Shown: positions 1 through 64,000 of the stretch, piece by piece | How positions within the stretch are numbered: the stretch's first letter is position 1 | Layout: each line of letters starts with the position of its first letter | Assembly (NCBI RefSeq): GCF_900638555.1 | Contig: NZ_LR134525.1 | Span: 992,001 to 1,056,000 of the forward strand | DNA from: Neisseria meningitidis | GTDB lineage: Bacteria; Pseudomonadota; Gammaproteobacteria; Burkholderiales; Neisseriaceae | Direction: 5' to 3' | DNA: 64,000 bases | The notes under the pieces: generated by a model | Told to the model about the DNA's origin: nothing | What the model saw: the letters and a program-made list of their open reading frames with translations, nothing else | Databases searched by the model: none | Program-made: the position numbers and the translations under genes

Positions 1-219
1 GGCATCGCCCAAGCGATTGCAACCGCAGGTCTGGTTCAGGCGTATCTGCCCGGCAAGAGTATGATGGCGATCGGCGGCGGCACTTATCGCGGCGAAGCCG
101 GTTACGCCATCGGCTACTCCAGTATTTCCGACGGCGGAAATTGGATTATCAAAGGCACGGCTTCCGGCAATTCGCGCGGCCATTTCGGTGCTTCCGCATC
201 TGTCGGTTATCAGTGGTAA
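1..219 (+). CDS. nhhA: 3' end of trimeric autotransporter adhesin NhhA/Hsf (partial)
   Basis: The first 72 codons form an open frame that enters from outside the window and stops at TAA 217-219. The residues have the glycine-rich, alternating pattern of a YadA-type outer-membrane anchor, with GEAGYAIGYSS and a terminal aromatic Y-Q-W typical of the last beta strand. This domain trimerises in the outer membrane and displays the passenger domain; NhhA/Hsf of meningococci binds extracellular matrix and vitronectin (family knowledge). The passenger domain is outside the window. The assignment to NhhA rather than another YadA-type protein rests on sequence recall and on the neighbouring purH-serB region. 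Confidence 0.85.
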   Translation, partial: GIAQAIATAGLVQAYLPGKSMMAIGGGTYRGEAGYAIGYSSISDGGNWIIKGTASGNSRGHFGASASVGYQW

Positions 220-228
220 GGGCTTTTT

Positions 229-253
229 CGCCTGTCTGCTGTTGGGACAGGCG
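229..253. terminator. Stem-loop behind nhhA
   Basis: CGCCTGTC (229-236) pairs perfectly with GACAGGCG (246-253) around a 9-base loop, ten bases after the nhhA stop. No T-run follows on the plus strand, so intrinsic termination is uncertain. Confidence 0.4.
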
Positions 254-288
254 GAAGGTTTGAAGGGAAGGGTGGCGATTTGCCGCCT

Positions 289-1507
289 GAGACCTTTGCA
301 AAATCCCCCAAAATCCCCTAAATTCCCACCAAGACATTTAGGGGATTTCTCATGAGCACCTTCTTTCAACAAACCGCACAAGCCATGATTGCCAAACACA
401 TCGACCGTTTCCCGCTATTGAAGTTGGATCAAGTGATTGATTGGCAGCCGATCGAACAATACCTGAACCGTCAAAAAACCCGTTACCTTCGAGACCACCG
501 CGGCCGTCCCGCCTATCCGCTGCTGTCCATGTTCAAAGCCGTCCTGCTCGGACAATGGCACAGCCTCTCCGATCCCGAACTCGAACACAGCCTCATCACC
601 CGCATCGACTTCAACCTGTTTTGCCGCTTTGACGAACTGAGCATCCCCGATTACAGCACCTTATGCCGTTACCGCAACTGGCTGGCGCAAGACGACACCC
701 TGTCCGAACTGTTGGAACTGATTAACCGCCAACTGACCGAAAAAGGCTTAAAAGTAGAGAAAGCATCCGCCGCCGTCATTGACGCCACCATTATTCAGAC
801 CGCCGGCAGCAAACAGCGTCAGGCCATAGAAGTTGACGAAGAAGGACAAATCAGCGGCCAAACCACACCGAGTAAGGACAGCGATGCCCGTTGGATCAAG
901 AAAAACGGCCTCTACAAACTCGGTTACAAACAACATACCCGTACCGATGCAGAAGGCTATATCGAGAAACTGCACATCACCCCCGCCAATGCCCATGAGT
1001 GCAAACACCTGTCGCCGTTGTTGGAAGGTCTGCCCAAAGGTACGACCGTCTATGCCGACAAAGGCTATGACAGTGCGGAAAACCGGCAACATCTGAAAGA
1101 ACATCGGCTGCAGGACGGCATTATGCGCAAAGCCTGCCGCAACCGTCCGCTGTCGGAAGCGCAAACCAAACGCAACCGATATTTGTCGAAGACCCGTTAT
1201 GTGGTCGAACAAAGCTTCGGTACGCTGCACCGTAAATTCCGCTATGCGCGGGCAGCCTATTTCGGGCTGATTAAAGTGAGTGCGCAAAGCCACCTGAAGG
1301 CGATGTGTTTGAACCTGTTGAAAGCCGCCAACAGGTTAAGTGCGCCCGCTGCCGCCTAAAAGGCAGCCCGGATGCCTGATTATCGGGTATCCGGGGAGGA
1401 TTAAGGGGATATTTGGGTAAAATTAGGAGGTATTTGGGGCGAAAACAGCCGAAAACCTGTGTTTGGGTTTCGGCTGTCGGGAGGGAAAGGAATTTTGCAA
1501 AGGTCTC
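289..1507 (+). mobile_element. IS1106-type insertion sequence (IS5 family), complete
   Basis: The element is bounded by a perfect 16-bp terminal inverted repeat, GAGACCTTTGCAAAAT at 289-304 and its reverse complement at 1492-1507. It carries one intact transposase gene. The flanks (gcct before, gggc after) do not form an obvious target duplication, which suggests a later rearrangement. It lies between the end of nhhA and a truncated reading frame at 1508. Part of the right-hand third of the same element recurs in inverted orientation at 16713-16888. Confidence 0.9.
352..1359 (+). CDS. IS5-family transposase (IS1106)
   Basis: This 335-residue DDE transposase mobilises the surrounding insertion sequence by cut-and-paste. 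The N-terminal part (about residues 1-130) is the IS5-type DNA-binding region. The catalytic fold follows, with a first Asp in VIDATIIQT, a second in VYADKGYDS, and the Glu in the Y-x3-E box VVEQSFGTLHRKFR. The frame is intact and starts at ATG 352, 48 bases inside the left inverted repeat, so the element could still be active. Identification as IS1106 rests on the terminal repeat and protein sequence as recalled from meningococcal genomes. Confidence 0.93.
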   Translation: MSTFFQQTAQAMIAKHIDRFPLLKLDQVIDWQPIEQYLNRQKTRYLRDHRGRPAYPLLSMFKAVLLGQWHSLSDPELEHSLITRIDFNLFCRFDELSIPDYSTLCRYRNWLAQDDTLSELLELINRQLTEKGLKVEKASAAVIDATIIQTAGSKQRQAIEVDEEGQISGQTTPSKDSDARWIKKNGLYKLGYKQHTRTDAEGYIEKLHITPANAHECKHLSPLLEGLPKGTTVYADKGYDSAENRQHLKEHRLQDGIMRKACRNRPLSEAQTKRNRYLSKTRYVVEQSFGTLHRKFRYARAAYFGLIKVSAQSHLKAMCLNLLKAANRLSAPAAA

Positions 1508-1686
1508 GGGCTTTAATTGCGGCAAAAATAGACCAAGCGGAGATTTCTGATTCAGAAAAAAGCTGGCTGAAAAAAGAATTAGGGAAAATCAAGGACACTG
1601 CATTAAGTACGCTTACGGAAAATGCAATTAATGCTATCCTTGCCGCCACCCTCATTACTCTTTTAAAAAAATTTGTCGGCCTCTAA
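1508..1686 (+). pseudogene. 3' fragment of an unknown gene cut by IS1106
   Basis: Directly after the IS right end an open frame of 58 codons runs to the stop at 1684-1686. Its residues are lysine-rich and end in a hydrophobic stretch (NAILAATLITLL) followed by KKFVGL, so it looks like the C-terminal tail of a small protein with a membrane anchor. The only upstream start codon lies inside the IS, so the original 5' part is gone. The family is not recognised. Its last bases overlap the end of the opposite-strand gene at 1683. Confidence 0.5.
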
Positions 1687-2189
1687 CCAAACTTCTTCTC
1701 CACTTCCACCCCAAACGGCTCCAATACCTCCACAAAGGCAGGCAAATGTTTGGGGTGTTTTTCTTGCACAAACGCCATCAAGAACTCAATCAATTCCAAA
1801 GCCGTCGCCAGTTTTGACGTTTCCGGCATCACACGCGCATTGGCGGATACGGTTTTCGTAAACGCATCGGCCAGGCTGGCCAACAGCTTGGCGCGGTCGG
1901 ACGGGGGCAAATCTTCGGTACTCGAATCCTGCAGCATCGTCATCGTGCTGTTGTACTGCACCATAAAACCGGCCAACATCGCACGGCTCAAGTCCTCAAT
2001 ACCGCCGCCGGCCAAAGTGTAGGCGGCGCGCATCTTATCCCAGTCGTCGCCTTTTTCCTTATCCGCACGTTTCCACGCACGCGCAGTGGTCTGCGGGATT
2101 TCGCACATCAAGGCCGCCGTTTCCAAAGTTTGCTCGCCGCTCACATAGAGCCGACGTAACTTTTCACGGATTTCTTGCGGGTGAGCCAT
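1683..2189 (-). CDS. DUF1804 family protein, Mu gp27-like (probable small terminase)
   Basis: This 168-residue protein begins MAHPQEIREKLRRLYVSGEQ and contains an N-terminal helix-turn-helix region (about residues 15-45, with ETAALMCEIPQTTARAWKRA). A helical domain follows, with the family hallmarks DDWDKMRAAYTLAGGG and LLASLADAFTKTV. DUF1804 proteins sit just before the large terminase in Mu-like phages and are thought to act as the small, DNA-recognising packaging subunit. Here the large terminase is missing, so the gene is probably an orphan. It is the last gene of the prophage block; its stop overlaps the opposite-strand fragment ending at 1686. Confidence 0.8.
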   Translation of the reverse strand: MAHPQEIREKLRRLYVSGEQTLETAALMCEIPQTTARAWKRADKEKGDDWDKMRAAYTLAGGGIEDLSRAMLAGFMVQYNSTMTMLQDSSTEDLPPSDRAKLLASLADAFTKTVSANARVMPETSKLATALELIEFLMAFVQEKHPKHLPAFVEVLEPFGVEVEKKFG

Positions 2190-2191
2190 AA

Positions 2192-2389
2192 TTACAGTCC
2201 CATTTTCGCTTTAAGCAATTCCCAGCCGACCGTAATCACGCCGCCGCCCAGTGCGCCGAATGTAATGGCCGTGCGTTTCGTGTCTTGGCGGATTTGCGCA
2301 ATTTCCGCCTGCATTTCTTTCTGATTTTTCAGCGTTTGATCAGTCTTGTTTTCAATACGCGCCAAGGCTTCCAAAATCGGGTCGCTCAT
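2192..2389 (-). CDS. Small phage protein, coiled coil plus membrane segment
   Basis: A 65-residue protein starts at ATG 2387-2389. The first 40 residues (ILEALARIENKTDQTLKNQK) form a charged helix or coiled coil and residues 41-58 (ITFGALGGGVITVGWELL) are hydrophobic. It overlaps the upstream gene by the four bases ATGA (2386-2389), so translation is probably coupled. A longer upstream reading in this frame was rejected because it overlaps the better-supported gene at 2386-2652. Function unknown; the layout matches small structural or assembly genes of Mu-like phages before gp27. Confidence 0.7.
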   Translation of the reverse strand: MSDPILEALARIENKTDQTLKNQKEMQAEIAQIRQDTKRTAITFGALGGGVITVGWELLKAKMGL

Positions 2390-2652
2390 GATTTGTCTGC
2401 TTTCCTGTCCAGTTTTTCGTTTACTTTTTCCAACTTGTTTTCGATGCGTCCCAACGAAGCCGCAATATTGTCGCGGTCTGCCTTGGCATCTTGCTTGGTG
2501 TGATAAGAGAGCTTGACCGCGTGCAGCTCCTCTTTCAGGTCGTCGATACGCTTGTCCGCCTCTTTCAGACGGCCTGAAATGCCGTTGACCCAAAACCAAA
2601 ATGCCGCCGTCGCAATCGGCCACAGGGTTCTGAAACCAAATTCAAAGTCCAT
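2386..2652 (-). CDS. DUF2730-type phage protein (Mu gp25-like)
   Basis: This 88-residue protein has a membrane segment near the N terminus (PIATAAFWFWVNGI, about residues 12-25). A long charged coiled coil follows (RLKEADKRIDDLKEELHAVK and beyond). That architecture fits the DUF2730 family that precedes the terminase region in Mu-like phages. The assignment is by architecture and position and is tentative. It couples to the next gene through an ATGA overlap. Confidence 0.65.
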   Translation of the reverse strand: MDFEFGFRTLWPIATAAFWFWVNGISGRLKEADKRIDDLKEELHAVKLSYHTKQDAKADRDNIAASLGRIENKLEKVNEKLDRKADKS

Positions 2653-2663
2653 TTAAAACCCCT

Positions 2664-3002
2664 TTAAACCGGCACATCGCCGAATACGATACGGACGGCG
2701 TAACCGTCAGGGCGATTGCTGGCAATCTCCAGTCCATCACCATCATTACAAACACAGTAATACGCCCCCAAAGTTTGCCAAACCGCACGTTTAAAGGTGT
2801 CATAGTTCGTAATTGGATATTCAAGGTGAAACGTCGTCTGAAAATCCTTATCCATGCGTACCGCGTAATCGATACCGGCCTTATCCAACAAATCGGAAAC
2901 ATGAATGACAAACGGCTCTTGCTCGCGTGCGCGGCTTAAGCCCAATTCCAAATCGGCATGGCGCACAGCCAACTGACGTTCAACTAATTCACGGTAGGTC
3001 AT
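2664..3002 (-). CDS. Hypothetical phage protein
   Basis: A 112-residue soluble protein starts MTYRELVERQLAVRHADLEL. It has no signal peptide or membrane segment and I do not recognise the family. A cysteine pair (YYCVCNDGDG, about residue 82) is the only distinctive motif. Its start overlaps the stop of the upstream gene by ATGA (2999-3002), which places it in the prophage operon. Confidence 0.65.
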   Translation of the reverse strand: MTYRELVERQLAVRHADLELGLSRAREQEPFVIHVSDLLDKAGIDYAVRMDKDFQTTFHLEYPITNYDTFKRAVWQTLGAYYCVCNDGDGLEIASNRPDGYAVRIVFGDVPV

Positions 3003-3217
3003 TCTTTGATACCCATTAAATATTTTGTCCGCTTGTACAATTTCTTAACCCACGAAATATTTACAAATGTATAAACCTTTGCTACAACTTCGCCGTCATA
3101 GTGCGCATTTTCTCGTGCAGCCCGAAATTTCGCCCTGGCTTCTTCAGGGTTGTCCGCCCAAATGCTCAATGACCAGGACTTGCCGTTAAAGCGGTAAGAA
3201 AACGTGTACTCATTCAT
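2999..3217 (-). CDS. Small hypothetical phage protein
   Basis: The 72-residue frame starts at ATG 3215-3217 (MNEYTFSYRFNGKSWSLSIW) and is basic at the C terminus (WVKKLYKRTKY). The start is preceded on the minus strand by GGTTTCTCCT, which has no good purine-rich ribosome site. The same bases in the other direction serve as the ribosome site of the divergent gene at 3230. A longer reading to 3346 would run across that gene and was not used. No family recognised. Confidence 0.6.
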   Translation of the reverse strand: MNEYTFSYRFNGKSWSLSIWADNPEEARAKFRAARENAHYDGEVVAKVYTFVNISWVKKLYKRTKYLMGIKE

Positions 3218-3229
3218 AGGAGAAACCTT

Positions 3230-3400
3230 ATGTATTTTGAAATCTATAAAGACGCAAAAGGCGAATACCGTTGGCGTTTGAAAGCAGCCAACCATGAAAT
3301 CATCGCTCAGGGCGAAGGCTACACCAGCAAGCAAAACTGCCAGCACGCAGTCGATTTGCTGAAAAGCACTACCGCCGCTACCCCTGTAAAAGAGGTATAA
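3230..3400 (+). CDS. DUF1508 (YegP-like) small protein, opposite to the phage operon
   Basis: A 56-residue frame (MYFEIYKDAKGEYRWRLKAA) starts at ATG 3230 with AGGAGA five bases upstream and ends at TAA 3398-3400. The pattern F-E-I-Y-K-D-x-x-G-E-Y-R-W-R-L-x-A-x-N-x-x-I-I-A-x-G-E-G-Y is the repeat of the DUF1508/YegP family, whose function is not established. It is the only plus-strand gene inside the prophage remnant. It has its own ribosome site and is followed by a strong terminator, so it looks like an independently expressed cargo ('moron') gene. Confidence 0.75.
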   Translation: MYFEIYKDAKGEYRWRLKAANHEIIAQGEGYTSKQNCQHAVDLLKSTTAATPVKEV

Positions 3401-3417
3401 AATCCGCTTTCACCCTC

Positions 3418-3443
3418 AGCCCGCGCCCTACGCGGGCTTTTTT
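3418..3443 (+). terminator. Rho-independent terminator of the DUF1508 gene
   Basis: AGCCCGCG (3418-3425), loop ccta-type, CGCGGGCT (3431-3438) and a run of T to 3443 form a classical GC-rich hairpin with a U-tract on the plus strand, 18 bases after the stop. Confidence 0.85.
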
Positions 3444-3444
3444 G

Positions 3445-3750
3445 TCAGTTTCCGACTTTGCGGGAGTGATTGCCCGCCCAGTCGCGCCAAGCCTGATTTT
3501 GGTTTTCAAGTTCGGCAACATAGCCGCCAAACTCGGCGGCGTGTTCCAACAGCGTTACTGTCTTGCCGTCTTTCGGCGGATTTGGGCGTACCGGCGCGAC
3601 CATCAATGCGGCAGGCGGTGTCGGCATGACCGCCTTTTCGACAACCTTAATTTCCGTAGCCGAGGGCGCGCTTGTAGAGCTGCAAGCCGTGATGGCCAAA
3701 GCCGTCAATACAACCGCCGCCTGCATTTTTACGGTCTTGAGTAAGGACAT
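3445..3750 (-). CDS. Rz1-like spanin lipoprotein
   Basis: This 101-residue protein has a lipoprotein signal peptide with lipobox ITAC-S near residue 22. A proline-rich middle follows (MPTPPAALMVAPVRPNPPKD), as is typical of outer-membrane spanins. The gene starts inside Rz in another frame (3647-3750 shared) and runs beyond it, the usual embedded or overlapping Rz/Rz1 arrangement. Together the pair would bridge inner and outer membranes and fuse them in the last step of lysis (family knowledge). Confidence 0.82.
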   Translation of the reverse strand: MSLLKTVKMQAAVVLTALAITACSSTSAPSATEIKVVEKAVMPTPPAALMVAPVRPNPPKDGKTVTLLEHAAEFGGYVAELENQNQAWRDWAGNHSRKVGN

Positions 3751-4066
3751 TTTCGATTTCCTTTTTATTTTCCGTTTTCAGACGGCTGACTTCCGCCTGT
3801 TTTTTCGCCAAAGCCATGCCGACGGCGTGCGCCTTGACTTCATATTTTTTAGCTTCCGCACGCGCCTGTTCCAGTTCGCGGGCGTAGTTTTGAGCCGACA
3901 ACAGCAGGGCTTGCGCCTTGTCGCGCTTCATTTTCTCAATGACCGCCTGCTGCTTCGCAAAAGCCGACTTGTAGCCTTGATGGTGCGACACCGCCAAACC
4001 CGTGCCGACAAGCGCGATGATGGCAATCGGTTGCCAGTTATTCGCCAGCAGTTTCACGAGATTCAT
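3647..4066 (-). CDS. Rz-like inner-membrane spanin
   Basis: The 139-residue protein starts at ATG 4064-4066, preceded by the strong ribosome site AGGAGGT. It has an N-terminal membrane anchor (PIAIIALVGTGLAV, about residues 13-27). A long charged coiled coil follows (residues 35-115, with AQNYARELEQARAEAKKYEV). This is the i-spanin design. It partners the lipoprotein encoded in the overlapping frame. A longer in-frame reading to 4126 would overlap the holin-like gene further and has a weaker ribosome site, so the shorter start was chosen. Confidence 0.8.
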   Translation of the reverse strand: MNLVKLLANNWQPIAIIALVGTGLAVSHHQGYKSAFAKQQAVIEKMKRDKAQALLLSAQNYARELEQARAEAKKYEVKAHAVGMALAKKQAEVSRLKTENKKEIENVLTQDRKNAGGGCIDGFGHHGLQLYKRALGYGN

Positions 4067-4274
4067 TCTCGACCTCCTGACGTTTGACGCTGACCAACGA
4101 ACGCGCCACCGCATAGCCGCCGACAATGCCCAAATACACCGCCCAAATCTCCGCCGACGGGTCGGGCAGCATCACAAACTTAACCGTCCCCGCCGCGCAG
4201 GCAACGTTTGCCCACAGTTTCGAGTGCGACACATTGCCTGTCGCTGGGTTTTTAAAAATATCCAAAATACGCAT
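4038..4274 (-). CDS. Holin-like small membrane protein (DUF2644-like)
   Basis: This 78-residue protein starts MRILDIFKNPATGNVSHSKL. It has two hydrophobic segments (about residues 20-36 and 43-60, with AVYLGIVGGYAVARSLV) and a charged C-terminal tail, the layout of a small phage holin. It lies between the endolysin operon and Rz and overlaps Rz by 29 bases. Holins form the lesion that lets the endolysin reach the wall. The holin role is inferred from size, topology and position. Confidence 0.6.
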   Translation of the reverse strand: MRILDIFKNPATGNVSHSKLWANVACAAGTVKFVMLPDPSAEIWAVYLGIVGGYAVARSLVSVKRQEVENESRETAGE

Positions 4275-4276
4275 TG

Positions 4277-4441
4277 CTATTCCACACTTTTGGTTTGCAG
4301 GTGCCGTTTCAGCATTTCCTGATAATTGGCCAGTTCGCCCTCCGCAAATTCAAACGCCGCCAAGTCTGCCTGTTCGCTTGCCTCACGGCTTTTGGCCGAC
4401 CACAGCCCAATCATCTTTTCGTAAAACGCAACCTGTCCCAT
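4277..4441 (-). CDS. Small hypothetical phage protein (54 aa)
   Basis: ATG 4439-4441 opens a 54-codon frame (MGQVAFYEKMIGLWSAKSRE) that ends at TAG 4277-4279, three bases before the holin-like start. It is acidic and probably helical. Tight packing between two prophage genes supports it as coding; the family is not recognised. Confidence 0.6.
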   Translation of the reverse strand: MGQVAFYEKMIGLWSAKSREASEQADLAAFEFAEGELANYQEMLKRHLQTKSVE

Positions 4442-4443
4442 GA

Positions 4444-4650
4444 TTAACGACGATTCTTGCGTTTGCGCGCCGCGCGTTTCGCGGCTGCCACGCCTGAGTT
4501 TCTTAAATTTGGGCGTGGATAGGTGTGTATCGGACGAACATTTGGCATCTGTATAAGTGCGCGGTTTACCTGCTCATTACTAGGATTTTCTCCAATCAAT
4601 TTTGTAAGAAAATAGGAAGCAGCTTCTTTCAATTTACCAATAATATTCAT
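4444..4650 (-). CDS. Small basic phage protein
   Basis: The 68-residue frame starts at ATG 4648-4650 (MNIIGKLKEAASYFLTKLIG) and overlaps the amidase stop by ATGA. It ends in a very basic tail (VAAAKRAARKRKNRR), suggesting nucleic-acid or phospholipid contact. The longer in-frame reading to 4710 lies inside the amidase gene and was rejected. Family unknown. Confidence 0.6.
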   Translation of the reverse strand: MNIIGKLKEAASYFLTKLIGENPSNEQVNRALIQMPNVRPIHTYPRPNLRNSGVAAAKRAARKRKNRR

Positions 4651-5192
4651 ACTCTTGCCGCCCCCAATTCCATCGCAATCGCGTCCGCAATCGCGCGGCA
4701 GATGCCCCATTTAGTCGTCTTAAACAAGGCCAAATCAGTGTCGTTGCTGATGAAAAAAGGCTCAAACACAATGCCGCCGGCTTGTGCATAAGCCAGGCGC
4801 GAATGCTGGCCCGCATTGTCGGGTTTAAAGCCGTCTTCGCCGCGCAGTTTCCAGCCGGTTTTCTTGGCAACGGCTTTGCTCAACACCTGACACCAGCGTT
4901 TGTTTTTAACGGTACTCAAGGCTTCGATGCCTGTCGCCGCTTTGCTGACGGCAGCGTTGGTGTGAAACTCAATCGCCACATCCGAGCCGCGAATCAGCTT
5001 GACCGCTTCGCGCAGCGGCATATTGCCTTTGCCCGTGCCGTCGGTTTTAACAGTCAAACCGTAGTCATCGCGCAAAATAGCAGCCACGATATTGCGCATA
5101 TCCTGCGCCAAGTCCGCCTCACGGTCGCTTCCGTTGACCGCACCCGGGTCGGTGTTGCTGTGTCCAGCGGTTAAGGTTACGGTTTTGCCCAT
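4647..5192 (-). CDS. Phage endolysin, N-acetylmuramoyl-L-alanine amidase (Amidase_3)
   Basis: The 181-residue enzyme would cut the bond between N-acetylmuramic acid and L-alanine in peptidoglycan. Amidase_3 zinc ligands are visible: His in TAGHSNTDPGA (about residue 10), Glu in SDREADLA (about residue 25) and His in IEFHTNAAV (about residue 77). A catalytic Glu is likely in VFEPFFISN near residue 145. There is no signal peptide, so export through a holin is expected, and a holin-like gene lies downstream. It is the first gene of the lysis cassette and is separated from mor by a CREE. Confidence 0.88.
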   Translation of the reverse strand: MGKTVTLTAGHSNTDPGAVNGSDREADLAQDMRNIVAAILRDDYGLTVKTDGTGKGNMPLREAVKLIRGSDVAIEFHTNAAVSKAATGIEALSTVKNKRWCQVLSKAVAKKTGWKLRGEDGFKPDNAGQHSRLAYAQAGGIVFEPFFISNDTDLALFKTTKWGICRAIADAIAMELGAARV

Positions 5193-5220
5193 TCATCATC
5201 TCCAAAAAATATTGATTGCA

Positions 5221-5375
5221 TATAGTGGATTAACAAAAATCAGGACAAGGCGACGAAGCCGCAGACAGTACAGATAGTACGGAACCGATTCACTTGGTGC
5301 TTCAGCACCTTAGAGAATCGTTCTCTTTGAGCTAAGGCGAGGCAACGCCGTACTGGTTTTTGTTAATCCACTATA
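5221..5375. repeat. Correia repeat enclosed element (CREE), copy 1
   Basis: A 155-bp element has TATAGTGGATTAAC at its left end and GTTAATCCACTATA at its right, inverted repeats ending in the TA target. Its internal sequence (caggacaaggcgacgaag) matches the other four copies here. CREEs are non-autonomous, MITE-like elements of Neisseria that can bring promoters, IHF sites or RNase III-cleaved hairpins. This one sits between mor and the endolysin gene. Confidence 0.95.
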
Positions 5376-5445
5376 ACATTTGAAAACCCCATTAAACCGT
5401 CTTTAACCCATCGTCCCGAACGGTAGATGTTTCACCCCTGCAAAC

Positions 5446-5474
5446 CAAAAAAAAGACCGTCTGAATACAGACGG
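5446..5474 (-). terminator. Terminator behind mor
   Basis: On the minus strand CCGTCTG and CAGACGG (5468-5474 and 5457-5463) pair around a 4-base loop and are followed by a run of T (complement of the A-run at 5446-5454). It lies 26 bases after the mor stop and would separate the regulators from the lysis genes. Confidence 0.8.
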
Positions 5475-5499
5475 CCAAAGCCTGGTCACACATCACTGC

Positions 5500-5931
5500 C
5501 TAAAATAAAGCTGCCTGCTGTGCCGCAGGTCGGCTCATTTCATTGATAATCGTATATCCCGTTCGTGAAGAGATGCCGTATTTAGGGCATAGCTTCGTCA
5601 TCGCCATAAGCCCGCTCTTCTTATCAATATCGCGCAATTTGACAAACTCCTGATAAAACCTATGGTTTCTCAACTGTATTAACGCCTTGCCGCACCGTGG
5701 GACATACAATTCCTCGCCACCATATACCTGCAACAGCTCATGTGTTTTCACTTCGCCGATGGCTTCGACCAAAATTGCCAAACGCTCGGTGTCCACCTTG
5801 CCCTTACCAAATTTAAACCGCGCCCCGCCAATCGCCTTGACCAGCTGTTCCGTCGCTGCCAGTCCGATGACATCCACAATGTCCAACACGGTATCCGGCA
5901 ATAAATGTTCAACTTTTTCGAACCCCATCAT
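5500..5931 (-). CDS. mor: Mor-family transcription activator
   Basis: The 143-residue protein (from the first of two adjacent ATG codons, 5931) begins MMGFEKVEHLLPDTVLDIVD. Mor/C-family features follow: an N-terminal dimerisation domain (through about residue 80, with ELLQVYGGEELYVPRCGKAL) and a C-terminal helix-turn-helix (CPKYGISSRTGYTIINE). In Mu, Mor activates the middle promoter after replication begins. A further upstream ATG would give 160 residues but overlaps gemA more deeply. It overlaps the end of gemA by 23 bases and is followed by a strong terminator. Confidence 0.85.
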   Translation of the reverse strand: MMGFEKVEHLLPDTVLDIVDVIGLAATEQLVKAIGGARFKFGKGKVDTERLAILVEAIGEVKTHELLQVYGGEELYVPRCGKALIQLRNHRFYQEFVKLRDIDKKSGLMAMTKLCPKYGISSRTGYTIINEMSRPAAQQAALF

Positions 5932-6343
5932 CCCCACCCGCTTTTTCCGTTTTCCTGTTTTCCGCAATCTGCAACGCAGCAACCAGTTTATGTAGCTGCG
6001 TATCGTCTAAATATTCGACCTTATCCTTACCAAACATCCGCCGCGCCATTGCGTGTGCATAGTTCCAATGTTTGCCGCCGACGGTCAGCAGGGCTTCGAC
6101 TTTGTCCAGCATTGCCGCTGATGATGTCCGACGCAGATGCGGTTTGCCGTGTGGGTTACCTTTTGCTTTAGGCTTAAATCCGTGCGACCGCATATCAGCG
6201 ACAACAGACTCAAGTTCAGAAACATCCATATCCGCACACGACCGCTTATCCGTCACACGCTCCAACACCGCGCGATAGGTACCGTCATCCAAGCCCAGCT
6301 CCTTTTGAGCAATCTTAATTTTCGCAATCAACGCCCGGCGCAT
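5909..6343 (-). CDS. gemA: GemA family regulatory protein (Mu gp16, DUF1018)
   Basis: This 144-residue protein begins MRRALIAKIKIAQKELGLDD and has the DUF1018 pattern: a basic N-terminal helix, RAVLERVTDKRSCADM, a linker with PHGKPH, then GGKHWNYAHAMARRMFG near the C terminus. In Mu, GemA modulates host gene expression and DNA supercoiling-related genes. ATG 6343 was chosen because family members begin at this motif; a GTG at 6361 would add six residues. It is the first gene behind the predicted promoter at 6385. Confidence 0.82.
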   Translation of the reverse strand: MRRALIAKIKIAQKELGLDDGTYRAVLERVTDKRSCADMDVSELESVVADMRSHGFKPKAKGNPHGKPHLRRTSSAAMLDKVEALLTVGGKHWNYAHAMARRMFGKDKVEYLDDTQLHKLVAALQIAENRKTEKAGGDDGVRKS

Positions 6344-6384
6344 CTCAAACCCATAAAACACAATATATTGACTAATTAACGCAT

Positions 6385-6393
6385 ATTATACCA
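6385..6393 (-). promoter_or_regulatory. Extended -10 promoter candidate for the gemA-mor operon
   Basis: On the minus strand TGGTATAAT (complement of 6385-6393) is a consensus extended -10 element about 40 bases before gemA in very AT-rich DNA. No good -35 hexamer is seen at the right distance. Confidence 0.5.
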
Positions 6394-6499
6394 ATAAAAT
6401 ACAATATATAGTATTAAGCCGATGTTTTTTGCGAAACGGACAGACATGAAAAAGCAACTGTATTTTTCACCCCGTCGGGCAAAAATACCAAAACTCAAA

Positions 6500-7456
6500 T
6501 CAAGCCGTCCGGATACCGTTTTCGGCGGTATCGTTTTCGGCAAAATAATCACGCATCCGGGCATTCGATATCGTCAGCAGTTTGCGCATACATGCCGTAA
6601 CGGCAACCTTATACGGCTTACCCTCGGACAGCGGGCGTTGGTGGAAATCCCGAATAAGCGGTTCAAAACGTGTCGCTGCCACGGTAGCCATATACAGTGC
6701 TTTACGCACCGCAGACCTTCCGCCAAAGCAGCGGCTTTTGAATTTGGTTTCCCCGCCCTCCCTCGGGTGCGGGGCAATGCCGGCCAAACCCGCTATCCGT
6801 TTGTGCGACAGCCGCCCCAATTCGGGCAACATCGCCATCAGCGTAGCCGTCGTTATCGAACCGATGCCTTTGATTTGCTCCGCCACTTGGTCTTTGCCGT
6901 CAAAATGCGTGTGGGTGTGGTTGTCGATTTGTTTGTCCAATTCGTCAATCAGCCGGTCAAAATGGGCAATCAGTTGTTTGACGCTTCCGACTTGCGTTTC
7001 GTGAACCTGATACAGACGGTTTTTCTCGGCAGTCCGCATATCCGCCGGTTGGTTGCGGCGGTTAACCAAGGCTTCCAACACTTCTTCCGCTTCGGTGGGC
7101 GGTTGGTAGGGCATGGTTTGCGAATCTTCTTTCTGTGCCGTCATCTGTGCGAAGAAGGCGGGCATTTTGGCATCTTTGGCGTCGGTTTTGGTCAGCGGCT
7201 GCGATTGGGCAAACTGATGCGTCTGACGCGGGTTGGCGATAATCACGGCTATGCCTGCTCGGCGGATGGCTTTGGCGGCGGGGATTTCGAGACCGCCAGT
7301 ACTTTCCGTCACGACGAGGGCGACCTTGTGTTTTTTAAGGTATTCGATAGTATGGGCGATACCTTTGGGGTTGTTGGTTTCGGTTTTGGTTTTAGACAAA
7401 GACGAAACGGCGATGACGAAGTTTCGTTTGGCGATGTCGATATAGTGAATTAACAA
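6500..7456 (-). pseudogene. IS110-family (Piv-like) transposase, 5' end replaced by a CREE
   Basis: The 318-codon frame encodes a DEDD transposase of the Piv/IS110 group. It shows IDIAKRNFVIAVSS (first Asp), VVTESTGG (Glu) and TKTDAKDAK (DxxD). The C-terminal domain carries the presumed nucleophile Ser in FGGRSAVRKALYM. The frame now opens at a TTG inside the CREE at 7441-7595. The native start (MSTQYHYAGI) lies at 7619-7621 on the other side of the CREE and runs into a stop inside it. The body is otherwise intact. It abuts the Mu remnant. Confidence 0.88.
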
Positions 7457-7595
7457 AAATCAGGACAAGGCGGCGAGCCGCAGACAGTACGGATAGTACG
7501 GAACCGACTCACTTGGTGCTTCAGCACCTTAGAGAATCGTTCTCTTTGAGCTAAGGCGAACCAACGCTGTACTGGTTTAGATTTAATTCACTATA
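7441..7595. repeat. CREE copy 2, inserted in the IS110-family transposase
   Basis: The 155-bp element is bounded by TATAGTGAATTAAC and a matching right end TTAATTCACTATA. It differs from the other copies at several sites (gaattaac end, ggcgagccgc, aaccaacgctg). Both ends lie in one codon-continuous gene: ...GGTA before and TATCGAC after in the transposase direction. Confidence 0.95.
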
Positions 7596-7621
7596 CCTGC
7601 GTAATGGTATTGGGTACTCAT
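7596..7621 (-). pseudogene. Severed N terminus of the IS110-family transposase
   Basis: Read on the minus strand, ATG 7619-7621 encodes MSTQYHYAG followed by the first base of the Ile codon at the CREE boundary. Joined to the frame beyond the CREE it restores the IS110-type start with G-I-D-I-A-K. In the present sequence this frame stops four codons later (TAA inside the CREE). Confidence 0.8.
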
Positions 7622-8022
7622 CATAAACCTGCCTTGCATTCGGTTGTGTTGTCCGGCAACTGTCCGGTTGTGTCGATGGGTTGCCCTGCCGCTCCCTGAG
7701 CTACGCAACGGTTGTGTGCCTTGGGTGGGCGCGGGTGGCGGCCGGGCGGTTTGTTGCTATGATACAGTGATTCCAATATACAAGGGTGGGCTTCAGCCCA
7801 CCGCTTCCGTCGATTCCGTCAATGTTACCCATTTCCACCGTCCCCGCCGAAACCAAAACCGCCGACTCCCGCCGGTTCTCCAAAAATTTTTGATGCAGCG
7901 GGCTGAAGCACACCCTGCATCCCACCTTTTACGAATCCTCCTACACCCTATACAACACCTTGAAAATCCACCCTGTCAGGAATACCCGAACCGTCATCCC
8001 TACCTTCACAAAATAGCGCAAA
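7622..8022. other. Gene-free stretch with likely IS110 left end
   Basis: No convincing gene is seen between the IS110 transposase and purH. The first 180 bases are GC-rich, contain repeated tccggcaactgtccgg-type motifs and would be the 5' noncoding end of the IS. GGTGGGC-TTCA-GCCCACC (7785-7802) is a perfect 7-bp hairpin. The rest (7803-8022) shows nothing recognisable beyond a related half-motif gcgggctgaagcaca near 7900. Confidence 0.5.
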
Positions 8023-8051
8023 ATGCCGTCTGAAAGCCCTTCAGACGGCAT
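8023..8051. terminator. Inverted DUS terminator behind purH
   Basis: ATGCCGTCTGAA (8023-8034) and TTCAGACGGCAT (8040-8051) form a 12-bp stem 18 bases after the purH stop; this is the usual Neisseria DUS-type terminator. Confidence 0.85.
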
Positions 8052-8068
8052 TGCCTTGTTCATCTGCC

Positions 8069-9649
8069 TTAATGGCGGAAGTGGCGGATGCCGGTTACCA
8101 CCATCGCAATGCCGTGTTCGTCTGCCGCGTCGAAGACTTCTTGATCGCGCATCGAGCCTGCCGGATGGATGATGGCTTTAATGCCCTGTTCGGCAATCAC
8201 GTCCACGCCGTCGCGGAACGGGAAGAAGGCATCGGAAGCGGCACATGCGCCGTTGAGGTCGAGACCGGCATCCTGCGCTTTGCGGGCGGCAATGCGGGTG
8301 CTGTCCACGCGGCTCATTTGTCCTGCGCCGATGCCGTAGGTTTGACCGCCTTTGCCGAAGACGATGGCGTTGGATTTGACGTATTTTGCGACGTTCCAGA
8401 CAAACAGCAAATCGTTCCACTCCTGCTCGGTCGGTTGGCGTTTGGAGACGACTTTCAAATCGGCGCGGTTGATGCGGTGGATGTCGGGGGTTTGCACCAA
8501 CAGTCCGCCGCCGACGCGTTTGAGTTCAAAGCGGTTTGCGCCTGCCTCAAGCGGCACTTCCAATACGCGCACGTTTTTCTTGGCGGCGGCGATTTCGAGG
8601 GCTTCGGCGGTGAACTTCGGCGCCATCAGGACTTCCATAAATTGATTGTCGGTAATCTGTTTCACGGTTTCGCCGTCCACTTCGCGGTTGAAGGCGATGA
8701 TGCCGCCGAACGCGCTGGTGGTGTCGGTGGCGTAGGCGAGTTGGTAGGCGGTCAATGTATCGGCTGCAACGGCGACGCCGCACGGATTGGCGTGCTTCAC
8801 AATCACGCAGGCGGGCGCGTCGAAGGATTTGACGGCTTCCCAAGCGGCATCGGCATCGGCGATGTTGTTGTACGACAATTCTTTGCCTTGCAGTTGTTTA
8901 TAAGCGGCAAGGCTGCCTGCCGCAGGATGAATATCGCGGTAGAACGCGGCGCGTTGGTGCGGGTTTTCGCCGTAGCGCATATCTTGCACTTTAATCCAGC
9001 TTTGGTTGAACCGGCTCGGAAATTCGCCGATTTCGGGCGTGCCGCTCAAAACGCCGTCTGAAAGCGAGGTTAAGTAGTTGGAAATCATGCCGTCGTATTG
9101 GGCGGTGTGGCTGAACGCTTTGCGCGAGAGGTTGAAGCGGGTTTTGTCGCTCAACGCGCCGTTGTTGGCTTCCATTTCGGCGGCGATGGCGGGGAAGTCG
9201 GCGGTGTCGGTAACGATGGCGACGTGTTTCCAGTTTTTCGCGGCGGAGCGCACCATAGTCGGACCGCCGATGTCGATGTTTTCAATCGCGTCTTCCAGTG
9301 TGCAACCGGGCTTGGCGATGGTGGCAGCGAAGGGGTAAAGATTGACGCACACGAGGTCGATGTTGCCGATGCCGTGTTCTTCCATCTTGGCGACGTGTTC
9401 GTCCAAATCGCGACGACCGAGGATGCCGCCGTGGATTTTCGGATGCAGCGTTTTCACGCGGCCGTCGAGCATTTCGGGGAAACCGGTGTAGTCGGCGACT
9501 TCAATCACGGGAACGCCCGCACCGGCAAGCAGCTTCGCCGTGCCGCCGGTGGATAGGATTTCGACACCGAGCTTGTGCAGGGTTCGGGCAAATTCGACCG
9601 CGCCTGTCTTGTCGGACAGGCTGATCAGGGCGCGTTTGATGGAAGGCAT
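8069..9649 (-). CDS. purH: Bifunctional AICAR formyltransferase / IMP cyclohydrolase
   Basis: PurH catalyses the last two steps of purine synthesis: formylation of AICAR with 10-formyl-THF and ring closure to IMP. The 526-residue length is normal. The N-terminal cyclohydrolase (MGS-like) domain has [20 protein letters not shown] and [14 protein letters not shown] and extends to about residue 200. The C-terminal transformylase has NPCGVA with the catalytic Lys-His ([12 protein letters not shown]) and [14 protein letters not shown] 9649 is preceded by AGGAAATCCCT. It is a single-gene unit ended by an inverted DUS. Confidence 0.97.
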
Positions 9650-9770
9650 AGGGATTTCCTTTTTCTGACGTTGGGATGGGAAACGGTAATGTTGTCGGGG
9701 CGGTATTATCCGCTATTTTCCACTTTCCGGCAGTAGGTTTTTGCAGATATTGTTGACAATTTACAAAGAA

Positions 9771-9809
9771 ATGCCGTCTGAAAACCGGTTTCAGACGGCA
9801 TTTTAATTT
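9771..9809. terminator. Inverted DUS terminator behind the CLC channel gene
   Basis: ATGCCGTCTGAA (9771-9782) pairs with TTCAGACGGCAT (9790-9801); TTTTAATTTT follows. It lies between the purH start and the end of the minus-strand CLC gene and so ends the latter. Confidence 0.85.
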
Positions 9810-9812
9810 TGC

Positions 9813-11036
9813 CTATTTGAATCCCATTTTCTTTGCCACACATACTGCGCCTGCCATACCTGCGCATAAGGGCATAAGCAAGGCAACGGGGGCGTAGGTA
9901 AGCTCCAAAATAAAGGCTATGGCCGTCAGTGGCATTTTGAGGGAAACGCCGAGGAAAACGGCGGCGCCGACAACAGCCGCGCTTTCTGACGACATTTCGG
10001 GGAAAACGCTGTTCCACGCGGCGGCTGCGGCAAAGGCGATGGTGCTGCCGAGCATCATGGACGGGGTAATCAGGCCGCCGTATGCGCCTGCCGCCAGCGC
10101 CATCAAGACGACCAGCCATTTGACGGCGGTCAGCTCAAGGCTGTGCTGCCAGTCGGTCAATCCGCCAAAGGTCAGTTGGTTGCCTGCTTTGCCGTTGCCC
10201 AAAATTTCGGGAAACCAAACGGCAATCGCGCCGATGAGTGCAAACAAAGCAATCGCCAAAGGAATAATTCTCGGATTGTCGCGCTTGAGGAAGGGGAACT
10301 TTTCGGCACTGCGCCGGAAATATACCGCCGTTGCGCCCAGTATCGGGCCGATGACGGCGGAAAACCAAAGTAATGAAGTGTTTACGGCAAGGTTGGCGGG
10401 ATGATATTGCTGCAGGTCGCCTAAGCCGATGCGCGCGACGGCGGTGGCAATGACCGAAGTCAGCAACGCGGCAGCGGCGGCCTGCTGCGTCCACACGCCC
10501 AACATCGCTTCGAGGATAAACAGCGTCGAGGCGAGCGGCACGTTATACACGGCCGCCAAACCCGCACCCGAAGCGCAAGCAATCAGTAGCCGCATTTCGC
10601 CTTCATCCAAACCCAAGCGTTTGCCGCCGGCAAAAGCAAACGCGGCGGTCATTTCGCGCGGGGCGACTTCGCGTCCGAGCGGCGAACCGAGTCCGACCGT
10701 TATGATTTGCAGCAGAACATGGAAAACCGTCGTCAGAAACGGCAGCCCCTGCAACGGCTGTTTCAAGGCGGCTTTGATTTCGATTTGCGGCTTGCCGAAA
10801 CGTTTCAGCAACCACCAGCCGCTGCCTGCGACCGCGCCGCACAGCGTCAGCACGGCAACGCGCCGCATACCGGAAGCCTGTGCCACGCCTTCGCGGAACG
10901 AAGTGTACACGCCGTCCGCGCCATAACCGTATGCCGTATGCTGTATGAAGTGCATCAGTTCCGTCAGCACAATGCCGACCAAACCGCCGATAACGCCCGC
11001 TGCTGCCAGGGCAAACCAAAGTTTTCTGCGTCCCAC
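9813..11036 (-). CDS. CLC-family chloride channel or H+/Cl- antiporter
   Basis: The 407-residue polytopic inner-membrane protein belongs to the ClC family. Selectivity-filter motifs are visible: GLGSPLGREVAPRE (the G-x-S-x-P and GREGP-type motifs, near residue 115), AAVYNVPLA, and GGLITPSMMLG near residue 320. The Glu in GREVAP corresponds to the gating or proton-exchange glutamate, so H+/Cl- exchange is possible. Position between purH and serB suggests no functional link; each gene has its own DUS terminator. The substrate is inferred from the family. Confidence 0.88.
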   Translation of the reverse strand: MGRRKLWFALAAAGVIGGLVGIVLTELMHFIQHTAYGYGADGVYTSFREGVAQASGMRRVAVLTLCGAVAGSGWWLLKRFGKPQIEIKAALKQPLQGLPFLTTVFHVLLQIITVGLGSPLGREVAPREMTAAFAFAGGKRLGLDEGEMRLLIACASGAGLAAVYNVPLASTLFILEAMLGVWTQQAAAAALLTSVIATAVARIGLGDLQQYHPANLAVNTSLLWFSAVIGPILGATAVYFRRSAEKFPFLKRDNPRIIPLAIALFALIGAIAVWFPEILGNGKAGNQLTFGGLTDWQHSLELTAVKWLVVLMALAAGAYGGLITPSMMLGSTIAFAAAAAWNSVFPEMSSESAAVVGAAVFLGVSLKMPLTAIAFILELTYAPVALLMPLCAGMAGAVCVAKKMGFK

Positions 11037-11055
11037 TGTCGTTCCTGCCGTTCAA

Positions 11056-11084
11056 ATGCCGTCTGAAAACCTTTCAGACGGCAT
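11056..11084. terminator. Inverted DUS terminator behind serB
   Basis: ATGCCGTCTGAA (11056-11067) and TTCAGACGGCAT (11073-11084) form a 12-bp stem 16 bases beyond the serB stop. Confidence 0.85.
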
Positions 11085-11099
11085 CCGTTTCCTATCCGC

Positions 11100-11933
11100 C
11101 TATCCGAACAGGCCGCGTACACGCTCCAAACCGCCGAAGTTGATACAGGCATCGGCGGCTGCCTGCGCTTTCGGTTTGGCACGGTAAGCCACGCCCACGC
11201 CCGCTTCTTTGAGCATCGGAATATCGTTCGCACCGTCGCCCATCGCCAACACCTGATGCGGCTGCAATCCGAGGCGGCTGCGGTATTCGCGCAATAAATC
11301 CGCCTTTGCCTGCGCGTCGATAATTCTGCCTTTCAAACGTCCGGTCAGCCTGCCGTTTTCAATTTCCAAAATATTGGCGTGTTGGTATTCGAAGCCGAGG
11401 CGTTGTTGCAGACGTTCGGTAAAAAACGTGAACCCGCCGGACACCAGCAGGAATTTCACATTGTGCCTTTTGCATTCGTCCAACAAAAATTCCGCACTGG
11501 GCGAGAGCTTCAAAACGTTTTCATAAACGTCCGCCAAAATCTGTTCGTCCAATCCCGCCAACAGCGCGACGCGGCTGCGTAAAGACTGTTCGAAATCGAG
11601 TTCGCCGCGCATCGAACGCTCGGTAATTTCCGCTACTTTGTCTTTTAAACCCACGCCTGCCGCAATTTCATCGACGCATTCGATGGTAATCAGCGTCGAA
11701 TCCATATCGCTGACAATTAAACCGAGTTCGCCGAAATCCATATCCGGCAACACGGCGTGGTCGATTTGACGGCTGCCAAGCAACGCCGCGTCCGCCTCGC
11801 TTAAAGAAAACCCTTCTTCAACAATAAAACGCATACGCTTTTCATCGGCGCAATCAGGTTCGGGCAGGCGGGAGGGGAAGTCGGAAGGCAGGGCTTCGGC
11901 GGAGGGAAATTGGAGGACGAGGGCTTGCGGCAT
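11100..11933 (-). CDS. serB: Phosphoserine phosphatase
   Basis: SerB hydrolyses O-phospho-L-serine to serine, the final step of serine synthesis. The 277-residue HAD-family protein has motif I DMDSTLITIECVDE (about residue 75; the first two Asp are catalytic). The cap region follows with RSRVALLAGL, then motif II VSGGFTFFTERL, and the Lys/Asp motif MGDGANDIPMLKEAGVGVAY near residue 245. The first 60 residues form a short regulatory-like domain, as in other bacterial SerB proteins. Monocistronic. Confidence 0.95.
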   Translation of the reverse strand: MPQALVLQFPSAEALPSDFPSRLPEPDCADEKRMRFIVEEGFSLSEADAALLGSRQIDHAVLPDMDFGELGLIVSDMDSTLITIECVDEIAAGVGLKDKVAEITERSMRGELDFEQSLRSRVALLAGLDEQILADVYENVLKLSPSAEFLLDECKRHNVKFLLVSGGFTFFTERLQQRLGFEYQHANILEIENGRLTGRLKGRIIDAQAKADLLREYRSRLGLQPHQVLAMGDGANDIPMLKEAGVGVAYRAKPKAQAAADACINFGGLERVRGLFG

Positions 11934-12119
11934 GGCGGTGGCTCAAAAAATGCGGATTATATAGTGAAACGGCAAAGAATGTTACGGCGGGCGGGACTGC
12001 AATCGGAAAACGGCTTCAAAAACAAACGGCAGTATGTGTCGGACAACACGGGAAAATGCCGCAACTATTGCCAGCCTGATGAAAATTCGTTATAAGGGGA
12101 TTATCTAAAATATATTAAC
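11934..12119. other. Intergenic, nothing recognised
   Basis: This AT-rich spacer lies between the divergent genes serB and pntA and should hold both promoters. No clear consensus hexamer pair was found by eye. Confidence 0.4.
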
Positions 12120-12121
12120 AT

Positions 12122-12193
12122 TTGAAGTGAATCGGTTTTAAACCGGTACGGCGTTGCTCCGCCCTGCCCCGATTTAAATTTAACCCACGATAC
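12122..12193. repeat. Degenerate, internally deleted CREE
   Basis: The segment reads like a CREE in reverse: taaaccGGTACGGCGTTGC then tccgcc, then gatttaaatttaaccca near the other terminus. The standard copies have taaaccagtacggcgttgcctcgcc. About half of the element is missing. It ends 30 bases upstream of pntA and may contribute its promoter. Confidence 0.6.
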
Positions 12194-12222
12194 ATATAAA
12201 CAACCCGAAAAAGGATTCAGAG

Positions 12223-13764
12223 ATGAAAATCGGCATCCCACGCGAGTCATTATCCGGCGAAACCCGCGTCGCCTGTACGCCCGCCACCGTCGCCCTGCTG
12301 GGCAAACTGGGCTTTGAAACCGTTGTCGAAAGCGGTGCAGGTTTGGCGGCAAGTTTGGACGATGCCGCTTACCAAACAGCAGGCGCAACCGTTGCCGACA
12401 AAGCGGCGGTTTGGGCCTGCCCTTTGATTTATAAGGTTAACGCGCCGTCCGAAGGCGAGCTGCCGCTTTTGAACGAAGGTCAAACCATCGTCAGCTTCCT
12501 GTGGCCGCGCCAAAACGAGGCTTTGGTCGAAGCCTTGCGCGCCAAGAAAGTCAATGCGCTGGCGATGGACATGGTGCCCCGTATTTCCCGCGCGCAGGCT
12601 TTGGACGCTTTGTCTTCGATGGCAAACATCAGCGGCTACCGCGCCGTGATTGAAGCCGCCAACGCCTTCGGCCGTTTCTTCACCGGTCAAATCACCGCCG
12701 CCGGCAAAGTGCCGCCCGCGCAGGTTTTGGTGATTGGCGCAGGTGTGGCGGGTCTGGCGGCAATCGGTACGGCAAACTCGCTCGGCGCAGTGGTGCGCGC
12801 ATTCGATACCCGCTTGGAAGTGGCGGAACAAATCGAATCGATGGGCGGCAAGTTCCTGAAACTCGACTTCCCGCAAGAATCGGGCGGCAGCGGCGACGGC
12901 TACGCCAAAGTGATGAGCGACGAATTTATCGCCGCCGAGATGAAACTCTTTGCCGAGCAGGCGAAAGAAGTGGACATCATCATCACTACCGCCGCCATTC
13001 CGGGCAAACCCGCGCCCAAGCTGATTACCAAAGAAATGGTGGAAAGCATGAAATCCGGCTCCGTCATCGTCGATTTGGCGGCGGCGACGGGCGGCAACTG
13101 CGAACTCACCCGCCCGGGCGAATTGTCCGTAACCGGCAACGGCGTGAAAATCATCGGCTACACCGACATGGCAAACCGCCTTGCCGGACAGTCTTCCCAG
13201 CTTTACGCCACCAACTTGGTCAACCTGACCAAGCTGTTAAGCCCGAACAAAGACGGCGAAATCACGTTGGACTTCGAAGACGTGATTATCCGCAACATGA
13301 CCGTTACCCACGACGGCGAAATCACCTTCCCGCCTCCGCCGATTCAAGTTTCCGCCCAGCCGCAGCAAACGCCGTCTGAAAAAGCCGCGCCTGCCGCCAA
13401 GCCCGAACCGAAACCCGTTCCCCTGTGGAAAAAACTCGCGCCCGCCGTCATCGCCGCCGTGTTGGTACTGTGGGTCGGCGCGGTCGCACCCGCAGCATTC
13501 CTGAACCACTTTATCGTGTTCGTCCTCGCCTGCGTCATCGGCTACTATGTCGTTTGGAACGTCAGCCACTCGCTGCACACACCGCTGATGTCGGTGACCA
13601 ACGCCATTTCCGGCATCATCGTCGTCGGCGCGCTGCTGCAAATCGGTCAGGGCAACGGCTTTGTTTCGCTGCTGTCGTTTGTTGCCATCCTGATTGCCAG
13701 CATCAACATCTTCGGCGGCTTTGCGGTAACACGCCGGATACTGAATATGTTTAAGAAAGGGTAA
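12223..13764 (+). CDS. pntA: NAD(P) transhydrogenase subunit alpha
   Basis: PntA with PntB couples proton flow across the inner membrane to hydride transfer from NADH to NADP+. The 513-residue alpha subunit starts [20 protein letters not shown]. Its soluble NAD-binding domain I includes [18 protein letters not shown] (about residue 171). A proline/alanine/lysine linker spans residues 375-405 and carries a near-consensus DUS in its DNA at 13371-13380. The C terminus has about four membrane helices. It is followed by a MAPEG-like gene and pntB on the same strand. Confidence 0.96.
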
Positions 13765-13767
13765 GCC

Positions 13768-14151
13768 ATGACTTTCGCCTATTGGTGCATTCTGATTGCC
13801 TGCCTATTGCCGCTTTTTTGTGCGGCGTATGCCAAAAAAGCGGGCGGATTCCGGTTTAAAGACAACCACAATCCGCGCGATTTTCTGGCGCACACGCAAG
13901 GCACAGCCGCCCGTGCCCACGCCGCGCAGCAAAACGGTTTTGAAGCCTTTGCACCGTTTGCCGCCGCCGTTTTGACGGCACACGCAACCGGCAATGCGGC
14001 GCAATCGACCATCAACACGCTTGCGGGCCTGTTCATCCTGTTCCGCCTCGCCTTTATCTGGTGCTATATCGCCGACAAAGCCGCTATGCGCTCACTGATG
14101 TGGGCAGGCGGATTTGCCTGCACCGTCGGGCTGTTTGTCGCGGCTGCTTGA
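13768..14151 (+). CDS. MAPEG-like membrane protein
   Basis: The 127-residue protein begins MTFAYWCILIACLLPLFCAA. It has three to four hydrophobic helices and the MAPEG-type motif NPRDFLAHTQGTAARAHAAQ followed by NGFEAFAPFAAAVLTA. MAPEG proteins include glutathione-dependent membrane enzymes, but bacterial members like this one have no established substrate. It starts three bases after the pntA stop, so it is co-transcribed between pntA and pntB, an unusual place for a transhydrogenase operon. Confidence 0.8.
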   Translation: MTFAYWCILIACLLPLFCAAYAKKAGGFRFKDNHNPRDFLAHTQGTAARAHAAQQNGFEAFAPFAAAVLTAHATGNAAQSTINTLAGLFILFRLAFIWCYIADKAAMRSLMWAGGFACTVGLFVAAA

Positions 14152-14158
14152 AACAGAT

Positions 14159-14186
14159 ACCGTCTGAACAGTTCGGACGGCATTGA
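14159..14186. terminator. Imperfect inverted DUS between the MAPEG-like gene and pntB
   Basis: ACCGTCTGAAC (from 14160) faces GTTCGGACGGCAT; the stem has mismatches compared with full DUS pairs and would at most attenuate transcription into pntB. Confidence 0.45.
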
Positions 14187-14216
14187 AAACAAATCATCGA
14201 AAATCGGAGAATTTCC

Positions 14217-15602
14217 ATGTCTTCAGGACTCGTAACAGCGGCGTATATCGTTGCCGCAATTTTATTCATCTTCTCACTGGCGGGGCTGTCCAAACAGGAA
14301 ACCGCCAAACAGGGCTGCTATTCCGGTATCGCCGGTATGGCGGTCGCCCTTTTTGTAACTGTTTTTTCCGACAATACCCACGGACTGGGCTGGATCATCA
14401 TCGCCATGCTCATCGGCGCGGCAATCGGCATCTACAAAGCCAAAAAGGTGGAAATGACCGAAATGCCCGAACTGATTGCCCTGCTGCACAGCTTCGTCGG
14501 CCTAGCGGCGGTTTTGGTCGGCTTCAACAGCTATATCGCGCCGGGCAACGTTTCGCACGATATGCACACCATCCATCTGGTCGAAGTCTATTTGGGCATT
14601 TTCATCGGCGCGGTAACCTTTACCGGCTCGCTGGTCGCATTCGGCAAGCTCAACGGCAAAATCAGCAGCAGCCCGCTGCAACTGCCCGCCAAACACAAGC
14701 TCAACGCACTGGCACTTGGCGTATCGTTTGTGTTGCTGCTCGTATTTGTCGGCATTGACGGCAGCGGCTTCATCCTGCTGATAATGACTCTGATCGCCCT
14801 CGCATTCGGCTGGCACTTGGTCGCCTCCATCGGCGGCGCAGATATGCCCGTGGTCGTATCTATGCTCAACTCCTACTCCGGCTGGGCGGCCGCAGCGGCA
14901 GGCTTTATGCTCTCCAACGACCTGCTCATCGTTACCGGCGCGCTGGTCGGCTCAAGCGGCGCAATTCTGTCCTACATTATGTGCAAAGCCATGAACCGCT
15001 CGTTTGTCTCGGTAATTGCCGGTGGTTTCGGCAGCGACAGCGGCACATCATCTTCCGGCAGCCAAGAGATAGGGGAATACCGAGAAGTCAAAGCTGCCGA
15101 TGTTGCCGAAATGCTGAAAGGCGCAAACAGTGTCATCATTACCCCGGGCTACGGTATGGCAGTCGCACAAGCGCAATACCCCGTTGCCGAAATCACCGAG
15201 CTTTTGCGTAAAAACGGCACAGAAGTACGCTTCGGCATCCACCCCGTCGCCGGCCGCCTGCCCGGTCATATGAACGTACTGCTTGCCGAAGCCAAAGTCC
15301 CCTACGACATCGTGTTGGAAATGGACGAAATCAACGACGACTTCCCCGAAACCGATGTGGTCTTGGTGATTGGTGCGAACGATACCGTCAATCCTGCCGC
15401 CCAAACCGACCCGAACAGCCCGATTGCGGGTATGCCCGTGTTGGAAGTATGGAAGGCAAAAGAAGTCGTCGTCTTCAAACGCTCGATGAATACCGGCTAC
15501 GCAGGTGTACAAAACCCGCTGTTCTTCAACGAAAACAGCGTAATGTGTTTCGGAGATGCGAAGAAAACCGTGGATGACATTCTGTCCGAACTGAAAAAAT
15601 AA
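14217..15602 (+). CDS. pntB: NAD(P) transhydrogenase subunit beta
   Basis: The 461-residue beta subunit has about nine membrane helices up to residue 265 (domain II). A soluble NADP-binding domain III follows with [20 protein letters not shown] (about residue 310), [18 protein letters not shown] and [15 protein letters not shown]. The start [17 protein letters not shown] is preceded by a GGAG-type site (ATCGGAGAATTTCC). It completes the proton-translocating transhydrogenase with PntA and supplies NADPH. Confidence 0.96.
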
Positions 15603-15649
15603 TGCCGTCTGAACAATTCGGCGCAGGTTTTCAATCTGTTTGATTTGAA

Positions 15650-15697
15650 AAAATCACTGCAAACCCCGTTTATGAAGGTTTGCAGTGATTTTTTTTG
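15650..15697. terminator. Strong terminator behind pntB
   Basis: AAAATCACTGCAAACC (15650-15665) pairs perfectly with GGTTTGCAGTGATTTT (15677-15692) and is followed by more T. A 16-bp stem with A and T tracts on both sides makes it bidirectional. Confidence 0.88.
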
Positions 15698-15810
15698 CAT
15701 TGGGGCAAACATTTTCAGACGGCCCGTCCGAATAAGCACCTACATCTGAAACTGACACAAAATCAACGAAACAAACAAAATCCATCTCCGTGTTGAAGAT
15801 GGATTTTTAA

Positions 15811-16254
15811 TTAGCCGAACACTTTTTCCAAGTGTGCCTGATAATCTGCCAAGTATTTTTCCACTTGCGGATTTTTAACCACATCGTTACATAAGAATGT
15901 CGGCAGGCGGGTCATACCCAAAAACTCGTTGGCTTTGTGGAAGTGCATATACAAAACATCAACGCCTTTGCCTTCAAAGAAATCGCCTTCGCGGGTAAAC
16001 GCCTCAATCGGCGCATTCCAAGTCAGTGAAAGCATATGTTTTTTGCCTTGCAACAAGCCGCCTGTGCCGTAGCCCTCAGTCGGATTGACGCTGTGTCTGC
16101 CGTCGCTTTGGTAGAGTTTGCCGTGTCCAGCGGTTAATACTTCGTCTATGTATTTTTTCACTGTCCAAGGCTCGTGCATCCACCAGCTCGGCATCTGCCA
16201 AATCACAGCATCCATCCAAACGAATTTTTCGATTTCTGCCTCAACATCATAGCC
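15811..16254 (-). pseudogene. mdaB: 5'-truncated mdaB (NAD(P)H quinone reductase)
   Basis: The frame from YDVEAEIEKFVWMD (16251) to the stop at 15811 matches the C-terminal three quarters of MdaB: VIWQMPSWWMHEPWTVKKYI, GSGGL-like GTGGLLQGKKHMLSLTWNAP and FHKANEFLGM. The first 45 or so residues, which contain the flavin-binding ILIING-type motif, are replaced by repeat DNA. The open frame continues to 16371 only through dRS3 sequence. MdaB-type enzymes reduce quinones with two electrons. This copy lacks the flavin site and is probably dead. Confidence 0.8.
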
Positions 16255-16282
16255 GGGAATCGTCAGAAATACCTGCATCGTC

Positions 16283-16685
16283 ATTCCCGCGCATGCGGGA
16301 ATCCAGACCTGTCGGTGCGGAAACTTATCGGGTAAAACGGTTTCTAGAGATTTTTCGTCCTGGATTCCCACTTTCGTGGGAATGACGGAATGTAGGTTCG
16401 TGGGAATGACGTGGTGCAGGTTTCCGTACGGATGGATTCGTCATTCCCGCGCAGGCGGGAATCCAATTCATTCGGTTTCAGCCGTTTCCGATAAATCACT
16501 GTAACGTTAAGTTCCCGGATTCCCACTTTCGTGGGAATGACGGCGTAAAGGTTTCCGTTTTTTAAGTTTTAGGTAACTAATGAGTTGTCATTCCCGCGCA
16601 GGCGGGAATCTAGACCTTAGAACAACAGCAATATTCAAAGATTATCTGAAAGTCCGAGATTCTAGATTCCCGCTTTCGCGGGAAT
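16283..16685. repeat. dRS3 repeat array (NIME type) upstream of mdaB remnant
   Basis: Six dRS3 units (ATTCCC-N8-GGGAAT) start at 16283, 16364, 16443, 16519, 16590 and 16666, with spacer blocks such as gtttcagccgtttccgataa shared with the array at 25240. dRS3 repeats are recombination sites and the integration target of MDA-type filamentous phages. A filamentous prophage remnant lies just beyond. Confidence 0.92.
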
Positions 16686-16712
16686 GACGAAAAGTGGCGG
16701 GAATGACGAAAA

Positions 16713-16888
16713 GAGACCTTTGCAAAATTCCTTTCCCTCCCGACAGCCGAAACCCAAACACAGGTTTTCGGCTGTTTTCGCTCCATAACACCTCCTAATT
16801 TTACCCAAATACCCCCTTAATCCTCCCCGGATACCCGATAATCAGGCATCCGGGTTACCTTTTAGGCGGCAACAGGCGCACTTAGCCT
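16713..16888 (-). mobile_element. IS1106 right-end fragment
   Basis: From GAGACCTTTGCAAAATTCC at 16713 the sequence matches the reverse complement of 1340-1507 (the 3' end of IS1106), including the cggctgttttcg and aatcaggcatccggg segments. It breaks off at gcgcacttagcct (16886). Another GAGACCTTTGCAAA end then begins at 16889 in the same orientation, so the normal inverted pair is missing and the fragment arose by recombination or deletion. Confidence 0.85.
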
Positions 16889-17334
16889 GAGACCTTTGCA
16901 AATTTGTCGGTTTCGGGGTCGTATTGGTAGCCTCGTGCCTGTATGTCTTCTTTGAAAGTTTCGTATACGTCGTGGGCTAAAAGGGCTGTTCCGACATAGG
17001 GAACCGCCCTTGTGCTGAATTTCGCGCCTAAGCGGGCAAGTTTGCCGACCCCCGCCAATACGCCGGCGCGGGATACGCTGGCGGTTATTTTGGCGTTGAT
17101 TCGGGCTTTTGCGCCCGTAGGGATGTGTGTTAAATCTACCGTTTTTATTAAATCAGATGAATAAGTTTTACTATTTTTAGGTACAAACTTATGAATTTTC
17201 GCACCTTGTCCGGTATCAACTGAAACAGTTTCAGATATTTTTACTGCATTTGCATTCGCTTCAAACGAATACATCATCAAAATTGCAATTATCGACAATT
17301 TCGCAAAATTCAAATTTGTATATTTTATGACCAT
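16882..17334 (-). pseudogene. Truncated TspB-like filamentous phage adsorption protein
   Basis: The 150-residue frame has an N-terminal signal peptide (LSIIAILMMYSFEANANA), then a short beta-rich domain with repeated Val, and the motif FSTRAVPYVGTALLAHDVYE followed by YQYDPETDKF. These are features of the N-terminal part of TspB/ORF6 proteins of MDA-type filamentous phages, which act like pIII and bind IgG (family knowledge). The last codons and stop come from the IS1106 end at 16889-16902, so most of the protein is lost. It overlaps the upstream gene by 74 bases. Confidence 0.7.
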
Positions 17335-17578
17335 CTTTCAGAGATTCTTTAATTACCATTTCTGAATTATCAGAAAATGAGATTAGCCAAATATCATGTT
17401 TAATTCTTCTATTCCAGAAAAAAGAGAAACAATCAATAACATTTTCAGACTTATTAATCTTCGCAAATTCAACAAATTCAGATTGCGCTATAACCGCCAT
17501 CGATTGCCCAAAATACTTGCTGGACGGCTGATATTTATAAAGTGCCAACTGCGCCTGAGTGATAAACGGCTTGTTCAT
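17261..17578 (-). CDS. Hypothetical filamentous phage protein
   Basis: The 105-residue frame starts at ATG 17576-17578 (MNKPFITQAQLALYKYQPSS), preceded on the minus strand by AAAGGCAGAACC. It has no signal peptide or membrane helix and an acidic C terminus (VDNCNFDDVFV). It overlaps the start of the TspB-like gene by 74 bases in another frame. It is encoded in the phage operon, but the family is not recognised. Confidence 0.6.
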   Translation of the reverse strand: MNKPFITQAQLALYKYQPSSKYFGQSMAVIAQSEFVEFAKINKSENVIDCFSFFWNRRIKHDIWLISFSDNSEMVIKESLKDGHKIYKFEFCEIVDNCNFDDVFV

Positions 17579-17637
17579 GGTTCTGCCTTTCAATGATTGT
17601 TTTGAAAGCCTGATTTTGACACCATAACTTCATGCGC

Positions 17638-17706
17638 TCAATCCTTAAACAGAACCGCCCCGATTAATACGGGTACGGAAACGCCGAGATAAAAATAAAA
17701 ATCCAT
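17638..17706 (-). CDS. Very short phage membrane protein (22 aa)
   Basis: ATG 17704-17706 opens a 22-codon hydrophobic frame (MDFYFYLGVSVPVLIGAVLF, then KD). The start overlaps the stop of the upstream gene. Size and single membrane helix resemble the minor tip proteins pVII/pIX of filamentous phages, but this is inference from position only. Confidence 0.45.
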   Translation of the reverse strand: MDFYFYLGVSVPVLIGAVLFKD

Positions 17707-17984
17707 CATTTCAAAACCTTTTTCAGCAGGGAAACAAAGTAAACGGACGCGAGGATGCCGAATACTATCCAGCCTGTTTCAAGACCGCTTTGCAGGTTGT
17801 CTTTCGGACTGCATTCCGCCAATAAAAGCCTTAGCGGCTGACCGTCCGACATCTTCCACAGGCTGCCGTTATATTCCGGCCTGACAATCTGTCCGTTTTC
17901 TTTGATTCTTGGTACTACCAAGCTGAAATAAAGGTTTTCAGCCTGGTGCTTCTCAAGACATTTATTTCCGACTTGGTAGTACAT
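17706..17984 (-). CDS. Coat-like filamentous phage membrane protein
   Basis: The 92-residue protein starts MYYQVGNKCLEKHQAENLYF and ends in a membrane helix, GWIVFGILASVYFV, followed by SLLKKVLK. That tail is closely similar to the tail of the major coat protein encoded just upstream (GWIVVGVFAALFVFSIVKRV). The N-terminal 65 residues are unrelated and carry two Cys. It may be a minor capsid protein derived from the coat gene. Confidence 0.65.
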   Translation of the reverse strand: MYYQVGNKCLEKHQAENLYFSLVVPRIKENGQIVRPEYNGSLWKMSDGQPLRLLLAECSPKDNLQSGLETGWIVFGILASVYFVSLLKKVLK

Positions 17985-17990
17985 GCCGTC

Positions 17991-18209
17991 TTACTTCATC
18001 ACTCTCTTAACGATGGAAAAGACAAAAAGCGCGGCGAAAACGCCCACTACAATCCAACCGGCTTCCATACCGTCCGCTTTTGCGGCTTCCAAAGCGTTTT
18101 TTGCTGTATCGGGCAACGTTGCATTTGCATGTGCGGCCAAAGCCAGGGGAGCAGCTGTTACAACAGCCAGTTTTGCGCCGTATTTACGGCAGGTGTTAAT
18201 AAATTTCAT
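17991..18209 (-). CDS. Filamentous phage major coat protein (pVIII-like)
   Basis: The 72-residue precursor starts at ATG 18207-18209 with AGGAAAATATC in front. A basic N terminus and hydrophobic core (KLAVVTAAPLALAAHA) form a signal peptide that would be cleaved near AHA or ANA. The mature part has an acidic/amphipathic stretch (DTAKNALEAAKADGMEAG), a membrane helix (WIVVGVFAALFVFSIV) and a basic end (KRVMK), exactly the inovirus pVIII plan. It would coat the ssDNA during extrusion. Confidence 0.82.
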   Translation of the reverse strand: MKFINTCRKYGAKLAVVTAAPLALAAHANATLPDTAKNALEAAKADGMEAGWIVVGVFAALFVFSIVKRVMK

Positions 18210-18282
18210 GATATTTTCCTTCAAAAAGTGTTTGGCGGTAATGGATGGAGCGTTTTTCAGACGACCGCCGAACATCCGAAAA

Positions 18283-18480
18283 TCAGTCTTTCAAAAATCC
18301 GAATACGACAAATTCGTATTGGTTGCCGATTTCTTCCAAACCTGCGTTAATCGCTTCTTCGAAGTCGTAGAAATAATCGGCATTGGTGATTAATTTGGTA
18401 TGTCCGATGTCGCCCGTTTCAGGAGAGAGATACAGAAAGTCCCCTGTTGATACGGACTGGACAACATAGACTTTCTGCAT
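18283..18480 (-). CDS. Small hypothetical phage protein (65 aa)
   Basis: The frame MQKVYVVQSVSTGDFLYLSP to GFLKD is acidic, without membrane segments, and lies between the ssDNA-binding and coat genes, a place where MDA/Nf phages carry a small gene of unknown role. Confidence 0.65.
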   Translation of the reverse strand: MQKVYVVQSVSTGDFLYLSPETGDIGHTKLITNADYFYDFEEAINAGLEEIGNQYEFVVFGFLKD

Positions 18481-18484
18481 TCAA

Positions 18485-18775
18485 TCAGCCTTTCTTAACG
18501 GGTTGAAAACCGATGACTTTCAGTTTTTGGGTTTTGCCCGTAGTGACGATTTCTACGTTCAGGTTTGCTTCGATGGGAAATTGGGCGTTTCGGAACTGCT
18601 CGAAATTGGCAGAGCCGCCGAAATCGTATTCAGTAGTAGAGCTGCCCAATGCGTTGCCTTGGGAGCTGTCTAAGGGTGTGGCGACAATCAGGCGGCAATA
18701 GTCGAAGCTCCTGCCTTCGATTTGTCCGTTGAATTTTTTAACGCCGACGATGTGGCCTTGAAGTTGGATGTTCAT
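18485..18775 (-). CDS. Filamentous phage ssDNA-binding protein (pV-like)
   Basis: The 96-residue protein starts at ATG 18773-18775 (MNIQLQGHIVGVKKFNGQIE), preceded by CAAGGAAACC. It is beta-rich with the OB-like run of alternating hydrophobic and charged residues (FDYCRLIVATPL, LNVEIVTTGKTQKLKVIGF). In position and size it matches the ssDNA-binding protein that sequesters the viral plus strand in inoviruses. A longer reading to 18829 enters the rep gene and was not used. Confidence 0.65.
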   Translation of the reverse strand: MNIQLQGHIVGVKKFNGQIEGRSFDYCRLIVATPLDSSQGNALGSSTTEYDFGGSANFEQFRNAQFPIEANLNVEIVTTGKTQKLKVIGFQPVKKG

Positions 18776-18819
18776 TTTTTGGTTTCCTTGTGTGATTAAA
18801 CGTCTTTCGGGCAGACACT

Positions 18820-20163
18820 TTAAGCCCATGAAATCGGTAGTCTTGCGAATTTGTCGTAAATGAAGTTGTTATAGCTTTCTTCATTGTTGACGTGTTTTTG
18901 CTGTTCAAGCTGTTTTTCAAGATTCTCGTAATATTCGTACATATAGTAAGGGTCTTTGTACGGTTTGAATGCGGGCTGTTCATGAATGGCTTGAGCTTTC
19001 AAAAAGGCGCAGTCGTAGGCTTCGGGAGCCAAAGACTTGGGCAGCTTGTGATGACTCGGCTCAATCAGTTCAAACAGTTTGGCTTTGTCCAATTCGGGAA
19101 AAATGAATTTCAGACCGTTTGCCGCACGTCCAAACTGTTTTTTTACCCATTCAAGGTAGCGGTCGGCTGAAATGACCTTATCTTCCTTAACCGCGTGTAT
19201 GCGCGTTGCCTTTTGGACGAATCGTTCGCAAATCGGATATGCGCCGCCGAAATATTCGCCCGGATTCTGCAAAACTTCGAAAGGGATAACGATATCTTTT
19301 GCTTTGAATTCAATTTCAAATCGCGTCCATGTGCTTGTTTTATCGCCCAACTGCTTGCCTTTTTCATAGACGCGGACATATTTGGACGATTCACGGGAGC
19401 CGATACCATAGGTCTTGCCTTTGGTCATTTTGGCTTCATCGTCTTCTTCCCAATCTGACCCCAAACATTCGCCTTTTGGTTTGACGTGATGACAGGTAAA
19501 CATACCTTTATTTCGGTCTTCACGGGCTTGGTTCGGGCTGTATTCGCCGTTGAAAAAGTCTTTTGCGATATCAACGCGTGTTATTTTTGGGCGGATTGCA
19601 TTAGTCAGGAATGCGAAAAGTCGTGATTCCCAGCCTTCTTTTGCGACGCCGCAACCGGTGCCGGTCAGTTCGAAAAGAATGGTATTGTTTTGTCCGCCAA
19701 AATGGACGCGACCGTATAGGACGTCTTCCGAACCCATCAACCAACAGCGCTCATAAAAACGCCCGCCCGAACCTTTGGACTCTTTGTAGATACCGAAACC
19801 GAAAACTTCTTCGGCGAGCATGGACGCGGCGCGAATAAAATCTTCGTCTTCCAAAAGACTTACACGAACGCCGTATTTATCGAAAAAGGGTTTTTCATGA
19901 AATGAAAAGCTAATTTGATCAATGAAAGCCGAATCTGATACACCGCGCCGAAGAGGAACGCCTAACAGGTTTCCTTTGCCGTCCGTTATGTACGTTTCGT
20001 AACATTCGAAGACTTCCTGAACCCTGCCTGCCGTTTCGGTTTCTGTACCCCCCCTGTTAGATAAGGGGGGAAGGTTTGAAGCGGTTGCCGGCTTCCTGCC
20101 GTCCGCTGGCGCGTCCGTCATCACGCCGGCAACCGCCTTTGTCATCCCTTGCTTATCTTCCAT
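18820..20163 (-). CDS. Filamentous phage replication initiation protein (Rep_trans type)
   Basis: The 447-residue protein starts at ATG 20161-20163 behind GAGGATTCGC. It contains the replication initiation factor domain (about residues 80-340): SAFIDQISFSFHE, ITRVDIAKDFFNGE with the conserved R-x-D, and SSKYVRVYEKGKQLGDK with the conserved tyrosine. The TRFEIEFK strand follows. It would nick the double-strand origin for rolling-circle replication. The first 35 residues are low complexity. A start at 20298 would run into IS1016 sequence and was rejected. Confidence 0.85.
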   Translation of the reverse strand: MEDKQGMTKAVAGVMTDAPADGRKPATASNLPPLSNRGGTETETAGRVQEVFECYETYITDGKGNLLGVPLRRGVSDSAFIDQISFSFHEKPFFDKYGVRVSLLEDEDFIRAASMLAEEVFGFGIYKESKGSGGRFYERCWLMGSEDVLYGRVHFGGQNNTILFELTGTGCGVAKEGWESRLFAFLTNAIRPKITRVDIAKDFFNGEYSPNQAREDRNKGMFTCHHVKPKGECLGSDWEEDDEAKMTKGKTYGIGSRESSKYVRVYEKGKQLGDKTSTWTRFEIEFKAKDIVIPFEVLQNPGEYFGGAYPICERFVQKATRIHAVKEDKVISADRYLEWVKKQFGRAANGLKFIFPELDKAKLFELIEPSHHKLPKSLAPEAYDCAFLKAQAIHEQPAFKPYKDPYYMYEYYENLEKQLEQQKHVNNEESYNNFIYDKFARLPISWA

Positions 20164-20195
20164 GGTGCGAATCCTCAAAAACGGGCAAAAAAAAA

Positions 20196-20257
20196 GTCCT
20201 GTTACTTGTAGAAAGTAAAGGACGTTAATTTTTGTTAATCGTCCCTTCTTAGGGACG
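20196..20257. other. Two hairpins upstream of phage rep (possible origin)
   Basis: GTCCtgTTACTT...AAGTAAaGGAC (20196-20223) and CGTCCC-TTCTTA-GGGACG (20240-20257) are adjacent stem-loops in the 5' leader of rep, linked by a third partial inverted repeat GACGTTAA...TTAAtCGTC. Confidence 0.4.
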
Positions 20258-20265
20258 CAATATAT

Positions 20266-20548
20266 AAGGTTTATACCGTCGTTGTTCCTAATGCGCAATC
20301 AGCGACATTGTTGCCAATTATCCGAAAGAAAGTTAAGCCTGATGGCATTGTATACACGGATACCTTTCGTAGTTATGATGTGCTTGATATTAGTGAATTT
20401 AGCCATTTACGTAAGTTTAACGGCATTCCCAAAGAGCATTTGGGGCTGCATTTAAAGAAATTCCAATGGCATTTGAAATAGAATCTCAAATTCAGATTTT
20501 AAGACAATTAGTTAATGGGAATTTGGTCTGGTTATCTAGTACAACCCC
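20266..20548 (+). mobile_element. IS1016 (IS1595 family) fragment, internally deleted
   Basis: In the frame from 20266 the residues KVYTVVVPNAQSATLLPIIR, then KVKPDGIVYTDTFRSYDVLD, are those of the IS1016 transposase. The text then jumps from SEFSH directly to LRKFNGIPKEH, so the segment with the next catalytic residue is gone, and it stops at TAG 20479-20481. A right end with ctggttatctagtacaacccc reaches 20548. It lies between the filamentous prophage and trpD. Confidence 0.82.
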
Positions 20549-20634
20549 AAAAGTTTTTATATAAAAACAGTTTGGTAAGTTCTCTTCGTGAAGTGCTTAT
20601 GTTTTGCCACAAAAGTTCCATAATCATGGCGGCA

Positions 20635-21693
20635 TCACCCAAGCTCCATCCTTCCAAGAAAATGGCATCTTTGTTGTGGTTGAAAACCGACAAACTCCTC
20701 TTTTTTCGATTTGGCCCTGCCTGAATCGATGGCTTCCCGTGCGGCAGATATGCCGTCTGAAAGCGAAGCAGCGACATTTCCGGCATACAGGGCGGCGGCG
20801 GTGTTGAGCAATACGATATCGCGCGCAGCCCCTTCTCTTCCTTCCAGCACCTCATTCATTTTCAACAAAGATTCCTGAGTATTGGCAACTTTGATTTCAT
20901 CCAAATTGCGGCGGGTTTCGATACCGAAATCTTCTGGGCGGATGTCGTATTCGCTGATTTTTCCGTCTTTGAGCTCGGCAACGCGTGTTTTGCCCGTCAG
21001 TGTAATTTCATCCAAACCGCCCTCCCCGCAAACAACCAAAACATGCTTGGAGCCGAGCTGTTGCAATACTCTGGAAAGGATGCCGCACAAATCGGTGTGG
21101 AACACGCCCAAAAGCTGGTTCGGCGCGCCCGCAGGATTCGTTAACGGACCCAATATGTTGAAAATACTTCGGAAACCGAGCGAACGGCGCACCGGGGCGA
21201 CATAGCGCATAGCGCTGTGGTGATTGGGTGCGAACATAAACCCTATACCGGTCTGGCTGATACTTTGGGCAATCTGTTCGGGAGTCAGGTTGAGGTTTGC
21301 GCCCATTTGCTCCATCACGTCAGCCGCACCGCTGGAGGAAGAGACCGACCGGCCTCCGTGTTTGGCAACCTTCGCGCCTGCCGCTGCGGCAACAAACATC
21401 GAAGTCGTCGAAATATTGAAGGTTTTGGCACCATCCCCGCCCGTACCGACGATATCGACCAGCCCCTCTGCATTCTCCAGCGGCACTTTTGTCGCAAACT
21501 CGCGCATGACGGCTGCAGCTGCGGTAATTTCGGAAACGGTTTCAACCTTGATACGCAATCCTGTCAAAATCGCCGCAATTTGTTCGGGCGGCACTTTTCC
21601 GCTCATCATTTGGCGCATCAAGTCGGTCATTTCATCGTAAAACAACTCATTATTGCTGATTAATCGTTCGATAGCCTGTTGCGGTGTAATCAT
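20635..21693 (-). CDS. trpD: Anthranilate phosphoribosyltransferase
   Basis: TrpD transfers phosphoribosyl from PRPP to anthranilate in tryptophan synthesis. The 352-residue protein starts at ATG 21691-21693 ([20 protein letters not shown]) behind the strong site GGAGGACAAAA. Motifs: [14 protein letters not shown] (PRPP binding, about residue 77), [20 protein letters not shown] and [21 protein letters not shown]. The last residues ([18 protein letters not shown]) are unlike the usual tail after EEFVGF. They reach DNA next to the IS1016 fragment and may be a replaced C terminus. trpG lies upstream. Confidence 0.94.
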
Positions 21694-21724
21694 TTTTTGT
21701 CCTCCGTTCAATATTCGGACGAAA

Positions 21725-21752
21725 ATGCCGTCTGAAGGGCTTCAGACGGCAT
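21725..21752. terminator. Inverted DUS between trpG and trpD
   Basis: ATGCCGTCTGAA (21725-21736) and TTCAGACGGCAT (21741-21752) form a tight stem after the trpG stop, so trpD probably has its own transcription start. Confidence 0.82.
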
Positions 21753-21756
21753 CACG

Positions 21757-22347
21757 TCAGATTTTTTGCGGTTTGAAGTTTTGAAATTCAACTAAAAAAT
21801 TGTTTAACATATCATGTCCGTGTTCGGTCAGCAGAGCTTCAGGGTGGAATTGTACCCCCTCGACGGCATATTCCTTATGGCGCACACCCATAATCTCGCC
21901 GTCCTCAGTCCAAGCCGTTACTTCCAAACATTCGGGCATCGTATTCCGATCGATAACGAGGCTGTGATAACGCGTACAGGTAACCGGATTGGGCAAACCC
22001 TTAAACATACCCTTGCCCGAATGGGACACGGGCGACACCTTACCGTGCATCAGCGTTTTGGCGCGGACTATCCTGCCGCCGAACGCCTCGCCTATCGTCT
22101 GATGCCCGAGGCACACGCCCATAATCGGCAGCCGGCCGGCAAAATGGCGCATCGCCGCCACGGAAATCCCCGCTTCTTTGGGCGAACACGGGCCGGGTCC
22201 GATAACGAGATATTGCGGATTCAATGCCTCGATTTCTTCCAACGTAATATCATCGTTGCGGCGCACGGCGACTTCCTGCCCCAATTCAGCGAAATACTGG
22301 ACGATGTTGTAAGTAAAACTGTCGTAATTGTCGATAAACAAAAGCAT
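21757..22347 (-). CDS. trpG: Anthranilate/aminodeoxychorismate synthase glutamine amidotransferase
   Basis: The 196-residue class I glutamine amidotransferase releases ammonia for anthranilate (and possibly aminodeoxychorismate) synthesis. It starts [20 protein letters not shown], the oxyanion-binding N terminus of TrpG. The nucleophile is in [15 protein letters not shown] (about residue 79) and the His-Glu pair is in [13 protein letters not shown]. The large subunit TrpE is not in the window. Confidence 0.94.
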
Positions 22348-22723
22348 TTTGTGATTAACCTATTGATTTATAATTTGTTTGTTATTAACTGCATTTCCGA
22401 TACCACCATCCATACCCCTTATATCTTAGCGTGCCCGATGCGCCCTCGTGAACCTGGGCAGAGCCTCGCGTTCTGACAAGTACGCCATTTTGCCACCTTT
22501 TCGACCGTTCGGGAACGTGCCGTTTTTATGCACTCATAAATTTTGGTTATCCCGCAGCCGAACATAGTGGGCAAACACAGCGGAATCTGCGTCAACATCA
22601 ACCGCGCCCCCGAATGACGGCGGATACAAATGGACACCGCCCGATGCCGCAACCGTTTCATTTGAAAAACTTTTGCCTATGCCCTCTGAGTGTTCTCAAA
22701 ATCTTATGATATAAAAAATGTAA
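22348..22723. other. Intergenic between trpG and znuD, no gene seen
   Basis: Both flanking genes are transcribed away from this 376-bp stretch. It becomes very AT-rich from 22665 on, where the znuD promoter is expected (TATGAT at 22705-22710 is a possible -10). No conserved reading frame was recognised; an 80-codon frame on the minus strand has no family signature. Confidence 0.45.
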
Positions 22724-22738
22724 TGTTATATAATAACA
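22724..22738. promoter_or_regulatory. Zur box in front of znuD
   Basis: TGTTATATAATAACA is a perfect 6-3-6 palindrome (TGTTAT/ATAACA), 29 bases before the znuD start. It matches the meningococcal Zur operator pattern. A second copy with another 3-base centre lies at 52914. Zur with zinc should repress znuD. Confidence 0.85.
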
Positions 22739-22766
22739 AACTTTTGAAATGCGACGAGAAGCCAAA

Positions 22767-25043
22767 ATGGCACAAACTACACTCAAACCCATTGTTTTAT
22801 CAATTCTTTTAATCAACACACCCCTCCTCGCCCAAGCGCATGAAACTGAGCAATCGGTGGGCTTGGAAACGGTTACCGTCGTCGGCAAAAGCCGTCCGCG
22901 CGCCACATCCGGGCTGCTGCACACTTCGACCGCCTCCGACAAAATCATCAGCGGCGACACCTTGCGACAAAAAGCCGTCAACTTGGGCGATGCTTTGGAC
23001 GGCGTGCCGGGCATTCACGCCTCGCAATACGGCGGCGGCGCGTCCGCTCCCGTTATTCGCGGTCAAACAGGCAGGCGGATTAAAGTGTTGAACCATCACG
23101 GCGAAACAGGCGATATGGCGGATTTTTCGCCCGATCACGCCATTATGGTAGATACCGCCTTGTCGCAACAGGTCGAAATCCTGCGCGGGCCGGTTACGCT
23201 CTTGTACAGCTCGGGCAATGTGGCGGGGCTGGTCGATGTTGCCGATGGCAAAATCCCCGAAAAAATGCCTGAAAACGGCGTATCGGGCGAACTCGGATTG
23301 CGTTTGAGCAGCGGCAATCTGGAAAAACTCACGTCCGGCGGCATCAATATCGGTTTGGGCAAAAACTTTGTATTGCACACGGAAGGGCTGTACCGCAAAT
23401 CGGGGGATTACGCCGTACCGCGTTACCGCAATCTGAAACGCCTGCCCGACAGCCACGCCGATTCGCAAACGGGCAGCATCGGGCTGTCTTGGGTTGGCGA
23501 AAAAGGTTTTATCGGCGTAGCGTACAGCGACCGTCGCGACCAATATGGTCTGCCTGCCCACAGCCACGAATACGATGATTGCCACGCCGACATCATCTGG
23601 CAAAAGAGCTTGATTAACAAACGCTATTTACAGCTTTATCCGCACTTGTTGACCGAAGAAGACGTTGATTACGACAATCCGGGCTTGAGCTGCGGCTTCC
23701 ACGACGACGATGATGCACACGCACACACCCACAACGGCAGACCGTGGATAGACCTGCGCAACAAACGCTACGAACTCCGCGCCGAATGGAAGCAGCCGCT
23801 CCCCGGTTTTGAAGCCCTGCGCGTACATCTGAACCGCAACGACTACCACCACGACGAAAAAGCAGGCGATGCAGTAGAAAACTTTTTTAACAACCAAACG
23901 CAAAACGCCCGTATCGAGTTGCGCCACCAACCTATAGGCCGTCTGAAAGGCAGTTGGGGCGTGCAATATTTACAACAAAAATCCAGTGCTTTATCTGCCA
24001 CATCCGAAGCGGTCAAACAACCGATGCTGCTTGACAATAAAGTGCAACATTACAGCTTTTTTGGTGTAGAACAGGCAAACTGGGACAACTTCACGCTTGA
24101 AGGCGGCGTACGCGTGGAAAAACAAAAAGCCTCCATCCAGTACGACAAAGCATTGATTGATCGGGAAAACTACTACAACCAGCCCCTGCCCGACCTCGGC
24201 GCACACCGCCAAACCGCCCGCTCGTTCGCACTTTCGGGCAACTGGTATTTCACGCCACAACACAAACTCAGCCTGACCGCCTCCCATCAGGAACGCCTGC
24301 CGTCAACGCAAGAGCTGTACGCACACGGCAAACACGTTGCCACCAACACTTTTGAAGTCGGCAACAAACACCTCAACAAAGAGCGTTCCAACAACATCGA
24401 ACTCGCGCTGGGCTACGAAGGCGACCGCTGGCAATACAATCTGGCACTCTACCGCAACCGCTTCGGCAACTACATTTACGCCCAAACCTTAAACGACGGA
24501 CGCGGCCCCAAATCCATCGAAGACGACAGCGAAATGAAGCTCGTGCGCTACAACCAATCCGGTGCCGACTTCTACGGCGCGGAAGGCGAAATCTACTTCA
24601 AACCGACACTGCGCTACCGCATCGGCGTTTCCGGCGACTATGTACGAGGCCGTCTGAAAAACCTGCCATCCCTACCCGGTAGGGAAGATGCCTACGGCAA
24701 CCGTCCTTTCATCGCACAGGACGACCAAAACGCCCCTCGCGTTCCGGCTGCGCGCCTCGGCGTCCACCTGAAAGCCTCGCTGACCGACCGTATCGATGCC
24801 AACTTGGACTACTACCGCGTGTTCGCCCAAAACAAACTCGCCCGCTACGAAACGCGCACGCCCGGACACCATATGCTCAACGTCGGTGCAAACTACCGCC
24901 GCAATACGCGCTATGGCGAGTGGAATTGGTACGTCAAAGCCGACAACCTGCTCAACCAATCCGTTTACGCCCACAGCAGCTTCCTCTCTGATACGCCGCA
25001 AATGGGCCGCAGCTTTACCGGCGGCGTGAACGTGAAGTTTTAA
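22767..25043 (+). CDS. znuD: TonB-dependent outer-membrane zinc receptor ZnuD
   Basis: ZnuD imports free zinc (and has been linked to haem) across the outer membrane with TonB energy. The 758-residue protein starts at MAQTTLKPIVLSILLINTPL, with a signal peptide ending near LAQA. The plug domain follows (ETVTVVGKSRPRATSG as TonB box region; DALDGVPGIHASQYGGGASA; VEILRGPVTLLYSSGNVAGL). Then come barrel strands up to the terminal Phe. A zinc-binding surface loop is visible near residues 270-330: CHADIIW, a second Cys, and an Asp/His run (HDDDDAHAHTH). A start six codons upstream is possible. Confidence 0.95.
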   Translation: MAQTTLKPIVLSILLINTPLLAQAHETEQSVGLETVTVVGKSRPRATSGLLHTSTASDKIISGDTLRQKAVNLGDALDGVPGIHASQYGGGASAPVIRGQTGRRIKVLNHHGETGDMADFSPDHAIMVDTALSQQVEILRGPVTLLYSSGNVAGLVDVADGKIPEKMPENGVSGELGLRLSSGNLEKLTSGGINIGLGKNFVLHTEGLYRKSGDYAVPRYRNLKRLPDSHADSQTGSIGLSWVGEKGFIGVAYSDRRDQYGLPAHSHEYDDCHADIIWQKSLINKRYLQLYPHLLTEEDVDYDNPGLSCGFHDDDDAHAHTHNGRPWIDLRNKRYELRAEWKQPLPGFEALRVHLNRNDYHHDEKAGDAVENFFNNQTQNARIELRHQPIGRLKGSWGVQYLQQKSSALSATSEAVKQPMLLDNKVQHYSFFGVEQANWDNFTLEGGVRVEKQKASIQYDKALIDRENYYNQPLPDLGAHRQTARSFALSGNWYFTPQHKLSLTASHQERLPSTQELYAHGKHVATNTFEVGNKHLNKERSNNIELALGYEGDRWQYNLALYRNRFGNYIYAQTLNDGRGPKSIEDDSEMKLVRYNQSGADFYGAEGEIYFKPTLRYRIGVSGDYVRGRLKNLPSLPGREDAYGNRPFIAQDDQNAPRVPAARLGVHLKASLTDRIDANLDYYRVFAQNKLARYETRTPGHHMLNVGANYRRNTRYGEWNWYVKADNLLNQSVYAHSSFLSDTPQMGRSFTGGVNVKF

Positions 25044-25059
25044 AATCGGACAGGCAAAC

Positions 25060-25097
25060 AAAAAAGGTTTTCAGACGGCATTCTGAAAACCTTTTTT
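25060..25097. terminator. Terminator behind znuD
   Basis: AAAAAAGGTTTTCAGA and TCTGAAAACCTTTTTT (16-bp perfect stem) surround CGGCAT; it includes part of a DUS and ends in T-runs. Confidence 0.88.
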
Positions 25098-25237
25098 CTT
25101 TTTAATCAATTTGTTAGGAAATATGGCAAAGACAAAGAACAAACCACTATGCCATCATTCCCATTTTCTTTGTTTCATCATTCTTGCTTTCACGCCGTCA
25201 TTCTCGCAAAAGCAGAAAAATCAAAGGCAGAAACCCA

Positions 25238-25927
25238 TCATTCCCGCGCAGGCGAGAATCCAATTCATTCGGTTTCAGCCGTTTCCGATAAATCGCCTTA
25301 GCATTTGGGTTCTAGATTCCCACTTTCGTGGGAATGACGGCGTAAAGGTTTCTGTTTTTTAAGTTTTAGGTAACTAATGAGTCGTCATTCCCGCACAGGC
25401 GGGAATCCAATTCGTTCGGTTTCAGCCGTTTCCGATAAATCGCCTTAGCATTTGGGTTCTAGATTCCCACTTTCATGGGAATGACGCGGAAAGGTTTCTG
25501 TTTTTTTTTAAGTTTTAGGTAACTAATGTGCCGTCATTCCCGCGCAGGCGGGAATCCAATTCGTTCGGTTTCAGCCGTTTCCGATAAATCGCCTTAGCAT
25601 TTGGGTTCTAGATTCCCACTTTCGTGGGAATGAGGCGGAAAGGTTTCTGTTTTTTTTTAAGTTTTAGGTAACTAATGTGCCGTCATTCCCGCGCAGGCGG
25701 GAATCCAATTCGTTCGGTTTCAGCCGTTTCCGATAAATCACTGTAACGTTAAGTTCCCGGATTCCCACTTTCGTGGGAATGACGGCGTAAAGGTTTCCGT
25801 TTTTTAAGTTTTAGGTAACTAATGAGTTGTCATTCCCGCGCAGGCGGGAATCCAATTCGTTCGGTTTCAGCCGTTTCCGATAAATCGCTGTAACGTTAAG
25901 TTCCCGGATTCCCATTTTCGTGAACAT
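25238..25927. repeat. Tandem dRS3/RS array (NIME), five units of about 148 bp
   Basis: dRS3 sites of the first type (ATTCCCGCGCAGGCGGGAAT and variants) start at 25240, 25387, 25536, 25685 and 25832, giving spacings of 147, 149, 149 and 147. Each unit also has a second dRS3 (ATTCCCACTTTCGTGGGAAT) at 25316, 25463, 25612 and 25761, and shared spacers (gtttcagccgtttccgataa; taagttttaggtaactaatg). The fifth unit ends in a broken half-site near 25920. Nothing else is seen in the 975-bp stretch between znuD and psd; an 83-codon frame at 25111 is repeat-derived. Confidence 0.93.
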
Positions 25928-26018
25928 AACGGTGTGAACATTAGCAAAAATTCAAAAAACCAAACTTCCTCATTCGTGTGAATGATGATACTGATATTTT
26001 CTATTTCAGTTCGCAAAA

Positions 26019-26816
26019 TTAATCTTTCAACACATCTTGCACAGCCGCCTGAATCTTAGCCGCCACTGCCTCGATTTGCCGTTGTTCGGCAGATGGGTTT
26101 GCCGCTGTTTCAACCGGAGCAGTTTGTAAAGCAGGCTCAGATTCAGGCTCGGATTCGATTTGCGGCGCAGTCAGCGGCAAACGCGCCAATACAGTGCTGA
26201 CACCGTTTACTTTATCGCCAATCGCCACTTGCGCCTGCGCATCGACAGGCAGATACATATCCACGCGCGAGCCAAAACGGATAAAGCCATAGCGTTCGCC
26301 GCGAGACAGTTTCGCACCTGCTTGGGTGTAGCACAAAATACGGCGCGCCACCAAACCGGCCACTTGAACAAAAGTAATTTCACGACCGGAAGCCGTAGTC
26401 GCCAACACCGCATTACGTTCGTTTTCCGTGCTGGCTTTGTCCAAATCCGCATTCACGAATTTGCCTTTGTTATAGACCACTTTCGTTACCGTACAATCGG
26501 CAGGCGATTTTTGCGAATGCACGTTGAACACGTTCATAAAAATACTGATTTTCAAAGCATCGACATCACGATACGGATCGCGTGCGCGCTCGACCACCAC
26601 GATACGGCCGTCAACCGGACTCAACACTGCTTCAGGATTTTGCGGAATCTCACGCGCAGGGTCGCGGAAAAACTGCAGGGCAAATACGGTAAACACCCAA
26701 AACGGCAAAGACCACCAGCCGCAACACATCGACACCAGCAGGCTCAAAGCCAAACCGCCGCCAATAATCGGCCAGCCCTCACGGGCGATAATCGGGTGGG
26801 GGTAAAGACGGTTCAT
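26019..26816 (-). CDS. psd: Phosphatidylserine decarboxylase proenzyme
   Basis: Psd converts phosphatidylserine to phosphatidylethanolamine, the main membrane lipid. The 265-residue precursor begins [20 protein letters not shown] with two membrane segments ([20 protein letters not shown] and beyond). It has [27 protein letters not shown] and the self-cleavage region RFGSRVDM, where Ser becomes the pyruvoyl group. The last 50 residues ([16 protein letters not shown] and on) form a low-complexity Glu/Pro/Ala extension that the short Psd class normally lacks. Confidence 0.93.
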
Positions 26817-26887
26817 TTGTCATCCTTTTGTTCAAGCGGGTTAAAATTGCCGACATTATAGCGGAATCTGCCGTACTCCGCCGACAA

Positions 26888-26917
26888 ATGCCGTCTGAAC
26901 GCGGCTTCAGACGGCAT
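26888..26917. other. Inverted DUS between the divergent genes psd and uvrA
   Basis: ATGCCGTCTGAA (26888-26899) and TTCAGACGGCAT (26906-26917) form a 12-bp stem in the shared promoter region, where no terminator is needed for either flanking gene. Confidence 0.8.
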
Positions 26918-26970
26918 CCGAGAAAGTGCTACAATACCAGTTTTCCTTTATTTTTCAGGCGGCATCCATT

Positions 26971-29823
26971 ATGTGCAACCATCATCCCCAACATTCGCAC
27001 GACAACGACACCATCCGCATACGCGGCGCGCGCACGCATAATTTGAAAAACGTCGATTTGGACATTCCGCGCCACAAGCTCGTAGTGGTAACAGGCTTAT
27101 CGGGCAGCGGCAAATCATCGCTGGCGTTCGACACGCTGTATGCCGAAGGACAGCGGCGTTATGTCGAGAGCCTGTCCGCCTATGCGCGGCAGTTTTTGCA
27201 GATGATGGACAAACCCGATGTCGATTTGATCGAGGGTCTGTCGCCCGCGATTTCCATCGAGCAGAAATCCACCAGCCACAATCCGCGTTCCACCGTCGGC
27301 ACGGTTACGGAAATCCACGATTACCTGCGCCTTTTGTACGCACGCGTCGGCACGCCGTATTGCCCCGAACACAATCTGCCGCTATCCAGCCAAACCGTAT
27401 CTCAGATGGTCGATGCCGTATTAAAACTGCCGGAAGACACGCGCGTGATGATTCTTGCGCCGGCAGTTCGTGAGCGTAAGGGCGAGTTTGTCGACTTCTT
27501 TGCTGACTTGCAGGCGCAAGGCTTTGCCCGTGTGCGCGTGGACGGCGAGGTCTATCAGCTTGACGAAGTGCCGAAGCTGGAAAAAAACATCAAACACAAT
27601 ATCGACGTGGTCATCGACCGCGTGAAAGTGAAGGCGAACATCAAGCAGCGGCTGGCGGAAAGTTTTGAAACCGCGCTGCGCCACGGCAACGAGCGCGCGC
27701 TGGCGATGGAAATGGACAGCGGCGAAGAGCATTGGTTTTCCGCGCGTTTCGCCTGCCCCGTATGTTCGTACAGCCTGCCCGAATTGGAGCCGCGCCTCTT
27801 TTCGTTCAACAACCCGATGGGCTCCTGCCCGACTTGCGACGGCTTGGGCAACACCAATTTCTTCGACTCCGAAAAAGTGGTCGCGCATCCCGAATTGTCG
27901 CTGGCTTCGGGCGCGATTGACGGCTGGGACAAGCGCAACCAGTTCTATTTCCAAATGATTCAGTCGCTGGCGCGGCATTACGGTTTCGACGTGCAGGCTG
28001 CTTGGGAAACCCTACCTGCAAAAATCAAAAAAGTCGTGTTGCACGGCTCGGGCAAGGAAGTCATTGATTTCACTTACCTGTCCGAACGCGGCACCACCTT
28101 CAACCGCAGCCACGCCTTCGAAGGCATCATCCCCAATCTCGAACGCCGCTACCGCGAAACCGACAGCGAAACCGTGCGCGAAAAACTGCGCGAATACCAA
28201 AACCACCGCGCCTGCCCGAGCTGCGGCGGCGCACGTTTGCGCAAAGAAGCCCGCTACGTTTACGTCAGCGGTGAGCCGTTGCACGAAGTTTCCGCCTGGC
28301 CGCTCACCAAAACCCACCAATTCTTTGAAACACTGGATTTAGACGGCAACAAAAAACAAATCGCCGAAAAAATCCTCAAAGAAATCACCGAACGCCTCGG
28401 CTTCCTGATTAACGTCGGGCTGGATTACCTGAATTTAAGCCGCTCCGCCGAAACCCTCTCCGGCGGCGAAGCCCAGCGCATCCGCCTCGCCAGCCAAATC
28501 GGCAGCGGCCTGACCGGCGTGATGTATGTACTGGACGAACCCTCCATCGGCCTGCACCAGCGTGACAATGACCGCCTGCTGGCCACCCTCAAACGACTGC
28601 GCGATTTGGGCAACAGCGTGATTGTGGTCGAACACGACGAAGACGCCATCCGCGAAGCCGATTTCGTGGTCGATATGGGCCCCGGCGCAGGCGAACACGG
28701 CGGCAACGTATTGATTGCCGACACGCCCGAAAACGTCGCCAAATGTGAAAACTCCGTTACCGGACAATACCTCAGCGGCAAAAAATCCATTGCCGTGCCG
28801 TCTGAACGCACGCCCGTCAATCCCGGCCGAATGCTCGTCCTCAAAGGCGCGCGCGGCAACAACCTCAAAAACGTTACCCTCGAACTGCCGCTCGGTTTAA
28901 TTACCTGCATCACCGGCGTATCCGGCAGCGGCAAGTCCACCCTGATTAACGACACCCTCGCCAAAATCACCGCCCGCGAACTCAACCGCGCCCAAGAAGA
29001 ACCCGCCCCATACGACGACATCCGCGGCCTCGAACACCTCGACAAAGTCATCAACGTCGACCAATCCCCCATCGGTCGCACCCCGCGCTCCAACCCCGCC
29101 ACCTACACCGGCCTGTTCACCCCCATCCGCGAACTCTTCGCCGGCGTACCCCTCTCGCGCGAACGCGGCTACAACGTCGGCAGATTCTCCTTCAACGTCA
29201 AAGGCGGCCGCTGCGAAGCCTGCCAAGGCGACGGCGTGATTAAAGTCGAAATGCACTTCCTGCCCGACGTGTACGTCCCCTGCGAAGTCTGCCACGGCAA
29301 ACGCTACAACCGCGAAACCCTCGAAATCCAATACAAAGGCAAAAACATCAGTCAAGTCCTCGACATGGCCGTCGAAGAAGCCCGCGAATTCTTCGACGCC
29401 GTCCCCACCGTATCGCGCAAACTGCAAACCTTGATGGACGTAGGCTTAGGCTACATCCGTCTCGGCCAATCCGCCACCACCCTCTCCGGCGGCGAAGCCC
29501 AGCGCGTCAAACTCGCCTTGGAACTCTCCAAACGCGACACCGGCAGAACGCTCTACATCCTCGACGAACCCACCACCGGCCTACACTTCGCCGACATCGC
29601 CCTGCTGCTGGAAGTCATAGACCGTCTGAAAGGCAAAGGCAACTCGATAGTGATTATCGAGCATAATCTGGATGTGATTAAAACCGCCGATTGGATTGTG
29701 GACTTAGGGCCAGAAGGCGGCGACGGCGGAGGGAGGATTATTGCGGTGGGGACGCCTGAAGAAGTGGCGGAAGAGAAAAGTAGTTATACTGGAAAGTATT
29801 TAAGTATGATTCTGAAAGGCTGA
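26971..29823 (+). CDS. uvrA: Excinuclease ABC subunit A
   Basis: UvrA is the damage-sensing ATPase of nucleotide excision repair. The 950-residue protein starts at ATG 26971 ([20 protein letters not shown]). Walker A of the first ATPase is [15 protein letters not shown] (about residue 42). Zinc-finger cysteines lie in CPVCSYS...CPTC and CPSCGGARL, the first signature is [20 protein letters not shown], the second Walker A is [15 protein letters not shown], and the last zinc site is [11 protein letters not shown]. The upstream ATG at 26926 lies in the DUS leader and was rejected. The last 60 codons shift to AT-rich usage, next to the restriction-modification genes. Confidence 0.96.
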
Positions 29824-29825
29824 AA

Positions 29826-30683
29826 ATGAAAAAATTTGAAATACAGTTTAATAAAAACTCTACTGTTATTCTTGGAGATTGTTTAGAAGTTCTAAAAACA
29901 TTACCAAGTTCAAGTGTAGATTTAATTTTTGCAGATCCTCCTTACGGAATTGGTAAAGATTTTGGGAATAATAAAGACTTTTTTGCAGATGCTTATCAAT
30001 ATTTAGATTGGTGTGCCTCGTGGATTGATGAATGTATGAGAGTTTTAAAAGACAACGGCACAATGTATTTAATGAGTTCTGTACAATATATGCCTATTTT
30101 AGATAGGTATGTAGATGAAAAATATTTCATTATAAATAGAATTGTTTGGTCTTACGATTCATCAGGTGTTCAAGCTAAAAATAAATTTGGCTCTACCTAC
30201 GAGCCAATTCTAATGTTTACACATCACAAAAACAGCAAATATACATTTAATTCCGAAGATATTTTAATAGAGGCAAAGACAGGAGCTGAAAGAAAACTGA
30301 TAGATTATCGAAAAACTCCGCCGCAGCCCTATAATGCAAAAAAGATACCTAGTAATGTATGGGAATTTAATAGAGTTCGTTACAAAATGGATGAATACGA
30401 AAATCACCCTACACAAAAACCCGAGAAGTTATTAGAGAGAATTATTTTAGCTTCAAGCAATAAAGGGGATACCATATTAGATCCATTTAGCGGCTCATTT
30501 ACTACTTCTTCTGTCGCAGTACGACTAAAAAGGAAGGCAATAGGTATAGAAATTAATCCAGATTATTTTAAGATTGGTATTAGAAGAACTCATATTTCTA
30601 ATGAGTATAATGGGGAATTTTTAACTAAAAACAAGATGAGAAAAACTAGCAATAAATCAAAAAAAGATCATAGTAAAACTTAA
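29826..30683 (+). CDS. Type II DNA adenine methyltransferase, YhdJ-like (beta class)
   Basis: The 285-residue enzyme has the beta-class order: catalytic motif IV DPPYG near residue 37, then the target-recognition region, then the AdoMet motif ILDPFSGSFTTSSVA near residue 225. Long stretches (RIVWSYDSSGVQAK, EPILMF, EAKTGAERKLIDYRK, VWEFNRVRYKMDEYENHPTQ) are almost the same as remembered E. coli YhdJ, which methylates ATGCAT. That specificity is an inference. It starts two bases after the uvrA stop and uses uvrA's end as its ribosome site (AAAGG), so it may be translationally coupled. Strongly AT-rich, hence probably acquired. Confidence 0.88.
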   Translation: MKKFEIQFNKNSTVILGDCLEVLKTLPSSSVDLIFADPPYGIGKDFGNNKDFFADAYQYLDWCASWIDECMRVLKDNGTMYLMSSVQYMPILDRYVDEKYFIINRIVWSYDSSGVQAKNKFGSTYEPILMFTHHKNSKYTFNSEDILIEAKTGAERKLIDYRKTPPQPYNAKKIPSNVWEFNRVRYKMDEYENHPTQKPEKLLERIILASSNKGDTILDPFSGSFTTSSVAVRLKRKAIGIEINPDYFKIGIRRTHISNEYNGEFLTKNKMRKTSNKSKKDHSKT

Positions 30684-30701
30684 ATTTAATAGAGGTTTAA
30701 A

Positions 30702-31772
30702 ATGAAAGAATTTGTTCAAGAAATTTTAATACAGTATTACCCTGATAATTACTCTTATATCTACAACAAAAGCCCATTATTACAGTATTTGGATTCAAAA
30801 ATGGGGGCAATCTATGGGAATTCTAAGACCCGTAGAAGTTTGGCTAATATATATGCCATATATTCCTTACTGCATTTCTATGCTGAAAGTAAATTTATCA
30901 ATAAACCAGAAGAATACAAAAAGTTCTACGGTTTTGAATATAACAAATTGTTTTATTTCTATCGGTCATTATATGGAGGAGATAAATTACAGAATCACGC
31001 TCTAAATAGTCGTGTAAATGGAGAGTTTAAAAATAAGTTTAACGAAGAATTAATAATTATCAACAATGGAAAATATTTAATTAATATTAAATATTTATAT
31101 GTTGATAATTTTGACTTGTGCCAAGTTTCTATTGATATTATAGAAAAATATATTTATCTATTAAAGTGTAAAGATAGTTTTTTAGTCGAAACAATTGAAA
31201 ATTTATTTGAATCTCATGATGTCAGTGAAAAGAAAAGACAAATTTCAATTTTATTAAATGAAAAATCAGAAGCAAGAATTTTTGAAATTATTTCGTATGC
31301 GATTTTAAAGAATCATTACAAAAATATCTCTGTATTCTTTGAATATTCTAGAGATAGTTTACAAGAAGAGTTTTTAAAATTATATAAAACTGGTAGAACA
31401 AATGCTAACGATGGTGGAATTGATTTTGTAATGAAGCCATTGGGTAGATTCTTCCAGGTAACGGAAGTAAATAATTTTGATAAGTATTTGTTGGATATAG
31501 ATAAAGTATTGCACTTTCCTATTACATTTGTTGTTAAAACAGAAACATCAAAGGATCAAGTTAATTCGGAATTAATCGAATATATTAATAATAAATCAAA
31601 TGGTATGGAGGTAATTATTAATAGATATAAAAATGCGATTGAAGAGATTATAACTATTAACGAGTTAAATGATTGGTTAAATGAATTGTGCAATTGCGAT
31701 ATAGATAAATTACTTAAAGATATCGATTTATACTATAAGCTTGAGTTAAATCTATTAGCTAATGATGAATAA
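30702..31772 (+). CDS. Probable cognate restriction endonuclease
   Basis: The 356-residue protein follows the methyltransferase by 18 bases (ribosome site AGAGG) and shares its very AT-rich composition. The N-terminal 200 residues are helical and unfamiliar. The C-terminal part has a PD-(D/E)xK-like core: NANDGGIDFVMKPLGRFFQV followed by TEVN (about residues 236-258), with Asp, Gln/Glu positions as in diverged nucleases. Pairing with an orphan-free methyltransferase makes a type II enzyme likely. The family is not recognised and the recognition site is inferred only from the methylase. Confidence 0.68.
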   Translation: MKEFVQEILIQYYPDNYSYIYNKSPLLQYLDSKMGAIYGNSKTRRSLANIYAIYSLLHFYAESKFINKPEEYKKFYGFEYNKLFYFYRSLYGGDKLQNHALNSRVNGEFKNKFNEELIIINNGKYLINIKYLYVDNFDLCQVSIDIIEKYIYLLKCKDSFLVETIENLFESHDVSEKKRQISILLNEKSEARIFEIISYAILKNHYKNISVFFEYSRDSLQEEFLKLYKTGRTNANDGGIDFVMKPLGRFFQVTEVNNFDKYLLDIDKVLHFPITFVVKTETSKDQVNSELIEYINNKSNGMEVIINRYKNAIEEIITINELNDWLNELCNCDIDKLLKDIDLYYKLELNLLANDE

Positions 31773-31803
31773 TTAAGCAAGCCGTAGCCTGCATATCCAA
31801 CCG

Positions 31804-31893
31804 ACCGCGTGCGTGGCTGCGCCACACACCCTACCTGTGAATTATGCGGAACTTCAAAACCAACGTGTAGGGTATATGCGGTACGCACGCGGT
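31804..31893. repeat. REP-like imperfect palindrome upstream of the RAYT remnant
   Basis: ACCGCGTGCGT (31804-31814) is repeated inverted as ACGCACGCGGT (31883-31893), with inner partly complementary acaccctac and gtagggta segments. Such structures accompany REP-associated tyrosine transposases. Otherwise 31773-32055 holds only scattered degenerate DUS motifs (tcagacgacc, cgtctgaaaa). Confidence 0.55.
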
Positions 31894-32055
31894 TGCTGCT
31901 TGATTGACGGTTTGCCGTTTCAACTTTTAACTGCGTTGAAGCTAGCGCTTTCAGACGACCTCTGATATCGTCTGAAAACCTCAACTTCAACAAAGTTAAA
32001 AACTTAAACAACAAATCATTCCTTCTCCAACATCCAAACCACAAACAAAAATCCT

Positions 32056-32575
32056 ATGGCGCGTTATCGCAGAAACTTCATTGCCGGCGGCACATTCTTT
32101 TTCACCGTCAAACTCGCCGATCCAAAATCACACCTGCTTGTCGAACGTATCGGCTTCGCGTGCGGCTTATATGGATGTGCAAAAACAATATTCCTTTGAA
32201 ACCGTCGCCGTATCCGTGCTGCCGAACCACATTCACGCCATTTGGACGCTGCCGCCCGATGATGCGGATTATTCCCTACTCCGGCGGCTGATTAAAACCA
32301 AATTCTCCGCACATTTCCCTCATGCCCAAAACCTGTCTGCAAGCAAACAGCGGCGGCACGAACGCGGTATTTGGCATCGGCGTTTTTACGAACACACCGT
32401 GCGCGATGAAACGGATTTGCGGCGTTGTGCAAACCATATCCGTTCCAATCCTATCAAACAAAAAATGTCGCGAGCCGAAACAGAAACCGGAACAATCCTG
32501 CAAAAAATAATATCAGTCTTTTCAAATGCGATACTTATCCATTCCCAGACTTCAAACAAGGCGTGTGCAACCTGA
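32056..32575 (+). pseudogene. REP-associated tyrosine transposase (RAYT), frameshifted
   Basis: ATG 32056 opens MARYRRNFIAGGTFFFTVKL, the typical RAYT N terminus, but the frame is lost near 32155. The continuation in another frame gives AYMDVQKQYSFETVAVSVLP, then NHIHAIW with the HUH histidines, and RRFYEHTVRDETDLRRCANH. After NPIK the sequence no longer matches and ends at 32575, so the C terminus is also decayed. RAYTs are single-copy Y1 transposases that move REP palindromes. Confidence 0.8.
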
Positions 32576-32680
32576 CTTACGGGTTTGCTCCTGTTTGACC
32601 GATAAATATTCTGACTGCCTCAAAGGGCAAAAAATAATGTGGGTATGTTGAGGCTGCCTCTTTTTGAAATGACAAACAAA

Positions 32681-32718
32681 ATGCCGTCTGAAACCCGATT
32701 TCCGGTTTCAGACGGCAT
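32681..32718. terminator. Inverted DUS terminator behind sucD
   Basis: ATGCCGTCTGAAACC (32681-32695) and GGTTTCAGACGGCAT (32704-32718) form a 15-bp stem 29 bases after the sucD stop, ending the TCA block. Confidence 0.88.
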
Positions 32719-32746
32719 TTGATGTTTAATCAGTTGTCAAACCTGA

Positions 32747-33637
32747 TTATGCCAAACCTTTTGCCTTCAACACTTCCAGCATCGTCGTGCCCAACTCGGC
32801 AGGGCTGCGGGTGTAAGCGATACCGGCTTTTTCGAAAGCGGCGAATTTTTCTTCGGCAGTACCTTTACCACCAGAGATAATCGCACCGGCGTGGCCCATA
32901 CGTTTGCCTTTAGGAGCGGTAACACCAGCAATGTAACCTACAACAGGTTTGGTTACGTTGGATTGGATGTATTCGGCTGCTTCTTCTTCCGCAGTACCGC
33001 CGATTTCACCAATCATGATGATGGCGTCAGTATCTGGGTCTTCTTGGAAGAGTTTCAGTGCATCGATTTGGTTCATACCAGGAATCGGGTCGCCGCCGAT
33101 ACCGATACAGGTTGATTGACCCAAGCCCAGTTTGGTGGTTTGTGCCACGGCTTCGTAAGTCAATGTACCAGAACGGGAAATGATGCCGATGCGGCCCGGA
33201 GTGTGGATGTGGCCCGGCATAATACCGATTTTGCACTCGCCCGGAGTAATCACGCCCGGGCAGTTAGGGCCGACCAAACGGGTACCGTTGCCGTTGGTTT
33301 CCAAATAACGTTTGGCTTTGAGCATGTCCAAAGTAGGTACGCCTTCGGTAATCACAACGACCAAGCCTACGCCTGAATCAACGGCTTCAACGATAGAATC
33401 CAACACAAACGGAGCGGGAACGTAAATTACGGATGCATCCGCGCCGGTTTCTTTAACAGCTTCTTTCATGGTGTTGAATACAGGCAGGTTCAGGTGGGTT
33501 TGACCGCCTTTGCCCGGGGTAACGCCGCCGACAACTTTAGTGCCGTAAGCCAGAGCTTGTTCGGAGTGGAAAGTACCGTTTTTACCGGTGAAACCTTGAA
33601 CCAATACTTTGGTGTCTTTATTAATCAATACGCTCAT
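32747..33637 (-). CDS. sucD: Succinate-CoA ligase, alpha subunit
   Basis: SucD with SucC converts succinyl-CoA to succinate with nucleotide triphosphate formation. The 296-residue subunit has the CoA-binding Rossmann fold ([20 protein letters not shown], residues 12-31) and [20 protein letters not shown]. The phosphorylated His lies in [20 protein letters not shown] near residue 247. It follows sucC by ten bases in the same operon and is the last gene of the block. Confidence 0.97.
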
Positions 33638-33647
33638 TCTTTTCTCC

Positions 33648-34814
33648 TTAGGCGTTTACGGCTGCAACAATTTTTCCGGCTGCGTCATTCAGGCCGTCTG
33701 CAGAAGTCAGTTTCAGGCCTGATTCGTTCAGGATTTTCGCGCCGAGTTCGGCGTTGTTACCTTCCAAACGAACAACGACAGGAACGTCGACGTTGATTTC
33801 TTTAACGGCTGCCACAATAGCTTCCGCAATCATGTCACAACGTACGATACCGCCGAAGATGTTGATCAATACGCCTTTAACGGATTTGTCTTCCAGAATC
33901 AGTTTGAACGCTTCAACCACGCGGTCTTTGGTAGCGCCGCCACCAACGTCCAAGAAGTTGGCAGGTTGGCCGCCTTTGAGTTTGATGATGTCCATAGTGG
34001 CCATCGCCAAACCGGCACCGTTAACCATACAGCCGATGTTGCCTTCCAGGGCAACATAGTTCAGGTCGAATTCAGAAGCTTTCAGCTCACGTTCGTTTTC
34101 TTGAGATTTGTCGCGCAATTCAGCGATTTTTGGCAGGCGGTAGAGCGCGTTGCTGTCGATACCGATTTTGCCGTCTACGCAAGCCAGTGCGCCGTTTTCG
34201 CGAACTGCCAATGGGTTTACTTCAAACAGTGCGAAGTCGTTGTCGACAAACGCTTTGTACGCGCCGGTCATCAGTTTGACGAACTCGTTGATTTGTTTGT
34301 CTTTCAAGCCCAGTTGGAACGCAACTTCGCGAGCTTGGCAAGGTTGCAGGCCAACCAGCGGATCAACGGTTACTTTGAAGATTTTTTCAGGAGTTTCGGC
34401 AGCAACTTTTTCGATTTCCACGCCGCCTTCGGTCGAAGCCATGAATGTAATGCGGCGGGTAGAACGGTCAACCACTGCGCCCAAGTACAGCTCGGTTTGA
34501 ACCGGATACATGTCTTCGCAAACCAAAACGCTGTTGACAGGTTGGCCGTTGGCATCCGTTTGGTAAGTTACCAAGTTGGTGCCAATCAGGCTTTCAGCCA
34601 CTTCTTTAGCTTCTTCGCGGCTTTTAACGACTTTTACGCCGCCCGCTTTACCGCGGCCGCCGGCGTGTACTTGTGCTTTGACAACAGCGAATTTGCCGCC
34701 CAATTTGTCGTAAGCTGCAGCGGCTTCTTCGCCGTTGTGTGCCAAAATACCGCCTTGTACGGGCAAACCGTAGCTAGCCAGCAGTTCTTTAGCCTGATAC
34801 TCGTGTAAATTCAT
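33648..34814 (-). CDS. sucC: Succinate-CoA ligase, beta subunit
   Basis: The 388-residue ATP-grasp subunit starts at ATG 34812-34814 ([20 protein letters not shown]) behind AAAGGAGAAATCC. The ATP-grasp domain (to about residue 240) includes [40 protein letters not shown] with metal ligands, and the C-terminal domain has [15 protein letters not shown] longer frame to 34859 lacks a ribosome site. Confidence 0.97.
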
Positions 34815-34912
34815 GGATTTCTCCTTTAGATTAGTGGAATGCCCCGAGTTTGCCTCCAAATGGCAAGCCCGTGCGTTTCAGACTACCTTTCGGCGGTCGG
34901 AAAATCGTCGTT

Positions 34913-35200
34913 TCACTTGCTGAAAGGCAACCACATCCGCGCCAGCAGATACATGGCTGCACCGCCTCCCCCGAGAATAAAAAAGACGATGCCTTTTTTA
35001 CGCGAATTCGGACAGAGCAGATAAACGGCAAGGCTGAAACTGATAAACAACAATGCCACGCGCCAAACCAATTCTTTATCTTTGAAACGGTTGAGCGTAT
35101 AAGTTTCGGTCATCATCACATACATCTGCCACAATGCGGCCATACACATGCTGATGATGCCCGCCGGTATAAAGAAAATACCGACTATTTCTTTGTTCAT
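34913..35200 (-). CDS. Small conserved-looking membrane protein
   Basis: The 95-residue protein (MNKEIVGIFFIPAGIISMCM) has three predicted membrane helices: about residues 6-28, 48-62 and 72-90, the last with FFILGGGGAAMYLLARM. It lies between lpd and sucC on the same strand. No family was recognised and nothing ties it to the TCA enzymes except position. Confidence 0.7.
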   Translation of the reverse strand: MNKEIVGIFFIPAGIISMCMAALWQMYVMMTETYTLNRFKDKELVWRVALLFISFSLAVYLLCPNSRKKGIVFFILGGGGAAMYLLARMWLPFSK

Positions 35201-35294
35201 AATGAATGTAAATGCTGTTTGTTTGTCTGACGGAATTATAAATCAGAAAACGAAGCTCTCGGAACATTCAATTTGTCGGAGGCCTTAATGTCTA

Positions 35295-36728
35295 TCAACC
35301 GTGCAAAGCGCGTTTGTCGGCCGCCAATGCAGCTTCGTGAACCACTTCGGACAAGGTTGGGTGGGCATGGATGATGCGGGCGATGTCTTCGCTGCTGGCA
35401 AAGAATTCGAGCGCAGTCACGCCTTCGGTAACCAATTCGCTGACAACCGGGCCAATCATGTGTACGCCCAAGATGCGGTCAGTTTTGGCATCTGCCAACA
35501 CTTTAACCGTACCTTTGGCTTTGCCCATGGCCAATGCGCGACCGTTTGCACCGAAACCTGAAGTACCTTTTTTGTACTCCACGCCTTCGGCTTTGAGCTG
35601 CTCTTCGGTTTTACCCACCCAAGCGATTTCAGGATCGGTGTAAATCACGAATGGTACGTTGTTGAAGTCGATATGCGGTTTTTGACCGGCAATGCGCTCA
35701 GCAACGGCAACGCCTTCGTCGCTGGCTTTGTGTGCCAACATCGGGCCGCGAACCACGTCGCCGATTGCCCATACGTTAGGCAGGTTGGTACGGCATTCGC
35801 CATCTACTTTGATAAAGCCGCGCTCGTCTTTTTCCAAGCCTACAGCTTCGGCGTTCAGGCCTTTGGTGTTTGGAATACGGCCGATAGCAACGATCAGTTT
35901 GTCGAATACTTCGGTTTTGGCTTCGCCGGCAGCAGTTTCGTAAGCAACGGAAACGCCTTCGCCTTCAGATTTGATGTCGCCGATTTTCACGCCCAATTCA
36001 ATGCTCAAGCCTTGCTCTTTGGTAAAGTATTTGAAGGCTTCTTTGGCGATTTGTTGGTCGGCGGCAGCCAGGAAGGTCGGCGCGGCTTCAAGAATGGTAA
36101 CTTCCGCACCCACGCGGTTCCATACGGAACCCATTTCCAAACCAATCACGCCGGAACCGATCACGCCGAGTTTGGTAGGTACTTCAGTCAGGTTCAATGC
36201 GCCTTCGTTGTCCAAAACGTTCACGTTGTCGATAGCGACTTGTGGCAGCGGACGCGGTACGGAACCGGTGGCTACGATGACGTGTTTGGCTTCGATAACG
36301 GTTTTCTCGCCTTTGTTATCGACTTCGATTTGGTAAGCATCGCCATTTTTACCGGCAAAGGAGGCAGTACCGAACAGGCTGGTTACTTTGTTTTTTTGGA
36401 ACAGGAATTTCACTCCGCCGGTCAGTTTGGTCACGATGGCATCTTTGCGCTCAATCATTTTGGCCGCGTCGAATTTTACGTCGCCGACAGTAATACCGTG
36501 TTCGGCAAAATCGTGTTGCGCAGCGTGGAAATGTTCGCTGGATTGCAACAGGGCTTTAGAAGGGATACAGCCTACGTTCAAGCAAGTACCGCCCAATGCA
36601 GGGGCATTGCCTGCTTTGTTAACGCCTGCGTCAACACAAGCGGTTTTGAAACCCAGTTGCGCGGCACGGATGGCGGCAACGTATCCGCCCGGGCCTGCAC
36701 CAATCACTACTACATCATATTGAGACAT
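35295..36728 (-). CDS. lpd: Dihydrolipoyl dehydrogenase (E3)
   Basis: E3 reoxidises dihydrolipoyl groups of 2-oxoglutarate dehydrogenase with NAD+. The 477-residue flavoprotein has the FAD motif [20 protein letters not shown], the redox disulfide [16 protein letters not shown] (about residue 46), the NAD motif [20 protein letters not shown] and the dimerisation His-Glu motif [13 protein letters not shown] near the C terminus. It lies downstream of sucB, which supports a role in the 2-oxoglutarate complex. Confidence 0.96.
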
Positions 36729-36825
36729 TGTGTCATCCTTTGCTTTTGGCAGTATCTCAAAATAAAAACGATACTTTTCGTTTCTTTTTTATTTTGAATG
36801 ACTGCGTTTTGATGGTTTTAAGAAA

Positions 36826-36882
36826 AGGCCGTCTGAAAGTCCATACCAGCCGATTCATTCGAATCAAATGTTTCAGACGGTC
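36826..36882. terminator. DUS-type inverted repeat between lpd and the small lipoprotein gene
   Basis: GGCCGTCTGAAA (about 36828-36839) and TTTCAGACGGTCT (36870-36882) form an 11-bp stem with a 30-base loop. A second hairpin, GGTAATCG (36949-36956) with CGATTACC (36972-36979), lies nearer the upstream gene. Confidence 0.55.
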
Positions 36883-36987
36883 TCAATCGTTTGTTGAGCC
36901 TATTGTAGCACGATACTACATTACGCTACATCTAACTAATATGAATCAGGTAATCGAGCAGTTTAAACGCCCGATTACCTTATTTAA

Positions 36988-37179
36988 TTACTGCTCATAT
37001 TTTTTGCAATAAGATTTTTTTGCCCGTACTTTGTCGCTCAACGCGGCACAGTTAGCCTTTTGTTGGGCTTCAAAATCCGCTTGTTTTTCAGCTTTTGATT
37101 TTTCTTGCACAATAATTACTTCTTTATCGCACGCAGTTAAAACAAAAAATGATAGGGTTATTAAAGCTGCCAATTTCAT
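36988..37179 (-). CDS. Small lipoprotein
   Basis: The 63-residue precursor MKLAALITLSFFVLTACDKE has a lipoprotein signal peptide with lipobox LTAC (Cys 17). The mature peptide of 47 residues is highly charged (QEKSKAEKQADFEAQQKANC) with two more Cys. It lies between sucB and lpd, but a strong terminator at 37199 separates it from sucB. Function unknown. Confidence 0.72.
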   Translation of the reverse strand: MKLAALITLSFFVLTACDKEVIIVQEKSKAEKQADFEAQQKANCAALSDKVRAKKSYCKKYEQ

Positions 37180-37198
37180 TTTTATTTCCTAATAAAAA

Positions 37199-37239
37199 TT
37201 CAGACGGCCTTTTCATTAACAAATAAAAGGCCGTCTGAA
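37199..37239. terminator. Inverted DUS terminator behind sucB
   Basis: TTCAGACGGCCTTTT (37199-37213) and AAAAGGCCGTCTGAA (37225-37239) form a 15-bp perfect stem starting five bases after the sucB stop, followed on the minus strand by TTTTTATT. Confidence 0.9.
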
Positions 37240-37243
37240 ACGA

Positions 37244-38425
37244 TTACAGATCCAACAACAGGCGAGCTGGGTCTTCCAACGCGTCTTTAATGGCTACCAA
37301 AGTCAATACAGCTTCGCGGCCGTCGATGATACGGTGGTCGTAAGACAGAGCCAGATACATCATTGGACGGACAACAACTTGGCCGTTTTCAACCACAGCG
37401 CGCTCTTTAGTGGCGTGCATACCCAAAATCGCAGATTGAGGTGGGTTGATGATCGGGGTGGACATCATAGAACCGAAAGTACCGCCGTTGGTAATACTGA
37501 ATGTACCGCCGGTCAGATCTTCGATAGCGATTTTGCCGTCTTTGGCTTTTTTCGCGTAATCAACAATTGCTTGCTCAATGTCGGCAATGCTCATTTGGTC
37601 GGCATCACGCAGGATTGGTACAACCAAACCGCGTGGGCTGCCAATCGCGATACCGATGTCGAAGTAGCCGTGGTACACGATGTCTTTGCCGTCCACAGAA
37701 GCATTCACAACCGGGTATTTTTTCAGGGCGGCAACAGCAGCTTTAACGAAGAAGGACATAAAGCCCAATTTCACGCCGTGTTCTTTCTCGAATTTTTCTT
37801 TGTACTTCGCACGCAAGTCCATGATTGGTTTCATGTTGACTTCGTTGAATGTAGTCAGAATGGCGTTTTCTTGTTGAGAAGCCAAGAGACGTTCTGCAAC
37901 ACGGGCACGCAGGCGGCTCATCGGTACGCGTTCTTCAGGACGTGCGCCTGCAGGAAGTGCAACAGCAGGAGCAGTGGCTGCGGCAGGTTTGGCAGCGGCA
38001 TTTTGTACGTCTTCTTTCAATACGCGACCGTCACGGCCGGAACCTTGCAATGCGTTCACGTCAACACCGGTCTCAGCAGCCAGTTTGGCGGCGGCAGGCA
38101 TAGCGGCGTTGTTTTGCGCGGCGGCAGGAGCGGCGGCCGGGGCTGCTTCGGCAGGAGCGGCTGCAGGTGCTTCAGCAGCGGCAGTAGCAGCTGTATCGAT
38201 GCGTGCCAAAACTTGGTCGGCAACAACGGTTTCACCGTCTTGCGCTACGATTTCAACCAATACGCCGGCTTGTGGAGAAGGTACTTCCAAAACCACTTTG
38301 TCCGTTTCGATATCGATCAGGATTTCGTCACGGGCAACTGCTTCGCCAACTTTTTTCTTCCATTCCAAGAGCGTGCCTTCAGATACGCTTTCAGACAGCA
38401 TAGGTACTTTTACATCAATAATCAT
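37244..38425 (-). CDS. sucB: Dihydrolipoyllysine succinyltransferase (E2 of 2-oxoglutarate dehydrogenase)
   Basis: The 393-residue E2 forms the core of the complex and moves the succinyl group to CoA. One lipoyl domain with the lipoylated Lys in [14 protein letters not shown] (about residue 43) is followed by an Ala/Pro-rich linker (residues 80-105). A peripheral-subunit-binding domain follows ([20 protein letters not shown]), then the catalytic domain ending in [14 protein letters not shown] with the active-site His and Asp. The order sucA-sucB-lpd is conserved. Confidence 0.97.
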
Positions 38426-38484
38426 TTTGTGTCTCCAATGGCCCTTTCAGACGGCCTGTTGTGTGTTTTTAATTCTGCATATGG

Positions 38485-38516
38485 GCATTCCGCCTGAGCA
38501 AACTCAGACGGAATGC
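38485..38516. terminator. Hairpin behind sucA
   Basis: GCATTCCGcCTGAG (38485-38498) pairs with CTCAGaCGGAATGC (38503-38516) with one mismatch; it contains degenerate DUS halves and lies nine bases beyond the sucA stop. Confidence 0.7.
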
Positions 38517-38524
38517 TACTAGGC

Positions 38525-41353
38525 TTACAACGCCAAAGCGTCTTCAACCAATTGTTTCAATTGAGCAATGTGTTTGCTTGAGTAGCCCACTGCAGGCGAT
38601 GCGCTGCTTGGACGACCGGCATAAGACAGTTTTTGCTCTTCGCTGATAACGTCTTCGATGCGGTGGCGGATTTGGTAGAACGCGCCTTGGTTTTTCGGCT
38701 CTTCTTGTGCCCAAACCACAGATTTTGCGTTCGGATATTTCGCCAGTTCAGCTTTAACCTCGTCGTATGGGAACGGATATAGCTGCTCAACGCGAACAAT
38801 CGCAACATCATCTTCCAGTTTACGTTCGGCTCGACCGGCTTCCAAGTCATAGTAAACCTGACCGGCACACAATACCACGCGTTTCACGCTGTCGTTGCTT
38901 GCGCGTTCGGCGGTATCACCGATAACCGGACGGAAAGTCGAACCTTCGGTGAAGTTTTCCAGCGGGCTCATTGCACCTTTGAAGCGCAACAGGCGTTTGG
39001 ACATGAAAATCACCAGCGGTTTGCGGTATGAACCTAAGACTTGACGTTGCAAGAGGTGGAACATTTGCGACGCTTCAGATGGCATGATGACTTGCATATT
39101 GTTCTCAGAACACAGTTGCAACCAACGTTCTACGCGTGCAGAAGAGTGCTCAGGGCCTTGACCGTCGTAACCGTGCGGCAGGATGGTGGTCAGACCGCAC
39201 AAGCGACCCCATTTGGTTTCGCCTGAAGACAGGAATTGATCAATCGTCACTTGCGCGCCGTTGGCGAAATCGCCGAATTGAGCTTCCCAAATGGTGAGCT
39301 TGTCAGGAGCGGAGCAGGCAAAGCCGTACTCGAACGCCATCACGGCCTCTTCGTTCAAGATGGAGTCGATAACCAGGAACTCGCCCATTCCTTCGCCCAT
39401 ATGGCGCAGGGGAACATAAGTACCGTCGTCCCATTTTTCGCGTTTTTGATCGTGCAATACGGCGTGGCGGTGCGAGAACGTACCGCGTCCCGAGTCCTCA
39501 CCGGAAATACGCACGCCGTGACCTTTGGTTACGAGGCTGGCGTATGCCAAGGTTTCGGCCATACCCCAATCTATGGCCTGTTTGCCGGATGCCATGGCTT
39601 TACGCGCTTCAATCACACGTTTTGCAGTCGGATGCAGGGCAAAGCCTTCCGGTACGGCGGTAAACTTCTCAGTGAGACGTTCAATATCTGCGGCAGGCAA
39701 ACCGGTTTCGATGTGTTCGCGCCAATCTTTGCCTTGGTATTTGCTCCAGTCGATTTGCGTGCGTTGGAAGTTGCTCAACGTTGTTTGCTCGACGTGCTCG
39801 CCTTTGTCCAAAGCATCACGGTAGGCTTGGATGTAACCGTCTGCCTCGGCTTGGGTTAGCACGCCTTCGGCAATCAGTTGCTCGGTGTACAAAGCACGCG
39901 CACCCGGGTGTTGCGATACTTTTTTGTACATCATCGGTTGGGTCAAGGTCGGATCATCGCCCTCGTTGTGACCCCATTTACGGTAGCAGACAACGTCAAT
40001 CACGATGTCTTTATGGAATTTTTTGCGGTAATCCAAAGCGGCTTGGATAGCAAAGCAAACGCGTTCGGGATCATCGCCGTTCACATGGATAACCGGGGCG
40101 GAAACCATTTTTGCGATATCGGTACAGTGTACGGTTGAACGGGTATCGCGGATATCGGAAGTGGTAAAGCCGATTTGGTTGTTGATGACGATATGAACCG
40201 TACCGCCGGTGGTATAACCGCGCGTTTTAGACAGGTTGAATGTCGCTTGGTTGACTCCCAGACCGATAAATGCGGAGTCGCCGTGAATCAATACCGGCAA
40301 GACTTTGTCGCGGCCGTTTTCGCCCAAACGTTTTTGTTTGGCGCGCGCAGAACCTTCCACCACCGGGTTGACGATTTCTAAGTGAGACGGGTTGAACGCC
40401 AAAGAAACATGCATCGGGCCGTGCGGGGTAGCAATATCGGAGCTGAAGCCCATATGGTATTTCACGTCGCCGCTGGGCAGTTTGATTTCGGCACGACCTT
40501 CAAATTCGGCAAACAAATCGCCGGGTTTTTTGCCCAAAATGTTCACCAAAACATTCAGACGGCCACGGTGCGCCATACCGATGATGACTTCTTCCACGCC
40601 GTCTTTACTGGCGTTTTGAATCAGGTAGTTCAAACCGGCAATCGCGCTTTCGCCGCCTTCGACACCGAAACGTTTCTGACCGACATATTTGGTATGCAGA
40701 TAACGTTCCAAAGTTTCGGCAGCAGTCATCTCTTTCAAGATACGGCGTTTTTGATCGGCATTGTAATGCGGTGTGGACAATACGCTTTCAAAATAATTGC
40801 GTACCCAGCGGCGCTCTTCGGTATTGGGAATATAGATATATTCCAATGCGATGTGGCCGCAGTAGGTTTGTTTGAGGTTGCTGATGATTTGGGACAAAGG
40901 CAGTTTGCCGCGATTGGCAAAATCGCCCTCGCCCATATTGAATTGAAGCGTCATATCGGCATCTGACAGACCGTGGAATTTCGGATCGAGGGCTTCAATA
41001 TCGCGCGGGGGGATACGTTTGAGCGGATCAAGTTGGGCTGCACCCACGCCTTGGATACGATAGGCAGAAATCAGCCGTAAAACGCTGACTTGCTTTTTCA
41101 GCATTGCCTCATCCGCACCGCCCGCAACGGCAGATGCAATTTTCTTTTTCGCCAAAGTAACAAATGATTCGCGAATCGGTGTGTGTGCGACATCGACAGC
41201 AACCGTCCCCGGCTGTTTGCTCAAATCGGTGAAATACTGCTTCCATTTTTCATCAACCGCATCGGGGTTTTCCAAAAAAGCCTCGTACAATTCCTCAATG
41301 TAAGGTGCGTTCGAACCGAACAGGTAAGAGAAATTGAGTTTTTCGTCCATCAT
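38525..41353 (-). CDS. sucA: 2-oxoglutarate dehydrogenase E1
   Basis: SucA decarboxylates 2-oxoglutarate with thiamine diphosphate and loads the succinyl group on SucB. The 942-residue protein starts at the first of two ATG codons (41353; MMDEKLNFSYLFGSNAPYIE). It shows the N-terminal E1 extension, MAHRGRLNVLVNILGK, HGDSAFIGLGVNQ and the ThDP motif region AALDYRKKFHKDIVIDVVCY, and ends in RPSSASPAVGYSSKHIAQLK. A longer frame to 41437 lacks family support. Confidence 0.96.
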   Translation of the reverse strand: MMDEKLNFSYLFGSNAPYIEELYEAFLENPDAVDEKWKQYFTDLSKQPGTVAVDVAHTPIRESFVTLAKKKIASAVAGGADEAMLKKQVSVLRLISAYRIQGVGAAQLDPLKRIPPRDIEALDPKFHGLSDADMTLQFNMGEGDFANRGKLPLSQIISNLKQTYCGHIALEYIYIPNTEERRWVRNYFESVLSTPHYNADQKRRILKEMTAAETLERYLHTKYVGQKRFGVEGGESAIAGLNYLIQNASKDGVEEVIIGMAHRGRLNVLVNILGKKPGDLFAEFEGRAEIKLPSGDVKYHMGFSSDIATPHGPMHVSLAFNPSHLEIVNPVVEGSARAKQKRLGENGRDKVLPVLIHGDSAFIGLGVNQATFNLSKTRGYTTGGTVHIVINNQIGFTTSDIRDTRSTVHCTDIAKMVSAPVIHVNGDDPERVCFAIQAALDYRKKFHKDIVIDVVCYRKWGHNEGDDPTLTQPMMYKKVSQHPGARALYTEQLIAEGVLTQAEADGYIQAYRDALDKGEHVEQTTLSNFQRTQIDWSKYQGKDWREHIETGLPAADIERLTEKFTAVPEGFALHPTAKRVIEARKAMASGKQAIDWGMAETLAYASLVTKGHGVRISGEDSGRGTFSHRHAVLHDQKREKWDDGTYVPLRHMGEGMGEFLVIDSILNEEAVMAFEYGFACSAPDKLTIWEAQFGDFANGAQVTIDQFLSSGETKWGRLCGLTTILPHGYDGQGPEHSSARVERWLQLCSENNMQVIMPSEASQMFHLLQRQVLGSYRKPLVIFMSKRLLRFKGAMSPLENFTEGSTFRPVIGDTAERASNDSVKRVVLCAGQVYYDLEAGRAERKLEDDVAIVRVEQLYPFPYDEVKAELAKYPNAKSVVWAQEEPKNQGAFYQIRHRIEDVISEEQKLSYAGRPSSASPAVGYSSKHIAQLKQLVEDALAL

Positions 41354-41557
41354 GGCGTGCGCTCTTTTCTTTAAAATATAAACAAAGGGTAGAAGTCCGC
41401 GTCCTGACGGCTGAACTGATGCCGTCTGAAAAGACATTTTATTCTACCCTATTTTAAACCGGATTGCCTGTATTGATTTCATCCGACTACAATCAAATGT
41501 ATACAGAAAGCAATCCGATTCTCTAATATTGCCTGTTTGACAATATATTAATGTATG

Positions 41558-42841
41558 TTACCTCTCTCCTGCCGGCACATAATCGCGGCGTTCCGAACCG
41601 GTATAAAGCTGGCGCGGGCGGCCGATTTTCAGCGAAGGATCGCTGATCATCTCGTGCCAGTGCGAAATCCAACCTACGCTGCGCGACAGGGCGAAGATGA
41701 CGGTAAACATTTCGGTCGGGATGCCCAGCGCGGACAGGACGATGCCGGAATAGAAATCGACGTTTGGATACAGCTTGCGTTCGATAAAGAACGGGTCTTT
41801 CAGCGCAATCTGTTCCAATTCCATCGCCAGTTTGAATTTCGGACTGTCTTCCAAGCCCAATTCCTTCAAAACTTCATAGCAGGTTTCGCGCATAATGCTG
41901 GCACGCGGATCCATATTGCGGTACACGCGGTGACCGAAGCCCATCAGACGGTATTTGCGTTGTTTCACACCTTCCATGTATGCGGCAACATTAGACACAT
42001 CGCCGATTTCGTCCAACATTTTCAACACGGCTTCGTTCGCACCGCCGTGCGAAGCACCCCACAGGCAGGCGATACCGGCAGCAATACAGGCAAACGGATT
42101 CGCACCCGAAGACCCTGCCAGACGGACGGTTGAAGTTGAGGCGTTTTGCTCGTGGTCGGCATGCAAAATAAAGATGCGGTCGAGCGCGCGTGCCAAAACG
42201 GGATTGGGTTTGTAGTCTTCACACGGCGTGGCGAACATCATATGAAGGAAGTTTTCGGAATAAGAAAGATTATTCTTCGGATAATTGAACGGCAGACCGT
42301 TTGAATAGCGGTAGCACATTGCCGCAATGGTCGGGATTTTAGAAATCAGGCGGTAAATCGCGATTTTGCGGTGTTCGGGATTGCTAATGTCCAAGCTGTC
42401 TTGGTAGAACGCAGACAGTGCGCCGACCACGCCGACCATCATCGCCATCGGATGCGCGTCGCGGCGGAACCCCCGGAAGAACCAAGTCAGCTGTTCATGC
42501 ACCATCGTGTGGCGGCGGACGGTATTGTCAAATTCTGCCTTTTGCTCGGGAGTCGGCAGTTCGCCGTAAATCAACAGGTAGCAGACTTCCAAATAATCGG
42601 ACTTTTCGGCCAGCTGCTCGATGGGGTATCCGCGATAATAAAGCAAGCCTTGATCGCCGTCGATGTAAGTAATTTTAGACTCACAGCTTGCGGTTGAAAC
42701 AAATCCGGGGTCGAAGGAAAACAAACCTGTATTTTTTGTCAGCCCCCGAATGTCAACCACATCGTGCCCGATGCTGGCTTCCAATACCGGCAGCTCCAAA
42801 CCTGCCTGACCCGGTACGTTGAGTTTGATTGATTTGGACAT
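41558..42841 (-). CDS. gltA: Citrate synthase (type II)
   Basis: GltA condenses acetyl-CoA and oxaloacetate. The 427-residue hexameric-type enzyme starts at ATG 42839-42841 ([20 protein letters not shown]) behind AAAGGAGC. Catalytic His residues lie in [19 protein letters not shown] [15 protein letters not shown] sequence ([17 protein letters not shown]) and [15 protein letters not shown], with the Asp near NVDFYSG. It lies between sdhE and sucA in the TCA cluster. Confidence 0.96.
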
Positions 42842-42920
42842 ATTATTGCTCCTTTGCAAGTTATAACCCACGTTACTGCATCCGCAGCACGTTCTTTGCC
42901 TTCAGACGGCTTTTGCATTT

Positions 42921-42946
42921 TGAAATCTGCCTGCAGGCAGATTTCA
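42921..42946. other. 26-bp perfect palindrome between sdhE and gltA
   Basis: TGAAATCTGCCTG is followed directly by its reverse complement, CAGGCAGATTTCA. A DUS half (ttcagacggc) precedes it at 42901. It may be a terminator or attenuator or a protein-binding site before gltA. Confidence 0.6.
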
Positions 42947-42952
42947 GATGCC

Positions 42953-43201
42953 TCATGCCCGTCTGATTTTTTCAAGCATCGGGATAAGGTGCCCTTTGTC
43001 CGTTTCCGAATGCCCGTTAATCAAGGCAAGCAATTCTTGATCTTGAAATTCAAGGATTTCGGAAAACTCGGACAGCTCTTTATCGCTCAAATGCTCGAAT
43101 TCTTTTTCCATAAACCTGCCGAAGATTAAATCTAATTCCAACAATCCCCGGCGGGTTTGAAAACGGATTTTCCGTTTGGCAATATCGTCAAAAACCATCA
43201 T
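42953..43201 (-). CDS. sdhE: FAD assembly factor SdhE
   Basis: The 82-residue protein (MMVFDDIAKRKIRFQTRRGL) has the SdhE/YgfY signature R-R-G-x-x-E-x-D (RRGLLELDLIFGRFMEKEFE), which helps covalent attachment of FAD to SdhA. Placement three bases behind sdhB fits this role. Confidence 0.92.
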   Translation of the reverse strand: MMVFDDIAKRKIRFQTRRGLLELDLIFGRFMEKEFEHLSDKELSEFSEILEFQDQELLALINGHSETDKGHLIPMLEKIRRA

Positions 43202-43204
43202 TTC

Positions 43205-43912
43205 TTAAACGGCCCGTTTCAACATAATCTCTTTAATCTTACCGATGGCTCGGGTCGGATTCAAGTGTTTAGGACATACGTCTACGCAGTTCATAATGGT
43301 GTGGCAACGGAACAAACGGTATGGGTCGTTCAGATTATCCAAACGCTCATTAGTGATGGTATCACGGCTGTCCGCAATGAAACGGTAAGCATTCAGCAAA
43401 CCGGACGGACCAACGAATTTATCAGGGTTCCACCAAAATGACGGGCAGGCAGTCGAACAGCAGGCGCACAAAATACACTCGTACAAACCGTCCAACTCTT
43501 TACGCTCTTCCTGAGTTTGCAGACGCTCTTTGTCCGCATCAATCGGATTATCGTTGACAACATAAGGTTTGACGGAATGGTATTGTTTGAAGAACTGGGT
43601 CATATCCACAATCAGGTCGCGGATAACAGGCAGACCTGGCAGAGGACGGATTTTAACCGGCTGTTTCAAGCCACGCAGATCGGTCAAACATGCCAAGCCG
43701 TTTTTGCCGTTGATGTTCATACCGTCAGAACCGCAAATCCCTTCGCGGCAGGAACGGCGGAAAGACAATGTATCATCTTGTGCTTTCAGGCGCACTAAAG
43801 CGTCCAAAAGTTTAACGTCGGTTGGTTCCAATTCCAACTCGTAACGCTGCATATAAGGTTTGGCATCAACGTCCGGGTTGTAACGGTAAATTTCAAAACT
43901 CATTTTTTCCAT
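43205..43912 (-). CDS. sdhB: Succinate dehydrogenase iron-sulfur subunit
   Basis: The 235-residue subunit carries three clusters. The [2Fe-2S] ligands are in SCREGICGSDGMNINGKNGL-AC (about residue 53), and the [4Fe-4S] and [3Fe-4S] ligands are in CILCACCSTACP (about 147) and CHTIMNCVDVCP (about 206). It starts at ATG 43912 (MEKMSFEIYRYNPDVDAKPY) behind AAAGGAACAC; a second ATG lies three codons later. It passes electrons from SdhA FAD to ubiquinone at SdhCD. Confidence 0.97.
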   Translation of the reverse strand: MEKMSFEIYRYNPDVDAKPYMQRYELELEPTDVKLLDALVRLKAQDDTLSFRRSCREGICGSDGMNINGKNGLACLTDLRGLKQPVKIRPLPGLPVIRDLIVDMTQFFKQYHSVKPYVVNDNPIDADKERLQTQEERKELDGLYECILCACCSTACPSFWWNPDKFVGPSGLLNAYRFIADSRDTITNERLDNLNDPYRLFRCHTIMNCVDVCPKHLNPTRAIGKIKEIMLKRAV

Positions 43913-43991
43913 GAGAAGTGTTCCTTTTCTCATAAACTGCCCAATGATTTTGTATTATAAATTCAAGCAGTTCAATGTGGGTATGGTTAGA

Positions 43992-44026
43992 TTTCAGACG
44001 ACCTTTGAGGCGAAGACCGTCTGAAA
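43992..44026. terminator. DUS-variant stem between sdhA and sdhB
   Basis: TTTCAGACGacc and gaCCGTCTGAAA (about 43992-44026) face each other with a 10-base stem. It lies within the sdh operon and is therefore more likely an attenuator or an RNA-processing site than a full terminator. Confidence 0.5.
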
Positions 44027-44031
44027 ACGCA

Positions 44032-45795
44032 TCAATAAACGCGCTTGGCCGGTTTGATGTATTCCACGCTCAAAGGCTTGGTGTGCACCGGTTTGTAGGA
44101 CAAGGTATTGGTATCTGAATGGTACAGCGTATGTTTCATCCAGTTTTCATCATCGCGCTCAGGATGGTCGTCTGAAGCGTGCGCACCGCGTGATTCTTTA
44201 CGTGCTTCGGCAGACACCAAAGTCGCTTTCGCCACTTCAATCAGGTTATCCAATTCCAAAGCCTCGATACGCGCGGTATTCCACACTTTGCTCTTGTCTT
44301 TGATTTCGGTACGTTTCACGCGCTCGGCAATCTCCATAATTTCTCGAACGCCTTTGCTCAGAATCTCATCGGTACGGAACACACCGGCGTGCAGTTGTAC
44401 AGAGCGTTGCAGTTCGCGGCGCAATGCATCAACGTTTTCACCATCGGTTTGGCTGTCCAAACGCTCGATACGTTGGCGGGTCAACTCACCAGCATTAGCA
44501 GGCAAAGGTTTCCAGTCGCTTTGCTCTTTGATGAATTTAATCATGCTGTCGCCGGCAGCTTTACCGAATACCACCAAGTCCAGCAGGGAGTTCGTACCCA
44601 AACGGTTCGCACCGTGTACGGAAGCACAGGCGCACTCACCTGCGGCATACAGGCCTTTTACAGGCACTTCGTATTCGTCTCCTTGCGGCACAACGACTTC
44701 GCCGTGGTAATTGGTCGGAATGCCGCCCATCATATAGTGGGTAGTCGGCACAACGGGAATCGGGTCTTTAATCGGATCGATACCAGCGAACTGAATGGAA
44801 ATCTCGCGGATGCCCGGCAGTTTTTCCATAATTTTTTCTGCGCCGATATGGTCGATTTTCAGTAAGACATGGTCTTTGTTTTTACCGCAACCGCGACCTT
44901 CGTAGATTTCCATCGCCATCGCGCGGGAAACAACGTCGCGAGAAGCCAAGTCTTTTACGGTCGGCGCATAGCGTTCCATAAAGCGTTCGCCGTCGGCATT
45001 CAACAGAATACCGCCCTCGCCGCGTACGCCTTCGGTAATCAACACGCCCGCACCTGCCACGCCGGTCGGGTGGAATTGCCAGAATTCCATGTCTTCCAAC
45101 GGGATACCTGCACGCGCACAAATACCCAAACCATCGCCGGTATTCATATAGGCATTGGTAGAAGACGCATAAATACGGCCGCCGCCGCCGGTAGCAAACA
45201 TCACAGCTTTAGCGTGGAAAATATAAACTTCGCCGGTTTCCATTTCCATGGCGGTTACGCCGACGACATCGCCGTTTTCATCACGAATCAAATCTTGTGC
45301 CGTCCATTCCACAAAGAATTGCGTATTGGCACGGACGTTTTGTTGGTACAAAGTATGCAGCATCGCATGACCTGTACGGTCGGCAACCGCACAGGCGCGT
45401 TCTACCGCGCGTTTACCGTGTTCGGCAGTATGGCCGCCGAAAGGACGCTGATAAATTTTACCGCTTTCCACACGGTCAAAAGGCATACCCATGTGTTCCA
45501 ACTCAATTACGGCTTCAGGCGCGGCGCGGCACATAAACTCAATCGCATCTTGGTCGCCCAACCAGTCGGAACCTTTCACGGTATCGTACATGTGCCAGTC
45601 CCAACGGTCTTCCTGCACATTACCCAGAGAGGCGGAAATACCGCCCTGCGCCGCTACGGTATGCGAACGGGTCGGGAACACTTTAGACAAAACGGCACAA
45701 TTCAGACCGGATTTGGATAATTGGAGGGCTGCGCGTAAACCTGCACCACCACCGCCGACAATCACGGCATCAAACTTGCGAACAGGAAAACCCAT
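44032..45795 (-). CDS. sdhA: Succinate dehydrogenase flavoprotein subunit
   Basis: SdhA oxidises succinate to fumarate. The 587-residue protein starts at ATG 45793-45795 ([20 protein letters not shown]) behind GGGGGTAAGT. The covalent-FAD His is in [17 protein letters not shown] (about residue 44). Substrate-binding and catalytic regions include [20 protein letters not shown] and the Arg/His region [16 protein letters not shown] four-codon-longer start is possible. Confidence 0.97.
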
Positions 45796-45797
45796 AC

Positions 45798-46139
45798 TTA
45801 CCCCCAAATTACTTTAATTGAATACACCAAGCAGCCGACCAGCCAGACGATGGTGGCAACCTGCAAAAACAAACGCACGCCGAAGGGTTTGATATAGTCC
45901 ATCCACAAATCGCGGATACCCACCCAAGCGTGCAAGAATACGGCGATGAAGCTCACTTGGGTAAATACTTTTACCCAAGTTTGACTAAAAAATGCCTGCC
46001 ATGCCGAATATTCTTTAGGCAGGGAAAATAGAACCACTAAAAGTGCAACGGTATAAATCAACATAATAACCGCAGTCGCACGTTGCATCGCCCAATCGCG
46101 CAAACCGTAATGGGCACCGGTCAATTTACGTTCTACCAT
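45798..46139 (-). CDS. sdhD: Succinate dehydrogenase membrane anchor subunit
   Basis: The 113-residue protein has three membrane helices (about residues 19-39, 57-76, 88-110). The haem-ligand region is [18 protein letters not shown], and the Asp-Tyr next to it belongs to the ubiquinone site. It starts [20 protein letters not shown] and overlaps sdhC by seven bases. Confidence 0.93.
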
Positions 46140-46510
46140 AACAACGCTCCCAAAACGACAGTCAAAACCAATGCAGAAGCAAATACGGCTTTAGCGGTAT
46201 TGCGCGCAGTATTCAGCTCAAGGCCTTTGTGTGCATCCAAAAATAAAAAGCGGATACCGGCGAGAGAATGGTGCAGATAAGCCCACAATACACCGATTAA
46301 AACCAGCTTGACCAAAGGATGGGAAACAATGGCACGGTAAGTTTCAAATGCAGACTCTTGACTCAGGGTACCGGACAGGAAATACAGCAGGAAAGGCAGC
46401 ATAATAAACAGCCCGACCCCGCTGATGCGGTGAAGGATGGAAACTATCCCGGGTATCGGCAGACGGATGTTCGGCAAATCCAGATAAACAGGACGCGGTT
46501 TGGCAGACAT
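46133..46510 (-). CDS. sdhC: Succinate dehydrogenase cytochrome b556 subunit
   Basis: The 125-residue subunit starts at ATG 46508-46510 (MSAKPRPVYLDLPNIRLPIP) behind GAGGAATTGAC. It has SILHRISGVGLF (Ser and Arg of the quinone site), the haem His in HHSLAGIRFLFLDAHKG (about residue 84-100) and three membrane helices. It is the first gene of the sdh-gltA-suc cluster. In meningococci the sdh operon is down-regulated by the iron-responsive sRNA NrrF (literature knowledge; NrrF is not in this window). Confidence 0.94.
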   Translation of the reverse strand: MSAKPRPVYLDLPNIRLPIPGIVSILHRISGVGLFIMLPFLLYFLSGTLSQESAFETYRAIVSHPLVKLVLIGVLWAYLHHSLAGIRFLFLDAHKGLELNTARNTAKAVFASALVLTVVLGALLW

Positions 46511-46743
46511 AGTCAATTCCTCTGTAGTTATATATCGACTCAAAAACCGTAAACCCATTGCTACACTGGGTTACATAAACGTTAATTTACCTGTTTTATC
46601 CCATTTTGAACAGTGTATTTTAAAAACAAACTGATAGATTTTGACAAACACGCGTGGAAACAGCAGATTAAAAGAAAGATTTTTAGTTTTGCCGCCCCCT
46701 TCCCGACACGGTATCAGCATCCGACCCCATCCCCAAAAACAAA

Positions 46744-46772
46744 ATGCCGTCTGAAAAAATTTCAGACGGCAT
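46744..46772. terminator. Inverted DUS behind the second flavin reductase
   Basis: ATGCCGTCTGAA (46744-46755) and TTCAGACGGCAT (46761-46772) form a 12-bp stem 17 bases after the stop at 46789. Otherwise 46511-46743 is the sdhC leader and promoter region. Confidence 0.87.
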
Positions 46773-46788
46773 TGTTTTGCCATATCGG

Positions 46789-48192
46789 TCAGGCTTTCAA
46801 TTTCGCATCGGCATCGCGCAACGCGGTACGCAGACCTTCCTCGATAACGGGATGGTAGAACGGCATATCCAGCATTTGCGGAACGGTCATCTTCATTTGA
46901 TGCGCCCATGCCAACAAGTGCGCCAAATGTTCGGCGGCAGGGCCTACGATTTCCGCGCCGATAAAGCGGCCGGTGGCTTTTTCGGCATACAGGCGCATAT
47001 GGCCTTTGTTCACCAGCATCACGCGGCTGCGGCCTTGGTTTTTGAACGATACTTCGCCGATGACAAATTCGTCGGCTTGGTATTGCGCGGCAACCTGCGC
47101 GTATTTCAGACCGACAAAGCCGATTTGCGGACTGGTAAACACCACGCCGATGGTGCTGCGCCGCAAACCGCCGCCGATATTCGGGTAACGGCCTGCATTG
47201 TCGCCGGCAATCTTGCCTTGGTCGGCAGCTTCGTGCAGCAGGGGCAGTTGGTTGGACGCGTCGCCCGCAATAAAGATATGCGGAATGCTGGTCTGCATGG
47301 TCAGCGGGTCGGCAACGGGTACGCCGCGCGCATCTTTTTCGATATTGATATTTTCCAAACCGATATTGTCAACGTTCGGACGGCGGCCCACGGCTGCCAG
47401 CATATATTCGGCAACAAATACGCCTTTTTCGCCGTCCTGCTCCCAATGGACTTCTACATTGCCGTCTGCATCGAGCTTGACCTCGGTTTTAGCATCCAAA
47501 TGCAGTTTCAATTCTTCGCCGAACACGGCTTTCGCCTCGTCTGAAACGACGGGGTCGGAAATGCCGCCGATGATTCCGCCCAAACCGAAAATTTCAACTT
47601 TCACGCCCAAACGGTGCAATGCCTGACCCAGTTCCAAACCGATAACACCCGGCCCGAACACGGCAACGCGCTTAGGCAGCGTATCCCATGAGAAAACGTC
47701 ATCGTTGATAATCAAACGATTGCCCAAAGACTGCCATTGCGGCAGGATGACGGGACGCGAACCGGTAGCAATCACGAAACTTTTTGCCGTAATTTGAGTA
47801 TGCTCGTCGATTTGGACGGTATGCTCGTCGATAAATTTAGCCGAACCCATGATGCGCTTGTCGGCAGGCCACTCTTCCACATCGGCAACGACAAAGCCGA
47901 CAAAACGGTCACGCTCGGATTTGACGCGCTGCATGACCTCTTCGCCGTTGACGACGATGCTGTCTTTGTCCAAATGCACGCCGAACGGGTCGGTATGCAA
48001 TGCGTGATGACGCGCCTCTGCGGCGGCAATCAAGAGTTTGGAAGGCATACAGCCCACGCGCGCGCAGGTCGTGCCGAACACATTGTTTTCAATCAGGTAA
48101 ACATTATCCGAATGTAAACGGGCATTGCGAAACGCACCCATACCGGCAGTACCGCCGCCGATTACGACGACATCCGCTTGAATTTTTTTCAT
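46789..48192 (-). CDS. Dihydrolipoamide dehydrogenase-like disulfide reductase
   Basis: The 467-residue flavoprotein starts at ATG 48190-48192 (MKKIQADVVVIGGGTAGMGA) behind AAGGACAAAG. It has the redox disulfide FGTTCARVGCMPSKLLIAAA (about residue 42), the NAD(P) motif FGPGVIGLELGQALHRLG, the second FAD motif FIAGDASNQLPLLHEAADQG and the C-terminal HPVIEEG motif in place of the usual HPTxSE of E3. It is the second E3-like protein in the window. Its place next to the peroxiredoxin-glutaredoxin gene suggests it could serve that system, but the substrate is not known. Confidence 0.88.
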   Translation of the reverse strand: MKKIQADVVVIGGGTAGMGAFRNARLHSDNVYLIENNVFGTTCARVGCMPSKLLIAAAEARHHALHTDPFGVHLDKDSIVVNGEEVMQRVKSERDRFVGFVVADVEEWPADKRIMGSAKFIDEHTVQIDEHTQITAKSFVIATGSRPVILPQWQSLGNRLIINDDVFSWDTLPKRVAVFGPGVIGLELGQALHRLGVKVEIFGLGGIIGGISDPVVSDEAKAVFGEELKLHLDAKTEVKLDADGNVEVHWEQDGEKGVFVAEYMLAAVGRRPNVDNIGLENINIEKDARGVPVADPLTMQTSIPHIFIAGDASNQLPLLHEAADQGKIAGDNAGRYPNIGGGLRRSTIGVVFTSPQIGFVGLKYAQVAAQYQADEFVIGEVSFKNQGRSRVMLVNKGHMRLYAEKATGRFIGAEIVGPAAEHLAHLLAWAHQMKMTVPQMLDMPFYHPVIEEGLRTALRDADAKLKA

Positions 48193-48347
48193 AATCTTTG
48201 TCCTTCCGTTTTCGTCTGAAACATTGCCGACACAGAACATATCGGTTTCAGACGGCATTTAAATATTTTCCCAATCAAAAACATCATTCAGATAAATAAA
48301 AACAAAATTTCGATTGAGTGCAACAATATCCAAATTCTCTTATAAAT

Positions 48348-48394
48348 ATAGAGTTATTCGGAGCGGCAGTGTAGAACCGCCCGAATAACTCTAT
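48348..48394. terminator. Long stem-loop behind the peroxiredoxin-glutaredoxin gene
   Basis: ATAGAGTTATTCGG (48348-48361) pairs perfectly with CCGAATAACTCTAT (48381-48394), and GCGG with CCGC extends the stem inside, giving about 18 bp with one bulge. It lies 47 bases after the stop at 48441 and is followed on the minus strand by AT-rich sequence. Confidence 0.7.
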
Positions 48395-48440
48395 CCGGTA
48401 TATCAGACAGTTTAATCAAACCGCCTTAAGCAAACAGCTA

Positions 48441-49178
48441 TCAGTTTTTAGCCAAGTAAGCTTCCAAATCTTCGCTGCCGCCGATGTATTTGCCGCCGAT
48501 GAAGACTTGAGGGGCAGTCATCTTGCCGGTAATGGCGCGAACGGAAGTAACGGTTGCATCTTTGCCCAATACGATTTCTTCGTAAGACAAACCTTTGTCT
48601 TGCAAAGCTTGTTTGGCTTTAGCGCAGAATTGGCAACCTGGTTTAGTGAAAATTGCCACAGACTCTTGAGCCTTCCAATCGGGAGCAACGAATTGCAGCA
48701 TAGTATCTGCATCGGATACTTTGAACGGATCGCCCGGTTCTTCAGGTTCGATGAACATTTTTTCAACCACGCCGTCGTTAACCAGCATGGAGTAACGCCA
48801 AGAGCGTTTACCGAAGCCCAAGTCTTCTTTACCGACCAGCATACCCATACCTTCGGTAAATTCGCCGTTGCCGTCAGGAATCATGTAGATGTTGTCGGAT
48901 TCTTCTTCGGCAGCCCAAGCGTTCATTACGAACGTATCGTTTACAGATACGCAGCAGATTGCGTCAACGCCGTTTTCTTTGAACGCGCCGAACAATTCGT
49001 TGTAACGCGGCAGGTGTGAAGAAGAACAAGTCGGGGTAAATGCACCGGGCAGGGAGAATACGACTACTTTTTTGCCTTTGAACAAATCATCGGTAGACAC
49101 ATCTTTCCAAGTGTCGCCGACGCGGGTGCGGAATACTACGGAAGGTACTTTTTGACCGGTACGATCTTGCAAAGCCAT
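48441..49178 (-). CDS. Peroxiredoxin-glutaredoxin fusion protein
   Basis: The 245-residue hybrid starts at ATG 49176-49178 ([20 protein letters not shown]). Residues 1-165 are a Prx5-type peroxiredoxin with peroxidatic Cys 51 in [14 protein letters not shown]. Residues 172-245 are a glutaredoxin with the active pair at 182/185 ([11 protein letters not shown]) and [18 protein letters not shown]. Such fusions reduce peroxides with glutathione directly. A longer frame to 49244 has no ribosome site; TAAGGAGCTT lies just before the chosen start. Confidence 0.95.
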
Positions 49179-49408
49179 TTTAAGCTCCTTAATAGATTGG
49201 TTTGAGAAATAATTGTGAATCGCTGGGCATTCTACCCCATGCAAAATGATTTGTATAATTTATAGTTCAAATAATATAAATTATTTAAAACTATCAAACA
49301 CAACTCCGATTTGCCTGTTTCCCACATATAAAGCCGAATTAGAAAAAAACAAGCTGCAATGAAAAGATTTTCCGGCAACTGCGCCCTTGCGCCGCAAATC
49401 AGGACAAA

Positions 49409-49437
49409 ATACCGTCTGAAAGGCTTTCAGACGGTAT
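49409..49437. terminator. DUS-type terminator behind metE
   Basis: ATACCGTCTGAAA and TTTCAGACGGTAT (49409-49437) form a perfect stem; both halves share the compensating A/T change in the second DUS triplet (ACC for GCC), so pairing has been preserved. Confidence 0.85.
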
Positions 49438-49456
49438 TTATTCATACGGTCTCGGC

Positions 49457-51733
49457 TTATTTCGCCAATTCGGCACGCAATTTGTGGGTTACGTTCATCA
49501 TCACTTGGAGTTGTTCCAGAGTTTCTTTCCAGCCGCGTGTTTTCAGGCCGCAGTCCGGGTTAACCCACAGACGTTCAACCGGTACAACCTCGATGGCTTT
49601 GCGCAACAGGTGCTCCACTTCGGCTTCTGTCGGTACGCGCAGGCTGTGGATGTCGTAAACCCCCGGGCCGATGTCGTTCGGGTATTTGAATTCGCCGAAC
49701 GCGGTCAAGAGTTCCATGTCGGAACGTGAAGTCTCGATGGTGATCACGTCCGCATCCATTGCAGCAATCGCAGGCAGGATATCGTTGAACTCGGAGTAGC
49801 ACATATGAGTGTGGATTTGTGTGCTGTCTTCGCAACCGGCAGAGGACAGGCGGAAGGATTCGCCCGCCCAGTTCAGGTAGGCATCCCAATCGGCGCGTTT
49901 CAGCGGCAAGCCTTCGCGGATGGCAGGTTCGTCAATTTGGATGACTTTGATGCCGGCTTTTTCCAGATCCAATACTTCGTCGTTCAGAGCCAGTGCGATT
50001 TGTTTGCACACGGTAGAGCGAGGAATGTCGTTGCGGACGAAAGACCATTGCAGAATGGTTACAGGGCCGGTCAACATACCTTTCATCGGGCGTTTGGTCA
50101 GGCTTTGTGCGTAAGTAGACCAAGCCACGGTCATGGCTTCAGGACGGCTTACGTCGCCAAAGATAATCGGTGGTTTCACGCAGCGTGAGCCGTAGCTTTG
50201 TACCCAGCCGTATTGAGTGAATGCAAAACCGCTCAACAATTCGCCGAAGTATTCAACCATGTCGTTACGCTCGGCTTCGCCGTGTACCAGTACGTCCAAG
50301 TCCAGTTTTTCTTGCTCTTCAACCACCAAGGCGATTTCTTTTTTCATCGCGGCTTCGTAATCGGCGGCAGACAGTTCGCCTTTTTTGAAGGCTGAGCGTG
50401 CCTGGCGGATTTCGGTGGTTTGCGGGAAAGAACCGATGTTGGTAGTCGGTAGCAGAGGTAGGTTCAACCATGCTTGTTGCGCTTTGATACGGTCGGCAAA
50501 TGGAGATTTGCGTTGGTCTGCGTTGGCAGGCAAATCGGCCAGGCGTTTGGCAACGTCTGCACGATGGATTTCGCTGCTGTTGGCACGGGAGTCGGCAGCA
50601 GCTTGGCTGGCGGCGAGTTCTTCGGCAACAGAATCACGGCCTTCGTTCAATGCAGCTTTCAGAACGCGCAATTCTTGGGTTTTTTGCAGGGTGAATGCCA
50701 ACCAAGAGTACAGGTCGGGTTTGTTGGCTTTCAGTTTTTCTTCAACTGACAAGTCAAATGGAGTGTGCAGCAGAGAGCAAGAGCTGGAAATCCACAAACG
50801 GTCGCCCAGTTTGGCTTGCAGAGGCTCAACAGTTTCCAAAACTTTGTTCAGGTTGGCGCGCCAGATGTTGCGGCCGTCGATGATGCCTGCAGACAGAACT
50901 TTGTCGTAGTCGGCAAATGCGTCCAGTTGCTCGGGAGCGCGTACCAAGTCGATGTGCAGGCCGTCAACAGGCAGGGATTTCAACAATGCGGCGTGTTCGG
51001 CAACAGAACCGAAGTAAGTGCTCAGCAGGATTTTGGCACTTACTTTGCTCAAAGTAGCGTAAACGTCTTTGTAGGCTTCTACCCATTCTTTAGGCAGATC
51101 GACAGTCAAAGCAGGCTCGTCGATTTGAATCCACTCGGCACCGGCTTCAACCAAAGCAGTCAGGATTTCAACGTAAACAGGCAACAGTTTAGGCAACAGG
51201 CTCAGACGGTCGAATTCGACGGCGCCTTTTTCTTTACCAACCCACAGGAAGGTCAACGGACCAACAACGGTCGGTTTGGCTTTCAGGCCCAAAGCTTGGG
51301 CTTCTTGCAGTTGTTGAACATAGTGTTTGGCATTGGCTTTGAATTCGGTATCGGCGTGGAATTCAGGCACCAAGTAGTGGTAGTTGGTGTCGAACCATTT
51401 GGTCATTTCGATAGCGAATTGGTCTTTGTTACCGCGCGCCAGTTGGAAGAATTGTTCCAAAGACAGGTTTTGGCTGTCGAAGCCGAAGCGGGCGGGAATC
51501 GCGCCGGTGGCGACTTGCAGGTCGAGGATGTGGTCGTAGAAAGTGAAATCGCCTACGGCAACGAAATCGGCGTTGGCAGCGACCTGGTGTTTCCAGTTTT
51601 TCTCGCGCAAGTCTTTAGCAACAGCCAGCAATTCTTGCTCGCTGATTTCTTTGCGCCAGTATTTTTCTTGTGCGAATTTCAATTCACGGAAGGCGCCGAC
51701 ACGCGGGAAGCCTGAGAAATGTAATGTTGTCAT
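49457..51733 (-). CDS. metE: Cobalamin-independent methionine synthase
   Basis: MetE transfers a methyl group from methyl-THF-polyglutamate to homocysteine. The 758-residue protein starts at ATG 51731-51733 ([20 protein letters not shown]) behind TGGAGAG. The duplicated barrel shows [19 protein letters not shown] at the second domain. Zinc ligands lie in [13 protein letters not shown] (His and Cys, about residue 640) and [12 protein letters not shown] (Cys, about 726). It requires zinc, and two zinc-saving ribosomal genes lie nearby. Confidence 0.97.
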
Positions 51734-51828
51734 GTTGAACTCTCCAGTTGGATTTTGTAAGAACCGGTTCAATCCGAATCGGTCGGTATTGTAAATCAGA
51801 ATGGCTCGGATGGGGCGGCGTTTTGCTT

Positions 51829-51855
51829 TTCAGACGGCCTCGGATGCCGTCTGAA
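51829..51855. terminator. Inverted DUS between metF and metE
   Basis: TTCAGACGGC (51829-51838) and GCCGTCTGAA (51846-51855) form a 10-bp stem 14 bases beyond the metF stop. Confidence 0.8.
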
Positions 51856-51868
51856 GCCGTTTTCAGCT

Positions 51869-52816
<948 letters not shown>

Positions 52817-52882
52817 TCAATTTCAAAATTTTCAGATTTATCATGAAAATTTCTAATATATTACAAAAATAGTTAAATTTCC

Positions 52883-52908
52883 TTGTACAAGCCTTCTAAT
52901 TTATGATA
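52883..52908 (+). promoter_or_regulatory. Promoter candidate for rpmE2-rpmJ2
   Basis: TTGTAC (52883-52888) and a -10-like GATAAA about 16 bases on (52903-52908) lie directly in front of the Zur box at 52914. Assigned by eye. Confidence 0.4.
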
Positions 52909-52913
52909 AAGTT

Positions 52914-52928
52914 TGTTATGTTATAACA
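52914..52928. promoter_or_regulatory. Zur box in front of rpmE2-rpmJ2
   Basis: TGTTATGTTATAACA has the same TGTTAT-N3-ATAACA palindrome as the znuD operator at 22724 and lies 19 bases before the start, where a bound repressor would block transcription. Confidence 0.85.
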
Positions 52929-52946
52929 ATTCAACTAAGGCGATAT

Positions 52947-53222
52947 ATGAAACCGAATATTCATCCTGACAATTATCGAACCGTCCTTTTTTTCGACAGC
53001 AGCGCCAATGAAGGCTGGTTAATCCGCTCCTGTGCCGAAACACACGGAAAAACGATGGTTTGGACAGACGGCAAAGAATATCCGCTGTTTTCGCTGGATA
53101 CTTCTTCCGCATCCCATCCCGTCTATACTGGCAAACAGCGCAACGTCAACACCGAAGGCCGTGCCAGCAAATTCAACCAACGTTTCCAATCCGTCATGTC
53201 ATCGTTTAGAAAGGACAAATAA
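52947..53222 (+). CDS. rpmE2: Ribosomal protein L31 type B (zinc-independent)
   Basis: The 91-residue protein starts [20 protein letters not shown] and has the B-type features [19 protein letters not shown] and [20 protein letters not shown]. The Cys-x-x-Cys zinc site of L31 type A is absent. Under zinc starvation the B paralogue replaces the zinc-containing one and frees zinc (family knowledge). The operator at 52914 supports Zur control. The start of rpmJ2 overlaps its stop. Confidence 0.95.
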
Positions 53223-53347
53223 TGCAGGTTCTGTCTTCACTCAAAACCGCCAAACAACGCCACCGCGACTGCCAAATCGTCAGGCGCAGGGGCAAAGTTT
53301 ACGTCATCTGCAAAAGCAATCCGCGTTTTAAAGCGCGCCAACGCTGA
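53222..53347 (+). CDS. rpmJ2: Ribosomal protein L36 type B (zinc-independent)
   Basis: The 41-residue protein [20 protein letters not shown] ends in NPRFKARQR. It is typical of L36B: two isolated Cys (17 and 30) instead of the C-x2-C...C-x4-H zinc set of type A. The ATG shares an A with the rpmE2 stop (TAATG), so the two are translationally coupled. Confidence 0.93.
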
Positions 53348-53372
53348 CCCCCTACCCTTCCTGCTTCGGTTG

Positions 53373-53528
53373 TATAGTGGATTAACAAAAATCAGGACAA
53401 GGCGACGAAGCCGCAGACAGTACAAATAGTACGGAACCGATTCACTTGGTGCTTCAGCACCTTAGAGAATCGTTCTCTTTGAGCTAAGGCGAGGCAACGC
53501 CGTACTGGTTTAAATTTAATCCACTATA
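53373..53528. repeat. CREE copy 3
   Basis: TATAGTGGATTAAC to TTTAATCCACTATA, 156 bp, lies 25 bases after rpmJ2; its right end has taaatttaat in place of ttttgttaat, a common CREE variant. Confidence 0.95.
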
Positions 53529-53562
53529 AAGCACCTCCTACCGCAAGCCCTTTTCATCAAAT

Positions 53563-53606
53563 ATGCCGTCTGAAACAGAAAAATGCGTTTCAGGCGGCAT
53601 TTTTTC
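53563..53606. terminator. DUS-type terminator between rpmJ2 and the small membrane gene
   Basis: ATGCCGTCTGAAAC (53563-53576) pairs with GTTTCAGGCGGCAT (53587-53600), with one G-U, and is followed by TTTTTT. It can serve both converging units. Confidence 0.85.
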
Positions 53607-53608
53607 CG

Positions 53609-53809
53609 TCAATACGAATCTGGAATGTGTTTGAAATACAGCATGACCAAATACCAAAACAGCGTCGCGGCGGCTGCACCGAGCAGCACCCACGCGCTGA
53701 TTTTGGCGACATCGCGCAGGGCGCGTTTCTGCCTGCGGCTGAAGAGGCGGTTGATAATCAGCGCGGCAAGTGCGAAAAAGAAAAAAATACGGAAAAGTCT
53801 GCCTATCAT
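53609..53809 (-). CDS. Small membrane protein of unknown function
   Basis: The 66-residue protein starts at ATG 53807-53809 (MIGRLFRIFFFFALAALIIN) and has two membrane helices (about 6-22 and 39-57) joined by a basic loop (RLFSRRQKRALRDVAK). A longer frame to 54007 runs into metX and was rejected. It is divergent from metX; no family recognised. Confidence 0.68.
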   Translation of the reverse strand: MIGRLFRIFFFFALAALIINRLFSRRQKRALRDVAKISAWVLLGAAAATLFWYLVMLYFKHIPDSY

Positions 53810-53968
53810 ATCGGGAAGCGGGGTTAGGGCTGTCTGAAAAAGTATGGATCGGTTGCGGCGGCATAGGGACGGATGTTTCATCGCATCGGGCTGCTTGTCC
53901 GACCGTGTCAAAAAGTCATGCCGTTTGCTATATAATAACGCTTTTCGCCGCATTTGTTGGAACAGGAT

Positions 53969-55108
53969 ATGAGTCAAAATGCCTCGGTGGGCATTGTAAC
54001 GCCCCAAAAAATTCCGTTTGAAATGCCGCTGGTTTTGGAAAACGGTAAAACTTTGCCGCGTTTCGATCTGATGATTGAAACCTACGGCGAGCTGAATGCC
54101 GAAAAAAATAATGCGGTTTTAATCTGTCATGCGCTGTCAGGCAACCATCATGTTGCGGGCAGGCATTCGGCGGAGGATAAATATACGGGCTGGTGGGACA
54201 ATATGGTAGGACCCGGCAAACCGATTGATACAGAACGTTTTTTCGTGGTCGGTTTGAACAATCTGGGCGGCTGCGACGGCAGCAGCGGACCTTTGTCGAT
54301 CAATCCTGAAACGGGCAGGGAATACGGCGCGGATTTTCCGGTGGTTACGGTGAAGGACTGGGTAAAATCCCAAGCCGCGCTTACCGATTATCTCGGCATC
54401 GGGCAATGGGCGGCGGTTGTCGGCGGCAGCTTGGGCGGTATGCAGGCTTTGCAGTGGACGATTTCCTATCCCGAGCGCGTGCGCCATGCCTTAGTGATTG
54501 CGTCCGCGCCGAAACTGTCCACGCAAAATATCGCGTTTAATGATGTAGCACGTCAGGCGATTTTGACCGATCCCGATTTCAACGAAGGACATTACCGCAG
54601 CCGCAACACCGTTCCCGCTCGGGGCTTGCGGATTGCCCGCATGATGGGGCACATCACCTATCTTGCCGAAGACGGTTTGGGCAAAAAATTCGGACGCGAT
54701 TTGCGTTCCAACGGCTATCAATACGGCTATGGCGTTGAATTTGAAGTAGAATCCTATCTGCGCTATCAAGGCGATAAATTCGTCGGGCGGTTTGATGCCA
54801 ACACCTATTTGCTGATGACCAAGGCTTTGGACTATTTCGATCCGGCGGCGGATTTCGGCAACAGCCTGACCCGCGCCGTGCAGGATGTTCAGGCAAAATT
54901 CTTTGTCGCCAGCTTCAGCACCGATTGGCGTTTCGCGCCCGAACGTTCGCACGAACTGGTCAAGGCCCTGATTGCCGCCCAAAAATCCGTGCAGTATATC
55001 GAAGTCAAATCCGCACACGGGCACGATGCCTTTTTAATGGAAGACGAAGCCTATATGCGTGCGGTCGCCGCCTATATGAACAACGTTTATAAGGAATGTC
55101 AGCAATGA
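53969..55108 (+). CDS. metX: Homoserine O-acyltransferase (MetX; probably succinyl)
   Basis: MetX activates homoserine for methionine synthesis; the Neisseria enzyme is annotated in databases as using succinyl-CoA (recalled, not tested). The 379-residue alpha/beta hydrolase starts at ATG 53969 ([20 protein letters not shown]) with ACAGGAT in front. The nucleophile is in [14 protein letters not shown] (about residue 150), the Asp is near [11 protein letters not shown] and the His is in [11 protein letters not shown]. The metW start overlaps its stop (ATGA). Confidence 0.95.
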
Positions 55109-55686
55109 ACCTGCGCGATGATTTGCAACTGATTTACGACCGGATACCCGAAGGCAGCCGCGTCTTGGACTTGGGCTGCGGCGACGGCGAACTGCTTGCC
55201 GCCTTGGTCGAACACAAAAAATGCAGCGGCTACGGCATCGAAATCGACACCGACAGCGTGATTGCCGCGATGTCGCGCGGCGTGAATGTTATCCAAGCCG
55301 ATTTGGAAGAAGGTTTAACCGCATTCAACGATCAAAGTTTTGATGTGATTGTGTTGAGCCAGACCATCCAAGCGATGCAGAATACCGAAAAAATCCTGCG
55401 CTGCCTGATGCGCGTGGCAAAACAGGCAATCGTCAGCTTCCCGAATTTCGGCTACTGGCGCAACCGCGTCCAAATCGCACTCGGCGGACATATGCCGGTT
55501 TCCGAACGTATGCCCTACCATTGGTACGACACGCCCAATATCCATTGGTGCACGCTCAAAGACTTTGATTTGTTGTGCGCCAAAAACAACATCCGCGTGC
55601 TTGAGCGCGCCGTGATGACGGGCAACAGACAGGTCAAACATTTCCCCAACCTTTTGGGCAGCCTTGCATTTTACCGCGTCGGGTAA
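55105..55686 (+). CDS. metW: MetW methyltransferase-like protein
   Basis: The 193-residue protein starts at ATG 55105, overlapping the metX stop, and has the AdoMet-binding motif [20 protein letters not shown] (about residue 20) and [11 protein letters not shown]. MetW accompanies MetX in many proteobacteria and is needed for, or stimulates, homoserine acylation. The exact reaction is uncertain. Confidence 0.92.
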
Positions 55687-55740
55687 GACAGATTGAGAAC
55701 CTTGTCGGCATTAACAGGTTCTTCGGTTCTATTAACAACA

Positions 55741-55784
55741 GGCCGTCTGAAAAATGAAACGGTAGGTTTTCAGACGGCCTCTTT
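55741..55784. terminator. DUS-type terminator behind metXW
   Basis: GGCCGTCTGAAAA (55741-55753) and TTTTCAGACGGCC (55767-55779) form a 13-bp stem, then CTCTTTAAT. Confidence 0.85.
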
Positions 55785-55802
55785 AATACTGGAAACAATA
55801 GA

Positions 55803-56648
55803 ATGAAAAACAAAACCTCATCACTTCTCTTATGGCTTGCCGCAATGATGCTGACCGCGTGTTCCCCGAGCAAAGAAGATAAAACGAAAGAAAACGGCGC
55901 ATCCGCCGCCTCGTCCACGGCATCCGCCGCTTCGTCTTCCGCGCCCCAAACCGATTTGCAACCGGCCGCATCCGCCCCTGATAACGTCAAGCAGGCAGAA
56001 AGCGTGCCGCCGTCAAATTGCACCGACCTGCACCCCGCCACCGGCATTGACGATCTCATGCAGCAAATCGCCGAACACATTGACTCGGACTGTCTGTTTG
56101 CCCTTTCCCATCACGAACTGGAAACCCGTTTCGGCTTACCCGGCGGCGGCTATGACAACATACAGCGGCTGCTGTTTCCCGACATCCGCCCTGAAGATCC
56201 CGACTACCATCAGAAAATCATACTGGCAATTGAAGACTTGCGTTACGGAAAGCGCACGATCAGCCGGCAGGCACAAGATGCCTTGATGGAACAGGAACGC
56301 CGCCTCCGAGAAGCGACGCTGTTGCTGATACAGGGCAGTCAAGAAACCCGCGGACAAGGCGAGGAGCCGAAACGCACGCGTTATTTTGAAGTTTCGGCAA
56401 CCCCTGCCTATTCGAGCCGGCACAACAACGGACTTGGCGGCAATTTCCAATACATCGGCCAATTGCCCGGCTATCTGAAAATACACGGAGAAATGCTTGA
56501 AAACCAATCACTCTTCCGGCTGTCCAACCGTGAACGCAATCCCGACAAACCGTTTTTAGACATCCATTTTGACGAAAATGGCAAAATCACGCGTATTGTC
56601 GTTTACGAAAAAAACATCTACTTCAATCCAAACTTGGGGCGAAGATAA
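55803..56648 (+). CDS. Putative lipoprotein of unknown function
   Basis: The 281-residue precursor MKNKTSSLLLWLAAMMLTAC has a lipobox LTAC at Cys 20. A low-complexity Ala/Ser linker follows (SAASSTASAASSSAPQ, to residue 70), then a compact domain of 200 residues. That domain has two Cys (72 and 96), FGLPGGGYDNIQRLLFPDIR and a C-terminal beta region FLDIHFDENGKITRIVVYEK. It lies alone between metW and the efp terminator. No family recognised. Confidence 0.75.
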   Translation: MKNKTSSLLLWLAAMMLTACSPSKEDKTKENGASAASSTASAASSSAPQTDLQPAASAPDNVKQAESVPPSNCTDLHPATGIDDLMQQIAEHIDSDCLFALSHHELETRFGLPGGGYDNIQRLLFPDIRPEDPDYHQKIILAIEDLRYGKRTISRQAQDALMEQERRLREATLLLIQGSQETRGQGEEPKRTRYFEVSATPAYSSRHNNGLGGNFQYIGQLPGYLKIHGEMLENQSLFRLSNRERNPDKPFLDIHFDENGKITRIVVYEKNIYFNPNLGRR

Positions 56649-56686
56649 AAAAATGCCGTCTGAAACGTTTTCAGACGGCATTTTTC
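56646..56686. terminator. Bidirectional inverted DUS terminator
   Basis: AAAAATGCCGTCTGAAA and TTTCAGACGGCATTTTT form a long A/T-flanked stem between the converging lipoprotein gene and efp. Confidence 0.93.
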
Positions 56687-56697
56687 AATGCAACAAA

Positions 56698-57258
56698 TCA
56701 AGCGCGTTTGCGGAATTCGCCAGTGCGGGTGTCGATTTCGATTTTGTCGCCGTTTTCGATGTAAGACATCACTTGGATTTCGGTGCCCCCGACCAGGCGC
56801 GCGGTTTTCATCACTTTGCCTGAAGTATCGCCTTTGACGGCAGGCTCGGTATACTCGACTTCGCGTACGATGATGGTGGGCAGTTCTACGGAGATGGGGT
56901 TGCCTTCGTAGAAGGTAACTTCGCATTGGTCTTCCATACCGTCAACGATGAATTTCAACGCGTCGCCGATGTTGTCGGCTTCGATTTCGTATTGGTTGAA
57001 TTCTTCGTCCATAAAGACGTACATCGGATCGGCAAAGTAGCTGTACGTACAGTTTTTGCGGGACAGGATGACCACGTCGAATTTGTCGTCGGCTTTGTAA
57101 ATGGTTTCGGAAGCCGCGCCGGTCAGCAGGTTTTTCAGTTTCATGCTGACTTTGGCGGAAGAGCGGCCGCCTTTGATGTATTCGGTTTTTTGAACGACCA
57201 TAGGATCGTTGCCGACCATAAATACATTGCCGGCGCGCAGTTCTTGTGCTGTTTTCAT
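56698..57258 (-). CDS. efp: Translation elongation factor P
   Basis: EF-P rescues ribosomes stalled at polyproline. The 186-residue protein has three beta domains; the modification loop is [17 protein letters not shown] with Arg 32 at the tip. That is the EF-P class that is rhamnosylated on arginine by EarP. The next gene upstream is earP, 42 bases away on the same strand, and probably co-transcribed. Confidence 0.96.
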
Positions 57259-57300
57259 TGTGATTTTCCAATCAAATCGGTTGTCGTAAAACGCACTATT

Positions 57301-58449
57301 CTAGCGTATTTTTTGATGCTTTGAAACAAAGGCGGCGAGTTTTTCGGATGCGGAAGGCTGCCCAAAAAGATAACGGCTCCAATCCTCCGCGCCTTGCCGC
57401 CAGCCGTTTTGATGTTGTTGCAGGATTTGCCAACATTCGAGGCGTTGTGTTGCGGATAAAGCCTCTCCGCCGTTGAGGTCGTCTGAAAGGCGGCGGTGTG
57501 CCGATGCGGTTTCGGGCGTGTAGAAACCGTGTGCCTTATCCCAAAAGGCGTGGAGTTTGTCGAGATGGACATTCTCATCTTGCGGGTAGATGTGCCAAAA
57601 GAAGGGTTTGCCCGCAAGCTGGGCGCGCACGAAACTGTCTTCGCCGCGGATGACGGCGCAGTCGGCAAGGTGCAGCAGTTTGTCGAAGTCCTGTTGCGGC
57701 ACGAAAGGGATTTTGACGAGGCGGACGGATGCCGTCTGAAAAACATCGCCGTCGTTTTGCAGGGCATCTTGCGGAATAACGCCGTTTTGTTTGAGGCTGT
57801 CGATAATTTGCGCCCCCGCCAGCAAAAGTGTCAACGGACTGCCTGCCTGTCGCCACATTTCCAGCCACTTTGCCCAAACATCGCTCCGATAGCCGAAAAG
57901 CAGCCATTCGGGGGCGTTTTTTTCGGGAAGCATCAGCCTCTTGCGCAAGGCTCCGCTATCGAAACGGACGGCTTCGCAGTAATCGCGTTCGCGTATCAGT
58001 CCGCCGCTTTTTTCGCTGAAACCCATAAACCAAAAATATTTTTGAACACTCTCCTGCGGCGAAGGCATCAGGTGCAGCCTTTCATTGCTTTCCTCCGCGC
58101 TCAAATATTCCCAATTCAGCCAAAGCGGCTTGTGTCGGCGGATGATGTGCAGCACATTTTCGGGCAGGTCGCAGGCAAAAGTTTCGATGACGACATCGGG
58201 AACAGGCGCGGTATCAATATCTGCCGCATCGGAATGCCAAGTGCGGACATGAATATCCTGATGAACGCAGGGAACATCGGGCAAATCAGGGCAAAGCGCA
58301 CGCAAGGCGGACACATCGTCCGTCCACAAATGCACCTGCCAACCGAGTTCGCGGTGCAAAACACGGGCAAGCCGCCACGAAACGCCGATGTCGCCGAAAT
58401 TGTCGATGACCTTGCAAAAAATCCAGCAGACAAAAGGAGGAGTATTCAT
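57301..58449 (-). CDS. earP: EF-P arginine rhamnosyltransferase EarP
   Basis: EarP moves rhamnose from dTDP-rhamnose to Arg 32 of EF-P. The 382-residue inverting GT-B enzyme (DUF2331) has the N-terminal motif KVIDNFGDIGVSWRLARVL with Asp 20, described as essential. The C-terminal donor site is CAVIRGEDSFVRAQLAGKPF, with the conserved Glu and Arg. It starts MNTPPFVCWIFCKVIDNFGD. The preserved pair with efp Arg 32 supports the function. Confidence 0.94.
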   Translation of the reverse strand: MNTPPFVCWIFCKVIDNFGDIGVSWRLARVLHRELGWQVHLWTDDVSALRALCPDLPDVPCVHQDIHVRTWHSDAADIDTAPVPDVVIETFACDLPENVLHIIRRHKPLWLNWEYLSAEESNERLHLMPSPQESVQKYFWFMGFSEKSGGLIRERDYCEAVRFDSGALRKRLMLPEKNAPEWLLFGYRSDVWAKWLEMWRQAGSPLTLLLAGAQIIDSLKQNGVIPQDALQNDGDVFQTASVRLVKIPFVPQQDFDKLLHLADCAVIRGEDSFVRAQLAGKPFFWHIYPQDENVHLDKLHAFWDKAHGFYTPETASAHRRLSDDLNGGEALSATQRLECWQILQQHQNGWRQGAEDWSRYLFGQPSASEKLAAFVSKHQKIR

Positions 58450-58467
58450 AGAAATAACGGAAACGGG

Positions 58468-58746
58468 CTAAAACGCGCCAAAATAGTGGAACAAATACAC
58501 AATCAGCAAAATAATCGGAATAAACAGCAACATAGTTTGACGTTTCAAATCAAACTCTTGTTTCAAATGATGCTTGATGGTGTCGAAAAGGACGAATTTG
58601 AACAAAAACGTCGCTTCGCAGGCAAGGATGATGCCGTTAATCAGATGCTGGGGTTTGTCTTCGGGCGGATTGGCGGCGAAAACGGCAAGCGTCGCCAAGG
58701 GTATCAGGCAGACGACAAGCCAGCGGACAAGCAGGTTTCGGGACAT
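58468..58746 (-). CDS. Small membrane protein of unknown function
   Basis: The 92-residue protein starts at ATG 58744-58746 (MSRNLLVRWLVVCLIPLATL) and has three membrane helices (about 8-24, 38-55, 71-90). It ends 18 bases before earP on the same strand and may be the first gene of an earP-efp unit. The family is not recognised; a ten-codon-longer start is possible. Confidence 0.68.
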   Translation of the reverse strand: MSRNLLVRWLVVCLIPLATLAVFAANPPEDKPQHLINGIILACEATFLFKFVLFDTIKHHLKQEFDLKRQTMLLFIPIILLIVYLFHYFGAF

Positions 58747-58981
58747 TGCAAGGCTTTCAAAAAAGCAAAACGCCATTATCGCCCCAAGCGCACGCCTTGT
58801 CTAACGGACGCACCGGAGATGCCGTCTGAAGCCTTGCCGCAGGAAAACACCGCACCGCCGAACCTTTAAATACGCCCGAGACGGGCGTTCCCCGAAAAAT
58901 CGGACGCTGCCGCCGATGCCTGAGGACAAGGCGGCAGCAGGCACGGGCATATTGAAAACCCGGCGCGTCGGTTTGAAATTT
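58747..58981. other. Intergenic, nothing recognised
   Basis: It has one DUS (ATGCCGTCTGAA at 58819) and a small GC-rich inverted repeat around CGCCCGAGACGGGCG (58873-58887). No gene of its own is convincing. Confidence 0.4.
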
Positions 58982-59136
58982 TATAGTGGATTAACAAAAA
59001 TCAGGACAAGGCGACGAAGCCGCAGACAGTACAGATAGTACGGAACCGATTCACTTGGTGCTTCAGCACCTTAGAGAATCATTCTCTTTGAGCTAAGGCG
59101 AGGCAACACCGTACTGGTTTTTGTTAATCCACTATA
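58982..59136. repeat. CREE copy 4, upstream of miaA
   Basis: TATAGTGGATTAAC to GTTAATCCACTATA, 155 bp, ends 111 bases before miaA and may contribute promoter or IHF sites to it. Confidence 0.95.
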
Positions 59137-59247
59137 TAAAGGCATACGGTAAACACGCCCCCTTGCCGTCGGCGTGCTTCCGCAAACCAAAATATAACGT
59201 CGGCACGCTTTCCGCTATAATCCGTATTTTTCCAAACCTGAAACGTT

Positions 59248-60189
59248 ATGCCGACCCCGAAAGCCTTTGCCCTGCTCGGGCCGACCGCCGGAGGCAAAAC
59301 CGCGCTCGCCCTCAAAATTGCCGAAACCCTGCCTGTCGAAATCATCAGCCTCGATTCCGCGCTGGTTTACCGCGATATGGACATCGGCACGGCGAAACCG
59401 TCCGCCTCCGAACGCGCCTTTGTCCCGCACCACCTTATCGACATCATTACGCCTGTTCAGACATACAGTGCCGCCCGTTTTGTCGAAGACTGCACGCGTC
59501 TGATTGGCGAAATCACGGCGCGTGGGAAATATCCGCTGATTGTCGGCGGCACGATGATGTATTTCCGCGCCCTGACCCAAGGTTTGAACGATTTGCCCGA
59601 AGCCGATGCCTGCCTGCGTGCCGACTTGGACGAACAAAAACAAATGTACGGCTTGGATTTCCTCTACCGCACCCTGCAACAGGTCGATCCCGAAACAGCA
59701 TGCCGTCTGAAACCGAACGACAGCCAGCGTATCGGACGCGCTTTGGAAGTTTATTATCTGACCGGCAAACCGATGAGCGAACACCTCGGCAGACAAAGCC
59801 CCCATACGCTCCCCTTCGATTTGCATACCGCCGCCCTGATTCCCGAAAACCGCGCCCGCCTGCATGAAAACATCGCCCTGCGTTTCCACCTGATGCTTGA
59901 ACAGGGCTTTATCGGCGAAGTGGAAAACCTGCGCCGCCGCTATCCCAGCCTGACCGCCGACTCCCCCGCCATCCGCTGTGTCGGCTACCGTCAGGCGTGG
60001 GAATACCTCGACGGCGCAACCGACAGACAAACCTTCATCGAAAAAGGCATTGCCGCCACGCGCCAACTTGCCAAACGCCAACTGACTTGGTTGCGCAAAA
60101 CACCTTTAGACTGCGTTGCCGACCCGTTTTCAGACGGCACTTCATGCACACGCCTGATTGAGGCGGCAAAACGGTTTTTCGGTGTATAA
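59248..60189 (+). CDS. miaA: tRNA dimethylallyltransferase
   Basis: MiaA adds an isopentenyl group to A37 of tRNAs reading UNN codons. The 313-residue protein has the P-loop [20 protein letters not shown] (about residue 9), [17 protein letters not shown] with the conserved Asp, and [15 protein letters not shown], and ends in [12 protein letters not shown]. Three bases separate it from the tadA start, so the tRNA-modifying genes miaA and tadA probably form an operon. Confidence 0.96.
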
Positions 60190-60192
60190 ACT

Positions 60193-60912
60193 ATGCTGAC
60201 CACGCCGCCGCTCGCCCCCAAAACCGTCGCCGCCCTGCACAGGCTCGGTATCCGTACGCTCGAAGAACTGCGGCAAAACGGTTCGGTCAAAGCCTTTCTG
60301 CTGCTCAAAGAATCGGGCTTGACCCTCACGAAAAGCACGCTGTGGCAACTCGAGTCGCTGCTGGACGGCACGCCGCCGCAAGAAATGTCCCAAGCGCATA
60401 AAGCCCGCCTGCTTGCCGAATTGAAAAACCATCCGCCCGTCGCCGCCTTTCCGCCGCAGGAAGAAATGGAACACTTCATGTGCGAAGCACTGCGCCAAGC
60501 AGAACAATCCTCCGCCGACGGCGAAATACCCGTCGGGGCAGTCATCGTTTCAGACGGCAAAATCATCGCATCGGCACACAACACCTGCATTGCCGACTGC
60601 AATGTCAGCCGACACGCCGAAATCAACGCCTTGGCACAGGCAGGCAGAGAAATGCAAAACTACCGCCTTGACGGATGCGACATCTACATCACCCTCGAAC
60701 CCTGCGCCATGTGCGCGTCCGCACTGATACAGGCACGAATCAGGCGCGTGATCTACGGTGCGGCAGAACCCAAAACCGGCGCGGCAGGCAGCATTGTCAA
60801 CCTGTTTGCCGACAAACGCCTCAATACGCACACCGCCATACGGGGCGGAATCCTGCAAGAAGAATGCCGCGCCGTATTAAGCCATTTTTTTCAGAACAAA
60901 AGAAAAGGTTGA
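60193..60912 (+). CDS. tadA: tRNA(Arg) adenosine-34 deaminase with N-terminal TfoX-C-like domain
   Basis: TadA makes inosine at the wobble position. The C-terminal 155 residues carry the zinc deaminase motifs: CNVSRHAEINALAQAG (His and catalytic Glu) and ITLEPCAMCASAL (two Cys). The N-terminal 75 residues (LHRLGIRTLEELRQNGSVKA, LTKSTLWQLESLLDG) resemble the TfoX C-terminal helix-hairpin-helix-like domain, which is not part of ordinary TadA (about 160-170 residues). At 239 residues the protein is therefore a fusion. Confidence 0.92.
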   Translation: MLTTPPLAPKTVAALHRLGIRTLEELRQNGSVKAFLLLKESGLTLTKSTLWQLESLLDGTPPQEMSQAHKARLLAELKNHPPVAAFPPQEEMEHFMCEALRQAEQSSADGEIPVGAVIVSDGKIIASAHNTCIADCNVSRHAEINALAQAGREMQNYRLDGCDIYITLEPCAMCASALIQARIRRVIYGAAEPKTGAAGSIVNLFADKRLNTHTAIRGGILQEECRAVLSHFFQNKRKG

Positions 60913-60916
60913 ACCT

Positions 60917-61405
60917 ATGATCGTACTGACCGTCATCCTCGCCCTCGCCCTGATAGCCGTCGGTACGGCGGGCATCGTTTACCCCGCCCTGCCCGGATTG
61001 GCATTGATGTTTGCCGGAACATGGCTGCTCGCCTACTCCGGCGGCTACCAAATCTACGGCGCAGGTGTTTTGTGGACGGTCGGACTCATCAGCCTTGCCG
61101 GCATACTGGCGGACTATGTGGCAGGCATATGGGGGACAAAATATACCGGAGCGGGCAGGCTCGCCGTTCGCGGTGCTTTTATCGGCAGCATCATCGGCAT
61201 ATTTTTCTCCCTTCCCGGACTAATACTCGGCCCCTTTATCGGCGCGGCGGCAGGCGAACTCATCGACAGACGCAATATGCTTCAGGCAGGGAAAGCGGGC
61301 TTGGGTACACTGTTGGGACTTGTCATCGGCACGGCATTCAAAATCGGCTGCGCCGTATCCATCTTGTTTATCCTGTTGGTGAAATACATCGCCTACCTGT
61401 TTTAA
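60917..61405 (+). CDS. DUF456 family membrane protein
   Basis: The 162-residue protein (MIVLTVILALALIAVGTAGI) has the DUF456 pattern: GIVYPALPGLALMFAGTWLL and an internal glycine-rich repeat (ADYVAGIWGTKYTGAGRLAV, then FFSLPGLILGPFIGAAAGEL). About four to five membrane helices are seen. Role unknown. It follows tadA by four bases, so it is the third gene of the miaA operon. Confidence 0.88.
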   Translation: MIVLTVILALALIAVGTAGIVYPALPGLALMFAGTWLLAYSGGYQIYGAGVLWTVGLISLAGILADYVAGIWGTKYTGAGRLAVRGAFIGSIIGIFFSLPGLILGPFIGAAAGELIDRRNMLQAGKAGLGTLLGLVIGTAFKIGCAVSILFILLVKYIAYLF

Positions 61406-61409
61406 CCCC

Positions 61410-61450
61410 TTCAGACGGCATACCGGCAAATTGCTATAATGCCGTCTGAA
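61410..61450. promoter_or_regulatory. Inverted DUS with a TATAAT box in front of rlmB
   Basis: TTCAGACGGCAT (61410-61421) and ATGCCGTCTGAA (61439-61450) face each other around a 17-base loop; the loop ends in TGCTATAAT (61432-61440), a consensus extended -10 that shares its last bases with the second DUS. It can terminate the miaA operon and hold the rlmB promoter. Confidence 0.6.
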
Positions 61451-61471
61451 CCCTTTTCACAAAGCACCATT

Positions 61472-62224
61472 ATGGCAAACCAAAGACCCATCTACGGCTT
61501 TCACGCCGTCAACGCCCGATTGTGGCAAAACCCTAAATCCATCGTCGAACTCTACATCCAAGAAGGCAAATCAGACGCACGCACGCGCGAAGTGTTGGAA
61601 AAGGCGGCAAACGAAAACATCCGCGTATATTTTGCCGATGCCGACCGCCTCAACGCCATCAGCAAAGGCGCGCGCCATCAGGGCGTGGTCGGATTTATCG
61701 ATGCCTCCAAAAACCACGTCCACCTCGAAGACGTATTGGAAAACCTCAGCGAACCGCCGCTGTTGCTGATACTCGACGGCATCACCGATCCGCACAACCT
61801 CGGCGCGTGCCTGCGTACCGCCGACGCAATGGGCGTACACGCCGTCATCGCACCGAAAGACAAAAGCGCGGGGCTGAACGCCACCGTCAGCAAAGTCGCC
61901 AGCGGCGCGGCGGAAACCGTCCCCTACATCACCGTAACCAACCTCGCCCGCACCCTGCGCGAGCTGAAAGAATACGGCATTTGGATTATCGGCACCGATA
62001 TGGGCGGCAACGCCGACCTTTACCATTGCGATCTGCCCGACAGCGCGGCATGGGTGATGGGCAACGAAGGCGACGGTATGCGCCGCCTGACACGCGAACA
62101 TTGCGACATGCTGGTGTCCATACCCATGTTCGGCACGGTCGAAAGCATGAACGTCTCCGTGTCCGCAGGAATGGTATTAAGTGAAACCCGCCGGCAGCGC
62201 GTATTAAAAAACGAAAAAGCGTAA
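61472..62224 (+). CDS. rlmB: 23S rRNA 2'-O-ribose guanosine methyltransferase RlmB
   Basis: RlmB methylates the ribose of G2251 in 23S rRNA. The 250-residue SPOUT protein starts at ATG 61472 ([20 protein letters not shown]). It has the N-terminal L30e-like domain (to about 75), [38 protein letters not shown] and the knot motif [21 protein letters not shown] start at 61439 lies within the DUS and was rejected. Confidence 0.95.
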
Positions 62225-62235
62225 GTCTCAAAAAC

Positions 62236-62274
62236 AATGCCGTCTGAAACAGGGATTCTGTTTCAGACGGCATT
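62236..62274. terminator. Bidirectional inverted DUS terminator behind rlmB
   Basis: AATGCCGTCTGAAACAG and CTGTTTCAGACGGCATT form a 17-bp perfect stem with loop GGATT between the converging genes rlmB and the permease. Confidence 0.93.
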
Positions 62275-62285
62275 CGTTTTCAAAA

Positions 62286-63676
62286 TCAGTGTTCCAAGTG
62301 GTCGGTATCAAACTTGACCGCCGCCTCGGTTTTATCTTCGGGCAAGACCAAATTCAGCAAGACTGCCGTAATGCCGCCGGCGGAAATAGAGTTTTGGAAC
62401 AAGACGGGCAGGTTTTTAAACACTTCCGGCTCAAACGCCACGCCCAAGCCCAAGCCGACCGAAGTCGCCGCAATCACCGCCTCGCGCCTGCGGATGCCGT
62501 GGCTGACCAAAATCCGCACACCCGCAATCGCAATCAAGCCGAACATCAAAACCATCGCGCCGCCTAAAACCGGACTCGGAATCGTCGTAAACGCGCGTCC
62601 GACAACGGGGAACAGACCCAACAGCACCAAAATCACGGCAATATATTTGCCCACATGGCGCGAAGCCACGCCGGTCATCTGAATCACGCCGTTGTTTTGC
62701 GCAAACGTTGTCAGCGGCAGCGAACCCAAAGCCGTCGCAATCACCGACACCAAGCCGTCTGCCAACACGCCGCCGCGCAGGCGTTTGGTGTATTCCTCGC
62801 CTTCAATCGGCTGATCGGACACCATTGCCGTTGCGGTCAAATCGCCGACCGCCTCAAACACGCTCAACAGGAAAATCGCACCCGCCACAATAAATGCGTG
62901 CCAGTCAAAAGCAAAACCATATTTAAACGGTACGGGCAGCGTAACCAGCGGCAGGTTTTGCAGCGCGGAAAAATCCACCTTGCCCAAAAACAGCGCGACA
63001 ATGTAACCGGCAATCAGACCGACCGCGATGCCGCTCATCCGCAACAGCGGGTTTTTCATGCAGTTGAATATCAACACAATCAGCAACACCAGCGAAGCCA
63101 GCCCCAGGTTTTCCATCGAGCCGAACGTGCCGTCCGCCTTCGCGCCGAAGCCGCCGCCGAAATCGGTAATACCGACGTGTACCAAACTCAAGCCAATCAG
63201 CATCACGACCACGCCACTGACCGTCGGCGTAATCACTTTTTTCAAATACGGCAGCAGCCACGCCGAGAAACACACCAAAAACGCGCCGACAAACGATACA
63301 CCCAAGAGCGTCGAAATCATCGCATCCTTAGTCAAACCGCCCTCTTTCATCCCCGCGCCGAGCGCAATCATGACGGTAACGAACGAGAAATTCACCGACT
63401 GGATGGACAGCATCCCCGAACCGACCGGCCCGAAGCGGTTGACCTGCAAATAAGTGCCGACACCCGACGCAACCATCGCCATCGACACGAGATACGCCGT
63501 CATTTCCACCGGCAGTTCCAGCGCGCCGCCCACAATCAGCGCGGGCGTAATCATCGGCACAAAATCGCCAAAAGATGGGTAACGGCACTCAAGAGCGCAT
63601 TACCGAACGGCGGCCTGTCTTCCAAACCGTACACCAAATCAGGCGAATCCGCCCCTTTGCCCAACTGACCGCTCAT
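62286..63676 (-). pseudogene. Nucleobase:cation symporter-2 (uracil/xanthine permease), frameshifted near the 5' end
   Basis: From ATG 63674-63676 the frame MSGQLGKGADSPDLVYGLED, RPPFGNALLSAVTHLLAIL stops at TGA 63551-63553. The rest of the protein (PMITPALIVGGALELPVEMT and 420 residues on) is in the next frame and opens only at GTG 63560. One extra T in the run at 63561-63564 would join them to LLAIFVPMITPALIVGGAL, the usual NCS2 start. The body has about 13 helices, the QNNGVIQMTGV motif and SVFEAVGDLTATAMVSD. It would import uracil or xanthine if the reading were intact. Confidence 0.85.
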
Positions 63677-63792
63677 TGTATTTCCTTATTTTAAAGGTTG
63701 AAAAATCCAAGCGCGGATTGTAGCGAATCTGCCGCACGGCTTCAATTTACATTTCAGACGGCATCCGTCTGCCCCACACGTTTACCACATTT
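63677..63792. other. Upstream region of the permease, nothing else seen
   Basis: A single DUS (TTTCAGACGGCATCC at about 63752) and no gene. The base composition falls towards the CREE at 63793. Confidence 0.4.
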
Positions 63793-63947
63793 TATAGTGG
63801 ATTAACAAAAATCAGGACAAGGCGACGAAGCCGCAGACAGTACAAATAGTACGGAACCGATTCACTTGGTGCTTCAGCACCTTAGAGAATCGTTCTCTTT
63901 GAGCTAAGGCGAGGCAACACCGTACTGGTTTTTGTTAATCCACTATA
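63793..63947. repeat. CREE copy 5
   Basis: TATAGTGGATTAAC to GTTAATCCACTATA, 155 bp, nearly identical to copies 1 and 4. The remaining bases to 64000 hold no recognised gene; gaatataataaaatg at 63976 is an AT-rich promoter-like end. Confidence 0.95.
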
Positions 63948-64000
63948 AATCCGACGGCACCGGCATAAACCGGCGAATATAATAAAATGATTTCAAACAG

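Follow-up and report, generated by a model that had tools for sequence, protein, structure and literature searches.

The DNA directly behind uvrA in Neisseria appears to be a genus-wide exchange slot, and the two AT-rich genes found there in one genome of Neisseria meningitidis, termed here M and R, are one of its occupants, a point missed by the preliminary description of this locus. With good, though not full, confidence, the pair can be regarded as a type II restriction–modification (R-M) cassette directed at ATGCAT and swapped within the slot by homologous recombination; the confidence is not higher because the check for integrases covers 31 of the 43 loci compared, and the sole shared cassette has no clear role. 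The window, i.e., the whole stretch of DNA analysed, comprises 64,000 nucleotides (positions 992001–1056000 of a genome represented by one contig of 2.19 Mb, G000). Coordinates below are those of the window, L-numbers denote loci, and the features of the locus and the recognised occupants of the slot in other genomes are collected in Table 1.

The reported location of two AT-rich genes two bases past the uvrA stop proved correct. The spacing is 2 bases between uvrA and M and 18 bases between M and R, the three genes are co-oriented, both cassette ORFs are intact, and the GC content drops from about 0.56–0.61 in the second half of uvrA to 0.23–0.33 across M and R. Of 2541 overlapping 1.2-kb windows taken from 804 kb of this genome, including the cassette, 27 have <36% GC. 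For uvrA, the listed ORF opens with a GTG at 26926, and its stop codon occupies 29821–29823; the true start may be situated 3′ of 26926. The 5.8 kb ending with uvrA display 93.8–93.9% identity to two records of N. gonorrhoeae. No tRNA genes are present at 25000–37000, and the promoter and terminator signals detected over 29700–32600 do not rise above those of shuffled sequences. Since the gap between uvrA and M is only 2 bases, M and R are probably read through from uvrA, the end of which may also supply the ribosome-binding site of M (putatively AAAGG at about 29814–29818, in the uvrA tail).

Table 1. Features of the uvrA locus in the window and occupants of the corresponding slot in other genomes (occupants named after PADLOC models)
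Feature	Position or locus	Strand	Remarks
uvrA	26926..29823	+	ORF of 965 aa; fixed left flank of the slot
Variable uvrA tail	29734..29823	+	last ~30 codons, differing between genomes
M	29826..30683	+	ORF of 285 aa; YhdJ/M.EcoKII-family N6-adenine DNA methyltransferase; predicted target ATGC(m6A)T
R	30702..31772	+	ORF of 356 aa; PDLC03455-family type II restriction endonuclease; predicted cutter of unmethylated ATGCAT
Right border block	31773..32055	.	no gene assigned; GTAG-plus-hairpin (REP-like) element
DNA-uptake-like 12-mer AGGTCGTCTGAA	31950..31961	-	right side of the cassette
RAYT-like gene	32056..32575	+	frame-broken; right flank in many relatives
AbiU	L078, L099, L107, L110, L114		PADLOC
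AriA + AriB (PARIS pair)	L081		PADLOC
AAA ATPases matching AriA, Old, PtuA or HEC-02A models	L079, L090, L096, L103		PADLOC
ThsB-TIR + PDC-S60	L082, L092		PADLOC
PDC-S33 with RelA_SpoT domain	L080		PADLOC
PD-Lambda-5 A + B	L085		PADLOC
HEC-01 A + B	L100		PADLOC
HEC-06/GmrSD	L104		PADLOC
NsnA with HEPN gene	L105		PADLOC
SoFic	L109		PADLOC
PDC-S47 with Abi_alpha	L111		PADLOC
TIR-TM	L098		PADLOC
PDC-S15	L117		PADLOC
Helicase model	L093		PADLOC
KwaA + partial KwaB (Kiwa pair)	L120, 1471-2961		PADLOC

The assignment of M to the YhdJ-type methyltransferases, made earlier from the letters alone, is confirmed by the curated YhdJ model NF008572 (444.4 bits; cut-off 292), along with a match to PF01555 (N6_N4_Mtase) at 7.8e-59 and the presence of the catalytic motifs DPPY and DPFSGS. 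E. coli YhdJ (M.EcoKII), a member of the same curated family, is 58.7% identical to M over 276 aa, the central block being nearly unbroken; the identity to two Helicobacter relatives amounts to 71%. In an alignment of nine sequences, from Helicobacter to E. coli, the central and C-terminal blocks are strongly conserved, including the stretch from YDSSGVQ to RVRY..DEYENHPTQKP. In the genus sample (46 genomes, one per species), M is private to this genome: the best M-like match elsewhere shows 36% identity (1e-24).

The target of the M–R pair is most likely ATGCAT, a prediction already present in the preliminary description and supported by the kinship of M with YhdJ. Overexpressed E. coli YhdJ is reported to methylate the second A of ATGCAT and to shield the DNA from NsiI (PMC4444293); methylated ATGCAT is reportedly absent from Salmonella yhdJ mutants (PMC9239280). 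M would, hence, methylate the second A of ATGCAT in the host DNA, and R would cut the site where it is unmodified, in phage or foreign DNA entering the cell. The hexamer is scarce in this genome, with 37 copies per 93.7 expected from a Markov estimate over 804 kb (ratio 0.40). The corresponding figures are 42/63.2 (0.66) for G036, 49/71.8 (0.68) for G024, and 78/83.5 (0.93) for G009 in samples of 400 kb each, two of these three relatives using another uptake dialect and not being the closest controls. The window itself contains 3 copies vs. 21.7 in dinucleotide shuffles. This rarity agrees with the predicted target and is suggestive only: the log-ratio of ATGCAT is just 1.5 sd below the mean (z −1.5), and five of the 64 palindromes surpass ATGCAT in depletion when this genome is set against the three relatives. 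These palindromes, depleted beyond ATGCAT in 804 kb of G000, are GACGTC, CCGCGG, AGCGCT, GGCGCC, and AGTACT, hinting at traces of other past or present restriction systems. Type II R-M systems with the target ATGCAT include NsiI of Neisseria sicca, EcoT22I, and AvaIII, all cutting ATGCA^T; R is likened to them by the predicted shared target and not by a comparison of sequences.

No match to R was obtained in Pfam and NCBIfam at E ≤1, and the PDB sequence search with R and its profile returned nothing meaningful apart from one chance match (E 1.6). At the same time, the PADLOC REase_II model PDLC03455 covers R almost at full length (residues 5–352; 4.3e-76). Because of this match and of the recurrent pairing with YhdJ-type methyltransferases, the R family cannot be considered new; judging by its profile, R belongs to a family already catalogued in PADLOC, and the earlier suggestion of an unfamiliar endonuclease family should be abandoned. 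The block TGRTNANDGGIDFV..P.GRFFQVTE is nearly invariant in 17 aligned sequences; within the family, GGID...QVTE is conserved, but the standard ExK of PD-(D/E)xK nucleases is lacking.

Relatives of R were found at 31 genomic loci (mostly in Clostridia-type records, three in Helicobacter) and in 11 plasmid records; the search of a phage collection with R gave zero matches, and that of viral contigs with the R profile revealed four relatives. At the 36 loci examined (the 31 genomic ones and five of the 11 plasmids), a YhdJ-like match is situated beside R in 34, the remaining two (L028 and L030) having an incomplete R. In L028, the R relative is matched only from residue 116 onward, and 7.3 kb of sequence contain no M-like match; perhaps this is a decayed system. 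The relatives on enterobacterial and Acetobacter plasmids show 33–36% identity to R, and the E. coli, Klebsiella, and Acetobacter plasmids examined carry a small HTH gene ahead of R. The R relative of the E. coli plasmid pEC22 (NC_025058; 33% identity) adjoins a gene annotated as yhdJ; in this plasmid, the two genes are convergent and accompanied by the small HTH gene, a possible controller, whereas the pair in the window is co-directional and has no HTH gene. Overall, the match of R to a type II endonuclease model, the adjacency of the two genes, and the 34/36 pairing indicate that M and R constitute a complete type II R-M gene pair, as had been proposed. R is present in one of the 46 genus genomes, and since the pair occurs only there, its long residence in this lineage is doubtful.

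The conserved stretch of M, preserved from Helicobacter to E. coli, and the under-representation of ATGCAT in this genome both speak against an R-M system with a different target, in which the recognition has drifted and the fold has been kept. Such drift would be compatible with the limited identity of M to E. coli YhdJ and of R to its plasmid-borne relatives, and is nevertheless unlikely. It is very improbable that M is a working regulator-type orphan methyltransferase next to an R that is inactive or otherwise employed. E. coli YhdJ is itself described as an orphan (PMC4444293), and R has no solved relative detectable by sequence; on the other hand, R is a full-length ORF retaining the invariant block of its family, and the two genes stay paired in distant bacteria. 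YhdJ of Salmonella is likewise an orphan. The annotated neighbours of yhdJ in E. coli MG1655 are fis and yhdU, whereas M adjoins an endonuclease gene.

The C-terminal part of uvrA was located in 43 of the 45 other genomes of the genus sample (it is missing from G031 and G033). The DNA behind uvrA differs in all 43 other loci read. The first 1.2 kb behind uvrA contain <33% GC in 27 of the 43 and <36% GC in 30; among 6321 overlapping control windows from G000, G036, G024, and G009, these thresholds are passed by 69 and 128 (~2%), respectively, with an uneven distribution between the genomes (G036 holds 48 of the 69). A co-directional ORF (80 aa or longer, GC <0.46, starting no further than 3.5 kb away) follows uvrA in 40 of the 43 loci, the median gap being 31.5 bases and 31 of the 40 ORFs starting within 80 bases of the stop; no ORF passes this filter in L106, L116, and L119. 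The 67 ORF products gathered behind uvrA, a few of them encoded on the reverse strand, form only 15 pairs matching at 1e-8. Different whole-gene cassettes between conserved flanks are, therefore, what the 43 other genomes present.

Beyond the genus, the family was found to comprise 11 other genera, 10 of which are represented by the 20 genomes read here. In the g2, g3, and g12 genomes, and in a single genome each of g8 (three read) and g9 (two read), an AT-rich co-directional ORF begins within 100 bases past the uvrA stop; in the other g9 genome, the DNA is AT-rich and the ORFs are reversed. Genes of ordinary composition follow uvrA in the six g10 and two g4 genomes, and no such AT-rich ORF is found at the start of the downstream DNA in g5 and g11. 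In the two g6 genomes, the AT richness extends over the entire stretch, which makes them uninformative. The slot proteins of three loci outside the genus (L221, L227, and L230) gave one marginal PADLOC match and two with none. The slot may, accordingly, be older than the genus in part of the family.

Many occupants of the slot are related to defence (Table 1). In a scan of 47 proteins from 37 loci, which included no control protein set and in which many AAA-ATPase matches are generic, 24 loci gave a PADLOC match at ≤1e-5 and 22 at ≤1e-20; outside the scan were L086, L089, L097, L106, L116, and L119. The L083 match is marginal (9e-6). In L120, the KwaB match spans only positions 142–305 of the 306 of the model, i.e., its second half, so this KwaB looks partial. 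The 13 loci with no PADLOC match are L084, L087, L088, L091, L094, L095, L101, L102, L108, L112, L113, L115, and L118; Pfam domains were recognised in L108 (NACHT/NB-ARC), L084 (HATPase), and L112 (DUF6685), and transposase-like pieces were noticed by eye in L118. Ordinary-looking host genes, also named by eye, adjoin uvrA in L097, L106, and L119, and no clear cargo is discernible in L086 and L116.

The slot in the N. gonorrhoeae record L219 harbours an Eco29kI-like R (1.1e-88) and a cytosine-methyltransferase-like protein (best 1e-23); because of the Eco29kI match, we infer that this pair is NgoAIII. In four gonococcal strains, NgoAIII is reportedly replaced by another gene (PMC6789123), which would represent a within-species swap at the uvrA slot if the identification of NgoAIII is right. 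L219 (NZ_CP119142.1) and NZ_CP119140.1 are filed as N. gonorrhoeae plasmids; since both records are 2.17 Mb long and contain uvrA, they look like mislabelled chromosomes.

On the left, the border is defined by the uvrA tail. A shift in base usage over the last 60 codons of uvrA, taken earlier for the recombination edge, does exist, the two final blocks of 30 codons having GC 0.42 and 0.52, but is genus-wide: it does not mark an insertion edge because the 43 relatives, with other downstream DNA, share the AT-rich end (means of 0.41 and 0.49). Neither is the edge situated 60 codons back. The identity to the 43 relatives, calculated per 30 bases, is 0.83–0.96 over 29404–29733 and collapses to 0.71, 0.67, and 0.50 only in the last ~30 codons; 16 of 20 BLAST alignments stop at 29798–29801.

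On the right, a match to the border block or to the RAYT-like stretch starts within 60 bp past the cargo stop in 17 of the 43 relatives, some part of the right-side sequence of the window (31773 onward) is found in 29, and 14 have no right-block match. No single conserved gene forms the right flank throughout the genomes, and the host gene beyond the border block varies. The gene at 32056–32575, which we take to be a REP-associated tyrosine transposase-like (RAYT) gene, is, judging by its start, also frame-broken in L083, L090, and L091 and looks intact in L080 and L084. The right border was also considered as a repeated 3′ mark of cassettes and rejected: its first 68 bases have a single copy in the 804 kb sampled here and none in 400 kb from each of three relatives, the slots of these relatives lying outside the samples. 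Second copies of other right-border parts are present slightly further on in L084, L085, and L088.

Uptake-like sequences flank the cassette, with a 10-mer at 28797 inside uvrA on the left and copies at 31950 and beyond on the right; the 12-mer at 31950 (AGGTCGTCTGAA) presumably represents an uptake-sequence dialect. Over the 804 kb, the DNA-uptake sequence ATGCCGTCTGAA occurs 578 times vs. 77 and 36 for the two other dialects counted; this prevalence and the identity of the uvrA region to N. gonorrhoeae place the genome near the gonococcus/meningococcus group of Neisseria.

Sharing bounded by the cassette was documented between two species. The L083 and L089 cassettes are 98–100% identical per 200 bases from +100 to +2300, the flanks showing 94–99.5% in uvrA on the left and 89–99% on the right except for one 70% bin. 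This cassette (44% GC) is of unclear function and not recognisably related to defence. Its 803-aa ORF is 99.4% identical between the two; the L083 copy lacks Pfam matches, and its methyltransferase match is no more than marginal.

As to the mode of movement, many integrase sites are situated near the 3′ ends of genes, and the left border does lie very close to this end of uvrA, as would be expected if the slot had arisen by site-specific integration of the genomic-island type and not by homologous recombination. This origin is quite improbable: no integrase family was detected by Pfam in M or R or among 40 cargo proteins from 31 of the 43 loci, no direct repeat of the uvrA end is present at the right border in the window (the uvrA end takes part in one repeat only, the other copy being at the start of R), and the border is fuzzy over ~30 codons. 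The notion of an integrase-borne island is, hence, not supported by the window genes, the 40 cargo proteins, and the repeats of the window. RAYT-like genes on the right side in many genomes, together with the GTAG-plus-hairpin element of the border block (z −2.05), which has the shape of the REPs associated with RAYTs (PMC3733652), would fit cassettes moved by the neighbouring transposase and REP-like hairpins. Still, the left side showed no such element, the RAYT-like gene of the window is frame-broken, and 14 of the 43 loci are devoid of any right-block match, making this mode very hard to credit. Under the preferred explanation, a swap by homologous recombination, uvrA on the left and, in many genomes, the border block on the right, often with the RAYT-like gene, would be kept, and the cassette between them would be exchanged as a unit without an integrase, most likely after natural transformation.

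This mode would be that of the minimal mobile elements of Neisseria, reportedly treated by Saunders and Snyder in 2002 and by Snyder in 2007. The concept of such slots is already published: a minimal mobile element is defined by alternative whole-gene cassettes that sit between conserved flanks and move by homologous recombination (PMC3082526, PMC3898611), with over 30 potential sites (PMC3898611) and cassettes that are mostly R-M (PMC4269198). Different whole-gene cassettes within conserved flanks are common to these elements and the uvrA slot, but most PADLOC-recognised occupants of the latter are non-R-M defence systems. A minimal mobile element is expected to lie between two conserved flanking genes and to vary between strains of a species; here, at one genome per species, uvrA is the fixed left flank and the right side is formed by the border block. 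NgoAIII of N. gonorrhoeae (target CCGCGG) presumably occupies the same slot, its enzymes and target being unrelated to those of M–R. In the parts of the literature available, no paper among the matches listed presents uvrA as a Neisseria defence slot; the 2007 site list lies outside this material.

A broader proposal, toward which we lean with little more than an even mind, is that the 3′ end of uvrA in Neisseria serves as an integrase-free “immune socket” at one place, where most species would keep a short co-directional AT-rich cassette read from uvrA and swapped whole between species. Accordingly, the occupants of L087, L088, L094, L095, and L113, which lack PADLOC matches as well as informative Pfam matches, would be undescribed anti-phage systems findable by position alone.

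As one more probable ATGCAT-type system, the M–R pair shows that the YhdJ group does not consist of orphan methyltransferases alone and also contributes a half to a recurrent R-M family. The slot, in its turn, samples phage-defence genes at one fixed coordinate across the species of a much-studied, naturally transformable genus. Hence, new defence systems could be sought simply by their position behind uvrA, and the possible movement of defence genes by transformation alone could be studied in a clear example.
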